From positions 1-57,073 of the forward strand of contig CAMAUE010000014.1 in the NCBI GenBank assembly GCA_945861245.1: DNA of 57,073 bases, written 5' to 3'. A program made the translations under genes and the position numbers. This document shows, one piece after another, positions 1 through 57,073 of this stretch. Every line of letters starts with the position of its first letter. The stretch's first letter is position 1. This DNA comes from Singulisphaera sp. GP187. GTDB taxonomy: Bacteria; Planctomycetota; Planctomycetia; Gemmatales; Gemmataceae. The notes beneath the pieces are model-generated. The model did no database searches. It saw only the letters and a program-made list of their open reading frames with translations, and was not told the DNA's origin.

Positions 1-138
1 ATCGTCCTGACCCCGCATAGCTGTTTGGTGCTGCGTCGGCGTCTTTTCTTATAAGTAAATGTTCTTGTTGTTGAATAGAGTTGCTCGACCAATCCCGCTC
101 CTTACCCTTGGGCTTGCGGGGTGAAGTCAACTTGGAAA
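1..138. other. window edge, no gene seen
   Basis: No reading frame with family character and no clear RNA or repeat is visible. It lies downstream of the small zinc-ribbon gene, which runs leftward and stops at its edge, so it is either that gene's trailer or the flank of a gene outside the window. Confidence 0.4.
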
Positions 139-348
139 TCATATCAATCGAAAGAACGCCACGAACAATACGATAGCAGCCGTGAGGCTGACCAATAGCA
201 ACGCCAGGCCCCACGTTCCCATCCACGTTTCGGGCAGCATCCATGTGCCACACTGCGGGCAACAGGCGTCGTTTAACGGCGGCGTTGGCTCGGCCATGCC
301 TTTCCAGCCGCACACGTTGCAACGGTAGGGTTTCGGTTTCGTCTGCAT
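139..348 (-). CDS. small zinc-ribbon membrane protein
   Basis: A 69-residue protein. The N-terminal half has two CxxC pairs, CNVCG and CCPQCG, spaced as in a rubredoxin-like zinc ribbon. The C-terminal third is one hydrophobic helix (LALLLVSLTAAIVLFVAFF) that should anchor it in the membrane. The longer frame upstream is not needed: the ATG before QTKPKPYR gives a compact protein. It lies just downstream of the kinase gene on the same strand, with 5 bp between kinase stop and this start, so the two are probably cotranscribed. The function is unknown; a metal-binding accessory to the membrane-bound kinase is only a guess. Confidence 0.6.
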   Translation of the reverse strand: MQTKPKPYRCNVCGWKGMAEPTPPLNDACCPQCGTWMLPETWMGTWGLALLLVSLTAAIVLFVAFFRLI

Positions 349-353
349 TGTCG

Positions 354-2000
354 TTACTCCCGCATGGAACGCAATCGCTGGCGATAGTATTTCAATCCGG
401 GCACGAAGAAACCAATTGCTGAGAGCGTCCCGAATACTAGCGGACTCCAGGGTGGACCCAGCAACGCCATTGGGATCATGCCAAGGAAGCATAAGCCCGC
501 GGCGATGTAGAACCAACCGGAGAGCGTGCCGGCCTTGACCAAAAACACCATACCGGCGGCAAGCGACAGGATCGGCGTCAATTCGAGCACGGGACGTTCC
601 AGCAGCACCTCTACCGTGAAGATGCCGATCGACGAGATCACGCCTGCCGCCCACGCATGCGCAACCTGACGCTCGACGAATGTGACCGGGCCGCCGCGCC
701 GACGGAGGTTCCAGAAGATCGCGCCCCACGCCACCAAGCCAATACACCAAAGGCTCATGTAAGGCCAATGTTCGGTGACGCCGGCGAGGTGCATGGCGCT
801 GGTTACCGCGCAGAGCAAGAAGATTTTCAGGCTGTGCCACATCCAGAGCAGGCCCCAGTTTTCGAGCACCGGAGCATGATGCGTTTCGCGCAACAAGCGC
901 GTGAAGAAATAGACAAGGCTGCTCGATCGCGCCGACACCGGCTCGCCGGCGAGGAACGCTTCCAGGTCATCGGCCAATTTGCCGGCCGTGACGTAGCGAT
1001 GCTCTGGCGTCTTTTCCAGGCACTTTCGGCAAATGAACTCGAGGTCCACATCGATCTGCGGGTTAAGTGCGCGTGGACGCACCGGTTCCTCCGAACGCAC
1101 GAGCAGCAACGTCTCCACCGCCGACGCCGCGAGAAACGGCGGCCTACCCGTGAGCAGTTCATACAGGATCGCCCCGAGCGAATAGATGTCGCACGCCGGC
1201 GTCGGATTGCGCGTGCCCTCGGCCTGTTCCGGCGACATGTAGCTGGGCGTGCCGACGATCGCGCCGGTCCCTGTCAAGCTCTCGCCGCCCTCGACTCGCT
1301 TGGCCAGGCCGAAATCGCTGACCACTGGCTGGTCGTTCTCGTCAATGAGAATGTTGGATGGTTTCAGGTCGCGATGCAGAATCCCATTCTCATGGGCGTG
1401 TTGGACGGCGCGGGCGATGGCGATCATGGTCCGGGCCGCGTCGCGCGGATGCATCGGTTTATCCGCCATCGCGGCGGCGAGAGTTCGGCCGGCGACGTAC
1501 TTCATCGAGAAGTAGGCCTGCCCGTCCTGTTCGCCAACTTCGTAGATAGGCACGATGTTGGGATGCGTCAATCCGCCGGCTGATTGCGCTTCACTACGGA
1601 AGCGAGACTGATCCGCAGGCGTGGCGTGGATGCCGCGCAGAATCATTTTGAGTGCGACAAGGCGCTGCAGCGATTTGTCCCAGGCCTTGTACACCACGCC
1701 CATGCCGCCGCGACCTAATTCTTCGCGAAGCTCGTATTGGCCGAACGCCGCGGGGAGCAGCGTTGGACTGATCGAAAGGACCGAGGTCTGTTGTGCAATC
1801 GTGGCGGCGGTGGACGGGCTGACTTTGACGAAGTCGATCATCTGACCGACGACGAGGAGTTGCTTGATCTCGTCGGCCAGGTCGGGATGCGCGTGCTCGA
1901 CCGCAGGCCAATCAATAGGAGTCCGCTGGGCTTGCTTCTTGAGCAAACCGTCGAGCACCAGGGCCAGGCGGTCATCGCGATTGTGTTCGGCGGGGATCAT
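354..2000 (-). CDS. membrane Ser/Thr protein kinase
   Basis: A 548-residue Hanks-type kinase, likely phosphorylating proteins on Ser/Thr in response to an unknown signal. Visible motifs: glycine loop GRGGMGVVY at 96-104, ATP lysine K118 in VALK, catalytic HRDLKPSN at 209-216, DFG at 229-231, and SPE in place of APE. Residues 1-85 are a planctomycete-style N-terminal extension. After the kinase domain, from about residue 385, come roughly five to six hydrophobic segments, so the kinase faces the cytoplasm. No PASTA, TPR or WD40 sensor domain follows. All catalytic residues are present, so it should be active. Substrates are not suggested by the neighbours, although a receiver-GAF regulator lies directly upstream on the same strand. 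Confidence 0.9.
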   Translation of the reverse strand: MIPAEHNRDDRLALVLDGLLKKQAQRTPIDWPAVEHAHPDLADEIKQLLVVGQMIDFVKVSPSTAATIAQQTSVLSISPTLLPAAFGQYELREELGRGGMGVVYKAWDKSLQRLVALKMILRGIHATPADQSRFRSEAQSAGGLTHPNIVPIYEVGEQDGQAYFSMKYVAGRTLAAAMADKPMHPRDAARTMIAIARAVQHAHENGILHRDLKPSNILIDENDQPVVSDFGLAKRVEGGESLTGTGAIVGTPSYMSPEQAEGTRNPTPACDIYSLGAILYELLTGRPPFLAASAVETLLLVRSEEPVRPRALNPQIDVDLEFICRKCLEKTPEHRYVTAGKLADDLEAFLAGEPVSARSSSLVYFFTRLLRETHHAPVLENWGLLWMWHSLKIFLLCAVTSAMHLAGVTEHWPYMSLWCIGLVAWGAIFWNLRRRGGPVTFVERQVAHAWAAGVISSIGIFTVEVLLERPVLELTPILSLAAGMVFLVKAGTLSGWFYIAAGLCFLGMIPMALLGPPWSPLVFGTLSAIGFFVPGLKYYRQRLRSMRE

Positions 2001-2039
2001 CGTTGGCTCGCAGCATTGACTCTGAGCCTTGCGATCGCG

Positions 2040-2103
2040 TCAGAGCCGCGCACGCAGTAAGCGGATTGCTACTTCAAACCGCTTACTGCGTGCGCGGCTC
2101 TGA
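2040..2103. terminator. perfect 25-bp hairpin between regulator and kinase
   Basis: Two perfectly complementary 25-bp arms, beginning TCAGAGCCGCGCACG, are separated by 14 bp. It lies between the stop of the receiver-GAF gene and the start of the kinase gene, both leftward. There is no strong T tract, so it may be a rho-assisted stop, an mRNA-stabilising hairpin or a mobile palindrome. The arm sequence differs from the 54-bp family found elsewhere in the backbone. Confidence 0.7.
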
Positions 2104-2113
2104 CACAGGCGCA

Positions 2114-3328
2114 TCAACCGTGCGTCGCTTGATCGAGCAGCGTATGCACGTCGCGGATCAGCTTCAAGCAGTGATTCACCGCGGTTTGGCCGTACTTCGT
2201 GGACAACGTGCGAATCGCATCGGCGAGTTGCAGGGTTGCGTCGGCAGTCGCGGTATCGCCGCTGGCGTCGGCAAGGCCGGCACGCAGCTGATCGAGCACC
2301 ATGTTCGGGGCGGCAGGTGATTGTCCCGTCATTGACGCCGTCATCTGATCGCTCATTTTCAAGGCTGCCGCGACCGCGTCGAACAGCATTTGATGCGCCT
2401 GCTTTTGGCCCAATGCCTGGCGCAATAGCTCCGCGCCAAGGTCCGCCGCCGAGCGCGCGATGCGTTGATCGTCGGCGGTGAATCCCGTTGCCTTGTCGAA
2501 CAACTCGGCGACCACCTGCGAACCCGACGCGACCGTCATCGGCACGGCCAGCACATTGCGATGCTTGCGTTCGAAGCTTTGCAACTCCACCGAATCTGCC
2601 GGCGTGGCGTGTAGATCGTTGATTACGCTCGGCTGACCCAATCCAGCCGCCCCGCCGGCGATCGAACGCGAGAACGGAATCGTCGGCACGCCAAGCGACT
2701 CGCCTGTCGCGCCATACACTCGGCACACTTCCGCGGGCTGTTTGTTGGCGTCAAAATGCCGAACCAATAATATCCCGTCGCGTGCCTGCGTCACTTGCAT
2801 CAAGAATCGGACCAGGGCACGAATCGCATCCGGCAGCGGCACGGGGTCGTTCAGCGCGGCCGTCGATTGCACCAATGGCAGTACCTGCTCGACCGCGCCG
2901 CGGAAGCCCACGAGCGTATCGTGCAAGTGCCGCATTTGCTTTGCGGGGCGGATCACGTCGAGTTGCTTCCGCACCGACTTCGCCAGCGTCTCTTTGCTGA
3001 AATCGTGATTCTTGTCGAGGTAATCGCGCACGCCCATACGCATGGCATCCAGCGGCGTGGCGAGGTTGGCGAAACCGGTAATCATGATCGCGACGATGTC
3101 GGGATGAAACGCAGCCAGGTCTTGAAGGAGTTGCAAGCCGTCGTCGCCCGACCCAAGGTTCCAGTCGAGGATCGCCAAATCGATAGCGTACTCGTTCGCG
3201 AGCTTAAGCGCGGACTCCGCGTCGGCGGCAGCGAGAATGTCGCAGCCGAGGTCCGCCTGGTAAAGCCATTCGTTCACCGTCTGGCGCACGGAGGCTTCAT
3301 CGTCTACCAGCAGAATGATGTCACGCAT
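2114..3328 (-). CDS. receiver-GAF response regulator
   Basis: A 404-residue cytoplasmic signalling protein. Residues 3-120 form a CheY-like receiver: acidic pair D9-D10, phosphoacceptor D55 in LAILDWNLG, T84 and K106. A linker (about 120-170) leads to a GAF-like domain (about 170-320) and a helical tail. There is no DNA-binding or enzymatic output domain, so it probably works by protein contact or as a relay. I chose the ATG just before RDIILLVDDE because receivers usually start there; an ATG six codons upstream at 3346 is possible. The larger open frame runs into a palindromic repeat and is unlikely. No histidine kinase is adjacent. Confidence 0.85.
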   Translation of the reverse strand: MRDIILLVDDEASVRQTVNEWLYQADLGCDILAAADAESALKLANEYAIDLAILDWNLGSGDDGLQLLQDLAAFHPDIVAIMITGFANLATPLDAMRMGVRDYLDKNHDFSKETLAKSVRKQLDVIRPAKQMRHLHDTLVGFRGAVEQVLPLVQSTAALNDPVPLPDAIRALVRFLMQVTQARDGILLVRHFDANKQPAEVCRVYGATGESLGVPTIPFSRSIAGGAAGLGQPSVINDLHATPADSVELQSFERKHRNVLAVPMTVASGSQVVAELFDKATGFTADDQRIARSAADLGAELLRQALGQKQAHQMLFDAVAAALKMSDQMTASMTGQSPAAPNMVLDQLRAGLADASGDTATADATLQLADAIRTLSTKYGQTAVNHCLKLIRDVHTLLDQATHG

Positions 3329-3351
3329 GAAGGATTTCCAAGCCATGGTTT

Positions 3352-3405
3352 CCGCTTTCGGCGTAGCGAGCACGTGGCGAATTCTGAGCGCTAAGCCGAA
3401 AGCGG
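3352..3405. repeat. 54-bp backbone palindrome, copy 1
   Basis: Near-palindrome with arms CCGCTTTCGGC and GCCGAAAGCGG around a partly paired centre. Same length and layout as copies at 5622, 8268, 9967, 18209 and 20926. It lies between the regulator start and the thiolase stop. Confidence 0.75.
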
Positions 3406-3414
3406 GACGTTGCT

Positions 3415-4575
3415 CTATTCGACCGCCTCGAAGATTGTTGCGATGCCTTGCCCGGTGCCGATGCACATGGTCGCCAGGCCGAATTTCGCTTTCCGGTCGC
3501 GCATGGCATGGAGCAGCGTCGTCGTGATGCGCGCCCCCGATGCGCCGAGCGGATGCCCGATTGCGATGGCTCCGCCGCGAATGTTGACTTTCTCGCGATC
3601 GGCGCCGAGCAGCTTGATGACGGCAAGCGCCTGCACGGCGAAGGCCTCATTGAGTTCGATGAGGTCGATATCGGCAAGCGCCAGCCCGGCTTTTTCGAGT
3701 GCCTTGAGCGTCGCGGGGACTGGCCCGATGCCCATGACGGACGGATCGACGCCGGCGACGGCCATGGCGCGAACCTTCGCCAATGGCTTCAGGCCCAACT
3801 CGCGGGCGCGGCTCTCCGACATCATCAGGACGGCAGCGGCGCCGACGTTGAGCGGACTGGCGTTGCCCGCGGTCACGGTGCCGCCGTCCGGTGCGAACGC
3901 CGGCTTCAATGCACCGAGCGTCTCCACGGTCGTGTCGCGGCGAATGCACTGGTCCTGCGTCAGCAAAACGCGTCGGCCTTCGTCGTCACGGCCCCAGGTT
4001 GGCACAATCTCTTGTTGAAACGCTCCGGAATCGGTTGCTTGCGCCGCTTTATGATGGCTTTGAAAGGCGAACTCGTCCTGCTCGCGCCGACCGATTTTGT
4101 ATTTCCGGGCCAGATTCTCCGCCGTCAGGCCCATGTAAACCGTGGCGACGCTATGATGGTATTGGTAGCGCGTGCCGAGATCGAAGCCCGACTCCATGGG
4201 AATATGGTGCATATGCTCGACGCCGCCCGCGATCTGTACGTCGAGCATGCCGGCCATGATCGCCTGTGCCGCCTGGTTGATGGCTTGTAGGCTCGAGCCG
4301 CATAGGCGGTTCACGGTCGTCGCGGGCACTTCGATCGGAAAGCCGGCGATTAATGCAGCCATGCGAGCGATGTTGTAGCCCTGCTCACGTTCTTGTTTGA
4401 CACAGCCCCACTGGATGTCCTCGATCTGGTTCGCCGGAAACGCGGCCCGATCGAGCAGCGCTCGCATGATGTCCGCGGACAAATCATCCGCTCGAACATC
4501 GCGGAAGGCTCCTTTTTCCGCATGCGCCCGCGCCACGGGACTGCGTACCGCTTCAACGATGACGGCGTTTGGCAT
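3415..4575 (-). CDS. fadA: acetyl-CoA acyltransferase (thiolase)
   Basis: A 386-residue thiolase of normal length. It catalyses either the CoA-dependent cleavage step of fatty-acid beta-oxidation or the reverse condensation of acyl-CoAs, in the cytoplasm. The nucleophile is C92 in NRLCGSSLQA, the catalytic histidine H341 in GHPLGASGAR, and the second cysteine C371 in CIGTGQG; NEAFA is also present, so the active site is complete. The sequence suggests the FadA branch (3-ketoacyl-CoA thiolase), but chain-length preference cannot be read. No FadB-like partner is adjacent, so the gene appears to be a single unit. Confidence 0.9.
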   Translation of the reverse strand: MPNAVIVEAVRSPVARAHAEKGAFRDVRADDLSADIMRALLDRAAFPANQIEDIQWGCVKQEREQGYNIARMAALIAGFPIEVPATTVNRLCGSSLQAINQAAQAIMAGMLDVQIAGGVEHMHHIPMESGFDLGTRYQYHHSVATVYMGLTAENLARKYKIGRREQDEFAFQSHHKAAQATDSGAFQQEIVPTWGRDDEGRRVLLTQDQCIRRDTTVETLGALKPAFAPDGGTVTAGNASPLNVGAAAVLMMSESRARELGLKPLAKVRAMAVAGVDPSVMGIGPVPATLKALEKAGLALADIDLIELNEAFAVQALAVIKLLGADREKVNIRGGAIAIGHPLGASGARITTTLLHAMRDRKAKFGLATMCIGTGQGIATIFEAVE

Positions 4576-4819
4576 AGCGTTTCCCCTTTTTCATGGGTGC
4601 GTTCTGAATGATCCGCTAACGACGATTCTAACGAATTTTCCGGCAGGTGAAAGGCGTATGCCGGTACTGCATCGGGCGGATCAACATATTATGTCGATTT
4701 GGCAAGCATCCTGAAAAGTCAGTCTTGGGCCATGAAGATCGCGTGGTAATCTGCGAAAAGAATTTCGTCGATGGATAATGCAGAGCACGATGTGCCAGCG
4801 ATTTTCGCCAGCCGAGTTG

Positions 4820-4992
4820 CCCGAATTATTCACCACAGAGAACACGGAGAGCACAGAAGAAATTCAAAATCAAAGAGAGAAATAAGTTGTGGCTTGGAAA
4901 TCAGGTCGGTAGACAGAAACACCCTGTTTTCATTCAACCTCTGGCTTCCCTGATTTTCCTCTCTCTGTGGCCTCTGTGGTAAATTATCCGGG
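4820..4992. repeat. large imperfect inverted repeat, ACCACAGAG type
   Basis: About 30-bp arms, left starting CCCGAATTATTCACCACAG and right ending CTGTGGTAAATTATCCGGG, around a 110-bp centre. A related inverted repeat with the same ATTCACCACAGAG / CTCTGTGGT ends is at 15029-15138. Both are intergenic and look like non-coding mobile palindromes. The rest of the 4576-5075 gap holds nothing recognisable. Confidence 0.65.
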
Positions 4993-5075
4993 TTAGGCAG
5001 GCATCATTGGTGCGCATTACGTAAGTGCCGGTATTATCATCAACCGAAAATCCCGATCTTGCTCCACGGTGGAGA

Positions 5076-5507
5076 ATGATGGAAAGTTTGCGTTTGGCAT
5101 CCCCGAATAGTGTGTCACCAAAAATTGCGTGCAGCCGTTGCGGCGACGATTCGCGATTTTGGGACCGCATTGCGGGCAAGACGTTCTGCCCGAACTGTCT
5201 GGAATCGCTGGCCGTCGGCGAAGGCGAGCCGCTCGTCGCGCGCACCGATCGCAAACGTTGCGCGATCTGCCACCATCTTGGCACCGTGCGCTACGTCACG
5301 TTTCCGTTGCATTCCCGGCGACCCATTGAGGTCGAGCTTTGCGCAGAGCACCTTCGCGCCATCGTCGCACGCCGACTGGGACCGCACGCCTTCGAGCAAC
5401 TTCGCCGGCAGCTCACGTCCATCGGCATGGAAGTGAGCGACGTGTTCCTCCTGCATGACGCCTTTTACGATGAACATGGCCGCGCGATTCAGCCCGCGGT
5501 CGAGTAA
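5076..5507 (+). CDS. zinc-binding protein of unknown role
   Basis: A 143-residue protein with two cysteine clusters: CSRCG with CPNC about 20 residues later, and CAICHH with CAEH about 35 residues later. This is the layout of a double zinc ribbon. A GGTGGAG ribosome site precedes an ATGATG start pair, which favours starting here rather than at the earlier ATG. The C-terminal half is helical and charged. I cannot assign a family. It stands alone between hairpin-containing gaps, so context gives no clue. Confidence 0.6.
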   Translation: MMESLRLASPNSVSPKIACSRCGDDSRFWDRIAGKTFCPNCLESLAVGEGEPLVARTDRKRCAICHHLGTVRYVTFPLHSRRPIEVELCAEHLRAIVARRLGPHAFEQLRRQLTSIGMEVSDVFLLHDAFYDEHGRAIQPAVE

Positions 5508-5621
5508 GTGCCTTTTCCTTCGCAGAAAATAATTTCGTTAATCCAACTCTCCGCTTATGGTAAACTGTTGAAGTCGAATCGTGGGCGAACCACGAAGCAT
5601 CAATTTGACGATTCGCATTTT

Positions 5622-5675
5622 CCGCTTGCGGCTTGGCGCTCGGGAAATCCCATGTGGACGCTCAGCCGAAAGCGG
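5622..5675. repeat. 54-bp backbone palindrome, copy 2
   Basis: Starts CCGCTTGCGGCTTGGCGCTC and ends CAGCCGAAAGCGG; same design as the other five backbone copies. It sits just upstream of the DUF2071 gene and its ATG at 5653 is not that gene's likely start. Confidence 0.75.
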
Positions 5676-5693
5676 GAAGGCGGAGACCTGCGT

Positions 5694-6485
5694 ATGCCCG
5701 TCACTTCTGTCAACTGTCAGGAATCGCCGCCGAGCGTCTTCCTCGCCGCGGCCTGGCGCAATTTGGTAATGCTGAATTTCGCCGTGGACCCGGACGTACT
5801 CAAGCCCCTAGTTCCCGTCGGCACGGAACTCGATTATTTTCATGGCCGAACCTTTGTGAGCATCGTCGGTTTTCAGTTCCTTGACGCTGCTCTGCTTGGC
5901 ATACCGATCCTATTTCATCGCGCGTTCGAGGAAGTGAATTTGCGCTTCTACGTGATGCGCCATGCTCCCGAAGGCATCCGTCGCGGCGTCGTGTTTGTAC
6001 GGGAAATCGCCCCGAAGTGGATAGTCTCGACAATCGCTCGCTGGGTCTACAACGAAAAGTATGTCACCATGCCGATGCGACATCGCGTCGAGATATCGAC
6101 GAACGCTGATTGCGGTTTTGTGAAGTACGAATGGTGGCATGGTGGCCGATGGAACGCGCTGTCGGCTCACATTCATGGATCGCCCGGGCCGCTGGTCTCG
6201 GGTTCGAAGGAGGAGTTCATCGCCGAGCATTATTGGGGCTACACAATGCAGCGAGACGGGACGACGATGGAGTACGCCGTCGAACATCCGCCGTGGCAGG
6301 TTTGGCAGGCGTCGGAACCGAGGTTCGACTGCGATGTGGCCTCCATTTATGGCGATGCGTTCGTGCCGTTCCTGCGCGAGCCGGCCTCAGTGCTTGTCGC
6401 TGCCGGTTCGCCTGTGGTCGTGCGACGCGGGCGGCAGTTGCAGACGTCCCATTGCCTATTGCCGACGACGGCGCATACTGGATAA
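5694..6485 (+). CDS. DUF2071 (YqjF-like) protein
   Basis: A 263-residue protein resembling the YqjF/DUF2071 family, whose biochemical role is not established. Family-like features are the N-terminal AAAWRNLVMLNFAVDPDVL, then GRTFVSIVGFQF, a central FREIAPKWI-like stretch (VREIAPKWIVS) and a C-terminal beta-rich half. The chosen ATG follows the palindrome; the longer frame upstream would translate through it and is rejected. Length is normal for the family. No operon partner is evident. Confidence 0.7.
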   Translation: MPVTSVNCQESPPSVFLAAAWRNLVMLNFAVDPDVLKPLVPVGTELDYFHGRTFVSIVGFQFLDAALLGIPILFHRAFEEVNLRFYVMRHAPEGIRRGVVFVREIAPKWIVSTIARWVYNEKYVTMPMRHRVEISTNADCGFVKYEWWHGGRWNALSAHIHGSPGPLVSGSKEEFIAEHYWGYTMQRDGTTMEYAVEHPPWQVWQASEPRFDCDVASIYGDAFVPFLREPASVLVAAGSPVVVRRGRQLQTSHCLLPTTAHTG

Positions 6486-6571
6486 TAATGCTCGGCAGGT
6501 ATGTTTGACGCATTTCCGAACCGCGTCTTGAGGGTCGCGGATCGGAAATGTTCGTGAGGGCAGGCTGAAAA

Positions 6572-6757
6572 ATGAACCGCGCGATAACGCCAATTGTTGC
6601 TACGCCAAGCGCCGCGAAAACATTCGCTGGGCCGCGGTGGCTTTTTGCCGTTTGGGTTGCGACAGCGCTCTTGTTCGCACACGGCTGTCATGGGCCGGAT
6701 GAAGACCATGAGCTTTCCGTGCTGCCAATGGAAATCAAATGCGAGCGGCCCAACTAG
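6572..6757 (+). CDS. possible small lipoprotein
   Basis: A 61-residue frame with a basic start, a hydrophobic stretch (WLFAVWVATALLFAHGC) and a cysteine in a lipobox-like position (FAHGC), followed by a short acidic tail. That is the form of a small lipoprotein, but there is no strong ribosome site and no family match, so it may be a chance frame. Confidence 0.35.
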   Translation: MNRAITPIVATPSAAKTFAGPRWLFAVWVATALLFAHGCHGPDEDHELSVLPMEIKCERPN

Positions 6758-6870
6758 TGGCCCGACCAGCTTGATTTGATAGGTGGGGCCAGGCTTTCAA
6801 GCCTGGCCAGGCTGTGGAAAACCTGGCTCTACGGACCTGTCAACTCTGCCTTTTCGCGCCACTAGCCTGT

Positions 6871-8160
6871 CTAAATCACGGTATCGTCGAGTAAGATTGC
6901 GTCGCGCGGGATGACGATGATGCCATCGCGAATGACGTAGTTCGGGCCTTCCACATCTTTTTTTTTCTCGCGATTGCATAACCGGACATTTGCGCCGATG
7001 CGGGCGTCCTTATCGACGATCGCGTTCTCGATGATCGAGCCGTCGCCGATGCCAACATTCGGTAATCCGCGGCGCTGGTTATCCGTCTTCTCTTGAGCGT
7101 TTTCAAAGTGATCCGCGCCGATGAGCACGGTGTCCCTGATGGTCACATTTTTGCCGATTTGCATGCGTACGCCGATGACGCTTCGGGTGATCTTTGTGCC
7201 AGTGCCAATGACGCAGCCATCGCTGACGAGCGCGTGTTCCAAGGTCGCGCCGCTGACACGCGAGGCGGGCAGATAGCGCATGTGGGTGTAAATTACGCCA
7301 TCGGACTTGTGAAATACGAACGGCGGATTATCCGAGGTCAAGGCCAGATTCGCCTCGTGGTACGATTTGATTGTGCCGACATCCTCCCAATAGCCATCGA
7401 AGAGGTGTGCCTGCACGTGGTGCGTATTCACGGAACGTGGGAAAATCTCCTTGCCAAAATCGGTCGCCAGGGGTGGCGCATTGAGCATTTGAATCAACGC
7501 GTCACGTTTGAAAATGTAGACACCCATGTTCGCCAGGAACGGCCGACCGTGGCATTCCACGCCGCGGCGAGTCGTCCATTCGTCGGTCACGCGCATCGAT
7601 TCCAGGGTGTCACGCGATTTCGGTTTTTCCACGAACCCGTGGATCCGCCCCGCATCATCGACGCGCACCAGGCCGAGCTGCGATGTCTGATCCTCGCGCA
7701 CCGGCATCACCGCCATCGTCACCTCGGCGTTGGACTTGCGATGCGTTTCCAAAAGATGGCGGTAATCCATACGGTACAGCTGATCGCCGGAGAGAATCAA
7801 TACATCCTGACACGGGTCTTCGTGCACGTAGCGGATGTTCTGCCGCACCGCGTCGGCCGTGCCCTGATACCAGTCGGATGTCTCATTCGTCTGCTGCGCG
7901 GCAAGGATTTCCACGAAGCTCCGCGAAAACGGATCGAACTTGTACGTGTTGGCGATATGGCGGTGCAAGCTAACGCTCAAAAATTGCGTCAACACATAGA
8001 TGCGCTTGCAGTCGCTGTTGATGCAGTTGCTGATCGGAATGTCAATTAGGCGGTATTTCCCGCCGATCGGCACCGCCGGCTTGCTGCGTAACATTGTGAG
8101 CGGATAGAGTCGCGTCCCACGCCCGCCGCCGAGGATGAGACTGAGAACATCGAGATTCAT
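6871..8160 (-). CDS. glgC: glucose-1-phosphate adenylyltransferase
   Basis: A 429-residue ADP-glucose pyrophosphorylase. It makes ADP-glucose from ATP and glucose-1-phosphate, the committed step of bacterial glycogen synthesis, in the cytoplasm. The nucleotide-binding GGGRGTRLYPLT lies near residue 11, followed by KPAVPIGGKYRLIDIPISN. Later are LSGDQLYRMDY, GLVRVDDAGRI, FGKEIFP and VGTIKSYHEAN. A left-handed beta-helix with repeated hexapeptides fills the C-terminal third. Length and motif order are normal for the family. It stands alone: no glgA, glgB or glgP is adjacent. Confidence 0.95.
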   Translation of the reverse strand: MNLDVLSLILGGGRGTRLYPLTMLRSKPAVPIGGKYRLIDIPISNCINSDCKRIYVLTQFLSVSLHRHIANTYKFDPFSRSFVEILAAQQTNETSDWYQGTADAVRQNIRYVHEDPCQDVLILSGDQLYRMDYRHLLETHRKSNAEVTMAVMPVREDQTSQLGLVRVDDAGRIHGFVEKPKSRDTLESMRVTDEWTTRRGVECHGRPFLANMGVYIFKRDALIQMLNAPPLATDFGKEIFPRSVNTHHVQAHLFDGYWEDVGTIKSYHEANLALTSDNPPFVFHKSDGVIYTHMRYLPASRVSGATLEHALVSDGCVIGTGTKITRSVIGVRMQIGKNVTIRDTVLIGADHFENAQEKTDNQRRGLPNVGIGDGSIIENAIVDKDARIGANVRLCNREKKKDVEGPNYVIRDGIIVIPRDAILLDDTVI

Positions 8161-8267
8161 GAAAACGTTACCTGGTGCCTGACGTATGAAATAGATTGTT
8201 TGAATTCTTCATGCTATCAGAGTAAAAGCCAAGGTGATAAACAATTCGTGAAGATTTCGATTTTCTA

Positions 8268-8321
8268 CCGCTTGCGGCTTCGCGCTCGCATGGGATATTC
8301 CGAGCGCGAAGCCGCAAGTGG
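8268..8321. repeat. 54-bp backbone palindrome, copy 3
   Basis: Starts CCGCTTGCGGCTTCGCGCTC and ends GAGCGCGAAGCCGCAAGTGG, with nearly complete 20-bp arms. It lies between glgC and the DUF4139 gene, both leftward, so it could also act as a terminator. Confidence 0.8.
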
Positions 8322-8358
8322 AAAACATGAGATCAGTTCTTCTTGCTGATTCGGCTCA

Positions 8359-9849
8359 TCAGGTCACCTGCATCTGTGGATCGACGCCGAAGCCAGTCGT
8401 GAACGATTCGCCAATGGCGACTAAAGGCAGCGTCATTTGGCCCACGAAATCACTGCTGATGTACATCGTCGCATCGCCCGGCAGGATGACGTGAGCGCTT
8501 TTGTTAATGAAGTCGGCCAGACGATAAACGTGGGTCGTAATGAGCGGGGCCGATTTGTAATAAAAGTCCGGCACCAATTCGGCGCGAGCAACTTCGATGA
8601 CCTGTTCTTCCATTCGGGAAGGCACGGCCAGCGCGGTGGCGACGCGATACGTGACGGTTGGCCCTTCGCGAATCGCCAAAGCGCAGCTGCGCTGAATCGC
8701 CGTATCGGAATTGAGCAACTCGAACGACTGATCCAGGGCCGCCGCTGTGTTGAATAGCCCGATGCCGGTGGTCGGCTTCTTTTCGTTGAAATCTTTCTGG
8801 GCTTTGGTGCGCAGGCTGCGGATCTGCTCTTCCAACTCCGCTAGGTCCGATGAACGTGCGGGCACGCTGCTCTTGTGCACGGCGGCGACACGCAACGATT
8901 GCAGGTCCGGCGGTGACGCGTTCAGCATCGGCTGAGCCGTTGATAAGACGAGCTTGACGTTGGCCCAATCTTCACCGGAGTTCTGTACCAGGGCGGCGAG
9001 GAATTCGATTTGCACGGCGTCCTTGGCGGTCTTGCCGGCGCGTAGCTTGTACTGCGGCCGCCACGATGCCTGATCGACGAGGTAATGCAATCGAACCTTG
9101 CCCACGCCGGCGGCGTCGCCGCGATCAACGACGATGACGGCATCGCGTTCGATGCGGCTGGTGCCGGCGCCGAGGTCACTGAGTTTGGCCTGCACGGCTG
9201 CCGCCTTGGTCTGATTCGTTTTCACTTGCTGTTCGAGTTGGACGAGTTCGCGCGTCGTTTCGAGGCGTGATTCCTTAACGTACTTGGCAAGGGTAATAGC
9301 GGATTCGGCGTTGAGTGCGCCTTTCTCGGCGGCCTGGATCATCGTCACGCCCATAAAGCCTTCCATCTTGCTGAGCGTTTTCAGGATTTCCTGAATGGCT
9401 TTTACGTCAGCCTCGGTCTTCTCGCGGGCCGTGCCGAGAACCACAAGTTCGTCCTGCAGCTTGCGTGCTTCCTCGCGGGTGTCCTTGACGACTTGCCTGG
9501 ATCGGAATCGCGTGGTCAGAACGCGGAGGCCGTCGGTTCCTTCCGCATTGAGTGAACTGAGAATGGCCGCCGACGGCAACGGGCTGATCGTCACTTCGAC
9601 AAGTCTTTTGCCTGCGGGCACGTCGGCCTCGCGCGTGACCATGGCGTTCATCGGATAGACCGTGACGGCCGCAACTCGGCTTGGCGTGACGTTTACTCCG
9701 GCGTCGGGGAAGCCTACGAGGTTTTTGTCCTTCGGTTCCTGCGCCGCCAGATCGGCGCGACGCCAATCGCCACTCACATAAAGCGCAAGCAGCACGAGAA
9801 CGGTCGGCACACCGGAGACGGCCAACCACGGCGAAAATCGTTTGAACAC
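8359..9849 (-). CDS. DUF4139/MuiA-like protein, short C-terminus
   Basis: A 496-residue exported or membrane-anchored protein. It begins with a hydrophobic segment (WLAVSGVPTVLVLLALYVSG). A DUF4140-like domain follows (AAVTVYPMNAMVTREADV), then a coiled coil (about 125-250), then a DUF4139-like beta-rich domain (KVRLHYLVDQASWRPQYKLR). The start is a GTG with AAAGGG upstream, preferred over an unsupported ATG 28 codons earlier. The protein stops soon after GFGVDPQMQV, where relatives usually continue for about another hundred residues, so it is probably truncated. The function of the family, sometimes called mucoidy inhibitor A, is not known. Confidence 0.7.
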   Translation of the reverse strand: MFKRFSPWLAVSGVPTVLVLLALYVSGDWRRADLAAQEPKDKNLVGFPDAGVNVTPSRVAAVTVYPMNAMVTREADVPAGKRLVEVTISPLPSAAILSSLNAEGTDGLRVLTTRFRSRQVVKDTREEARKLQDELVVLGTAREKTEADVKAIQEILKTLSKMEGFMGVTMIQAAEKGALNAESAITLAKYVKESRLETTRELVQLEQQVKTNQTKAAAVQAKLSDLGAGTSRIERDAVIVVDRGDAAGVGKVRLHYLVDQASWRPQYKLRAGKTAKDAVQIEFLAALVQNSGEDWANVKLVLSTAQPMLNASPPDLQSLRVAAVHKSSVPARSSDLAELEEQIRSLRTKAQKDFNEKKPTTGIGLFNTAAALDQSFELLNSDTAIQRSCALAIREGPTVTYRVATALAVPSRMEEQVIEVARAELVPDFYYKSAPLITTHVYRLADFINKSAHVILPGDATMYISSDFVGQMTLPLVAIGESFTTGFGVDPQMQVT

Positions 9850-9966
9850 TTTTCGGCCCTTTCGTGAAGAAGAGACGCGGCGCGACACCGCGAGCGCAAG
9901 GAGTTTTTCCTTATTACATAGAGCAAGACCCACAAGGGGAACCCGCCAATATGTTTTTTGCGTTTT

Positions 9967-10020
9967 CCGCTCGCGGCTTAGCGCTCGGAAAATCCCTCGT
10001 GAGCGCTAAGCCGCAAGCGG
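9967..10020. repeat. 54-bp backbone palindrome, copy 4
   Basis: Arms CCGCTCGCGGCTTAGCGCTC and GAGCGCTAAGCCGCAAGCGG around a 14-bp centre. It separates the divergent DUF4139 and secretin genes. Confidence 0.8.
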
Positions 10021-10178
10021 ACGGGCCTTGCCCTTGACTTCTCTCCAACCCCTCGTTATTGTTCCGCCGCTTCCGGGTGAAAACTTTAGCGAAAATCGAT
10101 TTTTTTCCGAACCCGAAAGTGGCGGAGTGCGAGGTTTTGGGAAACCTCGGCGAGCGAGTGCCGACAAGGAGGTTTGCG

Positions 10179-13100
10179 ATGGCCAACAACATGAAACCTA
10201 TGACCACGCGGAATGCCCGCATCGGCGGTTGCGCCCTGCTGATCGGCATCGTTCTCTTCTCGGCGCACGCCATCCGATCGCAAGAGGACGCTGCCAATGG
10301 CGCCCAGGCTCGCCAGTCTCTCAAGGTCGGGACGGATAAATTCAAGCAAGGCGACTATGAAACCGCCGCCGGCTTTTTCAAAGCCGCCGAGGTGAATCGC
10401 CTGGCGCTCACGCCGGCGGAACAAAAGGACCTCAACGCCTTTGGCTCCCAAAACACGAACGCGCTGAAATCGCGCCAAGACGCGGGCGGGCAGCTCAGCC
10501 TGGCAGAGGACGCCCTGAAACAAGGTCGCCTCCAGGATGCCGGCTTGCAAATGAAATCCCTCCAGGCCAACCAGTATCTCACGAAATTCCAAACGGATCA
10601 GGTTGCGGATTTGAACAAACGCCTCGTCGCAAAGGGCGGCACCGTGCCGAAGATCGACGCAAAAGCGCTGCTCGCCTCGGGCCGCGCCGCGTTGCAAGCG
10701 GGTGATTTGGCCAGCGCGGAAAGCTATACGCACCAAGCGGAGAAATCCAGTTTGAGCGTGGCAGCATGGTTGCAACCGTGGAGCGATTCGCCGGCGAAAC
10801 TGCGGCGCGACATCCAGACCGCACGCGAAAAAGCGCAAGCGCCGCTCCCCGTGCCGACCGTGGACATTGCCAAAAATCTCGAACCACAACCGCCGCCCGA
10901 GCCAAAGAAGTCCGCTCCCTCCAAGCTAGCCGGTCTTTGGCCCTTCGGCAGTGGCCCGAAGAACGATCCCGCCGAGCAACGTATCAACGACAAGATCGGG
11001 CGGCACATGGTCAAGGATGGATTCTTTTTCCTTCAGGCCAATGATCTCGATAAAGCCTATATGTGCGCGACCGAGGCGAAGAAGCTGAATCTCGCGTTCG
11101 ATCCCAATGACCCGCAGACGCCGGATACGTTGTTGCACGAGATTCAACGTCGTCGTGGCGGTGGTAGCGTGCTTCCGCCGACCCCGATGCCGACGCCAAC
11201 GCCGAAACAAGCCGACATTTTCCCCGTGCCCAAAGTCCTCGGCGATCCGCCGGCAGCGCCCGCCGAGCCGCATGCTCAGCTTCGTAAGGCGCGCTCACTC
11301 TTGACCCAGAATAAATACGACGAATCCGATAAGATTTGCGGCGTATTGCTCTCCTCCGGCACTCGTTGGGGGCTGTTCGAGGATACGCCCGAAAAGCTTC
11401 GCCGCGATATTCAACGCCAACGCCAAACTTCCGAACGCGAGGAATCGTTCAAGGTGCTGGCCGATGCGCGCAAGCTCTTCACGCAAGGCAACTACGCCGA
11501 TTCCGAGAAGAAAGCGTTCATCGCCCAGAAGATGCACGGGCCGTACGGCGTCTTCGATTTCGGCGATCGGCCACAGAAATTACTCGAAGAGATAAGCAAA
11601 GTGAAGCTGGCGAAAGGCATCACCCCGACGCCGAAGGATGAGCTGGAAAAAAGCATCCCGTTGGTGGCTGCCGACGTACCGAAGAAAGCCGATCCGCTGC
11701 CGACGATCTCCGCCGCCGAACAACAGGCTAACAAGAATCGCGCAATCGTCATTGTGCGCGAGGCGATGGAACTCGAACGCCAGGGCCGATTCTATGAGTC
11801 GCGCCAAAAAGCGTTGGAAGCGAAAATTGTGAAGGCGACGTTCGGTCCCGATGAGCCCTCGCCCGACGCCGTCGTCGTTCGGCTAAACGCCAAATGCGAG
11901 CAACAGATTCAGTTTCACCTTCAGAAAGCCACCGAAGCGATCGTTAACCCAGGCGATCCGCAGAGGTTTGAAAAGGCGCAGGCCGAGCTTGCGGTTGCTC
12001 GCGAGGTCGCGCAAGCGTTTCAATTCGATACCAGTCGCATTGACCAGACAGCGATGCAGTTTCACCAGATTGTCACCGGTTCGAAGCCGGTAACGAACGC
12101 CCAACCGATCGTGCAACCGACGGTCGATCCACTGCTCACGGTTAAGGTGCAGAAAATCGATCAGCCGACCGGCGATCCGCAGAAGGACGAACTGCGACGC
12201 CTGGCCCGCGAGAAGCTGCATCACGCACAATTGGAAGTCGCGCATGGCAACCTGACCCAGGCTCGCCGAATGTGCGAAGAGCTCTATCGCGCCGATCCCG
12301 GCCTACAGGCCGAAATCATCGGATTGATTGCGACGATCAGCGCCGAGGAATACAACCAGCAAGTCTTGTCCGCGAAGAATAACTTCGATGTCGGCCTCAA
12401 GGCGTTCGCGCAGAAAGATTATCGCAAGGCATTGGCCATGTTCCAGGCCCTCGATCCCAACATGCTGCCCGAGCAGCACAAGATCCGCCTGCGCGACATT
12501 ATCTCGACCAAGGAAATGCAGCCACCGCAGATCGCCCAGGTCGGCGGGCAGGAGTTCATGAAAGGCACAACCATCGTGCCCAAAGGCGATCCCGGCGGTT
12601 TGCCCGACCAGGAACCGCGCCAAACAAACCTGATGGATGAAGTCCAGGCTAAGCAGCAGGTGCACTACCAGATGGTCCGCCAGCGCGGCCAGGATTCGAT
12701 TCGCTCCGCGCACGATCAATTTCGCAACGGGCAGAAGGAGCAGGCGATCAAGACGCTCGAAGGTTACATCGAGCAGATCGGCATGACCGGCTTCGATCCG
12801 CTGCGTGCCAACGAGCTGAAACGCCCTGCCGAGGCGCGCATCCAACAATATCGCACGGTGATGGCTCGCGAGAAATTCGACGCCATCGAAAGCGATTCAA
12901 AAAACAAATTCGCTCGGTATTACGATGAGGCCGGCGCTCAGCGCAAAAAGCAAACGCACCACCAGGAGGTGTTCGAGAAGATGAAGCTCGTGACGGAACT
13001 CATTAAGCAGAACAAACTGAAGGAGGCCCAGGTCGAAGTTGAGCTGGTCCGCTCCCTGGATCCCGATAATCCCGCCGCCCTCGCCGCCAGAACCATCATC

Positions 13101-15020
13101 CACACTCGGCTCAAACAAGAAAGTTACGACCGGGATATTCACGCGAACAACGAGATCCGCCTGGATCTGAACCGTCCCGGCCTGGGCGTCATCCCCAAAG
13201 ACGGATCGGCCATTGCCCTCGACAAAGAGGTTTCCGGCCGCCGCTCAAAAGGTGACAATGGATCGATTCAGTACGAGCTGAAGCATCCGAAGGAACGCGC
13301 GATCGAGTACCGGTTGCGTCAGCCGATCTCGCTGAACTTCAAGGATATGCCGTTGCAAGACGCGATCGCGCAGATCGGCTTGCAGAGCGGCGTTCCAGTG
13401 CTTCCGGATCGCCGGGCGCTGCAGGAGGCACGCATCAGCCTCGATGCGCCGCTCACCGAATCGATTCCCGATATCGAGATGCGCTCTGCTTTGAACATCC
13501 TGTTGAAGCCGTTGCGTTTGACCTTCGTCATCGAAGATCAGGTGCTGAAGATCACGACGGAGGACAACCGCATCCGCATGCGGCGAATAACCTACCCGGT
13601 CGGCGACCTCATCGTCGCAGTCGAGGATCATCCGCTGCCCGATGTGTTCAACGTGCAAAAGATGATCGAGCACCAGTTGCGCGTCTCGCAGCCCTACTAC
13701 GGCCAAAACGCGCAAATGGCCTTCCCCATGAACGCAGGCATGCCCGTCAGTTCGCACAACCAGGGCAACGGCTCGATGTTCGGCTCGCAGACGCCAGGCT
13801 CGCCGCCGACGCAGCAGACCAAAGAGAAAACCAAAGAAGCGATGGCGGAAATGCTCAAGACGCTGATCCAAGAGATCGTCGCCAAGAATAGCTGGGAAGG
13901 CATGGGCGGTACGGGTGCGGTTCAATACTTCCCGCAAGGCATGGCCCTCGTCATCAACCAGCAACAGGAAGTCCAGGAAGAGATCGGCCAACTGCTGGCG
14001 GCACTTCGCAAATTGCAGGACCTGCAGGTGACCGTCGAGATGCGAGCCGTGGTCGTGTCCGAAACGTTCTTCGAGCGTATCGGCCTGGATTTCGACATGA
14101 ACATCCGCACGCCGACGTCGCGTGCGGAGCCCACGCTGATTGCAGGTGGCCCGTTCACGCCGGCGCCGTTTAACAATCGCAACCTCGATCGTCTCGGTGG
14201 ATTGATATCGGGTCTGACCTCAGGTGGCGTATTGACGCCGGACTTGAACATTCCGGTGCGTAACAGCACGTTTAACTTCACGACGCCGCAGTTCGGCGGG
14301 TATCAACCCGAAGCGGGCTTGTCGCTAGGTTTGGCGTTCTTGAGCGACATTCAGGTGTTCATGTTTTTGGAGGCTGTGCAGGGCGATCGCCGGGCGCATA
14401 TCATGCAGGCACCGCGTATCACGTTATTCAACGGCCAGCAGGGCTTCATCAACGGGCAGGTGCAACGCCCGATCTTTTCCGGTTTCGTGCCGATCACGCT
14501 GCCGACGGGTATGGTGGTGATGTCCGCGATCAACACGCCGTTCCCGTTCGGTATGGGCATGCAGGTTCAGCCGGTCGTCTCGCCGGATCGTCGATTTATT
14601 CGCTTGAATGTGCAGCCGCAGTTCGGCAGTCCGCTGATCGACACGGCAGCGGCAACGGTGCTCGTGCAAAGCGGTTCCCAGACAGGAACCTTTGACAGCG
14701 GCGTGCAACCACCTCTGCCCAACGGTCCGCTGCAGGTGCAGATTCAGCCGACCTCGGTCAATCTGTTTACCTCGAATACCACGGTCAATGTGCCCGACGG
14801 TGGCACCGTCGTGCTCGGCGGCTTCCGCTTCCTTGCCGAGGAACGCACCGAATATGGCCCGCCGATTCTCAGCAAAATCCCGTACCTGAGCCGACTCTTC
14901 CGCAACGTCGGTTGGTCACGCGACGGCGGCACGCTGATCTTCCTCGTGACGGCCCGCATTATTTCAATCGAAGAAGAAGAGCAGATTCTGCTCGGCACCC
15001 TGGACCCGATTCCGCGCTAG
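10179..15020 (+). CDS. giant TPR-secretin outer-membrane protein
   Basis: A 1613-residue protein. AAGGAGG lies just upstream of the chosen ATG, and a signal peptide follows (GGCALLIGIVLFSAHA). Residues about 40-1000 are helical repeats in which motifs such as EKLRRDIQRQ and GDYETAAGFFKAA recur; these look like TPRs. From about 1055 a STN/secretin-N-like region begins (NFKDMPLQDAIAQIGLQSG). The C-terminal third is a type II/III secretin: VEMRAVVVSETFFERIG, then VPDGGTVVLGGF at 1538-1549 and LSKIPYLSRLFRNVG. It should form an outer-membrane ring, as GspD or PilQ do. The long TPR front is unusual compared with the 600-750 residues of typical secretins. Confidence 0.85.
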   Translation: MANNMKPMTTRNARIGGCALLIGIVLFSAHAIRSQEDAANGAQARQSLKVGTDKFKQGDYETAAGFFKAAEVNRLALTPAEQKDLNAFGSQNTNALKSRQDAGGQLSLAEDALKQGRLQDAGLQMKSLQANQYLTKFQTDQVADLNKRLVAKGGTVPKIDAKALLASGRAALQAGDLASAESYTHQAEKSSLSVAAWLQPWSDSPAKLRRDIQTAREKAQAPLPVPTVDIAKNLEPQPPPEPKKSAPSKLAGLWPFGSGPKNDPAEQRINDKIGRHMVKDGFFFLQANDLDKAYMCATEAKKLNLAFDPNDPQTPDTLLHEIQRRRGGGSVLPPTPMPTPTPKQADIFPVPKVLGDPPAAPAEPHAQLRKARSLLTQNKYDESDKICGVLLSSGTRWGLFEDTPEKLRRDIQRQRQTSEREESFKVLADARKLFTQGNYADSEKKAFIAQKMHGPYGVFDFGDRPQKLLEEISKVKLAKGITPTPKDELEKSIPLVAADVPKKADPLPTISAAEQQANKNRAIVIVREAMELERQGRFYESRQKALEAKIVKATFGPDEPSPDAVVVRLNAKCEQQIQFHLQKATEAIVNPGDPQRFEKAQAELAVAREVAQAFQFDTSRIDQTAMQFHQIVTGSKPVTNAQPIVQPTVDPLLTVKVQKIDQPTGDPQKDELRRLAREKLHHAQLEVAHGNLTQARRMCEELYRADPGLQAEIIGLIATISAEEYNQQVLSAKNNFDVGLKAFAQKDYRKALAMFQALDPNMLPEQHKIRLRDIISTKEMQPPQIAQVGGQEFMKGTTIVPKGDPGGLPDQEPRQTNLMDEVQAKQQVHYQMVRQRGQDSIRSAHDQFRNGQKEQAIKTLEGYIEQIGMTGFDPLRANELKRPAEARIQQYRTVMAREKFDAIESDSKNKFARYYDEAGAQRKKQTHHQEVFEKMKLVTELIKQNKLKEAQVEVELVRSLDPDNPAALAARTIIHTRLKQESYDRDIHANNEIRLDLNRPGLGVIPKDGSAIALDKEVSGRRSKGDNGSIQYELKHPKERAIEYRLRQPISLNFKDMPLQDAIAQIGLQSGVPVLPDRRALQEARISLDAPLTESIPDIEMRSALNILLKPLRLTFVIEDQVLKITTEDNRIRMRRITYPVGDLIVAVEDHPLPDVFNVQKMIEHQLRVSQPYYGQNAQMAFPMNAGMPVSSHNQGNGSMFGSQTPGSPPTQQTKEKTKEAMAEMLKTLIQEIVAKNSWEGMGGTGAVQYFPQGMALVINQQQEVQEEIGQLLAALRKLQDLQVTVEMRAVVVSETFFERIGLDFDMNIRTPTSRAEPTLIAGGPFTPAPFNNRNLDRLGGLISGLTSGGVLTPDLNIPVRNSTFNFTTPQFGGYQPEAGLSLGLAFLSDIQVFMFLEAVQGDRRAHIMQAPRITLFNGQQGFINGQVQRPIFSGFVPITLPTGMVVMSAINTPFPFGMGMQVQPVVSPDRRFIRLNVQPQFGSPLIDTAAATVLVQSGSQTGTFDSGVQPPLPNGPLQVQIQPTSVNLFTSNTTVNVPDGGTVVLGGFRFLAEERTEYGPPILSKIPYLSRLFRNVGWSRDGGTLIFLVTARIISIEEEEQILLGTLDPIPR

Positions 15021-15028
15021 CCCCGATC

Positions 15029-15138
15029 ATTCACCACAGAGAAGAGAAGAATAGGTAAAATGAACTGTGTGTTTGGAATTATCGCACCTCCGATTCTATT
15101 AGCTTTCTCTGTGCCTCTGTGTCTCTGTGGTGAGTAAT
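15029..15138. repeat. large imperfect inverted repeat, ACCACAGAG type
   Basis: Begins ATTCACCACAGAG and ends CTCTGTGGTGAGTAAT, with a centre of about 75 bp that also pairs in part. Related to 4820-4992. It occupies almost the whole gap between the secretin gene and the next gene. Confidence 0.65.
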
Positions 15139-15167
15139 TCGTTTTGATACCCTACGGAGCCTCGCAT

Positions 15168-16586
15168 ATGAAACGTTGGAAATGGCTACTCCCCGGACTC
15201 ACCCTGGCACTGGGCGTCGTGTTGCACCAAGGCATTCGCGCGCAGTTGCCCGTGAAAACACGCGAGGCGCAATCGCCATTCTCGACGCCGAAGGTGCAGG
15301 GCACGCCCGGCAGCGCCATTGAGATCGGCCCCGGCGAGCAAGGTGCGGTGTTACGTTTGCCCGGCGCGCCGATGACGCCGCCGGAACCGGAGCCGACGCC
15401 GCAGAATCAGCCCGTCAGGCAACCCGCGCCCGTGGAGCCGCGAATCGCGCCAAACCCAGCGTTGAACGGTCTGCCAGAGTCGATACGCAACAACTACAAT
15501 CCCGCTGTGTTGCCTCCGGGCGGCGCGGAAGTTGTCCGTCCCGCAACACGAGTGGCGCTGCCGCCGGTCAATTTCGACAACGTCAATCGCGATATCGAAG
15601 TTACGCCCGAGGCCGGCCCATGGGTTCTCATGATGATGGCCTACAGTGGCGAGAAGGCTCCCGAATACGCTCGCAAATTTACCTTCGTTCTGCGTAATCG
15701 CTTCAAGCTGAACGCTTTTGTGTTCAACTTTGGGGCGGAAGAAAAACGTAAGGAATACGAGCGAGTCAATGCTGAACGCGAAAAGCAGAAGCGGGAACTA
15801 CGGGAAGCTTTGAAGGATGTCGGTGTCGTCGCGGAAATGCCCATTCGCATCCACGCCACACGCTTCGAGCAGCAAGTCGGCGTACTCGTCGGCGGCTTCA
15901 AAACCCGGGACGATGCGCTCGCCGCCAAGGAGCGACTCCGTAAAAACGAAAAGGCCTGGGAAAGCAAGGACGCCATCGAGTTCGCCTTCGACCTCGTCTA
16001 TCAAGAAACGCCGGTGAAGGACAAATTTGGCCGGGTCGTCGGCGCGTCGGAAAGGAAACACGCCTATGATAATCCGTTTCTGAAGGCATTCCCCGCGCGA
16101 AATCCGACCATCAAGGCCGAGGACCCCGCCAACGAACGCAATGCCGAGGAAGTCAAGTTCATGCGGCGAATCAACGAGAGTGAACCGTTGAGCCTCTTCA
16201 AGTGCCCAAAGGCCTTTACACTCGTCATCAAGCAATTTGCCTCGCAGCTCAAGGTCATTGATAACTCGACGGTCGATCCAAAGCAGCAACAGACTTCCTT
16301 TTTGAAGCATTTCTCCGGGTTCGAGTTCTGGAAGAAAGGCGAATGGCAGGACTACGCGGCTCACAACGCCCATAATCTCGCTGAAGGACTTCGCAAGGCG
16401 GGGTTGCCGGAGACTTATGTCCTACACTGTCGACATTGCAGCTATGTAACTGTCGGCGGTTACGATCGCGTCGAGGATCCGCAGCTGGTGGGGATGCAAA
16501 ATTACCTCACTACGCGGTTTCAGGAAGACGCTTTCCGCCGAATTGACATAATGGCGCGCCCGGCGATCATGCCGATCCCGAAGTGA
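15168..16586 (+). CDS. secreted SPOR-like protein beside the secretin
   Basis: A 472-residue protein with a cleavable-looking signal peptide (KWLLPGLTLALGVVLHQGIRA), then a proline-rich linker (about 60-125). The rest is mixed alpha/beta with a charged coiled-coil stretch (ERVNAEREKQKRELREAL). The segment VGVLVGGFKTRDDALAAKERL has the shape of a SPOR or related sequence-divergent repeat, as if several copies were present. CGGAG precedes the ATG. It follows the secretin in the same direction, so it may serve the same envelope machinery. No family is assigned with confidence. Confidence 0.6.
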   Translation: MKRWKWLLPGLTLALGVVLHQGIRAQLPVKTREAQSPFSTPKVQGTPGSAIEIGPGEQGAVLRLPGAPMTPPEPEPTPQNQPVRQPAPVEPRIAPNPALNGLPESIRNNYNPAVLPPGGAEVVRPATRVALPPVNFDNVNRDIEVTPEAGPWVLMMMAYSGEKAPEYARKFTFVLRNRFKLNAFVFNFGAEEKRKEYERVNAEREKQKRELREALKDVGVVAEMPIRIHATRFEQQVGVLVGGFKTRDDALAAKERLRKNEKAWESKDAIEFAFDLVYQETPVKDKFGRVVGASERKHAYDNPFLKAFPARNPTIKAEDPANERNAEEVKFMRRINESEPLSLFKCPKAFTLVIKQFASQLKVIDNSTVDPKQQQTSFLKHFSGFEFWKKGEWQDYAAHNAHNLAEGLRKAGLPETYVLHCRHCSYVTVGGYDRVEDPQLVGMQNYLTTRFQEDAFRRIDIMARPAIMPIPK

Positions 16587-16719
16587 ACGAAAATCCACGT
16601 GCCCGAAGGAAGATGTCCGCGACCACATACTTCACGCGGTTGGGTTTGTCGCTTTTTCGGCCGCGACTGTTAGGGAGCGGCCGACTGTTCGCAGTAGTTT
16701 TCGCGTGTTCGATGCAGAC

Positions 16720-16740
16720 ACATCACGTGTAGCGTGATGT
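16720..16740. promoter_or_regulatory. small perfect hairpin in the 16587-16878 gap
   Basis: ACATCACG, five bases, then CGTGATGT: a perfect 8-bp stem upstream of the GGDEF gene. It could be an operator for a dimeric regulator or the terminator of the gene before. Nothing else in this 290-bp gap is recognisable. Confidence 0.35.
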
Positions 16741-16878
16741 CTTTGGTATACGCGGAAACCTGTCGGTACCGTCAAGAATCACATTTTTTCATCTTTTTCC
16801 AGCAAAGCGTTCACAAAGAAGCTATGTTTGCGCAGGCGAGCACCGTTCATTGTTCGCGTCTCCGTCGAAGGACTACGC

Positions 16879-18180
16879 ATGGCTAAGCAATTTCAAACCG
16901 CGCAAACAAAGAAAACGCAGCCGCGCGGCGACTCGCAGCTGGTGCTGGGCAAGGAACTCGCCGAGCTGTCGCATCGCGTGTTTATCGAGGGCTGGCGTGG
17001 TGCCTTTCTCACGTTTGCCGGCGTTGTATTGGTCATCTTGATCGGCCTGTTTGACTACAGCACGGGCCCGGAACTCTCGTTCTCGATCATCTACCTGTTC
17101 CCGATTGCACTAACGGCATGGTGGGGCGGTTTGTCGCAGGGTTTGCTGACCTCCATGGTTTGCGCCATCAGCTGGCAGATGGTCGAAGTCGCTGAAGGAG
17201 CACAGATGTCCTCGGTGATTCAACTTTGGAACGGCACCACGCGGTTCGGCGTCTTCGTCATTACGTCCAGCCTGCTGGCGCGATTACGTGTAAGTTTGTA
17301 CCTTGAGAAGAAATTGGCACGCTCGGACCCTCTGACTGGGGCCGCCAATGGACGAACATTTTACGAGAGCGTCAGTCAGGCCGTCGAACGTTCTCTTCGG
17401 GGTGACGGGCCGCTGACTTTGGTCTATCTTGATATGGACAACTTCAAATGGCTCAACGACACGCTGGGCCACGCTGCCGGCGATGAGGCATTGTGCGACC
17501 TGGTGGGTACGATCGACGGTAACATTCGGAGCACCGATCATTTCGCACGATTAGGCGGCGATGAATTCGCGTTGCTTTTCACGAATTGCGGCGAATCGGA
17601 TGGGAACGCTATCTTGATACGCATCCAGCAGCGTTTTGCCGCGATTATGGCTCGCAAACGCTGGCCGGTAACGCTGAGCATCGGCGCGATGACGTTCCCG
17701 CAACCGATGCGCGATGTCGATACGATGGTGCGCCTGGTGGACGGGCTGATGTACCGTGCCAAGAAGGCGGGCAAGGACCAGATCGTTCATGAAATGATGG
17801 ATGACCAAAAGCTTCGGCTGGATGCGACGGCACCGAAATTCATCGAACGCCGGGCGACGGCGCGCGTGTTGTGCGATCGGCCAGCCCGCATCCGCTTTGA
17901 GGATGCACCCGCTGAGGCCGACGAATTCGCGCGCGTGCGTGGCATCTTCGCCAGCGGCTTGTGTCTACACCTGGAACGCGAGCTGTCCCTGAATACGCTG
18001 ATCGCCGTTGAGCCGTTGCACGAATGCGGCGCGAAAACATTGCTCGTTCGGGTAATGTTGGCAGCTACCGAGGACAACGGTTGGCTGCACGAATGCGCCT
18101 TCCCGAATCGTCTGACGACCGACGAACTCTCGCTCTGGGAACACGAACAGAGCGCGGAATCGTGTCACGATCGTCATTGA
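16879..18180 (+). CDS. membrane diguanylate cyclase with PilZ-like tail
   Basis: A 433-residue protein that should make cyclic di-GMP from two GTP at the inner membrane. Residues 40-138 contain three to four hydrophobic helices, an MHYT/MASE-like sensor. The GGDEF domain spans about 148-310, with DPLTGAANGR, the active GGDEF at 226-230, and an RxxD inhibition site R217-D220 five residues before it. So it should be active and product-inhibited. After residue 325 a beta-rich segment with RRATAR resembles PilZ, suggesting it also binds its product, though the match is weak. The start is the ATG before AKQFQ. Confidence 0.85.
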   Translation: MAKQFQTAQTKKTQPRGDSQLVLGKELAELSHRVFIEGWRGAFLTFAGVVLVILIGLFDYSTGPELSFSIIYLFPIALTAWWGGLSQGLLTSMVCAISWQMVEVAEGAQMSSVIQLWNGTTRFGVFVITSSLLARLRVSLYLEKKLARSDPLTGAANGRTFYESVSQAVERSLRGDGPLTLVYLDMDNFKWLNDTLGHAAGDEALCDLVGTIDGNIRSTDHFARLGGDEFALLFTNCGESDGNAILIRIQQRFAAIMARKRWPVTLSIGAMTFPQPMRDVDTMVRLVDGLMYRAKKAGKDQIVHEMMDDQKLRLDATAPKFIERRATARVLCDRPARIRFEDAPAEADEFARVRGIFASGLCLHLERELSLNTLIAVEPLHECGAKTLLVRVMLAATEDNGWLHECAFPNRLTTDELSLWEHEQSAESCHDRH

Positions 18181-18208
18181 GAAAAAAATCAATCCTATTT
18201 TCCCTATT

Positions 18209-18262
18209 CCGCTTGCGGCTTAGCGCTCGCGCGGGACGATCCGAACGCTAAGCCGCAAGCGG
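18209..18262. repeat. 54-bp backbone palindrome, copy 5
   Basis: CCGCTTGCGGCTTAGCGCTC on the left and GAACGCTAAGCCGCAAGCGG on the right; pairing extends about 3 bp further on each side. It lies between the GGDEF gene and the PQQ-propeller gene. Confidence 0.8.
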
Positions 18263-18351
18263 AATACTCAAGCCCCCCACGTCATCCTTCCGCCCCCTCC
18301 TATAATCACCTTCAGAGACGGTTCGCAAGTTTTCTTTGAAGGACTGCTCCC

Positions 18352-19677
18352 ATGCGTCGAAGCATTGTTCTGTTCGCGTTATTGATGGCGCCATCGTTAG
18401 CCGTCGCGCAAGGCAGCGATTGGCCGAAATTTCTCGGCCCACTGGGCACGAGCGTTTCCACCGAGAAAGGCATTCGCACGCCTTGGCCCAAAGACGGCCC
18501 GAAGTTCGTTTGGCATAAAGATGTCGGTCCCGGCTATGCCATGCCGGTTATCGCCAAGGGCAAACTGTATCACTTCGAGCGCGTCGGCAAAACCCTCCGC
18601 CTCTCGTGCCTCGACGCCACGACCGGCGTGCAACACTGGCAGTTCGATTATCCTTCGGTTTACAAGGACCAGTTCGGCTACAACTCCGGGCCGCGCTGTT
18701 CGCCGATTCTCGATGGCGAACACGTCTACACCTATGGCGTCGAAGGCATGCTTCACTGCCTCAAGGCCGACACAGGCAAACCAGTCTGGGCCTACAACGC
18801 CAACAAAGAATTCAGCGTCCTCCAGAACTTCTTCGGCGTCGGCAGCACGCCCGTCATCGAAGGCGATCTGCTCATCGTCCAGGTCGGCGGCAGCCCCGAC
18901 GGCAGCCTGCCACGCAACCTCTTCGACCGCACCCTCAAGTCGAACGGTTCCGCTGTCGTCGCGTTCGACAAGCGCACCGGCAAGATCGCGTACAAGTTCG
19001 GCGAAGACCTCGCCAGCTACGCCAGCCCTGTGCTTGCGACGATGCACAATCGCCGGTATTGCTTCGTCTTCGCCCGGGCCGGCTTGCTCGCCTTCAATCC
19101 CGCGACCGGCAAGCAAGACTTCCATTTCTCCTGGCAGAGCGACGACGTCGAAAGCGTCAACGCCAGCAACCCCGTTATCGTCGGCGATAAGGTCTTCATC
19201 AGCGAGACGTATGGCCCTGGTAGCGCGCTGATTCGCGTCAAGAAAGAAGGCGGCTACGAAGTGCTGCGCGAGGAATCGAAGAAATTTAAGAAAACGATGC
19301 AAATCCACTGGATGACGCCGATCTACCACGACGGCTACCTCTACGGCAGCAGCGGCCGCCATACGCAGAACGCCGACCTGCGCTGCATCGATTTCGAGAC
19401 CGGCAAGATCATGTGGTCCGAGCGCGGCCTGACTCGCACCTCGCTGTTGATGGTGGACGGCCATTTCGTCTGTCTCGGCGAAGACGGCACACTGCGGTTG
19501 CTCAAAGTCAATGCCCAGAAGTTCGATGAAGTATCCTCGATCGAACTGAAGAACCCGCTAACTAAACAGCCGTTGCTCGATTACCCCTGCTGGGCGGCGC
19601 CGATTGTGTCGAACGGTTTGATGTATCTCCGCGGCGAGGAACGCCTCGTGTGCGTGGAGTTGATTGCGAAGAAGTAG
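18352..19677 (+). CDS. secreted PQQ-like beta-propeller protein
   Basis: A 441-residue periplasmic protein. It has a signal peptide (IVLFALLMAPSLAVAQ) and then repeated blades with AtG(K)-type turns such as DATTGVQHWQF, KADTGKPVWAY, DKRTGKIAYKF and DFETGKIMWSE. This is the PQQ/BamB-like propeller. Planctomycetes carry many such proteins, mostly of unknown role. No cytochrome or dehydrogenase partner is adjacent, so enzyme activity cannot be claimed. The start fits the signal peptide. Confidence 0.8.
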   Translation: MRRSIVLFALLMAPSLAVAQGSDWPKFLGPLGTSVSTEKGIRTPWPKDGPKFVWHKDVGPGYAMPVIAKGKLYHFERVGKTLRLSCLDATTGVQHWQFDYPSVYKDQFGYNSGPRCSPILDGEHVYTYGVEGMLHCLKADTGKPVWAYNANKEFSVLQNFFGVGSTPVIEGDLLIVQVGGSPDGSLPRNLFDRTLKSNGSAVVAFDKRTGKIAYKFGEDLASYASPVLATMHNRRYCFVFARAGLLAFNPATGKQDFHFSWQSDDVESVNASNPVIVGDKVFISETYGPGSALIRVKKEGGYEVLREESKKFKKTMQIHWMTPIYHDGYLYGSSGRHTQNADLRCIDFETGKIMWSERGLTRTSLLMVDGHFVCLGEDGTLRLLKVNAQKFDEVSSIELKNPLTKQPLLDYPCWAAPIVSNGLMYLRGEERLVCVELIAKK

Positions 19678-19679
19678 AT

Positions 19680-19770
19680 TTGTTTAGCCGCTCGCCTTTG
19701 GCGAGCGCGGGCGTGATGATTATCGGAAAAACGCCGCGCCCGCACTCGCCAAAGGCGAGCGGCTAAACAA
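19680..19770. terminator. 26-bp stem hairpin after the PQQ gene
   Basis: The left arm TTGTTTAGCCGCTCGCC and its exact complement on the right form a stem of about 26 bp with a loop region of about 40 bp that pairs again. It lies directly after the stop of the PQQ-propeller gene and just before the phosphofructokinase gene. Confidence 0.65.
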
Positions 19771-19789
19771 GATAACAAATGGAAACACC

Positions 19790-20917
19790 ATGCCATCCCC
19801 GCACGCGAAATGCATCGGCATCCTCACCAGCGGCGGCGACTGCCCGGGGCTTAACGCTGCCATCCGTGGCGTTGTCAAACCTGCCATTAGCGATTTTCAC
19901 ATCGAAGTCATCGGCATCGAAAAGGGCTTTCGCGGCCTCGTCGAAAATCACGCTCGTGTGCTGCACCTTCAAGATGTCTCCGGCATCCTGTCGCTGGGCG
20001 GAACGATCCTCGGCACAAGCCGCGAGAAGCCGCACAAAATGCCGCTGCCCAACGGCGAATCGATCGACCTTACGAGCCGAGCGGTCGAAACCTACAACCG
20101 CCTCGGACTCGATTGTCTCGTCTGTCTCGGCGGCAACGGCACGCACAAAATCGCTCATAGCCTCACCAAGCGCGGCCTAAACATCATCGGGCTACCCAAA
20201 ACAATCGACAATGACGTTGTCGAGACCGACATCACTTTCGGCTTCGACTCAGCGGCGAGCTACGCGGCTCAGGCGATCGATCGGCTTTACTCCACGGCGG
20301 AAGCGCATCTTCGCGTCATGGTCATCGAACTCATGGGCCACAACGCGGGTTGGCTGGCGCTGCACGCAGGCGTCGCCGGCGGTGCGGACATTATTCTGCT
20401 ACCGGAAATTCCCTACGACATCAATAGCGTCTGCCAGCACCTGACGGAACGCCGACGACGAGGCAAATGGTTCAGCATCGTCGCCGTCGCCGAGGGCGCA
20501 CTGCCCAAGAAAACGGATGCCAAAGCAGCCAGCCCGGACAAGGGCCAAAAGAAAAAGCAGCACAAAAAAAAGGCCAATGGCGAAGGCAAGGGCAAGGCGG
20601 AGTTCGTCGGCCCTGTCAGCACTCGCGTGGCCCAGGAAATCAGCGAATGCCTCGGCATCGAAACCCGCGTCACCGTACTCGGCCATCTCCAGCGCGGCGG
20701 CATTCCGACACCGTTTGACCGCGTATTGGCGACTCGATTTGGCACCTACGCCGCCGAAATGCTCGCCGAGGGCAAGTACAATCAAATGGTCTGCATGACC
20801 GGATCGCAAGTTTCGAGCGTGCCATTGGACAAAGTCGCGGGTCGCACCAAGCTCGTGCCGCTTGACCATCCGCTCATCCGCTCCGCCCGGCGAGTAGGCA
20901 CCAATTTTGGGGACTAG
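19790..20917 (+). CDS. pfkA: 6-phosphofructokinase, mixed-type
   Basis: A 375-residue phosphofructokinase making fructose-1,6-bisphosphate, the committed step of glycolysis. Motifs: TSGGDCPGLNAAIRG at 13-27, GGNGT at 114-118, PKTIDND at 136-142, and GHLQRGG for the sugar phosphate. The glycine after GGN points to ATP as donor, while the lysine in PKTIDND is the residue usual in PPi-dependent enzymes, so this is the mixed type; the donor is uncertain. An unusual lysine-rich insert of about 30 residues (about 243-275) looks like a flexible loop. It stands alone. Confidence 0.9.
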   Translation: MPSPHAKCIGILTSGGDCPGLNAAIRGVVKPAISDFHIEVIGIEKGFRGLVENHARVLHLQDVSGILSLGGTILGTSREKPHKMPLPNGESIDLTSRAVETYNRLGLDCLVCLGGNGTHKIAHSLTKRGLNIIGLPKTIDNDVVETDITFGFDSAASYAAQAIDRLYSTAEAHLRVMVIELMGHNAGWLALHAGVAGGADIILLPEIPYDINSVCQHLTERRRRGKWFSIVAVAEGALPKKTDAKAASPDKGQKKKQHKKKANGEGKGKAEFVGPVSTRVAQEISECLGIETRVTVLGHLQRGGIPTPFDRVLATRFGTYAAEMLAEGKYNQMVCMTGSQVSSVPLDKVAGRTKLVPLDHPLIRSARRVGTNFGD

Positions 20918-20925
20918 GTATCATG

Positions 20926-20979
20926 CCGCTTGTGGCTTAGCCCTCGCTCGGCGCCGCGAGAACGCTAAGACGCAAGCGG
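20926..20979. repeat. 54-bp backbone palindrome, copy 6 (decayed)
   Basis: Starts CCGCTTGTGGCTTAGCCCTC and ends ACGCTAAGACGCAAGCGG. Same length as the others but with more mismatches between arms, so probably the oldest copy. Confidence 0.7.
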
Positions 20980-21002
20980 CAAACGAAAACACGAGGCGTG
21001 CC

Positions 21003-21860
21003 ATGCCTTCATTGGATCGCGAAGAGTACATCGAGCAAACCTATTTCTTTCGCACCCTGCGCGAACGGATGATCGACGAGCAGATTCCGACGCAAATCGT
21101 GCTCGCGCGCATGCACGAAGAGATTCTGTCGATCACGCGCTTGCCAATGGCGATCCAATTCGTAACCACGGAACTTCTGCATTCCGGCAACCTCTCGTCG
21201 GGATTCGCGAAGCTGCCGCACTACTTTACGCCGTTTCAAGCGTTCGTCATCGAGAAATCCGAGGATGAAAAGAACCGCTTCAGCATCGACATCGCCCTTC
21301 TCGTATTGGAGCGTGAGGCCCAATACCGAAGCGGCACGCCGACGCCGCAGGGTTTGTTCGTTTTTCAATTCGAGACGCTGAGTCGCAACCGTCTCGGCTA
21401 CGAACAGGGCCTTCAATGCGTTCAGCGTGATCCGTATTACGACGCAGATTGGCAGCAGTACATCGAGTTTGTGCAACGTCAGATCGGCTCGCTGGAATTC
21501 ACCGACCTGATCTACGTCCGCTCGGAGATGTACGTGCGGGACCAGCGCCGCAGCAAATCGGACTATGAACCACCCGTCCCGCCGCTGTTTGCCGAGAAGG
21601 AAGGCAAAATCGCCAAAGCGAATCACGGCCGCGACCCGTTGTTTTTGTTCGCCGCCCTGCAACGCCAGCTGAACTATCCCGAAGTTCCGCGGATCAAGTC
21701 GAAGGATGACCTCTCCGTGACGCTGCTCGAATTGAAAGCGAAAATCCAAATCCTCGAAACACGCCTGAAATTGGTCGAAGGCGAACTCCGCGGCAACCTC
21801 GACCTGAGCGAGTTCATGGCCAAACCGGACCTCATCAAACCGGTGGAGGATTTGGAGTGA
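21003..21860 (+). CDS. conserved protein of unknown function
   Basis: A 285-residue cytoplasmic protein without signal peptide or membrane segment. It is charged, with aromatic-rich stretches (PHYFTPFQAFVIEKSEDEKN, YYDADWQQYIEFVQRQ) and a C-terminal coiled coil of about 40 residues (LLELKAKIQILETRLKLVEG). I recognise no family. The ATG at the start of PSLDREEYIEQTYF follows the palindrome; the longer upstream frame reads through that repeat and is rejected. Confidence 0.65.
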   Translation: MPSLDREEYIEQTYFFRTLRERMIDEQIPTQIVLARMHEEILSITRLPMAIQFVTTELLHSGNLSSGFAKLPHYFTPFQAFVIEKSEDEKNRFSIDIALLVLEREAQYRSGTPTPQGLFVFQFETLSRNRLGYEQGLQCVQRDPYYDADWQQYIEFVQRQIGSLEFTDLIYVRSEMYVRDQRRSKSDYEPPVPPLFAEKEGKIAKANHGRDPLFLFAALQRQLNYPEVPRIKSKDDLSVTLLELKAKIQILETRLKLVEGELRGNLDLSEFMAKPDLIKPVEDLE

Positions 21861-21875
21861 GGAACTAAGGAAAAA

Positions 21876-21958
21876 ATCCCGGCGAGCCGAGCTCCGTAAG
21901 GAGCCGGTTGGCGGCACGCGACTCAACCGACTTCTTACGGAGTTCAGCTCGCCGGGAT
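21876..21958. terminator. long hairpin between convergent genes
   Basis: Left arm ATCCCGGCGAGCCGAGCTCC and right arm GGAGTTCAGCTCGCCGGGAT, with extra internal pairing, form an imperfect stem of about 34 bp. It fills the gap between a rightward and a leftward gene and so suits a bidirectional terminator. Confidence 0.7.
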
Positions 21959-21968
21959 CGATTTCCGC

Positions 21969-23129
21969 TCAGCGCCTCGGCTCGTTCGCCAGCAGCCAAT
22001 CCTCGAGAATCACCTGTCGCACGAACGGCGCTCGAAAGAGCACCGCCGACGACGGCAGCAACCGCGTTAACCAGGGGCGACGTACCAATTGCGAAATCGC
22101 CCGTTGCCCGATTCCGCTCAGACCGCGCTCGGCGAGGCGATTGCTGATGCTGCTACTGAGTCGCCGAAACGTCGCCGGCACCAGGTTCGGAGCCGGGCCG
22201 ACGTGAATCACCGTTTCAACACCTTGCGCTAATACTGTGTACACGTTTTCCCACAATCGTTGCGGCTGATAGACCCAGCGGTGCAACAACTCTCGGCTAT
22301 TAAGCGCTCCGTAGCTCGCTTCGCCCGTGACCATCGACAGCACGGGCACCGATGGCGCCGTGAACCCGCCGGGCGTTGTCTGTAAGAGCAGAGCCGTGCG
22401 GTCCGGAATGTTACGTTGCCACATGATCGGGGTATGCAACGGCGGAAACCGATTGGAGTGCGGCCGTAGCGCAACGTTCAGCGGATAGATATCCCTCAAC
22501 CGCGTCTCGAATTCCGCCAACGAGCGATTCTGACCCATGAGCAACAAACTATTAGGCGCAAGATTGGCCGAAACATCGACGACGCCCTTCCCCTCCTGGC
22601 TGATCGTCATACACAAACGGCGAACGAGGTCGAAATCGAGCACGGGAGCACGCGACAGGAGCACGCCGAGTTTGACCCCTTCGGCAAGTTTCGCGCAATC
22701 GTCGGCCATGGCGACAGGGACACGCAGGAGGTTGGCCATGTCATAGACGCCCGCCGCGATTAGCGCCGAGCATTCGCCGAGACTGTAGCCGAACGCCATC
22801 TGGGCGTTCGCCACGGATATGCCATGAAACTCTTGCAAGAGTTGAATCTGCGCCATTTCGACGCCGCCGATCAGCGCGACATCCTCGGCAAATTCATGGA
22901 TGCCGGTCGTTTCGCGCCCGGCACGAACGCGTTCGACGAGATCGACCGCGCGATGCGTGCCTTCGCTGCAGATAATAGATGCTTGCCGTAGATGCGATTC
23001 GACGATCGGCCCATAAATCGGGTGAACGAGCAACTCGGGCGTTCGGCCCAAATTGGCAACGTTGTAGCCGCGAAAAGCAAAGGCGGAACGACGCAGATTC
23101 TCGGCAAGATCGTTGCGATGGTCGGACAT
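21969..23129 (-). CDS. acyltransferase-fold protein (FabD-like)
   Basis: A 386-residue protein with the malonyl-CoA:ACP transacylase fold. The nucleophile elbow is GYSLGE at 114-119 (S116), and a histidine stands in PPLHTPIM as in FabD and polyketide AT domains. VIHVGPAPNLVPATF resembles the C-terminal end of AT domains. It may transfer an acyl group from CoA to a carrier protein, but no carrier or ketosynthase is nearby. At about 386 residues it is longer than FabD (about 310). The ATG with GGTGAGG upstream is preferred over the GTG four codons before. Confidence 0.65.
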   Translation of the reverse strand: MSDHRNDLAENLRRSAFAFRGYNVANLGRTPELLVHPIYGPIVESHLRQASIICSEGTHRAVDLVERVRAGRETTGIHEFAEDVALIGGVEMAQIQLLQEFHGISVANAQMAFGYSLGECSALIAAGVYDMANLLRVPVAMADDCAKLAEGVKLGVLLSRAPVLDFDLVRRLCMTISQEGKGVVDVSANLAPNSLLLMGQNRSLAEFETRLRDIYPLNVALRPHSNRFPPLHTPIMWQRNIPDRTALLLQTTPGGFTAPSVPVLSMVTGEASYGALNSRELLHRWVYQPQRLWENVYTVLAQGVETVIHVGPAPNLVPATFRRLSSSISNRLAERGLSGIGQRAISQLVRRPWLTRLLPSSAVLFRAPFVRQVILEDWLLANEPRR

Positions 23130-23409
23130 GCGGCGCCTCACCCGTTGATAAAACCAGCCACAGGACGCAGGGAGCCACTGGTGCCTATCTACATTCTATC
23201 TCAGGAACGCGTCCAACGCGCGGCGCTTGCGTGTTTTAATTATCCGTGCTTGGGTTGAAGAAAGTGCGAACCTTTCGGTCGGCAACGTCGTCCCTTGCGT
23301 AGCAAACAATAACACACCAACAAGTTTTTTCCCGTTTTTCGGCCTGTCAATCTTGCAGAAAAACAGGTTCTTCGCTATGAAGAAAGTGAAGCAAGTCGCT
23401 GAATTCCAT

Positions 23410-23482
23410 TCCCCGATAGCTCAATTGGTAGAGCAACCGGCTGTTAACCGGTTTGTTGTAGGTTCGAGTCCTACTCGGGGAG
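23410..23482 (+). tRNA. tRNA-Asn (GTT)
   Basis: A 73-base tRNA: acceptor arm TCCCCGA / TCGGGGA, D arm around AGCTCAATTGGTAGAGC, anticodon stem ACCGGCT...CCGGT with anticodon GTT, and T loop GGTTCGAGTCC. All arms pair. The CCA end is not encoded. The last 20 bases are part of a 23-bp attachment site of the element that follows. Because the complete gene remains on this side, the tRNA should stay functional. Confidence 0.95.
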
Positions 23483-24719
23483 CTTCATTCATTTCGCTAG
23501 TTTCGCATCGCGTCACACCTTCTCGCGAAAGCTCGTAAGCCATAACGACTTCCGACGAATCTTGCGTATGCCTGCGAGAGTGTGCGGACGGTTGCTGCGC
23601 TTGATTTTGCGCCCCAAGTGCGCCGGATTTTGCGCCGCCTTGGGCTGCCCGCTGGAAATCCTCTTCGCGGACCGTCAGATAGTGCTTCGCAGCAACCGCC
23701 GCTGAATTGCCGATCCACTCGCAAACAACGTGAATCGGATGCGTCGCCGCCAATTCCGTTTCCCGGCTTGCCCGTAGATTATGGAACAACTTGGGCCACA
23801 CCTTCACACCTGCCCGCCGAATGATCTTGGTGAATGTGGTACGCAGGTTCGTGTCGCTGTCTCGATACCGACCAATGACGTGGACCGCGCCGTCCTCGGC
23901 CATCGTGAAACATTCTTCAAGGTATGGGCGGAGTTCAGGGAAGATCGGAACCCATCGTTCGCCGGTCTTAGGTGATTGAACCACGAACCGATCACGCGAC
24001 CAATCCACGTCTTGCCAGCGTAGCACAAGGTGCTCGGATGGGCAGCGTAAGCCACCGAATCGCGAAAGAGCAATTATCAACCGCCATTCCGCATCTGGAG
24101 CCGCGTCGATGACGCGGGCAATGGTTTCGTAGTCGATGTGGAATTGCCGCTCTTTGTTGGTCTGCCCGCATGCTTTCAGGTCCGCGAACGGGTTTTCTGT
24201 CACGAGCTTATCTCGCAAGGCCAGCTTAAAAAACTGCCGTGCCCGCTTGACTGTGCGTCCAGCCGTCGCCGGGGCGTAGACTTCAGCCAATGTCGCTGCC
24301 CAGACATCCGCATCCGCCGGTGTGATGCTCCGCATGTCCCGATCCGGGCCGAAGTGCTTCGTCAATCGCCGCGCTGCCGCGTTCATGTTCGTGATCGTGC
24401 TGGGAGCCGCCGAGGGCCTGCGGTTGTCGATGAAAGCGTCGAGAAACTGTCCCAGCCGGGCCGTCTGCCTCGGCACCACCAATCCGACCGCCGCGAGCTT
24501 CGCATGTAGATCATCGCCAACGCCAGCGAGCCATGCCGCCGTTTCACGGTCGATCGGCGTGTTGCTGCAAGCCGCCGCGTTCAGGGTTTCGATCTTCGTG
24601 CAGATCGATTCCGCTGTCTTGATGGGAACCTTGCCGAGCCGAATCGCCTTGCGGACACCATCGCGAGCCACGAAGAGAATCCGCCGCATGCCGCCTGGAT
24701 CGTTGGAGATGCTTGCCAT
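23421..24719 (-). CDS. int: tyrosine integrase crossing its own att site
   Basis: A 432-residue tyrosine recombinase that should cut and join att sites for integration and excision. A SAM-like N-terminal core-binding domain covers about 85-170. The catalytic set is R225 (GGLRCPSEH), K251, H313 and R316 (HNLRASRE) and Y347 (AAKHYLTV); the position before Y that is often His/Trp is less clear (WIGNSA). The last 13 codons after the att region read antisense through the tRNA gene. The residues at the crossing are EAPRVGLE. In a circular form the frame would continue instead into the 57 codons at 55815-55985. So the reported stop is correct only for the integrated state. Confidence 0.92.
   Translation of the reverse strand: MASISNDPGGMRRILFVARDGVRKAIRLGKVPIKTAESICTKIETLNAAACSNTPIDRETAAWLAGVGDDLHAKLAAVGLVVPRQTARLGQFLDAFIDNRRPSAAPSTITNMNAAARRLTKHFGPDRDMRSITPADADVWAATLAEVYAPATAGRTVKRARQFFKLALRDKLVTENPFADLKACGQTNKERQFHIDYETIARVIDAAPDAEWRLIIALSRFGGLRCPSEHLVLRWQDVDWSRDRFVVQSPKTGERWVPIFPELRPYLEECFTMAEDGAVHVIGRYRDSDTNLRTTFTKIIRRAGVKVWPKLFHNLRASRETELAATHPIHVVCEWIGNSAAVAAKHYLTVREEDFQRAAQGGAKSGALGAQNQAQQPSAHSRRHTQDSSEVVMAYELSREGVTRCETSEMNEAPRVGLEPTTNRLTAGCSTN
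23463..23485. repeat. attachment site, left copy (attL)
   Basis: 23 bp starting TTCGAGTCC and ending GGGGAGCTT, covering the T arm and acceptor end of tRNA-Asn plus three bases. The identical 23 bp occur again at 55986. The integrase gene crosses it on the other strand. Confidence 0.9.
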
Positions 24720-24722
24720 AGG

Positions 24723-24938
24723 TCACTTTCCTTTTCGCTTCGGCGTTTGGATGTTGAGTTCCAGGTGATCCGCGAGTACGTCCAGCGTCTTCATCGGCAA
24801 GCCTCGCTCGCCCGACACGAATCGGCATAAGGTCGCCTCGGAGATTCCCGTCACCTTGGCAATCGCGTAGCGGGTTTGGCCGCACGATTCGATTGCCTGA
24901 CGTAATTGTTCGCTCAGTTTCATTCGTTGTTTTGGCAT
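24723..24938 (-). CDS. Cro/C1-type HTH regulator
   Basis: A 71-residue protein made almost wholly of an HTH-XRE domain: LSEQLRQAIESCGQTRYAIA, then the recognition region GISEATLCRFVSGERGLPM and LDVLADHLEL. It ends basic (TPKRKGK). It should bind DNA as a dimer. It stops 3 bp before the integrase start on the same strand, so it probably controls integrase or other island genes. Confidence 0.85.
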   Translation of the reverse strand: MPKQRMKLSEQLRQAIESCGQTRYAIAKVTGISEATLCRFVSGERGLPMKTLDVLADHLELNIQTPKRKGK

Positions 24939-24971
24939 GATGATAGATTGTAATATATGCTTTCCATATCG

Positions 24972-25304
24972 TCAAGTATTCATTTCCATCATCATTCGCA
25001 GCTGTGCCAGAGCAATCGTCTCTGCCGTTGGCCGCGATACCTTCCCATCTTCAATACAAATTGCAATCCGCTCGCCCCATGCCTCGGCCAGGGCCTCGGC
25101 AAGATCGTCGTTGCCGAGGTCAAGGGCATTCTGGATGATTGACATGGCGAGCAACTCGACCTTGTGCGTCTGTAACCGCTGCATGAGGTCAGGTGTTACT
25201 GCATCCCGAGGCCGATAACGAATCGTGTCGCCGGTGACCTGCACGTCGATGCCACGGGGGTGCAGGTCCGCCATCAGATGGGCCGCCGACGGTGAAAGGA
25301 TCAT
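24972..25304 (-). CDS. small unknown protein, TubC-docking-like front
   Basis: A 110-residue protein. Residues 1-50 (LHPRGIDVQVTGDTIRYRPR ... LQTHKVELL) resemble the TubC N-terminal docking fold seen in many small mobile-element proteins. The C-terminal part is helical and acidic. Its ATG overlaps the stop of the replication gene by 4 bp (ATGA) and GGGGGAAG precedes it, so translation is coupled. Function unknown; a partner of the replication protein is a reasonable guess. Confidence 0.65.
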   Translation of the reverse strand: MILSPSAAHLMADLHPRGIDVQVTGDTIRYRPRDAVTPDLMQRLQTHKVELLAMSIIQNALDLGNDDLAEALAEAWGERIAICIEDGKVSRPTAETIALAQLRMMMEMNT

Positions 25305-27697
25305 ACTTCCCCCCATTCGCCGGCTTGGTCTTTACCGTCGACGCTGACACAACCCCCATTTTCCTTCGGTTTCGTTGGGGTTGTGTCGACATGATGCAGG
25401 ACGAATACCGTGGTCGGGCGACCCCCTTGTGCCGTGCCCGGCTTCGTTTGCCAGGCACCCTTCTTATGCTCCACGAGCACGCACAGGGCATTTTCGGCGT
25501 CTCGGGATGTCGGGTACTTTCGCGATCGCCGTTGTAGGTCGCGTGCCGTGATGGTTCCGCCGCGGCGCCGGATGAGTTCGATCAACTCCCGTTCGGCTTG
25601 GTCTTCGTCAGTCGTAGCGAGCATCGTATAGACTCGCTTGGCCTCTTGGCCGAACCACCGCGATAGGGCAATACCCGCTGTCATGCTGACATCATCGACC
25701 GTATCGAGATCGCTGACCGTTGGGTCATCTGCCGCAACGCGAACGAGATGATGGACGAGCGCCAACCGGGCCGCGTACCCTTCGAGCTTTGACCACGCAG
25801 CAGATAGGTCTTCGTCCAACTCGATCTGTTCCTTGGCGTGCTCATTGTAGAACGGAATCCAGACATCATGCTTGGCCGAGGTCGACAACTTCAGCAAACG
25901 CGCGCTCGGTTCACCGTCTTCATCGTGATCGGGCTGAAGATCGTACAACCGGTCGAAAATCGCCACAACGTCCGTCTCCAGTTGCTCATCAATCTCGGCC
26001 TCGGTCCATCGCTTTTGTCGTTTGGGCGGCATGGAAAAAAGGAATCGGGCAGCCATGCCGCTCTCGTGATGCTCTGTCGTCATCATCCGCCGCAACACGC
26101 CCGGCTGTATGGAGCCTGCGACGCCAACCGTTCCGTCTTTTACGAACACCGTCGGCGGAATACCGGTCTTGCGGTCGATCACAAACGAGCGCCCGCCGTG
26201 AAGGTGCATCCATCGTGCCGCGTCCGCTCCGGCCTTCGCACCGCCTTTGGCATACCGATCAAATGATCCGAACCACGCAGATAATTCATCGCAGGCCAGT
26301 AGCACGCCACGAGGATTGTCTTTCAAAATCGGGGAGGCCAGCGCTTCCATTGTCGTGTTGTCGGTCCAGGTGCGCTCCAACGTCGGTTCGCGCGGTTTTC
26401 GTGGTTCCGATTCTACGCAGCCGGCAGCCTTCCATTCCTCGTATGCGAGTTTGTATTCCTCCAACTCCGCGGCATAGCGCCGCATGTCCTCGGCGAGTCG
26501 GCGCTTAGCTTTGTCCTGGCGTTTTTTGACAGCCAGCATCGCCGAGTCGAATCCTGGGCTTTTGTGACTGCCGGACAACGCGATCGTCAGCGCCCAGATG
26601 ATCGCAGGCTCTGTCCACCGTCGCTTCAATCGAATCCTGCGTCGGCTGCCTATGGCCGAAGCAACCGCCGCCAGCAAGGGCAACGCAATGAAGGCCGGAT
26701 CGCAGCCGATCGCTGCGGCGCTTGCCTTGATGTATCCGCTGATCGGCTCGGGCAACAGATCGACAGGGAAGGGTTGATAGGCCAATTCGGGTTCCGTAGG
26801 ATCGTGCTGCACGATTTCAGCATCATTCACGAGCTTCTGGATTTCGGCTCGAATCGCCGAATGATCAATGCCCGCCGCTCGGCGATGGGCGACGAAGTCC
26901 ACAACATCGCCGTGATCTGGCAAGTCGGGCAGGTTCACCAACCTGATGCTTGGCCTGGGCGTCAAGGTGTGCAAGATGTCGATGACATCATTCGCATACT
27001 TCGCTCCAGGACCATCGTTATCGGGCAGTATGACGACGTCACGCCCGGCAAGAGTTCTCCAGTCTGTTCCTTTCGCCGATTGCGCACCGTGTGCGGAGGT
27101 CGTCACTATGAAGCTGAGATCACGCAAAGCGTCGGCTGCTTTCTCGCCTTCGGGAATGAAGACCAGACCGGTTGATTCCAGTAGCTCAGGCAGGCGATAG
27201 AGCGGACGAGGAGCGGGCATTCTACACTGAGCCCAACCATCACTGACCTTGGCGACAGGTCGAATGGTCTTCTCGCCGTTCTTATCCCAACGAACGATCA
27301 CGCCAACCGCATGCCGTTCGGCGTCCTGATAGGTCGAGAATGCCGACCGCTTGCCGAATCGCTTTTCGAGGTCCGCAACCGCCTCGGCTGCTTTCGCAAA
27401 CGTCTTGTTTTTCTTATTGGCCGTCGACGGAACCCCATTTTCCTGAGAGTTTCGTGGGGGTTTGTCAGCGTCGACACGCGGAAACAGGTCACGCATGGTC
27501 AGGCCGAGAGCCGTGACAACGGCCTCGGCCGTGCAACCAGAATGACATTTGAGCAAGACCGTGCCGTCCTCTGCCGCGCTGATGGAGAGGCTTGGGCTGT
27601 TGTCCTCATGTGCCGGGCAGCGTGCCTGGTACGATTTTCCGGACTGTATATAATCACCAATGGCAGACAACACTTTTTCGAGAGGGGTCGTGTTCAT
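25301..27697 (-). CDS. zinc-finger/TOPRIM/DUF3987 replication protein
   Basis: A 798-residue protein. An N-terminal DnaG-like zinc finger uses C27, H30, C51 and C55. A TOPRIM-like domain has IPEGEKAADAL (about 175) and DVVILPDNDGPG (about 218). A large DUF3987 domain fills about 320-690 with a Walker-A-like SGSHKSP. This layout is common in phage and island replication proteins and suggests priming and unwinding for the element's own replication. Two copies of a 53-54-bp palindrome lie in frame: one in the linker after the zinc finger, one in the last 30 residues. The start overlaps the next upstream gene by 4 bp. Confidence 0.85.
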   Translation of the reverse strand: MNTTPLEKVLSAIGDYIQSGKSYQARCPAHEDNSPSLSISAAEDGTVLLKCHSGCTAEAVVTALGLTMRDLFPRVDADKPPRNSQENGVPSTANKKNKTFAKAAEAVADLEKRFGKRSAFSTYQDAERHAVGVIVRWDKNGEKTIRPVAKVSDGWAQCRMPAPRPLYRLPELLESTGLVFIPEGEKAADALRDLSFIVTTSAHGAQSAKGTDWRTLAGRDVVILPDNDGPGAKYANDVIDILHTLTPRPSIRLVNLPDLPDHGDVVDFVAHRRAAGIDHSAIRAEIQKLVNDAEIVQHDPTEPELAYQPFPVDLLPEPISGYIKASAAAIGCDPAFIALPLLAAVASAIGSRRRIRLKRRWTEPAIIWALTIALSGSHKSPGFDSAMLAVKKRQDKAKRRLAEDMRRYAAELEEYKLAYEEWKAAGCVESEPRKPREPTLERTWTDNTTMEALASPILKDNPRGVLLACDELSAWFGSFDRYAKGGAKAGADAARWMHLHGGRSFVIDRKTGIPPTVFVKDGTVGVAGSIQPGVLRRMMTTEHHESGMAARFLFSMPPKRQKRWTEAEIDEQLETDVVAIFDRLYDLQPDHDEDGEPSARLLKLSTSAKHDVWIPFYNEHAKEQIELDEDLSAAWSKLEGYAARLALVHHLVRVAADDPTVSDLDTVDDVSMTAGIALSRWFGQEAKRVYTMLATTDEDQAERELIELIRRRGGTITARDLQRRSRKYPTSRDAENALCVLVEHKKGAWQTKPGTAQGGRPTTVFVLHHVDTTPTKPKENGGCVSVDGKDQAGEWGEV
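25337..25390. repeat. island palindrome A, in frame in the replication gene
   Basis: 54 bp bounded by GTCGAC on both sides, with arms CACAACCCC and GGGGTTGTG. It encodes a segment near the C-terminus of the replication protein, read as TPTKPKENGGCVSVDG. Four related copies are at 27423, 46685, 55159 and 55737. Confidence 0.75.
27423..27475. repeat. island palindrome B, in frame in the replication gene
   Basis: 53 bp, GTCGAC at both ends, with AACCCC and GGGGGTTTG arms. It encodes the linker between the zinc finger and the TOPRIM domain, read as ADKPPRNSQENGVPST, a place that tolerates insertions. Confidence 0.75.
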
Positions 27698-27906
27698 AGC
27701 ACGCCCCCTTTCTTTTTCGCGATGAACGCTTCCAAGTCTTTCAAGTCATACCTGACGGACGAATTGATCTTCAAGCGTTTGATTTCGCCGCGACGAGTGA
27801 GCTCCCACAACGTCCGCTCGGAGATCTGTAAGGATGCGGCAGCTTGCCGCGATGTTAGTAACAACAGGGGAGGGGCGGGTATCGCCGCAGAGATCAGACT
27901 TTTCAT
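27694..27906 (-). CDS. excisionase-like HTH protein
   Basis: A 70-residue protein with a winged-HTH of the AlpA/excisionase (MerR-like HTH_17) type: LLTSRQAAASLQISERTLWE followed by LTRRGEIKRLKINSSVRYD and LKDLEAFIAKKKG. It should bind DNA, and by analogy could bend att DNA for excision or regulate the replication genes. Its stop overlaps the replication gene start (ATGA), so they form one unit. A GTG eight codons upstream (27930) is an alternative start. Confidence 0.8.
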   Translation of the reverse strand: MKSLISAAIPAPPLLLLTSRQAAASLQISERTLWELTRRGEIKRLKINSSVRYDLKDLEAFIAKKKGGVL

Positions 27907-28114
27907 TTGCAGACCCAAAAGGTCGCTCACCGCAACGCGCGGCTTGCATACCCGTTGGCGCAGAGTTCATAATAAAATGATGAACAGCGACAAATCGCAC
28001 GGAAACGTCCAAAAAAGCAAGGAAATGCAGGCCCAAGAAAAACTTGAGGTGTTCATCATCCGGTGGTGAACGATTGAATGATCCATCAGCCACAACTCAA
28101 ATGTCCGAATGTTC

Positions 28115-28900
28115 TTATTCGCTTGGTAACGAGTCGCCGTAGAGGTCATCGACAGCGAAATCACGATTCAGGGCTTTGAGCACGTTCAGCACCTTGATGG
28201 GATTGCGCAAACAAAGAGCTCGATATTGATAATGCCCGTTGGTTTTCTTGGCCTTCTTTGCAGGATCGCCAGCAGCATCAATTCCGAAGTATTTATCAAA
28301 GAAATTTTTGGCGCTTGTTGGCGAGACCTTCCCGGCAGCGCGTGCTAGGTCATTGTTGCCGATGGGTTCCCAATTCAAACATCCTTCTCGATCATATTTG
28401 TGGTGGAGTAGCAGCGCCGCGATAAGTTTATCCCGGGCTTCGCCTTTTTTTGTGCTCCGCTTGGGTTTTAGTGGTTTTGCGGCTGCGGTAACGATCCCTT
28501 TATCTCGCACGTCGTCTGTTTCGTCCACGACGAGCCCCTCATAACCACCAGCGCTTGGCTTGCCTTCCAGCGAGTCCAATTCCCTCAGCGCAGCCTCTAA
28601 CGGGCAAAGTAAGTCGTACTCACGCAATCGTCGCTTTTCGGGTAAGGGCATGAGTACAGCCGCTATCAGGAGAGAATGCGCTCCCATGATCTCGTCTAAC
28701 TTGGTCACCCAGCGACTCCGCAAATGATCGGGTAATTGCGCGGTAGCAGTAATCGCTGGAGCGTATCGCTGATGAGCGACTAAATCGAGCTGCAGCATCT
28801 CGGCGCTCGTCTCGGCGGTAATGGGTTCGCATGAGGCGGCGATACGTTTGTGGTGATTGAGGAGTTTGGCAAGATAGACACGAATTGGCTTTAGCGACAT
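28115..28900 (-). CDS. unknown island protein
   Basis: A 261-residue protein without membrane segments. The N-terminal half is helical (LLNHHKRIAASCEPITAETS). A basic linker with lysine repeats lies near 165-185 (KPLKPKRSTKKGEARDKLIA). The C-terminal third, with NDLARAAGKVSPTSAKNFFD, has a winged-HTH look. It is therefore probably DNA-binding, perhaps in replication or regulation. No family is recognised. The ATG before SLKPIRVYLAK is chosen; the frame is open 29 codons further upstream. Confidence 0.55.
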   Translation of the reverse strand: MSLKPIRVYLAKLLNHHKRIAASCEPITAETSAEMLQLDLVAHQRYAPAITATAQLPDHLRSRWVTKLDEIMGAHSLLIAAVLMPLPEKRRLREYDLLCPLEAALRELDSLEGKPSAGGYEGLVVDETDDVRDKGIVTAAAKPLKPKRSTKKGEARDKLIAALLLHHKYDREGCLNWEPIGNNDLARAAGKVSPTSAKNFFDKYFGIDAAGDPAKKAKKTNGHYQYRALCLRNPIKVLNVLKALNRDFAVDDLYGDSLPSE

Positions 28901-28987
28901 GGCCAGGGATCTCAACCAGCGTCCCAAAAAAACGACGGCAACGGGCGAGACTTCCCGCTTTCGGATGTACGGTCCTAGCCGCCACAT

Positions 28988-29698
28988 AAATCATAACAGG
29001 TCAGCCACCCCTTGTCACGCCCCCCGCAAGTTCAATATTCGCGCGTTCACAGCCGTATCTCACCGCCAAATGAAGCTCAGACGTTTTTGACCCAATTGCG
29101 TGAGTTTGTGGTCTTACGTGTCTTCGGATGAGCTATCAACGACGTCGACAAGTGGGAGGCGTTAGATTCACTGTCTCACTCCACTTGATTGATTGACTGA
29201 TTGAAATCACGTTGAAGTGTACATCGCTTGAAAAGTATAATTCACATTTCAATCCCTCCAAACCACGCCCCGAAAATTGATTCGTCGAAGGCCCAGCCTC
29301 GCGTTAAATGCTTGAATTTTTTCTCGCTCATGAGGAAATATTACTCTAAACGGATGGCGCGTTGAAACATTCAACGGATCCCCTCAACATACAACACGGG
29401 AATGGCAGCCGCTGCATAAGTGATTGCAATATGACCATTTTGCACGAATACTCGGTTGAAGCACCATATTCGACTTGTGCAGCTGACGCAGTGCTTCAGC
29501 GAACCCCCCACGCATTTATTTCATCGAAAATAATCCAACCAGCCACAATGCACTACGAATACAGCCTTTCGAGCAGTTTCAATCGCAGCATCTGCGTACT
29601 AAACAAATAGACATCGACAGTCCTTGTCCACCCTGCCCCCGTACTATTACACCTGTATTGCCGGACCGTCCCTAATTATCTTCCGGTGGTGTATCGCC
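28988..29698. other. AT-richer gap upstream of the CRISPR operon
   Basis: About 710 bp with no convincing gene. An 82-codon frame at 29362 has no ribosome site or family look. The base composition is lower in GC than the surroundings. It separates the leftward replication block from the rightward CRISPR operon, so it should hold promoters for both and perhaps the element's replication origin; direct evidence is limited to the promoter listed next. Confidence 0.5.
29212..29241 (+). promoter_or_regulatory. sigma-70-like promoter candidate
   Basis: TTGAAG, 18 bp, then a perfect TATAAT at 29236-29241. It points toward the WYL and cas genes, with a leader of about 450 bases. Confidence 0.5.
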
Positions 29699-30727
29699 AT
29701 GCCGGCCAATAGCCGTTCGCTCATTCCCCGTTTGTTGGGCATTCATCACGAGGTGAAGGCCAAACGCTTCCCCAACGTTCCCTCTCTCGCCGAATCGCTC
29801 GACTTCTGCGAGAAGACGATCCGCCGCGACATCGCCTACTTGAAAAAGACCCTCGGTGCTCCCCTCGCCTACGATTCCAATCGTCGCGGTTTCTACTACA
29901 CCCGTGCCGACTACCAGTTCCCCGCCATTGCCGTCAGCGAAGGCGAACTGCTCGGCGTCTTCCTCGGCAGTCAACTCTTACGCCAATATCACGGCACCAA
30001 GCTCGGCGAACACCTCGCGCGGCTCTGCACCCGATTGGCGGAGTTCCTGCCCAGCACCGTCGCCATCGATCTCAACGATCTCCCGCACAGCTACGCCGCA
30101 CGCCCCGCCGCCGCCGAACCGATCGACGCAGCCATCATGCAGACGCTGCTCGATTGCGTGCGCGATTGCGTCTCTCTCGAAATGCTCTACTACACCGCAT
30201 CCCGCGATCTGACCCAACGGCGCCGCATCGATCCATACGGCTTGTACTTTGTTGACGGCGAATGCTACCTGGTCGCCTACTGTCATCTCCGCGAAGACAC
30301 CCGCACGTTCCACCCCGCACGCATCCGCGAATTGGCCCGCACCCAGGAAACCTTCACTCGCCCCGCCGACTTCGACCTGACCAGCTACCTCGACGACGGC
30401 TTCCGCCACATGCGAGGCACCGGCCCGACGCAAACGGTCACGCTACGCTTCTCGCCCGCCATCGCCCGCTTCGTGCAAAACCGCACCTGGCACCCCAGCC
30501 AGAAAACGGAACCCCAACCCGACGGCTCCCTCCTCATCCGCTTCCGCATCAACCACACGCTAGAAGTCAAACGCCTGGCCCTGAGCTTCGGCCCCAACTG
30601 CGAAGTGCTGGAACCGCCCGATTTGCGTGCGGAGGTGGAATCGGAAATTCGGGCAATGCTCGCAGTTTACGAACGTACTTCACCGAACAATGAAAAGGAG
30701 GACCCAAAATGCCCGATAGTACCATGA
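29699..30727 (+). CDS. WYL-domain regulator of the cas operon
   Basis: A 342-residue transcription regulator. The N-terminal HTH has SLAESLDFCEKTIRRDIAYL (about 30-50), the usual DeoR-like front of WYL proteins. The WYL domain follows (about 140-230) with RRRIDPYGLYFVDGECYLVA, and a WCX-like C-terminal end. WYL proteins sense ligands, often nucleotides or nucleic-acid products, and commonly control defence loci. Its stop overlaps the cas3 start by 19 bp, so it is the first gene of the operon and likely autoregulates it. The ATG before PANSRSL is chosen; 25 codons upstream are also open. Confidence 0.85.
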   Translation: MPANSRSLIPRLLGIHHEVKAKRFPNVPSLAESLDFCEKTIRRDIAYLKKTLGAPLAYDSNRRGFYYTRADYQFPAIAVSEGELLGVFLGSQLLRQYHGTKLGEHLARLCTRLAEFLPSTVAIDLNDLPHSYAARPAAAEPIDAAIMQTLLDCVRDCVSLEMLYYTASRDLTQRRRIDPYGLYFVDGECYLVAYCHLREDTRTFHPARIRELARTQETFTRPADFDLTSYLDDGFRHMRGTGPTQTVTLRFSPAIARFVQNRTWHPSQKTEPQPDGSLLIRFRINHTLEVKRLALSFGPNCEVLEPPDLRAEVESEIRAMLAVYERTSPNNEKEDPKCPIVP

Positions 30728-33462
30728 CCTTTGAGTCCGCATTCCACGCCCTCACCGGCAACCCACCGTTCCCCTGGCAGATCGCGTTGTACCAGCGATT
30801 CATCGCCGACGGACCGGACAATATTCCGAAATCGTGCAATCTGCCGACGGGCCTTGGCAAAACCAGCGTCATCGCGATTTGGTTGATCGCACTGGCGACG
30901 CACCCGCACAAGATGCCGCGCCGGCTTGTGTACGTCGTAAATAGGCGAACGGTTGTGGACCAGACGACGGATGAAGTCACAAATATTCGCGCCCGCCTGA
31001 TTGGTGAATTCGGGCCGCCGCCAGCCGTGCTTTGGGAATTGCGAAAGAGGCTTCAGGACCCGTTGAATGCCTACAGCCCGTCACCACTCGCCATCAGTAC
31101 CCTGCGAGGCCAATTCGCCGACAATCGCGAATGGTCTGCCGATCCGTCGCGGCCAGCCATTATTTGCGGAACCGTCGATATGATAGGCTCCCGCCTGCTC
31201 TTCAGCGGCTACGGCGTCGGCTTCAAGGGCAAACCCCTCCACGCCGGCTTCCTCGGCCAGGACGTCCTACTCGTCCACGACGAAGCCCACCTCGAACCGG
31301 CGTTTCAGAAACTCATCGAAGACATCGAAATCGAACAACGAGACAAAGAGAGATCAACGACCTTCGCCATTCCTCGCTTACGCGTCATGGAACTCTCAGC
31401 GACATCGCGCGGCAACCAGAAACCGTTCGAGCTTACCCCTGAGGAAAAAATGCCGCCCAAAGAATTGCCATCGAAACCGACTGAACCTATCCATTTTGTT
31501 TGGCTGCGGACGCATTCTAAAAAAGCTCTTGTGTTGCACCCAATCGCCGACGAGAAGCAGCAACTCGCCAAGACAATCGTCTCCCTTGCGGAACGCTACA
31601 AGGCGTCCGAAAAGGAACTCGCCATACTCGTCTTTGTCCGCACCATTGAAAACGTGACCGGCGTTGTGAAAGGACTGACGGCCGCGAAAATTCCTGAATC
31701 GAACATCCTTACGCTGACGGGCACGATGCGCGGATTGGAACGCGACAAGATGGCAAGAGAGAATGGCGTATTCGCGCATTTCAAGCAGGATTCGCCCGCA
31801 CCACGCCAACCGGGCACCGTCTTCATGATTTGTACCAGCGCCGGCGAGGTAGGCGTTGATATCTCCGCCGACCATCTCATCTGCGATCTCTCGACGCTTG
31901 ACAGCATGGCCCAGAGATTTGGCCGCGTAAATCGTTACGGATTCGGCAACGCGGTCATCGATCTCGTGCATCCGACAACGATCGAGACGAAGGAAAAGCC
32001 CTTCGAGGCCGCGCGGGAAAGGACGCTTCAACTTTTGCAACAACTGCGAAAACTCCCCGACGGAAAGTTCGACGCTTGCCCGGCCGCGATGAGTGATTTG
32101 GTCGAGCGAATCCTCCACGACGGTCAAGAAGGTGAATTGACCACGGACCAGCGAAAGGAAGCCATCGAACAAAAGCTGCTCCCCGCTTTCGCCCCCGCGC
32201 CGACGATCCTGCCGACCTCCGACATCCTGTTCGACGCCTGGGCACTGACGACGATCAAGGACAAACTCCCCGGCCGCCCGCCGGTGGAACCGTATCTGCA
32301 CGGCTTGCCGACCGATTGGCAACCGCCGGAAACGCACGTGGCGTGGCGATGGGAAGTAGAGCGGTTACAACCGCGCTACCGAACCGATGTCGAACGCGCC
32401 GAGCGAGAAATGGACGACCGACGCGCCTTGGCGAAATTGGCTGCTGAATTGATCGACGATTATCCCTTGCAACCTCACGAAACCTTGAAGGACAACTCTC
32501 GCCGCGTTCGCGGCGAAATCGATATTCTGGCAGGCCGATTTCCAGAATCGCCTGTGTGGATTGTGGACAACGAAACGGGTGCGGTAAGCATCAAGAGGCT
32601 AAGTGACCTTGCCGAGAAAACCAAAAAGGACGGCAAGGCTGTCTATCTGGTTGATTCCGATGAATGCACGATTCTCCTGCCGCCGTCCGTTGGCGGTTTG
32701 GAACTCGGCATGCTCAAGGGTAACGCTCCGAATGCAGACGACGTGGCCGATACAGAGGCTCGCGTTCGAGTAGACGATCCCAACGATCCAAAGGCTGACA
32801 ACATGCGTCTTGTCAAGAGCGTGCCGCTGCCGAACGCGGGTGAAAACGAAGAGGAAGCCGACTACTGGTATTGGTTCACCGCATTCAGCGAAGGCGGGAA
32901 AACCAGCAAGCTGCCCGTGGCATGGGATGTTCATGTCGCGGATGTTGTGCGAGAAGCAAAAGCAATCGTTGCAAACTTGCCTTTAAGTAGCGAATTGAAA
33001 AACGCAATTATCGTCGCCGCGATGTTTCACGATCATGGCAAGAGACGGAAGTGCTTTCAGAACGTGCTTGGAAACAGTAATTATCCCAGGATCGTACTCG
33101 CGAAATCAGGTCGACGCAGCAACCGGCTCACGGAAAATTATCGCCATGAGTTCGGGTCATTGCTTGATGTGCAACTTGAAGCCGAGGTTCAGAACTTGAA
33201 CGCGGAGATGAAGGAACTGGTCCTGCACCTGATCGCTGCACACCATGGACGAGCCCGGCCGCATTTCCCGGAAGACGACGCATTCGATCCCGAACGGCCC
33301 CATCAAGACGTAAGTGCATTGGCAACGTGCGTGCCTCGCCGATTCGCCCAGTTGCAGCGCAAGTATGGCCGATGGGGATTGGCATACTTGGAATCAATAC
33401 TTCGCGCCGCTGATTGGGCGGCAAGCAGCAAACCATCGCAATACCTGGAGGACGAACAATGA
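30709..33462 (+). CDS. cas3: Cas3 helicase-nuclease, HD at the C-terminus
   Basis: A 917-residue Cas3. It is recruited to DNA bound by Cascade, unwinds it with ATP and cuts the displaced strand. The helicase comes first: LPTGLGKT at 45-52, DEAH at 191-194, and a helicase-C motif around DSMAQRFGRVNRYG. The HD nuclease is last: FHDHGK with H774-D775 and HHGR at 845. Helicase-then-HD is the reverse of the usual order and is typical of type I-G (old I-U). All catalytic residues look intact. AAGGAGG lies 8 bp before the start, inside the WYL gene. Confidence 0.93.
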   Translation: MPDSTMTFESAFHALTGNPPFPWQIALYQRFIADGPDNIPKSCNLPTGLGKTSVIAIWLIALATHPHKMPRRLVYVVNRRTVVDQTTDEVTNIRARLIGEFGPPPAVLWELRKRLQDPLNAYSPSPLAISTLRGQFADNREWSADPSRPAIICGTVDMIGSRLLFSGYGVGFKGKPLHAGFLGQDVLLVHDEAHLEPAFQKLIEDIEIEQRDKERSTTFAIPRLRVMELSATSRGNQKPFELTPEEKMPPKELPSKPTEPIHFVWLRTHSKKALVLHPIADEKQQLAKTIVSLAERYKASEKELAILVFVRTIENVTGVVKGLTAAKIPESNILTLTGTMRGLERDKMARENGVFAHFKQDSPAPRQPGTVFMICTSAGEVGVDISADHLICDLSTLDSMAQRFGRVNRYGFGNAVIDLVHPTTIETKEKPFEAARERTLQLLQQLRKLPDGKFDACPAAMSDLVERILHDGQEGELTTDQRKEAIEQKLLPAFAPAPTILPTSDILFDAWALTTIKDKLPGRPPVEPYLHGLPTDWQPPETHVAWRWEVERLQPRYRTDVERAEREMDDRRALAKLAAELIDDYPLQPHETLKDNSRRVRGEIDILAGRFPESPVWIVDNETGAVSIKRLSDLAEKTKKDGKAVYLVDSDECTILLPPSVGGLELGMLKGNAPNADDVADTEARVRVDDPNDPKADNMRLVKSVPLPNAGENEEEADYWYWFTAFSEGGKTSKLPVAWDVHVADVVREAKAIVANLPLSSELKNAIIVAAMFHDHGKRRKCFQNVLGNSNYPRIVLAKSGRRSNRLTENYRHEFGSLLDVQLEAEVQNLNAEMKELVLHLIAAHHGRARPHFPEDDAFDPERPHQDVSALATCVPRRFAQLQRKYGRWGLAYLESILRAADWAASSKPSQYLEDEQ

Positions 33463-34271
33463 ACAATCCAGAACCAACGATCCGCATCAACGTGGACGTA
33501 ACCAACCCCGGCCAATTCTTCGCCTGCTGCGGCTTGCTGGAGCTAGCGGACCGCCTCTGGCCCGGAGCCGAAGGGTGGTTCGAAGATGGCGCGTTCTGCG
33601 TGGCGGGTGGGGGGACGCTCGGTGAACTTATTCACGCCATCACTACCGCCGACATCGTTCAGCTTGACGCAGAGGACGATACGGGCTCGCCTATCCAGAT
33701 TGCATCGCCGTTTCGAATCCTTCGGCTCGATTGGTGGCACGACGAAAGTCACGCGGACCGGAAACTCAACGGCAAGGAACTCAAGGTTTGGGCTGGAACG
33801 ATGGAAAGCACGCGAATCGCCTTGGCGATGCAGCATGCAATGAAAGACGACCGATTTCGCTCTCCAAGCCTCTTTGACGTTGGCGTGATTGCATACGACC
33901 CACAGGACACTGACAAAAAGGTCGAACCCTACTACTTCGATGCCCGCCGAGCTCCGAACGCACACGCGCGCGATGTCGGTTTTTCTCCCAATGACCTGGG
34001 CGTCACAACAACTGCATTCCCAGCCGTTGAGTTTCTGTGTTTGGTTGGAATACAGATCGCCCGCGCATTGCCAACATCGAGGCCCCGCATTTACGACTAC
34101 TTCACCTGGCCAATGGCCTTGCCTACGAATCTATTGCTTGCAGCCACTACCGGACGACTGGAAGTGCCCCGTCAGCGAGGATTTCGCTTTGAAAACTGGT
34201 ATCGCACCGGACAAAAAAAACACAAAGCTTTTCGTTCCGCAATTCCCCTTAACCAACGAGGTGACCAATGA
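33459..34271 (+). CDS. csb3: type I-G Cascade protein Csb3
   Basis: A 270-residue protein at the position of the large subunit. The N-terminus (VDVTNPGQFFACCGLLELAD) is typical of Csb3, the small protein used in some I-G/I-U loci where others have Csx17 (Cas8). It presumably helps Cascade to recognise the PAM and recruit Cas3, but this is inferred from position. The ATG overlaps the cas3 stop (ATGA) and the end overlaps csb1 in the same way. No catalytic motif is visible. Confidence 0.75.
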   Translation: MNNPEPTIRINVDVTNPGQFFACCGLLELADRLWPGAEGWFEDGAFCVAGGGTLGELIHAITTADIVQLDAEDDTGSPIQIASPFRILRLDWWHDESHADRKLNGKELKVWAGTMESTRIALAMQHAMKDDRFRSPSLFDVGVIAYDPQDTDKKVEPYYFDARRAPNAHARDVGFSPNDLGVTTTAFPAVEFLCLVGIQIARALPTSRPRIYDYFTWPMALPTNLLLAATTGRLEVPRQRGFRFENWYRTGQKKHKAFRSAIPLNQRGDQ

Positions 34272-35467
34272 GTAACTTGACGAAATTCGACCACTACCTT
34301 ACCTACGATGGCCCCGCGGCTCTCGTTATTCGCGAACCGCTAATGCCCGTGGAGGGCTTGGATGGCGTACTATTCCCCGCGACCTTCGCTGAAGGGGATG
34401 GCTTCGCTGGCGGTTACAACATTGATGTCTTTCCGGACGACAAAGATGTCGGCCCTGGCCTCGCCGCCAGAATCAAGGACGGGAAGCTCAAGCCAACCGT
34501 CGAACTATTTCCTCACAGCAAGAATGTCGCGCTCATCGACAGCGTCGGAGCACAAGCAAATCGCATCGAGCCGTTGTTCAAGGAAGAGAACTTCAAACAT
34601 CTCGTACCACAGATCGCCGTAACTGCGGGCAACAAGGAAGTAAGCATACTTGAGGCCGCTCATCGCGCTGGAGATGCGCTCGTCCGATGCTCGTCGTTGC
34701 AAGCGGAATTGCAAGCGGCATTCAAGGCCGTTCAGAACGGCGACGCGACGCTGTTGGCAAAAATTGCCCCGACCTCACTCGTGTTTGGCGTGTGGGACTC
34801 CCGAGACACGCAGGCAAAGCTGCCTCGCCTGGTTGCCTCCACGATTCGCGCCTTCGATGTCCGGAAACTCTCTCGCTCCGCGCAGTTCAACCCACCATTG
34901 GATTACGCTGCCCTCGACGTATTCAGCGAGGAGGATAAGGCGAAAGCGGAAGGAGATTCAAAGAATCCCCTCGCAAAACGCGGATTTGTCCACGTTCCCG
35001 CGACCGGGTCACATGGCGGAGTGATTGCCGACAGTGGCATCGTTCGCACAGCAACACTCGGATTGGCCGCGCTTCGTCTGTTGCATGCCGGAAAGGATGA
35101 GGCAAAAACTCTGACGCTACGGCGTTACATTCTCGGCCTATCGTTGGTGGCGTTCACGCACAGCCCATCGGGTTATCTGAGACAAGGATGCATGTTGGTA
35201 ATGAATCCAGATGGTAAGCGAGAGTTCGTGGAGGTTCATCCGAATGGGAATCGCAAGCCGTGCACCGTGACGCCACAAATGGCTCTCGCATTTGCGACCG
35301 AAGCGGCAGAAGCATTCATCGTTGGGGAAAGCAAGACGGTGCCATTCGACACCGTTCGAGCGAAAAATGACGTGAAAGCAGATGTCGATGGCAAGCAAGC
35401 GAAGAAGGCAAAGGGCAAAGGCAAGGTCGCAGAAGTCGCGGCGCAGCGCACGGAGGTGCAGGAATGA
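34268..35467 (+). CDS. csb1: type I-G Cascade backbone Csb1 (Cas7)
   Basis: A 399-residue Cas7-family protein of the Csb1 (GSU0053) type. Many copies coat the crRNA and form the body of Cascade. Family-like stretches are VLFPATFAEGDGFAGGYNID, SVGAQANRIEPLF and LPRLVASTIRAFDVRKLSRS. The C-terminal 40 residues are lysine-rich and low in complexity. It overlaps csb3 and csb2 by 4 bp each, so the three are translated in a coupled way. Confidence 0.88.
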   Translation: MSNLTKFDHYLTYDGPAALVIREPLMPVEGLDGVLFPATFAEGDGFAGGYNIDVFPDDKDVGPGLAARIKDGKLKPTVELFPHSKNVALIDSVGAQANRIEPLFKEENFKHLVPQIAVTAGNKEVSILEAAHRAGDALVRCSSLQAELQAAFKAVQNGDATLLAKIAPTSLVFGVWDSRDTQAKLPRLVASTIRAFDVRKLSRSAQFNPPLDYAALDVFSEEDKAKAEGDSKNPLAKRGFVHVPATGSHGGVIADSGIVRTATLGLAALRLLHAGKDEAKTLTLRRYILGLSLVAFTHSPSGYLRQGCMLVMNPDGKREFVEVHPNGNRKPCTVTPQMALAFATEAAEAFIVGESKTVPFDTVRAKNDVKADVDGKQAKKAKGKGKVAEVAAQRTEVQE

Positions 35468-36972
35468 ACTCGTTCCTCCATATTTCCGTTCGCTATCTTC
35501 AATCTCTCGCCAGCGGCGGAGACGATGGCGAACCGAAAAGGTCGCTCACCCACGGTCGGGCCGACGGCGGTGAACCAGAATGGCCGCCGTCGCCGCACAG
35601 GATATTTCAAGCACTCGTCGCGGCTTCAGCCGGCCGATGGAACGAGCGAGCGCAGCTTGAGTACGCCGTGCCTGCTCTTCGATGGCTTGAGCAACATTCA
35701 TCTCCGACGGTCATTGCAGCAACCGGCGTGGCGTCAAAGGTGAAATGCCAATTCTACGTCCCTGACAACACCGCTGATCTGGTCGTTCCGGCCTGGTCGC
35801 GTGGTGATGTCACAAAGCAGGTCAAACGCTCCGAAAAGGTTGTCCGCCCCACCCATCTCTCCGGCGACACGGTTCACTACGTCTACGCTCTCGACGGCCC
35901 GTGTCCGCACTTCGACGTTTTGCGACACGCGGCTCGCTCCATCACGCATCTTGGGTGGGGCATCGACATGGTCGCAGGGGATGCTTCACTGCTCTCCGCG
36001 GACGAGGTTGCCAAACTCGATGGCGAGGTTTGGCGGCCTACTCCTGATGGCGGCGGGACGGCGTTGCGCGTGCCGAAGGTGGGGACGCTTGATGCGCTCA
36101 TGACGAAGCATCAGGCGTTTCTCAATCGGCTTTCTAGCGATCGCTTCAAACCCGTGCCGCCGCTCGCGGTGTTTGATGTCGTGCATTATCGCCGCGCGAC
36201 CGAACCGGCGGCGAGGCCGTTCGTTGCCTTCAGCATCCTCAAACCCGATGCCAGCAGCAATCGCGCGTTCGATACGGCCCGCCGATGCCGTGACGTTGCC
36301 GGTTGGAGTCGGCATGCAACCGGCAACGTTTGCGATGGCTGGCCGTTTGGCAGCACCGAAGGATTCGTGCATGGCCATGATGGGCCAGGCAAGCAACTCA
36401 AAGGTGAGCTTGCTAACGAACGGTTCATGTACTTGCCGATTCCGAGCATCGAACGGCGAGGCGATCTCGGCAATCACGTCGGTGCGATTCGGCGCGTGCT
36501 CATCGCCGCGCCGCCTGGATTCCAGAATCGCATCGATTGGATTCGGCGTCGACTGCCCGGCCAGGATCTCGTCAATCTCGATGGCGAGATCGTGGGAATG
36601 CTCAACCTGTTGCCAACGAAAGACTGGGTGCTCAATCGCTACACCCAGCCCGCACGGACGTGGTCCACGGTTACGCCTGTCGTTTGGCCGGGGCACGACG
36701 ACCGCGATGCACGCAAAGCGGAGTCGATTTTGCGTAAGGCATTCGTTCAGGCGGGTCTCGCGCCGGAGTTGGTGGCGGCTATCGAGGAACTCGACTGGCG
36801 CGCCGTCGGCTTCCGCGCCGGCGTTGATCTCGCGCATCGCTATGCAAAGCCGGATCATATGAACGGGCGGATGTATCATGTGCGCGTCCGCTTTCCGCAT
36901 CCGGTGCCGGGGCCGTTGGCGGTGGGGGCGGGCCGTTATCGTGGATTCGGCCTGTTTGCGGCGGAGGATTGA
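35464..36972 (+). CDS. csb2: Csb2, Cas5-Cas6 fusion
   Basis: A 502-residue protein of the Csb2 (GSU0054) type. The N-terminal half is a Cas5-like RAMP (HISVRYLQS ... EPEWPPSPHRIFQALVAA). The C-terminal part is Cas6-like and ends in the glycine-rich loop VGAGRYRGFGLFA. It should cut the repeat in the pre-crRNA and cap the 5' end of crRNA in Cascade. A cut after the repeat stem would leave the 8-base 5' handle ATTGAAGC, as the array predicts. The gene starts in a 4-bp overlap with csb1. Confidence 0.88.
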   Translation: MNSFLHISVRYLQSLASGGDDGEPKRSLTHGRADGGEPEWPPSPHRIFQALVAASAGRWNERAQLEYAVPALRWLEQHSSPTVIAATGVASKVKCQFYVPDNTADLVVPAWSRGDVTKQVKRSEKVVRPTHLSGDTVHYVYALDGPCPHFDVLRHAARSITHLGWGIDMVAGDASLLSADEVAKLDGEVWRPTPDGGGTALRVPKVGTLDALMTKHQAFLNRLSSDRFKPVPPLAVFDVVHYRRATEPAARPFVAFSILKPDASSNRAFDTARRCRDVAGWSRHATGNVCDGWPFGSTEGFVHGHDGPGKQLKGELANERFMYLPIPSIERRGDLGNHVGAIRRVLIAAPPGFQNRIDWIRRRLPGQDLVNLDGEIVGMLNLLPTKDWVLNRYTQPARTWSTVTPVVWPGHDDRDARKAESILRKAFVQAGLAPELVAAIEELDWRAVGFRAGVDLAHRYAKPDHMNGRMYHVRVRFPHPVPGPLAVGAGRYRGFGLFAAED

Positions 36973-37011
36973 GGGGGGCTTGCATTCACATCATCTCTCG
37001 GAGTTATCGCC

Positions 37012-38148
37012 ATGTTTGAAACGGAAGAAACATTCGAGCCAGTGCCGGCTCGGATGCTAAATGAATTTACCTATTGCCCGCGTTTGGCCTATCTCGAATG
37101 GGTGCAGGGCGAATGGGCCGACAATCCTGATACGCTCGATGGCGAGTTCGTCCATCGCAATGCCGATCGGCCCGATCATCAGCCGATTGCGACGCCCGAT
37201 GCGGAAGGGGCCGAGGAAGAGAAGCTGCACGCGCGCTCAGTTCGGCTCGAAAGCGCGACGCTCGGCCTGGTCGCCATCGTTGACATTCTCGAAGTCGAAG
37301 GCGATGTCGCCACGCCCGTCGATTACAAGAAGGGCCATGCACCGGACATTCCCGAAGGCGCCTGGGAACCCGAGCGCGTGCAGGTGTGCGCTCAGGCGTT
37401 GCTGTTGCGCGAGGCTGGCTTCACTTGCAACGAAGGCGTCATCTGGTACGCAGCGTCGCGCCGCCGGGTGCGTGTGGAGTTCGACGAAACGCTCGTCATG
37501 CGCACGCAGGACCTGATCGCCGGCTGCCGGGCGATGGCGTCGAGCGGGCGCATGCCGTTGCCTTTGGTCGATAGCCCGAAGTGTCCGCGTTGTTCGCTGG
37601 TTGGCATCTGCTTGCCGGACGAGACGCATCTGTTGTTGCAAGAAACGCTCGCCGCCGATCCGGAGTTGGCCAAGGCCGTCCGGGAGCCGCGTCAGTTGCT
37701 CGCACCCCGGACGGAAAAGATCCCGTTGCACATCGTCGAACCCGGCGCTCGGCTCGGCAAGCGGGCCGATCGCATCATCGTCGAACTGAAGACCGAAAAG
37801 ATCGCCGAGGCCAGGCTCAAGGACATCTCGCAGGTCTGCCTCTATGGTCCCGTGCAAGTCAGCACGCAAATGATGAGCGAGCTATTCGATCGCGACATTC
37901 CCGTTTGCTACTTCTCCACCGGCGGCTGGTTTCGCGGCATCGCCCATAGTTTGCCGCACAAGAATATTGAACTGCGCATTCGCCAGCATCGCATCGCGGA
38001 TGATCCCGCGAAGGCGCTCGCACTCGCTCAGCAATTCGTCGCGGGCAAGATTCGCAATTGCCGCACGCTGTTAAGGCGTAACGCAGAAGGCGACGCTCCT
38101 GAACTAGGGATTTCGATCAGTCACGATGTCGTTGCCGCACGCTGTTAA
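37012..38148 (+). pseudogene. cas4-cas1: Cas4-Cas1 fusion, front part, broken by 74 bp
   Basis: 378 residues. Cas4 covers about 1-210: iron-sulfur cysteines C22, C191, C194 and C200, and nuclease motif DYKKG at 104. Cas4 trims and orients prespacers by their PAM. The Cas1 N-terminal beta domain follows from about 235 (PLHIVEPGARLGKRADRIIV) and runs to LLRRNAEGD. There a 74-bp insert shifts the frame, adds 15 foreign residues (from APELGIS) and stops. All Cas1 catalytic residues are lost from this piece. With the 74 bp removed the frame gives one 564-residue fusion of normal length. The Cas4 part and the beta domain may still be made. Confidence 0.9.
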
Positions 38149-38168
38149 GGCGTAACGCAGAAGGCGAC
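38058..38168. repeat. ectopic repeat-spacer unit inside cas1
   Basis: The same 37 bp of cas1 sequence (starting TTGCCGCACGCTG, ending GAAGGCGAC) stand at 38058-38094 and 38132-38168, with 37 bp unrelated to cas1 between them at 38095-38131. The extra length is 74 bp. The real array has units of about 73 bp (36 + 37). The size and the single duplicated target are those of one spacer inserted by Cas1-Cas2 at a false repeat. The duplicated piece carries a weak dyad, GTTA-AGGCG-TAAC, where the true repeat carries its hairpin. Confidence 0.85.
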
Positions 38169-38240
38169 AGCGACGGCCTGCTCGATTCGCTCAACCAATC
38201 CGCGAAGGAAGCCGAGCGAGCGGACAATATCCCGTCGCTG

Positions 38241-38780
38241 ATGGGCATCGAAGGCATGGCTGCCAAACGCTACTTCGCGGGCTTTGCGAAGCTGCTCAAG
38301 GAAGAACGCGGCTTCCGCTTTGAAGGCCGCAACCGCCGACCACCGACCGATCCCGTGAACGCAACATTGTCGTTCTTGTATGCGATGCTGGCGCGCGAAG
38401 TCACCGTCGCAGCGCTCGCTTGCGGGCTGGATCCGTATCTCGGCTTCCTGCATCAGCCTCGCTACGGTCGGCCCGCCCTCGCGCTGGACCTTGCCGAGGA
38501 GTTTCGGCCACTGTTGGCGGATTCCACGGCATTATCGCTCTTCAATACCGGCGAGTTGAAACCCGATGACTTCGTTTGCCGTGCCGGGGCTGTCGCGCTG
38601 AAGCCGCCGGGCAAGAAGGCGATCATCGCCGCCTGGGAACGACGACTTCTTTCGGAGGTAACCCATCCCATCTTCGGATACACGATCTCGTATCGTCGCG
38701 TGGTAATGGTGCAAGCGAGACTGCTGGGCCGGGTGCTCCTGGGTGAGCTGCCGGCGTATCCCGCATTCAAGACGAGGTGA
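38241..38780 (+). CDS. cas1: Cas1 C-terminal fragment
   Basis: 179 residues of the helical Cas1 domain, in the frame left after the 74-bp insert. It holds the complete catalytic set: E4 in MGIEGMAA, H71 in LHQPRYGRP, and D83 in ALALDLAEEF. The first in-frame ATG falls three residues before the catalytic glutamate. No ribosome site is seen, so synthesis would need reinitiation after the stop at 38146-38148, 92 bp upstream. The 24 residues between the insert and this ATG (SDGLLDSLNQSAKEAERADN and on) would be lost. It could be inert, or half of a split enzyme. Confidence 0.75.
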   Translation: MGIEGMAAKRYFAGFAKLLKEERGFRFEGRNRRPPTDPVNATLSFLYAMLAREVTVAALACGLDPYLGFLHQPRYGRPALALDLAEEFRPLLADSTALSLFNTGELKPDDFVCRAGAVALKPPGKKAIIAAWERRLLSEVTHPIFGYTISYRRVVMVQARLLGRVLLGELPAYPAFKTR

Positions 38781-38784
38781 ACCG

Positions 38785-39081
38785 ATGCGTTCGATCTTTT
38801 TGGTTGCCTATGACATCACGGAAGACAAAAGCCGAACCAAAATCTTTAACAAATTGAAAGGCTACGGCGAGGCCTTACAATACTCCTTGTTCCGCTGCGC
38901 ATTGACGCCCAGCGAACGGATGCGGCTACGCACGGAATTGTGGGGATTGATCAACCACAAGACCGACCGCGTTCTGCTGATCGATCTCGGCCCCGATGAC
39001 GGGCGGGGGCGGACCGCGTTGGAATCGTGGGGAAAATCGCTGGAGGACCCGGCGACGCACAATGGGATACTGATCATTTGA
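38785..39081 (+). CDS. cas2: Cas2 adaptation protein
   Basis: A 98-residue Cas2 with the ferredoxin-like fold start FLVAYDITEDKSRTKIFNKL and YSLFRCALTPSE. It forms the centre of the Cas1-Cas2 integrase that inserts spacers at the leader end. Normal length. The ATG with GAGGTG upstream is used; the earlier in-frame ATG lies within cas1. It is the last cas gene before the array. Confidence 0.93.
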   Translation: MRSIFLVAYDITEDKSRTKIFNKLKGYGEALQYSLFRCALTPSERMRLRTELWGLINHKTDRVLLIDLGPDDGRGRTALESWGKSLEDPATHNGILII

Positions 39082-39270
39082 TCGTGATATTCCGCTGGCG
39101 AGCGGCCCGGTGCTGTCGAAATGTCCGCCCTCGCTCGCGGACGTAAAGCTCTTTGAAAACTTGGGTTAAGGAGAGGGTATTGAAAATGGGTAGTGGTTTT
39201 CTAAGAAGAAAGAGAGGCGTTCGCAAATGTGCTCGCAACCCTAATCTCCGCCGCAAGATAGGACGCGAGC
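39082..39270 (+). promoter_or_regulatory. CRISPR leader
   Basis: The 189 bp between cas2 and the first repeat. A candidate promoter is TTGAAA at 39153 and TATTGA at 39178, 19 bp apart. Just before the array stands ATCTCCGCCGC, similar to the first bases of the repeat. Position next to cas2, plus decayed repeats only at the far end, supports this as the leader. Confidence 0.7.
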
Positions 39271-42200
39271 ATCTCCACGGCTTCACCGCCGTGGCCGAAT
39301 TGAAGCAATCACTGGTTCACCTTTTGGAAATTCAACCACATTTATCTCCACGGCTTCACCGCCGTGGCCGAATTGAAGCATTGCGTCAACGTGCTGCCAT
39401 CCTCAAAAATTAGCGTATCTCCACGGCTTCACCGCCGTGGCCGAATTGAAGCAATCCGTTAATTTCTTCGTGCGTGCCGATGTCGATCAATCTCCACGGC
39501 TTCACCGCCGTGGCCGAATTGAAGCCTCCGTTAAATGATTCCAAGCGTTGCAAAATTCGCGATCTCCACGGCTTCACCGCCGTGGCCGAATTGAAGCCAG
39601 CCCAATGGCAGGCATTGCTACCCTTGCGTGCCAATCTCCACGGCTTCACCGCCGTGGCCGAATTGAAGCGACGCCTTCGACGCTGTTCCCGTTGACGCCA
39701 ATTGCTATCTCCACGGCTTCACCGCCGTGGCCGAATTGAAGCCAGGCTAGACTTCTGCTCTTCCTGTTCATCAAATCTCGCATCTCCACGGCTTCACCGC
39801 CGTGGCCGAATTGAAGCACCCCATCATCAATTGAACTTAGGATCAAATATGATACATCTCCACGGCTTCACCGCCGTGGCCGAATTGAAGCTCCGGCGGC
39901 GGCTTTGGGCCGCACAATCAACCGGCAGATCTCCACGGCTTCACCGCCGTGGCCGAATTGAAGCTCTGCTCTCGTTTTTCTCGTAGCGTTTTGAAAAAAG
40001 GATCTCCACGGCTTCACCGCCGTGGCCGAATTGAAGCTGACTCTTTTCCCTCGCACGCTGAAGTATCCAGGCCCATCTCCACGGCTTCACCGCCGTGGCC
40101 GAATTGAAGCACTTTTTGAGACGCTCTAATGGCTCGCAATACGGGATATCTCCACGGCTTCACCGCCGTGGCCGAATTGAAGCTCGGCGGTCTTGAGGTC
40201 AGCGGATTGCTCGCGGGCAATCTCCACGGCTTCACCGCCGTGGCCGAATTGAAGCTTTGCGTTCGGCGATCGGGGAATTGGTGGCGCGGGCTATCTCCAC
40301 GGCTTCACCGCCGTGGCCGAATTGAAGCTCGGTTGCTCGACGACAAGCGGCGATTGATCCGACAATCTCCACGGCTTCACCGCCGTGGCCGAATTGAAGC
40401 ACCGGATTTGATCGTCTCCCAGGCAAGCCGTGCTTCATCTCCACGGCTTCACCGCCGTGGCCGAATTGAAGCGCCGTCTACTTTGGTGTTACAGCGGAGC
40501 AAGCTACGCATCTCCACGGCTTCACCGCCGTGGCCGAATTGAAGCAGCGGTGGAACACTGCTGGCGACGGGGGCTGGCACGGATCTCCACGGCTTCACCG
40601 CCGTGGCCGAATTGAAGCTTTAACCTCCCCCCCCCCTACCCTAACCGTGGCGGTCATCTCCACGGCTTCACCGCCGTGGCCGAATTGAAGCATTCGCATG
40701 GAAAAGCGGCCTGTCGTCGGTGCGATTGATCTCCACGGCTTCACCGCCGTGGCCGAATTGAAGCGGCAGCTTTTGCGTCCGCGTCGCTGCGGCCAGACAC
40801 ATCTCCACGGCTTCACCGCCGTGGCCGAATTGAAGCTAATCCAACTCAGCACCCCGCCTGTCGAGGTTGCTCTATTCGCATCTCCACGGCTTCACCGCCG
40901 TGGCCGAATTGAAGCGAGACTAGTGGTAAACGGGAGGAACCCCGCACACCCGCATCTCCACGGCTTCACCGCCGTGGCCGAATTGAAGCTTCGTGAGGTC
41001 TGCCCACTCGGACCCCGCGACGAATCATCTCCACGGCTTCACCGCCGTGGCCGAATTGAAGCGTATGCGTCCATTTCGGTCATCCTTTCATTTCGTCGTT
41101 ATCTCCACGGCTTCACCGCCGTGGCCGAATTGAAGCAAATCGGGTTGAAAGGGTTTCAAGGCATATGGAACGAATCTCCACGGCTTCACCGCCGTGGCCG
41201 AATTGAAGCTATATCGAGGTAGTTGCACGATTTGAGAACGCGGTATCTCCACGGCTTCACCGCCGTGGCCGAATTGAAGCCTTGGTCGAACTCGACGGGG
41301 ATATTGTCGCGCACGGCATCTCCACGGCTTCACCGCCGTGGCCGAATTGAAGCGCTCCCTGCATCCCCGGTAAGTACATCAACTGGGTCATCTCCACGGC
41401 TTCACCGCCGTGGCCGAATTGAAGCGGTTTTTGCGACACTGGATAGAGCGCCCGTGCCTGATCTCCACGGCTTCACCGCCGTGGCCGAATTGAAGCCGTG
41501 GCGGTCAACCGGCGTTCGTGAATCTCGATCAAAATCTCCACGGCTTCACCGCCGTGGCCGAATTGAAGCAGCATCCTTTTTTGGCATGGCATCAACGGCC
41601 TCGGCATCTCCACGGCTTCACCGCCGTGGCCGAATTGAAGCTAGTCGAATGCCATGATTTCATCCCTTTTTTAGTGAGATCTCCACGGCTTCACCGCCGT
41701 GGCCGAATTGAAGCCCTCTCTGAGTTCATGTCTGACCCGTATCGGGTGTTATCTCCACGGCTTCACCGCCGTGGCCGAATTGAAGCTTCTCCGAAAAAAG
41801 CAAACTGCGTATCATGATCGAATCTCCACGGCTTCACCGCCGTGGCCGAATTGAAGCATTGCATCACCACGCCTCTCTGCCGAGCCATGAGGCGGATCTC
41901 CACGGCTTCACCGCCGTGGCCGAATTGAAGCTGCGCAGGCGTTGGACTCGCCCGTAACGCTCGCGGGATCTCCACGGCTTCACCGCCGTGGCCGAATTGA
42001 AGCAATGTAGGTGAGTGATCTTGCCGCCGACAACATAGACTCATCTCCACGGCTTCACCGCCGTGGCCGAATTGAAGCGCCAAGAGGCAGGTATCGATAA
42101 TATCGTATGGAGTTATCTCCACGGCTTCACCGCCGTGGCCGAATTGAAGCTCGAGTGGTCTAAGACGGCCCGCGGCGGCAAGCAGCATCTCCACGGCTTC

Positions 42201-44548
42201 ACCGCCGTGGCCGAATTGAAGCATCTCGGCTACAATCGCATCGCAAAGTGTCAGAATCATCTCCACGGCTTCACCGCCGTGGCCGAATTGAAGCAGTGGT
42301 GTACAACTACTGAACTACCATTCCCAGACGATCTCCACGGCTTCACCGCCGTGGCCGAATTGAAGCGTGGGCAAAAAATTCTAATTACCTCAGGGCCTAA
42401 ATTGATCTCCACGGCTTCACCGCCGTGGCCGAATTGAAGCTCCGATTGTCCCCGTCGTCCGGCGGAACTCTCGGAGTATCTCCACGGCTTCACCGCCGTG
42501 GCCGAATTGAAGCATCTAACTCGCGACGTTTCCAGCCAAGAGTTGACGAATCTCCACGGCTTCACCGCCGTGGCCGAATTGAAGCATTGGTTGTTTCATC
42601 GTGTCGGTGTCACCTCGTCGAATCTCCACGGCTTCACCGCCGTGGCCGAATTGAAGCGACTTAGATGAATCGCCTACGGCTGCATTGTGAGCCAATCTCC
42701 ACGGCTTCACCGCCGTGGCCGAATTGAAGCGCGACGTTCTTTCGGCAAATCAGCGATGATGAAAAATCTCCACGGCTTCACCGCCGTGGCCGAATTGAAG
42801 CTTTAATCACCACGTCGCATATCAGGGCATCGTCAAGCATCTCCACGGCTTCACCGCCGTGGCCGAATTGAAGCCAAAAAAGCAAACGCTCGCGAGTACC
42901 TAGGCTATATCTCCACGGCTTCACCGCCGTGGCCGAATTGAAGCATTCATGGTCGATGCCGCAACCAGCAGCGGTAATACGGCATCTCCACGGCTTCACC
43001 GCCGTGGCCGAATTGAAGCGAATACGTTCTTTCTCGCGGAGATGATGACCATGAGATCTCCACGGCTTCACCGCCGTGGCCGAATTGAAGCTTTCTTTTT
43101 TGCGCCGTTGACCTTCACGCCGATGAAATCTCCACGGCTTCACCGCCGTGGCCGAATTGAAGCAGCCACGTAGTCCCCCTTTCCTTACTTTTTGCGTTAT
43201 CTCCACGGCTTCACCGCCGTGGCCGAATTGAAGCATCATAAGTCATTAAGACTAAATCAAGCCACTCATTATCTCCACGGCTTCACCGCCGTGGCCGAAT
43301 TGAAGCGCCAAGCGAAGGAACCGCTACAATTTCGCCAGCCGCGATCTCCACGGCTTCACCGCCGTGGCCGAATTGAAGCTTTCGCCAAGGTAGGCGGCTA
43401 TCTTGCTCGACAATTCATCTCCACGGCTTCACCGCCGTGGCCGAATTGAAGCTAGGCGAGAAAGATATACACCGCAAGCGGAATTGAAATCTCCACGGCT
43501 TCACCGCCGTGGCCGAATTGAAGCTTCATCGTAAATTTCCCCGTAGAAAAAAGCTTTTAAATCTCCACGGCTTCACCGCCGTGGCCGAATTGAAGCGCTT
43601 AGCGACTTGGCTTGCAAAATATCCGGTAGGTTTATCTCCACGGCTTCACCGCCGTGGCCGAATTGAAGCGATTGATACCGTGGATTTGGCGGACGGGGTT
43701 GCGACCATATCTCCACGGCTTCACCGCCGTGGCCGAATTGAAGCATTGTAATGTCGAGTGTCGGAATGATTATTTCGACGCAATCTCCACGGCTTCACCG
43801 CCGTGGCCGAATTGAAGCTGAGAGAAACCGCGTTACCTTCTTTTGCGTCGCGCCGGATCTCCACGGCTTCACCGCCGTGGCCGAATTGAAGCCCGACGAT
43901 GAACGGCTTCCCATCGGCTTGCTTGTGGATCTCCACGGCTTCACCGCCGTGGCCGAATTGAAGCACGGGATACGGCTCAGGGCAGCCTCCGGCTTACGCC
44001 ATCTCCACGGCTTCACCGCCGTGGCCGAATTGAAGCGAGGCTGTCGAATTTCACGACGACGCTTGCAATGGAGATCTCCACGGCTTCACCGCCGTGGCCG
44101 AATTGAAGCTGGGCAATGGGCGCTCAAGGCTCACGCCTTTGATCCGATCTCCACGGCTTCACCGCCGTGGCCGAATTGAAGCGGATTTTGGCAACCGGAA
44201 TGGCGGCATGGTGAAATCGCATCTCCACGGCTTCACCGCCGTGGCCGAATTGAAGCACGCTCGAGCGCATCGACCTGCTTGATATGGCACTGAATCTCCA
44301 CGGCTTCACCGCCGTGGCCGAATTGAAGCCGCAAGTTGTTCCGCGAGCCGATCCTGCTCACGCCTGATCTCCACGGCTTCACCGCCGTGGCCGAATTGAA
44401 GCACGACAACGCGGGCACGCTCACGCTAGAATTCGGCGCATCTCCACGGCTTCACCGCCGTGGCCGAATTGAAGCCCAGGGCTTGCGTGAACGGGGCCAG
44501 TCGAATCATGCGATCTCCACGGCTTCACCGCCGTGGCCGAATTGAAGC
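39271..44548 (+). CRISPR. CRISPR array, 73 repeats, 72 spacers
   Basis: I located 73 copies of a 36-bp repeat beginning ATCTCCACGGC and ending ATTGAAGC; all looked identical. Spacers are mostly 36-37 bp (range 34-43). Repeat bases 5-11 and 18-24 (CCACGGC / GCCGTGG) form a hairpin with loop TTCACC, as expected for Cas6-type cutting, and the last 8 bases fit the 5' handle. Each unit is about 73 bp. Many open frames on both strands in this region are products of the repeat and not genes. The array is transcribed from the cas2 side. Confidence 0.98.
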
Positions 44549-45588
44549 GACGCTCCCTTCGGACTTCGGCTACATGTGGATTTCGACACCCATCCCTGGC
44601 GACAGCACACCTCACACGCTTTACCCTTCTCTGGCCCTTCAACAGTCTTCAACGTCCCATCGCAGTAGGGGCAAACATAGGACGGGATCGCGTCCAGTAG
44701 CGTAGCTTGAAGCGTCCGAATGCCTGCGATAACGCTCTGTATCGAGAACGTGTAAAGCCGGAGCGATTCATCATCAACAATGGTTTTCGCCATCTTGGAC
44801 AGTTGGCTAGACATTTCCTTGAACTTCGGCGCGACCTCGATAGCAACCAACGCATGACCGGACCACGGCACGCCGTTCCCGTCGCATGGCACGTCAAGAG
44901 GCTCATCTGGTTCAGGCGGACCATCGTCACACTGTTCCGGCCCAGTGGCAGGCTTTTCTTTCTTCGCCTTCTTCGCTTTCGCCTTCTTCGCCGCCTTCCT
45001 CACTTCGGTGCAACTTACGCAATCCTTGACTATTCCGACCCGCGCGCACCGTTCGCAAAGCATTTCCAGCTTAGGCTTTCGCGGTTTTCGCAGCTTCCCG
45101 TCTTTGCCTTTTCTGGGCTTGTCGGCTTGCCCAGATGCGGGTGAACTGGCATCGGATGCCAGTTGATTCCGGACTTCTCTCACTAAGTTGTGCGATACCC
45201 CAGATTGTTCTGCAACCTTGTGGTCACTCCACGCTACCCATTCCGTATCATTCAGCAGCGTTTCAACTGCCCGCCGTTTATCCAGGTTTGTGCGTCGCAG
45301 CCCGTTCAATTGGTTCGCACCAACGGCGTAGAGAATGGCATCTCTCTGCGTCCCTTCGCGCACGTCTGCCGGAACAGTTTCAAGCAAAGCCTCGCGTGCG
45401 CCATAGAACCGATGGAACCCATCAGCCAGCCAATACACCAAACCATCGAAAAACAACACCAAAGGCGGAAACGATCCAGGCGACGACAGCCAGACATCTC
45501 GATATTCGAGGTACGTGTCCTTATGCAACTCGGCCCGCATCTGCGTCCCGCCATCGGTGCGGATCAGATTGAGAGCAATCAATTTCAT
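44506..45588 (-). CDS. ParB-like nuclease-domain protein inside the array region
   Basis: A 360-residue protein. Residues 1-130 have the ParB N-terminal fold: IRTDGGTQMRAE, then LADGFHRFYGAREALLE. A helical segment with an HTH (SDHKVAEQSGVSHNLVREVR) is followed by a low-complexity lysine-rich part, two cysteine pairs (CERCARVGIVKDC) and CPYC near the end. AAGGA precedes the ATG. The last 15 codons or so are read antisense through the last CRISPR repeat, so the original C-terminus is missing or exchanged. ParB-like proteins of this sort are common in planctomycete mobile DNA; target unknown. Confidence 0.75.
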   Translation of the reverse strand: MKLIALNLIRTDGGTQMRAELHKDTYLEYRDVWLSSPGSFPPLVLFFDGLVYWLADGFHRFYGAREALLETVPADVREGTQRDAILYAVGANQLNGLRRTNLDKRRAVETLLNDTEWVAWSDHKVAEQSGVSHNLVREVRNQLASDASSPASGQADKPRKGKDGKLRKPRKPKLEMLCERCARVGIVKDCVSCTEVRKAAKKAKAKKAKKEKPATGPEQCDDGPPEPDEPLDVPCDGNGVPWSGHALVAIEVAPKFKEMSSQLSKMAKTIVDDESLRLYTFSIQSVIAGIRTLQATLLDAIPSYVCPYCDGTLKTVEGPEKGKACEVCCRQGWVSKSTCSRSPKGASLQFGHGGEAVEIA

Positions 45589-45754
45589 GTTGTTGTCCTT
45601 CCACGTCACACGGTTTTAGCCCCGTGGCAGCTTTGGTGTGATCCAGCAAACGCCTCAAACCGTGGTAGCTCGTCGCCGGAGGATACGCACGGAATGAGGG
45701 TTTGGCTCTGGTGTTTTTGGTTGCTCAGCGACGAGCTGTTTTTCTTTCTACCGG

Positions 45755-45936
45755 ATCTCCACGGCTTCACTGCCGTGGCCGAATTGAAGCGGCATCACGT
45801 CATCTCGGTGAAAAAGCCCGGAGCGGGATCTCCACGGTTTCACTGCCGTGGCCGAATTGAAGCGACCTGCGAGCGTTGGAGCGTGACGGCTGGATGATAT
45901 ATCTCCACGGCTTTACTGCCGTGGCCGAATTGAAGC
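45755..45936 (+). CRISPR. three decayed repeats, old end of the array
   Basis: Repeats at 45755, 45828 and 45901, each 36 bp, with two 37-bp spacers. All three share a C-to-T change in the hairpin loop (TTCACT or TTTACT in place of TTCACC) and two have one more change in CGGCTT. Mutated repeats are expected at the leader-distal end. They lie 1.2 kb beyond the main array, separated by the ParB-like gene. Confidence 0.95.
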
Positions 45937-46051
45937 ATGTCGATCAAGGCGGCTTTCGGCCGCCGGAGAAGAAGTGTACGACGGGCCATTCGCTGCCTGG
46001 GGAGCGATTCCTTTCGCATTGATTATGATGTTTTTTATCCACGATTGAAAG

Positions 46052-46081
46052 TTGAAATTTGCCGCATTTTATGTTTATATT
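46052..46081 (+). promoter_or_regulatory. promoter right before a start codon
   Basis: TTGAAA, 18 bp, then TATATT ending 5 bp before the ATG at 46087. Transcription would begin at or near the start codon, so the mRNA may be leaderless. Confidence 0.45.
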
Positions 46082-46086
46082 ACATC

Positions 46087-46635
46087 ATGCCGAATGAAGA
46101 TCAAAATCTGCTTGAGATTGCGCCGCCTCCTGAATACGTGGAGACTCGGTTTAGGCCAAGCAAATTAACCCCTGAATTGATCGAGGACTTCAAGCGGATA
46201 ATGCCGAATTGCTTTTTCCTCAAAACGGCAGCGTCAATACTTGGTATCGATTACTCTACAATGGCAAAATGGGTGCGAAGGGGCAGGCTTGAATCGATCA
46301 GGATGGCGGAATCAGGTTCTAATTTATGCCGACGTTCGGAGTATTTATATCTTGAGTTTTTCCTAGCTCATCGGGAAATACTCGCCCTTACCGAATCCGA
46401 GGCTATTGCGGAAATTCGTGCTGCTGGGGCCAGTGGCGTCTGGCAGGCAAGCGTGTGGCAGCTTGAACGCCGGTATCCCGATCGGTACGGATCGAATCGG
46501 CAAGAGATCAAGACACTGGCAAAAATATCAATTGAGCAAACGGGCAAGATCGACGTGCTTCAAAACGAGATCAACGCACTGCTTCGGAGTCTCAGGGCGT
46601 CTGTCGGCGACGTCAAACCAGCGAACGGAAAGTAA
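46087..46635 (+). CDS. small HTH protein of unknown role
   Basis: A 182-residue protein. Residues 50-75 (FLKTAASILGIDYSTMAKWV followed by RRGRLESIR) form a helix-turn-helix, similar in layout to small-terminase or homeodomain-like proteins. The C-terminal third is a likely coiled coil (IEQTGKIDVLQNEINALLRS). It has no ribosome site, in keeping with a leaderless start. A phage-type packaging or regulatory role is possible, but no terminase large subunit is present. Confidence 0.6.
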   Translation: MPNEDQNLLEIAPPPEYVETRFRPSKLTPELIEDFKRIMPNCFFLKTAASILGIDYSTMAKWVRRGRLESIRMAESGSNLCRRSEYLYLEFFLAHREILALTESEAIAEIRAAGASGVWQASVWQLERRYPDRYGSNRQEIKTLAKISIEQTGKIDVLQNEINALLRSLRASVGDVKPANGK

Positions 46636-46684
46636 TGCGTAGTTCTTGTTCGCCCCTTGGCCCCGAGCAAGTTCGGTGCTGCCC

Positions 46685-46737
46685 GTTGACAGAACCCCGC
46701 TGAAACCCAGGGAATCCGAGGTTATGTCAACGTCGAC
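46685..46737. repeat. island palindrome C
   Basis: 53 bp from GTTGAC to GTCGAC, with an internal CCCTG-like/CAGGG pairing (CTGAAACCCAGGG). It stands at the outer edge of the left copy of a larger inverted repeat that flanks the PLD/GTPase/SNF2 cassette. Confidence 0.7.
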
Positions 46738-47163
46738 GCCGAGAATAATGCTCCTGTGGTGAACAAGAAAGACAAACTGCTACCGTGCCGCCCGCGCAGA
46801 AATCATGATCGCGTCCGTCGCGACGGCAATCAAAACCTTGCATGCGTCGGTTGGCTTGACGTTGGCTCGATCGACTCGTGCTTGCGCGCGTTTCACTGCT
46901 TCGGTCGAGCAGACCGAAGCACATTAGCGGGTGCCAATCACCTTCCGCACATCGACGAGCAACACGCAAAGCTTCTTGCGGCGGGCCGATTGCCTACGCA
47001 TCCTGCTGGCGTCACGTACCGCCACGAACGGGAGGTCGAACCGACCACACTGAGGCCGTACAATACCCGTGACAGCCTCTTGGCCGACCGTTAGTTCGAT
47101 CGGTCGAACCGCTCTATGCTGTCGAAACTTGGCTCCGCGCAATTCAGGGGAATCGCCCGTCAC
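46738..47163. pseudogene. decayed gene pieces left of the defence cassette
   Basis: Positions 46750-46930, read rightward, match in inverted orientation the decayed gene at 54985-55208, but with several frame breaks (GACAAACTGCT, ATCATGATCGCGTCC, GAGCAGACCGAAG). A further 79-codon leftward frame ending at 46924 (RQHRAVRPIELTVG) resembles part of a PilZ-like domain. No intact gene is present in this gap of about 550 bp. Confidence 0.5.
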
Positions 47164-47189
47164 TCTGTAATTGCGCTCAATTGCGGTTT

Positions 47190-48815
47190 CTACGTTTCAG
47201 CTCCCCAATCATCACTCTTCCATCCGCGTGCCGAAAGCGTCTCTTCGACTGCCGCCCGAATTTCAACAGCCGAATCGCTCGGCTGATATCTGCACAGCCT
47301 GCGAAGGGTTTGCGAAATGCGAGGCTCACGGGAAGAGGTTGCCGCAGCGTACTCCAAATAATCGAAGAAGCTCTCGGTAAATTCTTTGTTCGAAACCGGA
47401 TCGTCCCAAATTTCGGGGACTGCGGCCGGTTTGAAAGGCCGGCACATGCGCCGCAAATACTCTTCGTCCGCGAGCCTTGCCAAGATGCGGTCGATGAAGC
47501 TTTCGAAGACACGCTGCGATTCAGCGGGCTCCGGTTCTTTTGCGATGGGCCAGGGCGCAAGGTTGATGTTCGCTTTCCGAATCGCTTCAAGAACGCCACT
47601 TCGGTATTGCCCATAGCATTTTGTCAACGGTTCCGGCCACGCCCTTTTAATGCTCTTGGCGATCAAGTCGTATCGGTTCCGTTTTTTCGCGGACGCTTCA
47701 TCAAGCTTGGATTCAAATCGCGGCTGATGGGCGGTGGGCACCCAATAACCCAACGCGGTCTCGATGGCGAACTGTTTGACCGAAACACGGCTCTGCTCTT
47801 CCTCTTCGATCGTGCCGCTGATTCCCGTTGCAAGGCAGAGATTGAACGGGCCGATGCCCGTTTCTTGTTCCGCATGTGGAATGCTAATTCCGGCGATGCG
47901 CGCAAGCTCGCCAGGGCTCAACTGCCGCAGCATTTCCTGAAAAGGGTGGTAATTCAAAGCCAGCACGGTTACTGGTTTGAAATATAGCACGCCCGTTCGA
48001 AAGAATTGAACGAGCGTCCGCGCGTCGAATTCCTTCTCCATCAGCGTTTCCAACGAAACGGCCTTATTCCAGACAGCATCGAAATATTCCCACAGCGCCT
48101 CGTGCCCCGTGTTCAGCGATAGGAGAATTTCTTCATTGATCCGGAACGCGGCCTCGGTAGCATTGGCGGAGCCGATGAAGGCGGTTTCGTTTGCACCGCG
48201 AAAGAGGAACAGCTTGGAGTGAAAAAGCCCCGCTTCGAAGCGCAGGCGTATTTCCACGGTTTCCGCGCGCGTCGCCAGGACGTTTCGCGCGAATTCATCC
48301 AGTTCTTCGAGCTGGGCCTTGAGACGGTTGCCGGCAAGGCCGTTGAACATCAGGCGAATTCGCTTTAACGCACGTTCGCCGACGGGAATCGTCTCGAAGA
48401 GCCGGGTCAGAAATCGGGCGTCGTAAAACGCGGCGGCAATGTCCACGGAGTGCGAGGATTTAAGGTATTCATGTAAAATCGCATAGTCCAGTCGCGCGAC
48501 GGATCCGGAATGGAATCGGGTCGAATACAAGGACAAATGCGTTGCCAATGCGGACGAGGCCTCGGTCCGCGGCGCTTCCGGGAGCCTGATGCGCGAGCTG
48601 CGGATCGCGAGAAAAACGCGCTCCAAATCGCCGCGGAAAAACGCGAAAAGCGCCCGCCGCATTTCGATTTCGTCCGCAACCGGCAGGCCCGCGCACTGCG
48701 AAAGTTTGGCCAAGTCGCCCGCTGGCAGCGCGCAGAGAATCTCTTGTACGGTGATCACAGTAATTTTCTCCGTTACCTGCTTTCGCTCGCGGATTTGAAA
48801 GGTTCTGCCGGACAT
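47190..48815 (-). CDS. PLD-like nuclease of a defence cassette
   Basis: A 541-residue protein with one phospholipase-D motif: H199-x-K201 in LFHSKLFLF and GSANAT at 215-220. That is one HKD half, so it probably dimerises to form a nuclease or phosphodiesterase site. The C-terminal 250 residues are helical and unassigned. DrmC of DISARM also has a single PLD domain. It is divergent from the GTPase gene, 155 bp apart. A GTG at 48758 with GGAG upstream is an alternative start that would remove 19 residues. Confidence 0.75.
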   Translation of the reverse strand: MSGRTFQIRERKQVTEKITVITVQEILCALPAGDLAKLSQCAGLPVADEIEMRRALFAFFRGDLERVFLAIRSSRIRLPEAPRTEASSALATHLSLYSTRFHSGSVARLDYAILHEYLKSSHSVDIAAAFYDARFLTRLFETIPVGERALKRIRLMFNGLAGNRLKAQLEELDEFARNVLATRAETVEIRLRFEAGLFHSKLFLFRGANETAFIGSANATEAAFRINEEILLSLNTGHEALWEYFDAVWNKAVSLETLMEKEFDARTLVQFFRTGVLYFKPVTVLALNYHPFQEMLRQLSPGELARIAGISIPHAEQETGIGPFNLCLATGISGTIEEEEQSRVSVKQFAIETALGYWVPTAHQPRFESKLDEASAKKRNRYDLIAKSIKRAWPEPLTKCYGQYRSGVLEAIRKANINLAPWPIAKEPEPAESQRVFESFIDRILARLADEEYLRRMCRPFKPAAVPEIWDDPVSNKEFTESFFDYLEYAAATSSREPRISQTLRRLCRYQPSDSAVEIRAAVEETLSARGWKSDDWGAET

Positions 48816-48970
48816 TTTTGTTGCTGACAGCGCGCACCGCGAACGCCCGATGCGACGCTGATCCCACCGTCGCTCTAATGTCGATGCAGCCGATCGGCAG
48901 TGCCATTCGGTTCAGTATACTATCCGTGGCTTCATCCCGCTAATCCTGAACATTTTGTGAGAGTCGGACT
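48816..48970. promoter_or_regulatory. divergent promoter region of the cassette
   Basis: The 155 bp between the divergent PLD and GTPase genes must hold both promoters, allowing joint control. I see no convincing consensus boxes or operator. Confidence 0.4.
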
Positions 48971-51367
48971 ATGGCGCACGACGACTGGTTGCGTTGTTTT
49001 GAAGATCAGGTATATCCTTTTTTACAAAAGTATTCGCCTGGCAAGGCCGGACTTTTGCGTTCGTATGCGGATTCGTTCAAACTCGCGCGGGAGTTGAGCG
49101 ATGAAACGACGGTGTGCTTTCTGGGGCAATCGAATGTTGGTAAAAGCACTCTGATTAACGCGATCGCCGCCGGCTCTCAGCAGCTTGTGCCGTCGGGCGG
49201 CGATGGCGGTCCATTGACCGCCCTCGCAACTAAAATTCGCTACGGTGAGCGCGCGGGATTCCGAGTCGAATATCATTCCGGCGACAAATTGAATCAAATC
49301 CGATTTGCGCTGGAAAAACACCATCGGCCGAATCCATCGATGGAAACAAATGAAGAGGCGCTCGAAGCGGCTTCAGTTGCCACAAGCGCGGCCGCGGACG
49401 GATCGGCCAATCCGAGCGGGCACGCCGAAGTCAAAGACGACTATGAGAAACAGGCGCGTTTGCTAATTAAGGGCAGCCAGCAGAAGGCCACCGACGCGCA
49501 GTACCTCGCGGGCTGTTTGCGCCTTGCGATCGGGACCACGCCGGCACCGCAGACCGTGCCCGACGCGGAGGATGCAAGCCGAATCGAACGTATCCGGGTG
49601 ATCCTCGACGGCTACGCGCGAAAGAACCTGCCGTACGAGCGCCACGTGACCGGCTCGGCGTACGACCCAGCTTTCGACTCCGATCTGCGCGCACATGCCG
49701 CCGGATTTCTGTCTCCTTTGATTAAGACCATCACGGTCTGGTGGCCTTCGCCCCTGCTTAAAGACGGCTTGGTTTTGGTGGATTTGCCGGGAACTGGAAT
49801 CGCGGGGGACGAGTACAAAAAAGAAACGTCGAATTTCATTCAGCATGAAGCGCGGCTTGTGCTGGCTGTGGTGGACAAAAGTGGTTTCACGGGAGCCAGT
49901 GTGCAACTGTTGAGCGAAACGGGATTCCTCGTCCGCCTATTGGCCGGCACGGACGACCGCGCGAACAATTGCTGCCAACTGGCGGTCGCGGTGACGAAGA
50001 TCGACGAAGCGGCCTATGAAGAATTCAAGCGCGAACGCGCATTCCCGCCGGAACAGCGGCGTAGCAGGACTGAAATCTATAAGAAAAAAGCCGAGTTGGT
50101 GATTTCGAGCGTCAAGCAACAGACTGCGGAAGAACTCGCCAAGAATCTTACCACGCGCTCGGGAAGCGATTTGATCCGCGAAGGTTTTCAGGACGCACAG
50201 ACGTATCTTCTGGACAGTCTCGAAGTGTATCCGGTGAACGCGCCGGAGTACGGCCGGTTTCTCGCGTGCGACAAAGACGATCTGCCGCAAACTGTGGAAA
50301 TCGCCGACACGGGCATTCCGCGCCTGGTGGAATTCCTGGCCGCGTTGTCGAAAAAGGAACGCGACACACGGGAGAGCCGAATCCTCCAGGGCTTTACCGC
50401 GTTCCGCGACGCGATTCGCGAGGAACTCGGGGAACGTCGGCGTGCCTGCGAAGAACCGTTGCACAGCGCCGAGGAATCGGAAAAGCTCCGGGCGGAACTC
50501 GACCGTTTTATGAAAGACCTGCGCCGTGATTATGAGGACCGCCAAAACTCCTTTCGACAATTTATCCTGAAAACTGCGGAAGTGCGGGTGAAATTTCTGG
50601 TCAGCGAAGCGAAGCACGAATGCCGCGACAAGATCGAGGATCTGTTGACAGAAATCGACGACATTCATTGGTCGTCGCTACGCGCAACTGTGCGAAAAGG
50701 CGGGCGGTTCAACTCCTCTTCGGGTGGCGAGATCGACATACCGGACCGCTTTTTGCGCTGCTTTCAAGAACCGCTGGCGCTGGTCTGGAGTACGCATCTC
50801 CTCAAGGAAATTCGGGCGGAGAACGCGCTCTTGGCTGAGGACACGCTAAAGCTCGTTTCTATGGTCCACGATTGGGCGCGAAGGCAGGCTGCCGTGAAAC
50901 TTGCGCCGAAAGTCATCGAGTTACAGGAGTCAAATCTCAAGAAACGCGTCGAGCAGATGAAGACACTGGGGCGTGAAGCGATCGACGAAATGCGCAAGGA
51001 AGTCAAAGATCGGCTGCTGAGTGTTATCACTCCCGCCGTCAAAAAACGATGCGGCGAGTTTGTGCAGAGCCATCAAGACGAAGGCAAAGGCGTCAGCAAC
51101 CGCATGCGCGAAATGTTCCGAGACCTTGCCACCAAAAAACTCGTAGACGCGGTTTCCCAACCGGCCGAAGATCTGCTGCTCAAAAAATTCCGCTCGGTGC
51201 GCGACGAATTCTTGAATGCGGTAAATAACTGGGGCGATCCGCTGGACGAAGCTGCCGACGCCATCGTGCAACGCCATGAGACGATCCTGGCCCGCGACGA
51301 TCAGAAAATGCGGCGTGAAATGATCGCGCAAATTGCCGCCATCGAAGCCAAGCTGCCTTTGAATTGA
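48971..51367 (+). CDS. dynamin-like GTPase of a defence cassette
   Basis: A 798-residue large GTPase. G1 GQSNVGKST is at 52-60, G3 DLPGTG begins at 271, and G4 TKID is at 342-345. An acidic, variable insert of about 60 residues lies between G1 and G3. The C-terminal half, from about 470, is long and helical with coiled coils (EESEKLRAELDRFMKDLRRD), as in bacterial dynamin-like proteins. No clear transmembrane helix is seen. Such proteins bind membranes or oligomerise on GTP; several act in phage defence. Its stop overlaps the following reading frame, so it forms an operon with the SNF2 gene. Confidence 0.85.
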   Translation: MAHDDWLRCFEDQVYPFLQKYSPGKAGLLRSYADSFKLARELSDETTVCFLGQSNVGKSTLINAIAAGSQQLVPSGGDGGPLTALATKIRYGERAGFRVEYHSGDKLNQIRFALEKHHRPNPSMETNEEALEAASVATSAAADGSANPSGHAEVKDDYEKQARLLIKGSQQKATDAQYLAGCLRLAIGTTPAPQTVPDAEDASRIERIRVILDGYARKNLPYERHVTGSAYDPAFDSDLRAHAAGFLSPLIKTITVWWPSPLLKDGLVLVDLPGTGIAGDEYKKETSNFIQHEARLVLAVVDKSGFTGASVQLLSETGFLVRLLAGTDDRANNCCQLAVAVTKIDEAAYEEFKRERAFPPEQRRSRTEIYKKKAELVISSVKQQTAEELAKNLTTRSGSDLIREGFQDAQTYLLDSLEVYPVNAPEYGRFLACDKDDLPQTVEIADTGIPRLVEFLAALSKKERDTRESRILQGFTAFRDAIREELGERRRACEEPLHSAEESEKLRAELDRFMKDLRRDYEDRQNSFRQFILKTAEVRVKFLVSEAKHECRDKIEDLLTEIDDIHWSSLRATVRKGGRFNSSSGGEIDIPDRFLRCFQEPLALVWSTHLLKEIRAENALLAEDTLKLVSMVHDWARRQAAVKLAPKVIELQESNLKKRVEQMKTLGREAIDEMRKEVKDRLLSVITPAVKKRCGEFVQSHQDEGKGVSNRMREMFRDLATKKLVDAVSQPAEDLLLKKFRSVRDEFLNAVNNWGDPLDEAADAIVQRHETILARDDQKMRREMIAQIAAIEAKLPLN

Positions 51368-51396
51368 ATGCCTCGGAATCCGAAAGGACGGGAATC

Positions 51397-54165
51397 ATGC
51401 CATTGCTCGCAAACTATGAAGGATCGCCGCGCTGCGTTGTCGAAGACTCCGTGCGATATGGCCGCCGCTACTATGAACTCGCCGGAGCGCCTCTGCGGCT
51501 CTATTCGGACCTGGCGAGCGTGCCGGCACGCATGAACACGATGGTCGACCATTTGCGCGCCCAGCCGGTTGCGTCGCCCGCCGAATTGCTTAAGGCGCTG
51601 CCCACCGGTGACACATGGCTGCAAATGTCCCACCGCAGCCAGGGAAGGCTCGCCGTCTTCTTTCTGATCGCGGAAGATCCGCAGCGGCGGCTGGAATCGC
51701 GGCCCTCGTCGTCGCTGCTTCATCAAATGAGCTTGATCGAACACGTCTTGACGCAGCCGAATCTGCAATCGGTGATGATCGCCGACGAAGTGGGGCTGGG
51801 GAAAACCATTGAAGCGGGGATGATCGTCAAGCGGCTGATCGAAACACAGCCGGGATTACGCGTCATTTATTTCTCGCCAGCGCGCCTGGTTCGAAATGTC
51901 GGCAAAGAATTCATTGAGAAAATGGGTTTGACTCAAACACGTTTCTACGTGGCGAAAGACGGTGACGCGCGGCTCGAACACGATGGATTAGTCATTGCCA
52001 GCATGCAAAAGGCGGTGTACCCCGGCACCCGCGAAAAGGTGGTGAAAAGCCCGCCGTTCGACGTGCTGATCGTGGACGAGTGTCATCGCCTGTCGGATTT
52101 CGACGAGGACGGTACAGGGGGAAATCGCGGCATTCAAATGGTGCGTGAACTGATCAAACGCCAGCAAGAAAAGGGAGCGAACGGCCGTGTGATTTTGTTG
52201 AGTGGAACGCCGCACCAGGGCAACCCCACGCGGTTCATGAATCTCTTAGAACTGCTGTTGCGCGACGGTGAAGGAAAATCCGCCCTCGCCGGGCGCATCA
52301 TCTACCGGACCAAAGACAAGATCGTGGATTGGGAAGGCCGGCTGTTGTTCCCACGGCGGGATGTGCGCGAAACGACCACCGTGTCGTTGGGCGACGAGTA
52401 CCGCGCGTGGTACAACGGCGTGGGCGAATTGTACGATTATGCCGCCTCGAAAGACACCAAGACGCGGGCGACCGGCTGGGCAAAGGGGCAAGCGTTGCAG
52501 TGGGCCGCGTCGAGCCTGAACGCGGGATTGGCGTTCCTTGTCCGTCTGGCAATCCGCCGCCTGAATTGGAAACTTGACCGCGAGGAGATGAATGAGGCCG
52601 TCGCAGCGCTTCGGCCTTACCGGGGCGGCAAGGACGATCAAGATATCGAACAACTTTATAACCAGCTTTGCAAGCAGGTGGTTGAGAATTCCGGAGGAAG
52701 CGAGGAACAAGCCGAGGACGAAGAGGAAGCGGAAGCGGAGCCGACGTGGAAGCCGGACGCAAAGCGGCTGGCCAAATTGCTGAACGAGGGCGTGGAACTT
52801 CTCGACTCCAAAGTGGCATTCGAAAAGTGGGGCTTCGTCAAGAAGATCATCCAGGAAGCGGGCGACGAGAAAGTCGTTTTATTCGCGCAGCCGGTGGAGA
52901 CGGTCAGCGCCGTGGTGCGTTTCCTGAAAAAGGCGTTTGGCCAGACGCCCGCGCAAATCCTAGGCGGCCAATCCGACGCGGAACGCACGGCGGAAGTCGA
53001 TAAATTCTGGCTTAAGGATGGACCGCGGTTTTTGGTGTCGTCGCGCGCGGGCGGCGAAGGGCTCAATCTGCAATGCGCGCGCAGGCTTATTCATCTCGAC
53101 GTGCCATGGAACCCGATGGAATTGGAACAGCGTGTCGGGCGCGTGCATCGGTTCGGTTCCCGCAAACCGATTATCGTGGACACGATCGTGGTCGAGGGCA
53201 CGCGCGAAGAGGATCAGTATCGCATCGCACGCGCGAAATTACACGTCATTGTCCGGCAGTTGCAAGGCGATGTGTCTCGAGAGGAATTCGAATTGCTCTT
53301 CAGCCGCGTCATGTCCGTCGTGCCGCCCGAAAAGCTGGCCGCCGTAGTGCAAAACGCGCCCAATGGCGACGCGGATTCGGACACCGAAAACGCCATCGGA
53401 AATTTGGTTCAGGAGGGCTATAGTCAATGGAATGTCTTCGACAGTACTTACAAGGGCGAGCAGGAGAAGATCAAGTCGCTTGATCCCGGTGCCGCGACGT
53501 GGGACGACTTCAAGAACTTGCTGATTCGCCACGGCAACGCCAGCGACGCGGGAAATGTTTTGAAGGATATTATCCTGCCGGACGAGGTGCTGGGCGACGC
53601 GCCGAAAACGGAAGCCTTGCCGGCGGTCAAACTCAATCAAACCCCGTTCGTGTGCGGCGACTTGGCGGGCCTGCCGGTCCCCGCGGTGGACGGAAAAAAG
53701 GTCTTGCAAGCGGGAACAAACGTATCCGAAATCACGGCGCTGTTGCGCAAGACAGCGTTCCCCGAACAACCCGCCGGAGCGGCGTTCCTGCGCGCCGATC
53801 CGGAACTCAGGGGGCTGGGATTGCCCTGCGGTATCCTTGCGTTTGTGCGCCAAACCATCGCCAATCAGAGCGGAACATTTATTGAACAGGGGCTCAAATT
53901 TCATCTCTATGCCGTGCATGAAGACGGCACGCGGACGGAATTTCCGGACACTGACCAATTAAGCCGCGCGAAAAAATCCGGGATTGTGCGTGCGCTCTTG
54001 TCCGCAAGCAAAATCCAGTCGCCGCCACCCACCCCATTGGCCGATATTCTCATCCGCCACGAGTTGGAAATCCGGGATCTCTTGCGTTTGGTAACCGACG
54101 AAGACTGCGAACGAAGCATTTTTTACGCCGCGTGGCCTGTGTTCGCCGCCATTGTGAATGCGTAA
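51397..54165 (+). CDS. SNF2-family helicase of a defence cassette
   Basis: A 922-residue SNF2/RapA-type DNA translocase. Motif I is DEVGLGKT at 130-137, motif II DECH at 227-230, and the helicase-C end SRAGGEGLNLQCAR...RVGRVHRFGS near 550-588. An acidic insert (EEQAEDEEEAEAEP) lies between the two lobes. The last 300 residues are unassigned. The ATG with AAAGGA upstream is preferred to a TTG 11 codons earlier. It resembles DrmD of DISARM in type, but the DUF1998 protein DrmB and the helicase DrmA are not present. Confidence 0.87.
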   Translation: MPLLANYEGSPRCVVEDSVRYGRRYYELAGAPLRLYSDLASVPARMNTMVDHLRAQPVASPAELLKALPTGDTWLQMSHRSQGRLAVFFLIAEDPQRRLESRPSSSLLHQMSLIEHVLTQPNLQSVMIADEVGLGKTIEAGMIVKRLIETQPGLRVIYFSPARLVRNVGKEFIEKMGLTQTRFYVAKDGDARLEHDGLVIASMQKAVYPGTREKVVKSPPFDVLIVDECHRLSDFDEDGTGGNRGIQMVRELIKRQQEKGANGRVILLSGTPHQGNPTRFMNLLELLLRDGEGKSALAGRIIYRTKDKIVDWEGRLLFPRRDVRETTTVSLGDEYRAWYNGVGELYDYAASKDTKTRATGWAKGQALQWAASSLNAGLAFLVRLAIRRLNWKLDREEMNEAVAALRPYRGGKDDQDIEQLYNQLCKQVVENSGGSEEQAEDEEEAEAEPTWKPDAKRLAKLLNEGVELLDSKVAFEKWGFVKKIIQEAGDEKVVLFAQPVETVSAVVRFLKKAFGQTPAQILGGQSDAERTAEVDKFWLKDGPRFLVSSRAGGEGLNLQCARRLIHLDVPWNPMELEQRVGRVHRFGSRKPIIVDTIVVEGTREEDQYRIARAKLHVIVRQLQGDVSREEFELLFSRVMSVVPPEKLAAVVQNAPNGDADSDTENAIGNLVQEGYSQWNVFDSTYKGEQEKIKSLDPGAATWDDFKNLLIRHGNASDAGNVLKDIILPDEVLGDAPKTEALPAVKLNQTPFVCGDLAGLPVPAVDGKKVLQAGTNVSEITALLRKTAFPEQPAGAAFLRADPELRGLGLPCGILAFVRQTIANQSGTFIEQGLKFHLYAVHEDGTRTEFPDTDQLSRAKKSGIVRALLSASKIQSPPPTPLADILIRHELEIRDLLRLVTDEDCERSIFYAAWPVFAAIVNA

Positions 54166-54720
54166 ACGCGATTTGCAATTGGGATTTCGCTGACGGTGCC
54201 GAGGTGCAACCCAGCGGGAGTAAGGATCGGTGTCGGGCGACGAGTGCGGCGGCCACCTGGCGTCGTCTCCCCCTCCGCAGACACTTGGACAAGGCACGCC
54301 GGGGCTTGTGTTGGGTCTGGGCGTCCTTCCAAGGTCGCAAAGCAGATGCTTTCCGCCTCCGTGGATATCTTCCACGCCGAGAAATTCGCCATTGCCGACG
54401 ACGCAGCGAGTTGGCTTGACGAACGAGGCTTCAAACCCCTGCTCTTCATTCCGATCACCGGCGCGGATTATCGCCCTTGTCTTGGATGTGCCATTCGCTG
54501 TTGTTTCTTAAGTTGGCTCAGCCGCGTGGTGCCTGTGCTTGATCGCCGACGGGGCCGATGCTTCGCCGAACTGCTCCCAGTGGTCGGCCGATGTTGTTGG
54601 GCCGCTCGATTCGTCGCCAATTCCTCAGCGACCGGCGGACGACGCGGCACGGCGATGCCGGCACAAATATCTCAAAGCGGTACTCGAAATTGAACAGCCG
54701 TTTGGCTCGCAGGCGTATTG
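54166..54720. other. gap without an intact gene
   Basis: About 550 bp after the SNF2 gene. Open frames on both strands are short and carry no family signs. A stretch at 54343-54470 (AEKFAIADDAASWLDERGFK) reads like a gene fragment, but I cannot name it. Confidence 0.35.
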
Positions 54721-54858
54721 ATGAAAAGAACGAGTGTCGATGAGGTGGAGGCTTTTCGCCGCTTGCAGAAGTTAGCCACGGACAAGAGAGCCAAGTTGAT
54801 CGAAGTCGCCCGCATGATCCTTGCGGTCGAAGAGGTATCGCTGCCGTCCGAGCAATGA
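54721..54858 (+). pseudogene. ANTAR-like fragment
   Basis: A 45-codon frame, KRTSVDEVEAFRRLQKLATD then KRAKLIEVARMILAVEE, that resembles the helical end of an ANTAR domain (RNA-binding output of some response regulators). The receiver part is missing, so it is a remnant, or possibly a very small protein. Confidence 0.5.
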
Positions 54859-54984
54859 TATCGAGGACAGGCCACGTTCCCGAATCAAGAGCCCACGTCT
54901 TCAACAGGCTACTCTATGCGCTGGTCGATGCCTCGCCAGTCTCCGTGTTGAGATTTGACGCGATTGACGCTGCTTCACGTTGGC

Positions 54985-55208
54985 TTATCGCTTATCGTTG
55001 GGCGCTCCGGTCTGCTCGACCAGAGTATCGAGTGCGCGCTTGACAGCGGTGGTCGAGGCAACCGACGCGCGCAAGGTTTTGGCGGACTTGATCATGATTT
55101 TGCGCGGGAAGTAGCAGAGTTTGTCTTCTTTGTCCGCCACAGGCACATTCTTGTGGGCGTCGACGTTGACACAACCGCGAATTCCCAGGATTTCGGAGGC
55201 GTTCTGTC
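54985..55208 (-). pseudogene. decayed gene containing an island palindrome
   Basis: Leftward frame with a stop at 54985-54987: GIRGCVNVDAHKNVPVAD, then KEDKLCYFPRKIMIKSAK and ending LVEQTGAPNDKR. Palindrome D supplies its first residues, and a stop codon lies just upstream, so the front is lost. An inverted, more decayed copy stands at 46750-46930. Confidence 0.5.
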
Positions 55209-55211
55209 AAC
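55159..55211. repeat. island palindrome D
   Basis: 53 bp from GTCGAC to GTCAAC with the inner GAATTCCCAGGATTTC. It stands at the outer edge of the right copy of the inverted repeat around the defence cassette. Confidence 0.7.
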
Positions 55212-55262
55212 GGACAACGAGGGAAATTATCTCGACGGCAATCTGCGAGCGTTCGTAGTCGC

Positions 55263-55563
55263 TTGGCGCTGATCGTGCCGAGCGTGTCGCGCCGCGCCCC
55301 GCGATCACTAGCGCAAGGGGCTAGCGGTTACGTTCACGACTTGGAACGCAATCATACCGGTTCGTCGGTATGGGTCGTCAAGGCCGGTGCAACGATGCCG
55401 GATGGTAAGCCGTGGAAATCGGTAAGCGTTGCAAGTGTGCCGGACGGCGTGCAGGCAGCACTTAACGACTCGACGGTTGGCGGGTTTACTTCGAGACATT
55501 ACCGAGAGTCTGAGAGTCAGCGTGGCAACCGTGCGGCGTGCCCTTGCCAAAGCGAAAAAATGA
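55263..55563 (+). pseudogene. frameshifted HTH gene remnant
   Basis: The first frame reads AGATMPDGKPWKSVSVASV and a second frame near the end reads LLRDITESLRVSVATVRRAL then AKAKK and stop. The last part is a recombinase-style helix-turn-helix. Two frames within 300 bp indicate decay. Confidence 0.4.
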
Positions 55564-55736
55564 GCACTTTCTAATTTTCAGATGCGACATGTCGCACCTT
55601 GCCACCCCACTTGATGCAAGCGCATCGCCAACACGTCCATGATCTCGCCAGGGCCCTGGAGTGTGCACCATGTCGAACGCTTGTTCCAGCACATCATCCG
55701 AGGCGATTGGCGTCGAGATCAACTCCGGCGTTGACT

Positions 55737-55789
55737 GTTGACCGAACTACCCTGAAACCCAGGGAATTCGAGGTTGTGTCAACGTCGAC
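55737..55789. repeat. island palindrome E
   Basis: 53 bp from GTTGAC to GTCGAC with CCCTGAAACCCAGGG inside. It lies 22 bp beyond the stop codon of the tail encoded at the right end of the element. Confidence 0.7.
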
Positions 55790-55811
55790 GCTCAGAAGAA
55801 GGTTCATAGCT

Positions 55812-56765
55812 TCACTTTTTGGACGCTGCCGCAATCATCGCCAGTATTCCGGCCTGCATGGCTTCAGGAAGCGTCGGCCAAGAGTCAATTAGGCGTTGCA
55901 GGTCGGGGTCGATTGCCGAAAGTGCGCCGGATTCTGCGCCGCTGGTTTCGGAAACAGGCGTTTCTTCAGTGTTTTGCGGGGGTACTTCGAGTCCTACTCG
56001 GGGAGCTTTTTCACCCACCTCGCGAACCAACGGGTTCGGAGTTAACACGGCCCCCTTTTCGGCCTCCCCGGAGACAGGGCCGTTTTCATTTGGAGAGTGC
56101 GCTTTTCCCGGCATGCCAAACTCCGGGAAGATGGCCATCGCGTACGTTCCTTTCTTGCCATCCGACTGTTCGACGGCGCGAAGTTCCAGGGCTTGAATCG
56201 CGTGCTGGAGGACTACCCGGCGTTCTTCCAGCGTGGCGTCTTCAAGAAGTTCGGGAAGTCCCTGCCAACCGTCGATCAGTTTTCGCGCCTGTTCTTCTTC
56301 AGCCGACAGCGGAGCCCGCAACTCTTGCAAGTCGGCCAGTTCGGATCGAAGGCTCCTTTGTTCCCCTTCCAAACGGGTCAACTCGTCCGCGACCGCCGTC
56401 AACGCGGCCGCGCCGCTCTCCTTGAGGACCCCGAGAAGATTGTTGATCTCGGCCTGGACACGGCTCAGACGTTGCTGAACCGATGCGACTTCGACCGCGA
56501 TACGCTGAGCCTCTCCTCCCAGTTTGGCCAGAGCATTGTCAACGATTTTCTGGCGAACGTCAGGATGCAAACTGATCTGACGTACACGCGCCAGGACCGC
56601 TTCTTCGAGGGCATCGGCCGGGAAGCCTGGCGCCGAACACGCCGTCTTCGTCCCCAGGTGATTCCGGCGGGTGCAGACGTAATAACCCAGCAATTCCCGG
56701 TGGTGGCGGGCGGGGAAGCCCAATCTTCCTAATTTATCGAACGGCGACGCAACGGCGTGGTCCAA
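55812..56765 (-). pseudogene. chimeric recombinase frame across attR
   Basis: 317 codons made of two parts joined at the att site. The part right of it (56009-56765) looks like the end of a large serine recombinase: half of a zinc ribbon (LLGYYVCTRRNHLGTKTACS) and a long coiled coil (QQRLSRVQAEINNLLGVLKE). Its catalytic domain and the first half of the ribbon are missing, so it is inactive. The part left of it, 57 codons ending DLQRLIDSWPTLPEAMQAGI and AASKK, fits a planctomycete tyrosine-integrase tail and belongs to the element. The PRVGLE at the joint is the att site. Confidence 0.7.
55986..56008. repeat. attachment site, right copy (attR)
   Basis: 23 bp identical to 23463-23485. No tRNA surrounds it here, only the 3' fragment, as expected for the far side of an integration at a tRNA 3' end. 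It lies inside a leftward reading frame in the same phase as at the left end. Confidence 0.9.
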
Positions 56766-57020
56766 CGTGGGTCAACCGTTGCTTTGCGGAGCCAATAATG
56801 GCCGTAATGGACTCCTCCACGCCCGCCAACCTGCGATTGGCGCGCATCGCGATCCAGGGGCGATGCTGCCTATCTTTTTGTGTAACCGTTCACGGATTTT
56901 CGATTGATCTTCCGTCAAATTTCGATTTCGGGTTCATCCGAAAAACGCGTATTCTGTAGTTGAAAAAGTGAACATGCTTTCATTTCATGGGGTTATCACA
57001 ACAAACCATGAGGAGATCGC

Positions 57021-57073
57021 ATGTCCACCATCCTACTCTATCGACGCTTCGGTATCTTCGGCTACAACTTCGT
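57021..57073 (+). CDS. start of a gene leaving the window
   Basis: ATG preceded by GAGGAGA, then 17 codons (STILLYRRFGIFGYNF) to the window edge. Too short to identify. Confidence 0.5.
   Translation, partial: MSTILLYRRFGIFGYNF

What the first reader, a model, noticed from the sequence alone, without database searches (positions are those of the whole stretch)
38058..38168. A spacer inserted into the cas1 gene itself
cas4-cas1 carries 74 extra bp: 37 bp of its own sequence duplicated on both sides of 37 bp of unrelated sequence. Seen directly: the two 37-bp copies are identical, and deleting one copy plus the middle gives a continuous 564-residue Cas4-Cas1 with a normal Cas1 sequence across the joint. 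The real array has a unit of about 73 bp (36 + 37). Cas1-Cas2 is known to insert spacers at off-target sites with duplication of a repeat-length target. Inference: the adaptation complex inserted a spacer into its own gene and so disabled itself.
Basis: partly seen in the sequence, partly recalled or inferred. Interest (0 to 1): 0.95.

Follow-up and report, generated by a model that had tools for sequence, protein, structure and literature searches.

The report
CRISPR spacer inserted into cas1 itself
A spacer-sized piece of DNA flanked by a repeat-length duplication sits inside the only cas1 gene found in this bacterium's assembly and breaks its reading frame; it was likely put there by the CRISPR adaptation enzyme that cas1 helps encode, which would stop the cell from storing new immune memories.

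Summary
Confirmed and extended. The fused cas4/cas1 gene of a type I-G locus carries 74 extra bp: an exact 37-bp duplication around 37 bp that occur nowhere else in the genome. The array has 36-bp repeats and mostly 36-38-bp spacers. A same-genus relative lacks exactly these 74 bp. The insert shifts the frame ahead of Cas1's predicted catalytic residues; no other cas1 was found. Best reading: a spacer integrated off-target, probably by the cell's own Cas4/1-Cas2.

It is not a one-off. In 170 stretches around cas1 (2.03 Mb unmasked) I counted ten such structures at eight loci, periods 72-74 bp; 1.13 Mb away from cas1 had none. Nine lie in or beside cas genes: cas1 (broken here, in frame in another genome), cas3, cas7, a primase-polymerase gene, the cas1-cas2 junction (three), just past cas2. 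The tenth, in an integrase-like gene, has a duplication equal to that genome's own 37-bp repeat and an insert with an exact copy elsewhere in the genome. No donor was found for this window's insert, reads could not be checked, and loss of function is predicted. Off-target integration is known; a natural hit in cas1 and recurrence in cas operons appear new.

The parts
38058..38094 (.). first copy of the 37-bp duplicated cas1 sequence (target-site duplication)
   Evidence: exact direct repeat; blastn to relative G005 ends exactly at 38094
38095..38131 (.). 37-bp spacer-like insert
   Evidence: only place in own genome within 3 mismatches; absent from 391 other genomes of the phylum; size equals the commonest array spacer
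38132..38168 (.). second copy of the 37-bp duplicated sequence
   Evidence: second blastn segment to G005 starts exactly at 38132
37012..38148 (+). 5' part of cas4g/cas1g: Cas4 plus the N-terminal part of Cas1; ends at a stop codon inside the second copy
   Evidence: NF049935 profile positions 2-342 of 546; translation ending ...HDVVAARC*
38241..38780 (+). 3' part of cas1 (179-aa ORF from ATG; frame open from 38133) with the invariant E, H and D residues
   Evidence: NF049935 positions 364-546; invariant E389, H456, D468 of P0001; frame
38785..39081 (+). cas2
   Evidence: TIGR01573
30709..33462 (+). cas3g
   Evidence: TIGR02621
33414..34271 (+). cas8g2
   Evidence: TIGR04106
34268..35467 (+). 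csb1 (cas7g)
   Evidence: TIGR02570
35464..36972 (+). csb2 (cas5/6)
   Evidence: TIGR02165
39082..39270 (+). leader (stretch between cas2 and the first repeat)
   Evidence: position; function inferred
39271..44548 (+). CRISPR array: 73 identical 36-bp repeats

Best explanation
The 74 extra bp in cas4/cas1 are most likely a spacer that CRISPR adaptation integrated off-target: a captured fragment of about 37 bp was probably joined to the two strands of cas1 at staggered positions one repeat-length apart, and gap filling would then have duplicated that stretch. Shown: the exact 37-bp duplication, the unrelated 37-bp middle, the matching array unit, the empty site in relatives, the frame break, and the same architecture at seven other loci. 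Inferred: that this cell's own Cas4/1-Cas2 did it rather than a relative's enzyme; that strand transfer and gap filling went as in normal acquisition. Predicted, untested: with Cas1 split ahead of its catalytic residues and no second cas1 found, new spacer acquisition has stopped while the interference genes and the old array remain usable. The event looks recent, since the two copies are identical and the 3' part of cas1 is still open.
For: Exact 37/37/37 structure against 36-bp repeats and 34-43-bp spacers, 37 commonest. Relative G005 lacks exactly these 74 bp; three same-genus loci align over the whole gene in one piece. Middle found once in the genome and in 1 of 392 genomes of the phylum, the own one. 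Only one cas1, in two pieces. Ten structures of period 72-74 at eight cas loci, none in background at 70-76. Four of those loci came from a second batch fetched after the idea was formed. In G016 the duplication in an integrase-like gene is 37 bp, that genome's own repeat is 37 bp in 19 of 19 copies, and the 37-bp insert has an exact second copy on another contig with different flanks. In L117, L234, L236 and L245 the local arrays have 36- or 37-bp repeats and a commonest period of 73 (tied with 72 in L236).
Against: No donor for this insert: nothing in 4 IMG/VR scans or INPHARED, no second copy in the own genome; in PLSDB only chance-level hits, E = 1. A donor in the own genome was found for only 1 of 6 inserts searched. 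The target does not resemble the array repeat: 13 of 36 matches, reached by 14% of 36-mers of the gene on single strands and by 23% of 36-mers of the unmasked window on the better strand; at the six I-G sites tested, the window's included, 11% to 91% of local 36-mers match as well or better. The duplication is 37 bp, the repeat 36. The one traced donor (G016) has flanks CCT and GTT, not the I-G motifs TTN (recalled) or GAA (passages). The genome is a fragmented assembly (289 contigs), probably a metagenome bin like its relatives (titles), and reads were not available.
Confidence: 0.88

Rival explanations
1. Assembly artefact: a mis-joined or chimeric read created the duplication.
For: The window is one contig of a 289-contig assembly; no reads could be checked.
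Against: The middle is not from elsewhere in the assembly. The same sizes recur in seven other genomes, including arms that have since diverged: 5 mismatches in 36 in G117 and 4 in 36 in G139. Mis-joins would not single out periods of 72-74.
Confidence: 0.05
2. A DNA repair or slippage event with filler DNA that happens to have spacer dimensions, with no role for Cas1.
For: The target site has no visible similarity to the repeat.
Against: Repair fillers and duplications have no fixed size (general knowledge), whereas the ten counted structures have periods 72-74 and 1.13 Mb of background has none at 70-76. In G016 the duplication equals the local repeat length and the insert is an exact 37-bp copy of a distant site.
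Confidence: 0.05
3. The spacer was put in by another cell's or another system's Cas1-Cas2, and the broken gene was later acquired by transfer.
For: cas operons move horizontally (general knowledge). G005 shares the cas4/1 to leader region at 92-93% DNA identity, while its effector genes align only in pieces, some at 73-85% and some at 90-96%.
Against: Array, leader and broken cas1 sit together; no second cas1 was found.
Confidence: 0.1
4. The split gene still works: the two fragments reassemble, or translation changes frame, so the insert is neutral.
For: The 3' fragment is still open and has an ATG three codons before the invariant E.
Against: The 5' frame stops at 38146-38148 inside the second copy, so no single frame joins the two parts. 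Residues just before the break (K346, R351, T352, R355, R356 of P0001) are invariant in 17 aligned proteins.
Confidence: 0.1

Closest known systems
Non-canonical (off-target) Cas1-Cas2 spacer integration in E. coli (Nivala, Shipman and Church 2018)
   Same: A spacer enters the chromosome outside the array. From recall of its abstract, putative natural cases were also reported in Yersinia pestis and Sulfolobus islandicus; the paper is not held here, and I saw only its citations in other papers.
   Different: There, sites resembled the native CRISPR locus (recalled). Here the I-G target sites tested do not resemble the repeat, one site is cas1 itself, and nine of ten lie in or beside cas genes.
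In vitro off-target integration by S. thermophilus Cas1-Cas2 (PMC6895254, passages read)
   Same: Low-level integration at non-CRISPR plasmid sites; the distance to the second attack is set by a ruler.
   Different: Those sites favoured a G and resembled the leader-repeat junction, and were probably half-site products; here both sides are complete and inherited.
Ectopic spacer acquisition in S. thermophilus CRISPR arrays (PMC7999890, listing and start of abstract only)
   Same: A spacer integrates at the wrong place.
   Different: Inside an array, not in a gene.
Type I-G Cas4/1-Cas2 adaptation complex (PDB 7mi4 family; PMC10504553, passages)
   Same: The interrupted gene is a member: the intact relative P0001 aligns end to end with the 7mi4 chain.
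   Different: The window's copy is split.

Membership tests
Off-target Cas1-Cas2 spacer integration | duplication of a stretch as long as the repeat | tested here: met
   37 bp against a 36-bp repeat, off by one or with one chance base; in G016 37 against 37
Off-target Cas1-Cas2 spacer integration | insert of spacer length | tested here: met
   37 bp; 32 of 74 array spacers are 37 bp
Off-target Cas1-Cas2 spacer integration | empty site in close relatives | tested here: met
Off-target Cas1-Cas2 spacer integration | insert traceable to a donor sequence | tested here: inconclusive
   no donor for the window; donor found for 1 of the 6 inserts searched in their own genomes, G016
Off-target Cas1-Cas2 spacer integration | site resembles leader-repeat junction | tested here: not met
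   a preference reported for E. coli (recalled) and S. thermophilus, which I do not treat as a defining requirement
Off-target Cas1-Cas2 spacer integration | depends on Cas1 activity | not testable with these tools
   needs an experiment
Type I-G CRISPR-Cas | cas3g, cas8g2, csb1, csb2, fused cas4/cas1, cas2, array | tested here: met
   NCBIfam matches, (each half of the split cas4g/cas1g is below the full-length cut-off); array
Transposon or casposon insertion | mobile element with its own ends, longer than 37 bp | tested here: not met
   the insert is 37 bp with one copy in the genome
Genuine CRISPR mini-array | repeats match a CRISPR repeat and do not belong to a gene | tested here: not met
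   the repeated unit is cas1 coding sequence

The most novel reading that the evidence does not exclude
CRISPR adaptation enzymes, notably Cas4/1-Cas2 of type I-G, keep mutating their own cas operons by off-target spacer integration. Some hits break the adaptation gene and so end adaptation; others land in frame (36+36 = 72 bp = 24 codons) and become new loops and tails of Cas proteins, so that adaptation is self-limiting and also a source of cas gene evolution.
Probability: 0.3. Interest if true: 0.88.

Novelty: new variant of a known kind. Interest (0 to 1): 0.77.

Why it matters
Off-target integration by CRISPR integrases is known mainly from overexpression and test-tube work. Here is a natural case in which the likely victim is the integrase gene itself, plus a set of sister events that can be counted and dated. 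This makes three open questions testable in sequence data: how often adaptation goes wrong in nature, whether cas operons are preferred sites or merely tolerant ones, and whether in-frame spacer insertions have shaped Cas proteins. It also gives a simple way by which a lineage could lose adaptation while keeping its old immunity.

Tried and rejected
Donor search for the insert led nowhere: own genome with up to 3 mismatches, IMG/VR with the whole 37-mer, two inner words and a degenerate back-translation, INPHARED, PLSDB with two E = 1 hits taken as chance, 392 genomes of the phylum, and the cell's own array, 72 spacers, with a longest shared word of 8. Inserts of other loci: L117, G139 (one of its three), G002 and G016 gave no exact IMG/VR match; L117 had one E = 0.4 phage hit taken as chance; G016 none in phages.

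Resemblance of target sites to the repeat or leader was sought and not found. L114 (58/73) and L236 at 11551 (47/73) have the right period but look like palindromic multi-copy repeats beside transposase-like frames (recognised by eye, no profile search) and were rejected. L110 pairs are coding repeats, L209 an 18-bp A+T-rich pair; neither was counted. Dropped before the final count: L098, L217 and L089 (edges of real arrays), L082 (a real CRISPR repeat pair) and L113 at 12571 (32/34, period 75, low complexity); L199 (period 71, 29/34) fell below the 30/34 limit. L276 in the background is a two-copy piece of a real I-G-like repeat, seen and left out by the array-word filter. The strict exact scan did not list L117 and L234 at 11147, apparently because of its complexity and array-word filters; the tolerant scan kept them.

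One search used a mistyped pattern for G018; it still reported the two known places of that repeat and no further copy of them. No structure was predicted.

Full report
What is there. The window is one whole contig (G000:C14) of a 6.04-Mb, 94.7% complete assembly. It holds a type I-G locus: cas3g, cas8g2, csb1, csb2, cas4g/cas1g and cas2, then 73 identical 36-bp repeats. The cas4g/cas1g gene carries a 37-bp sequence twice, at 38058-38094 and 38132-38168, without a mismatch, around 37 bp of other sequence. The 5' frame ends at a stop inside the second copy (38146-38148), and the 3' frame is open from 38133 to 38780. PF01867 finds cas1 in two pieces here and nowhere else in the genome.

The empty site. 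Joining the flanks in a script gives 564 residues that are 97.5% identical to the gene of G005 over its whole length; two further same-genus loci match over the whole length at 85% and 84%. In a DNA alignment G005 lacks exactly 74 bp, and blastn to its contig breaks into segments ending at 38094 and starting at 38132, at 91.7% and 93.2% identity. G005's contig appears to be SIAQ01000041.1, whose product is 100% identical to P0001, a cluster of four member sequences. The break follows a stretch with many invariant residues, and the invariant E389, H456 and D468 of P0001 all fall in the 3' part. That these are the catalytic triad is recalled from other Cas1 proteins. P0001 aligns end to end with the solved Cas4/Cas1 fusion 7mi4.

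The sizes fit adaptation. Of 74 spacers, 32 are 37 bp, 23 are 36 and 8 are 38. A one-base uncertainty remains for the window: 37+37, or 36+38 with a chance match. The insert's G+C (0.51) is close to the mean of 72 array spacers (0.54). Its donor is unknown after all the searches listed under Tried and rejected.

It recurs. While scanning the first 37 held stretches (some overlapping) for chance repeats I saw two more structures of the same kind, so I tested the pattern. In the final scan, arms of 34 bp with at least 28 matches and periods of 46-250 were sought in 170 non-redundant stretches around cas1 (2.03 Mb after masking real arrays) and in 68 other stretches (1.13 Mb), which lie away from the cas1 places listed but were not otherwise checked for cas genes. 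The first gave 52 pairs and the second 20. With arms of at least 30/34 and periods 70-76, the cas set has 13 pairs; two are array edges (L098, L217) and one is low complexity (L113), leaving ten at eight loci. At the other 198 periods the cas set has 17 such pairs, 15 without the two that are real CRISPR repeats, so 0.53 would be expected at seven periods (Poisson P about 3e-10; the three pairs in G139 are counted as if independent). The background has four at that strictness, none at 70-76; at the cas rate per locus 4.5 would be expected, P = 0.011. The period range was chosen after the first cases were seen, but it is the array unit. Four of the eight loci (L178, L234, L236, L245) come from a batch fetched after the idea was formed. 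The background comes from only 17 genomes, so the statement that cas operons are enriched is weaker than the statement that the period is special.

The ten structures. (1) The window: cas1, frame broken. (2) G117 (L236): 72 bp within the Cas1 part of a Cas4/1 gene, in frame, arms with 5 mismatches in 36; the 761-aa frame is intact. (3) A Rhodanobacter sp. metagenome genome (L117): 72 bp in frame near the end of cas3g; a 55%-identical relative (L043) runs straight through. (4) G002 (L037): the end of cas7/DevR of a type I-MYXAN operon; a 64%-identical relative (L029) has a gap there. (5) G018 (L038): 72 bp in frame near the end of a CRISPR-associated primase-polymerase gene next to cas1; no relative was available. 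(6-8) G139 (L234): three pairs between cas1 and cas2, with more diverged copies two periods apart; the cas2 start motif lies 642 bp after cas1, against 18-85 bp in 17 other I-G loci that I picked. (9) G143 (L178): about 120 bp downstream of cas2, between genes. (10) G016 (L245/L277): a tyrosine-recombinase-like gene about 9 kb from cas4/1. The XerC match is weak (21 bits, below its cut-off), and the HALRHTY box is recognised from memory. Cases 5 and 9 are the weakest, since neither an empty site nor a local array was available for G018, and G143's array was not identified.

The best-traced case. In G016 the duplication is 37 bp, the genome's own repeat is 37 bp in 19 of 19 copies, and the 37-bp insert has one more exact copy, on contig C9, with different flanks. 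The donor overlaps an inverted repeat whose 23-bp arms occur only there. Its flanks (CCT, GTT) do not show a known I-G motif, which counts against simple PAM-guided capture. In the five other genomes searched the insert tried has no second copy.

How it most likely works. In normal acquisition Cas1 joins the two 3' ends of a prespacer to the two strands at the ends of the first repeat, with the PAM end last in Cas4 systems (PMC10504553, passages), and the gaps are then filled. A ruler sets the distance of the second attack in several types (PMC6895254, passages). If the first attack occurs in ordinary DNA and the ruler still operates, the result would be what is seen here. The six I-G sites tested show no likeness to the repeat, so specificity would come from distance and perhaps nearness, not sequence. 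Whether cas operons are hit more often because they are near the site of synthesis or the leader, or because such hits are tolerated or useful there, cannot be told from these data.

What is known. Off-target integration was described in E. coli by Nivala and colleagues in 2018; that paper is not held, so I rely on its citations and on recall of its abstract, which names putative natural cases. In my searches I saw no report of a natural spacer in cas1 or of recurrence in cas operons; I judged most hits from listings and starts of abstracts, and the library lacks most subscription papers, so this is weak evidence of novelty. I therefore file the finding as a new variant of a known kind.

Noticed in passing
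window 44549-45754: A 1206-bp block sits inside the array between repeat 73 and three variant repeats (45755-45936); its minus-strand ORF (44506-45609) matches a phage ParB-like partition family (PHROG 1033, E 1.6e-14) and no Pfam family.
   Followed up: partly
L234 10895-11530 (G139:C6): About 600 bp between cas1 and cas2 look like a decayed series of nested off-target insertions of 74 bp, a kind of accidental second array.
   Followed up: partly
L234 9171-10895 (G139:C6): The Cas1 part has an extra loop of roughly 25-32 residues at about the profile position where G117's in-frame insertion lies; it could be an old insertion, but I saw no repeat there.
   Followed up: no
L178 636-723 (G143:C627): A second pair with 20-bp arms and period 68 straddles the 3' end of cas2, close to the 38/73 pair.
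   Followed up: no
L114 9781 and L236 11551: Palindromic-looking multi-copy repeats with a 73-bp period near cas genes, beside transposase-like frames (by eye); they mimic the spacer-insertion signature and must be filtered in any survey.
   Followed up: partly
L279, G016:C9:108881-108959: Inverted-repeat element with 23-bp arms that overlaps the second copy of the G016 insert; its arms occur only here in the genome.
   Followed up: partly
window 38058-38094: Three differences from G005 fall within these 37 bp and are shared by both copies, so they probably predate the duplication.
   Followed up: no
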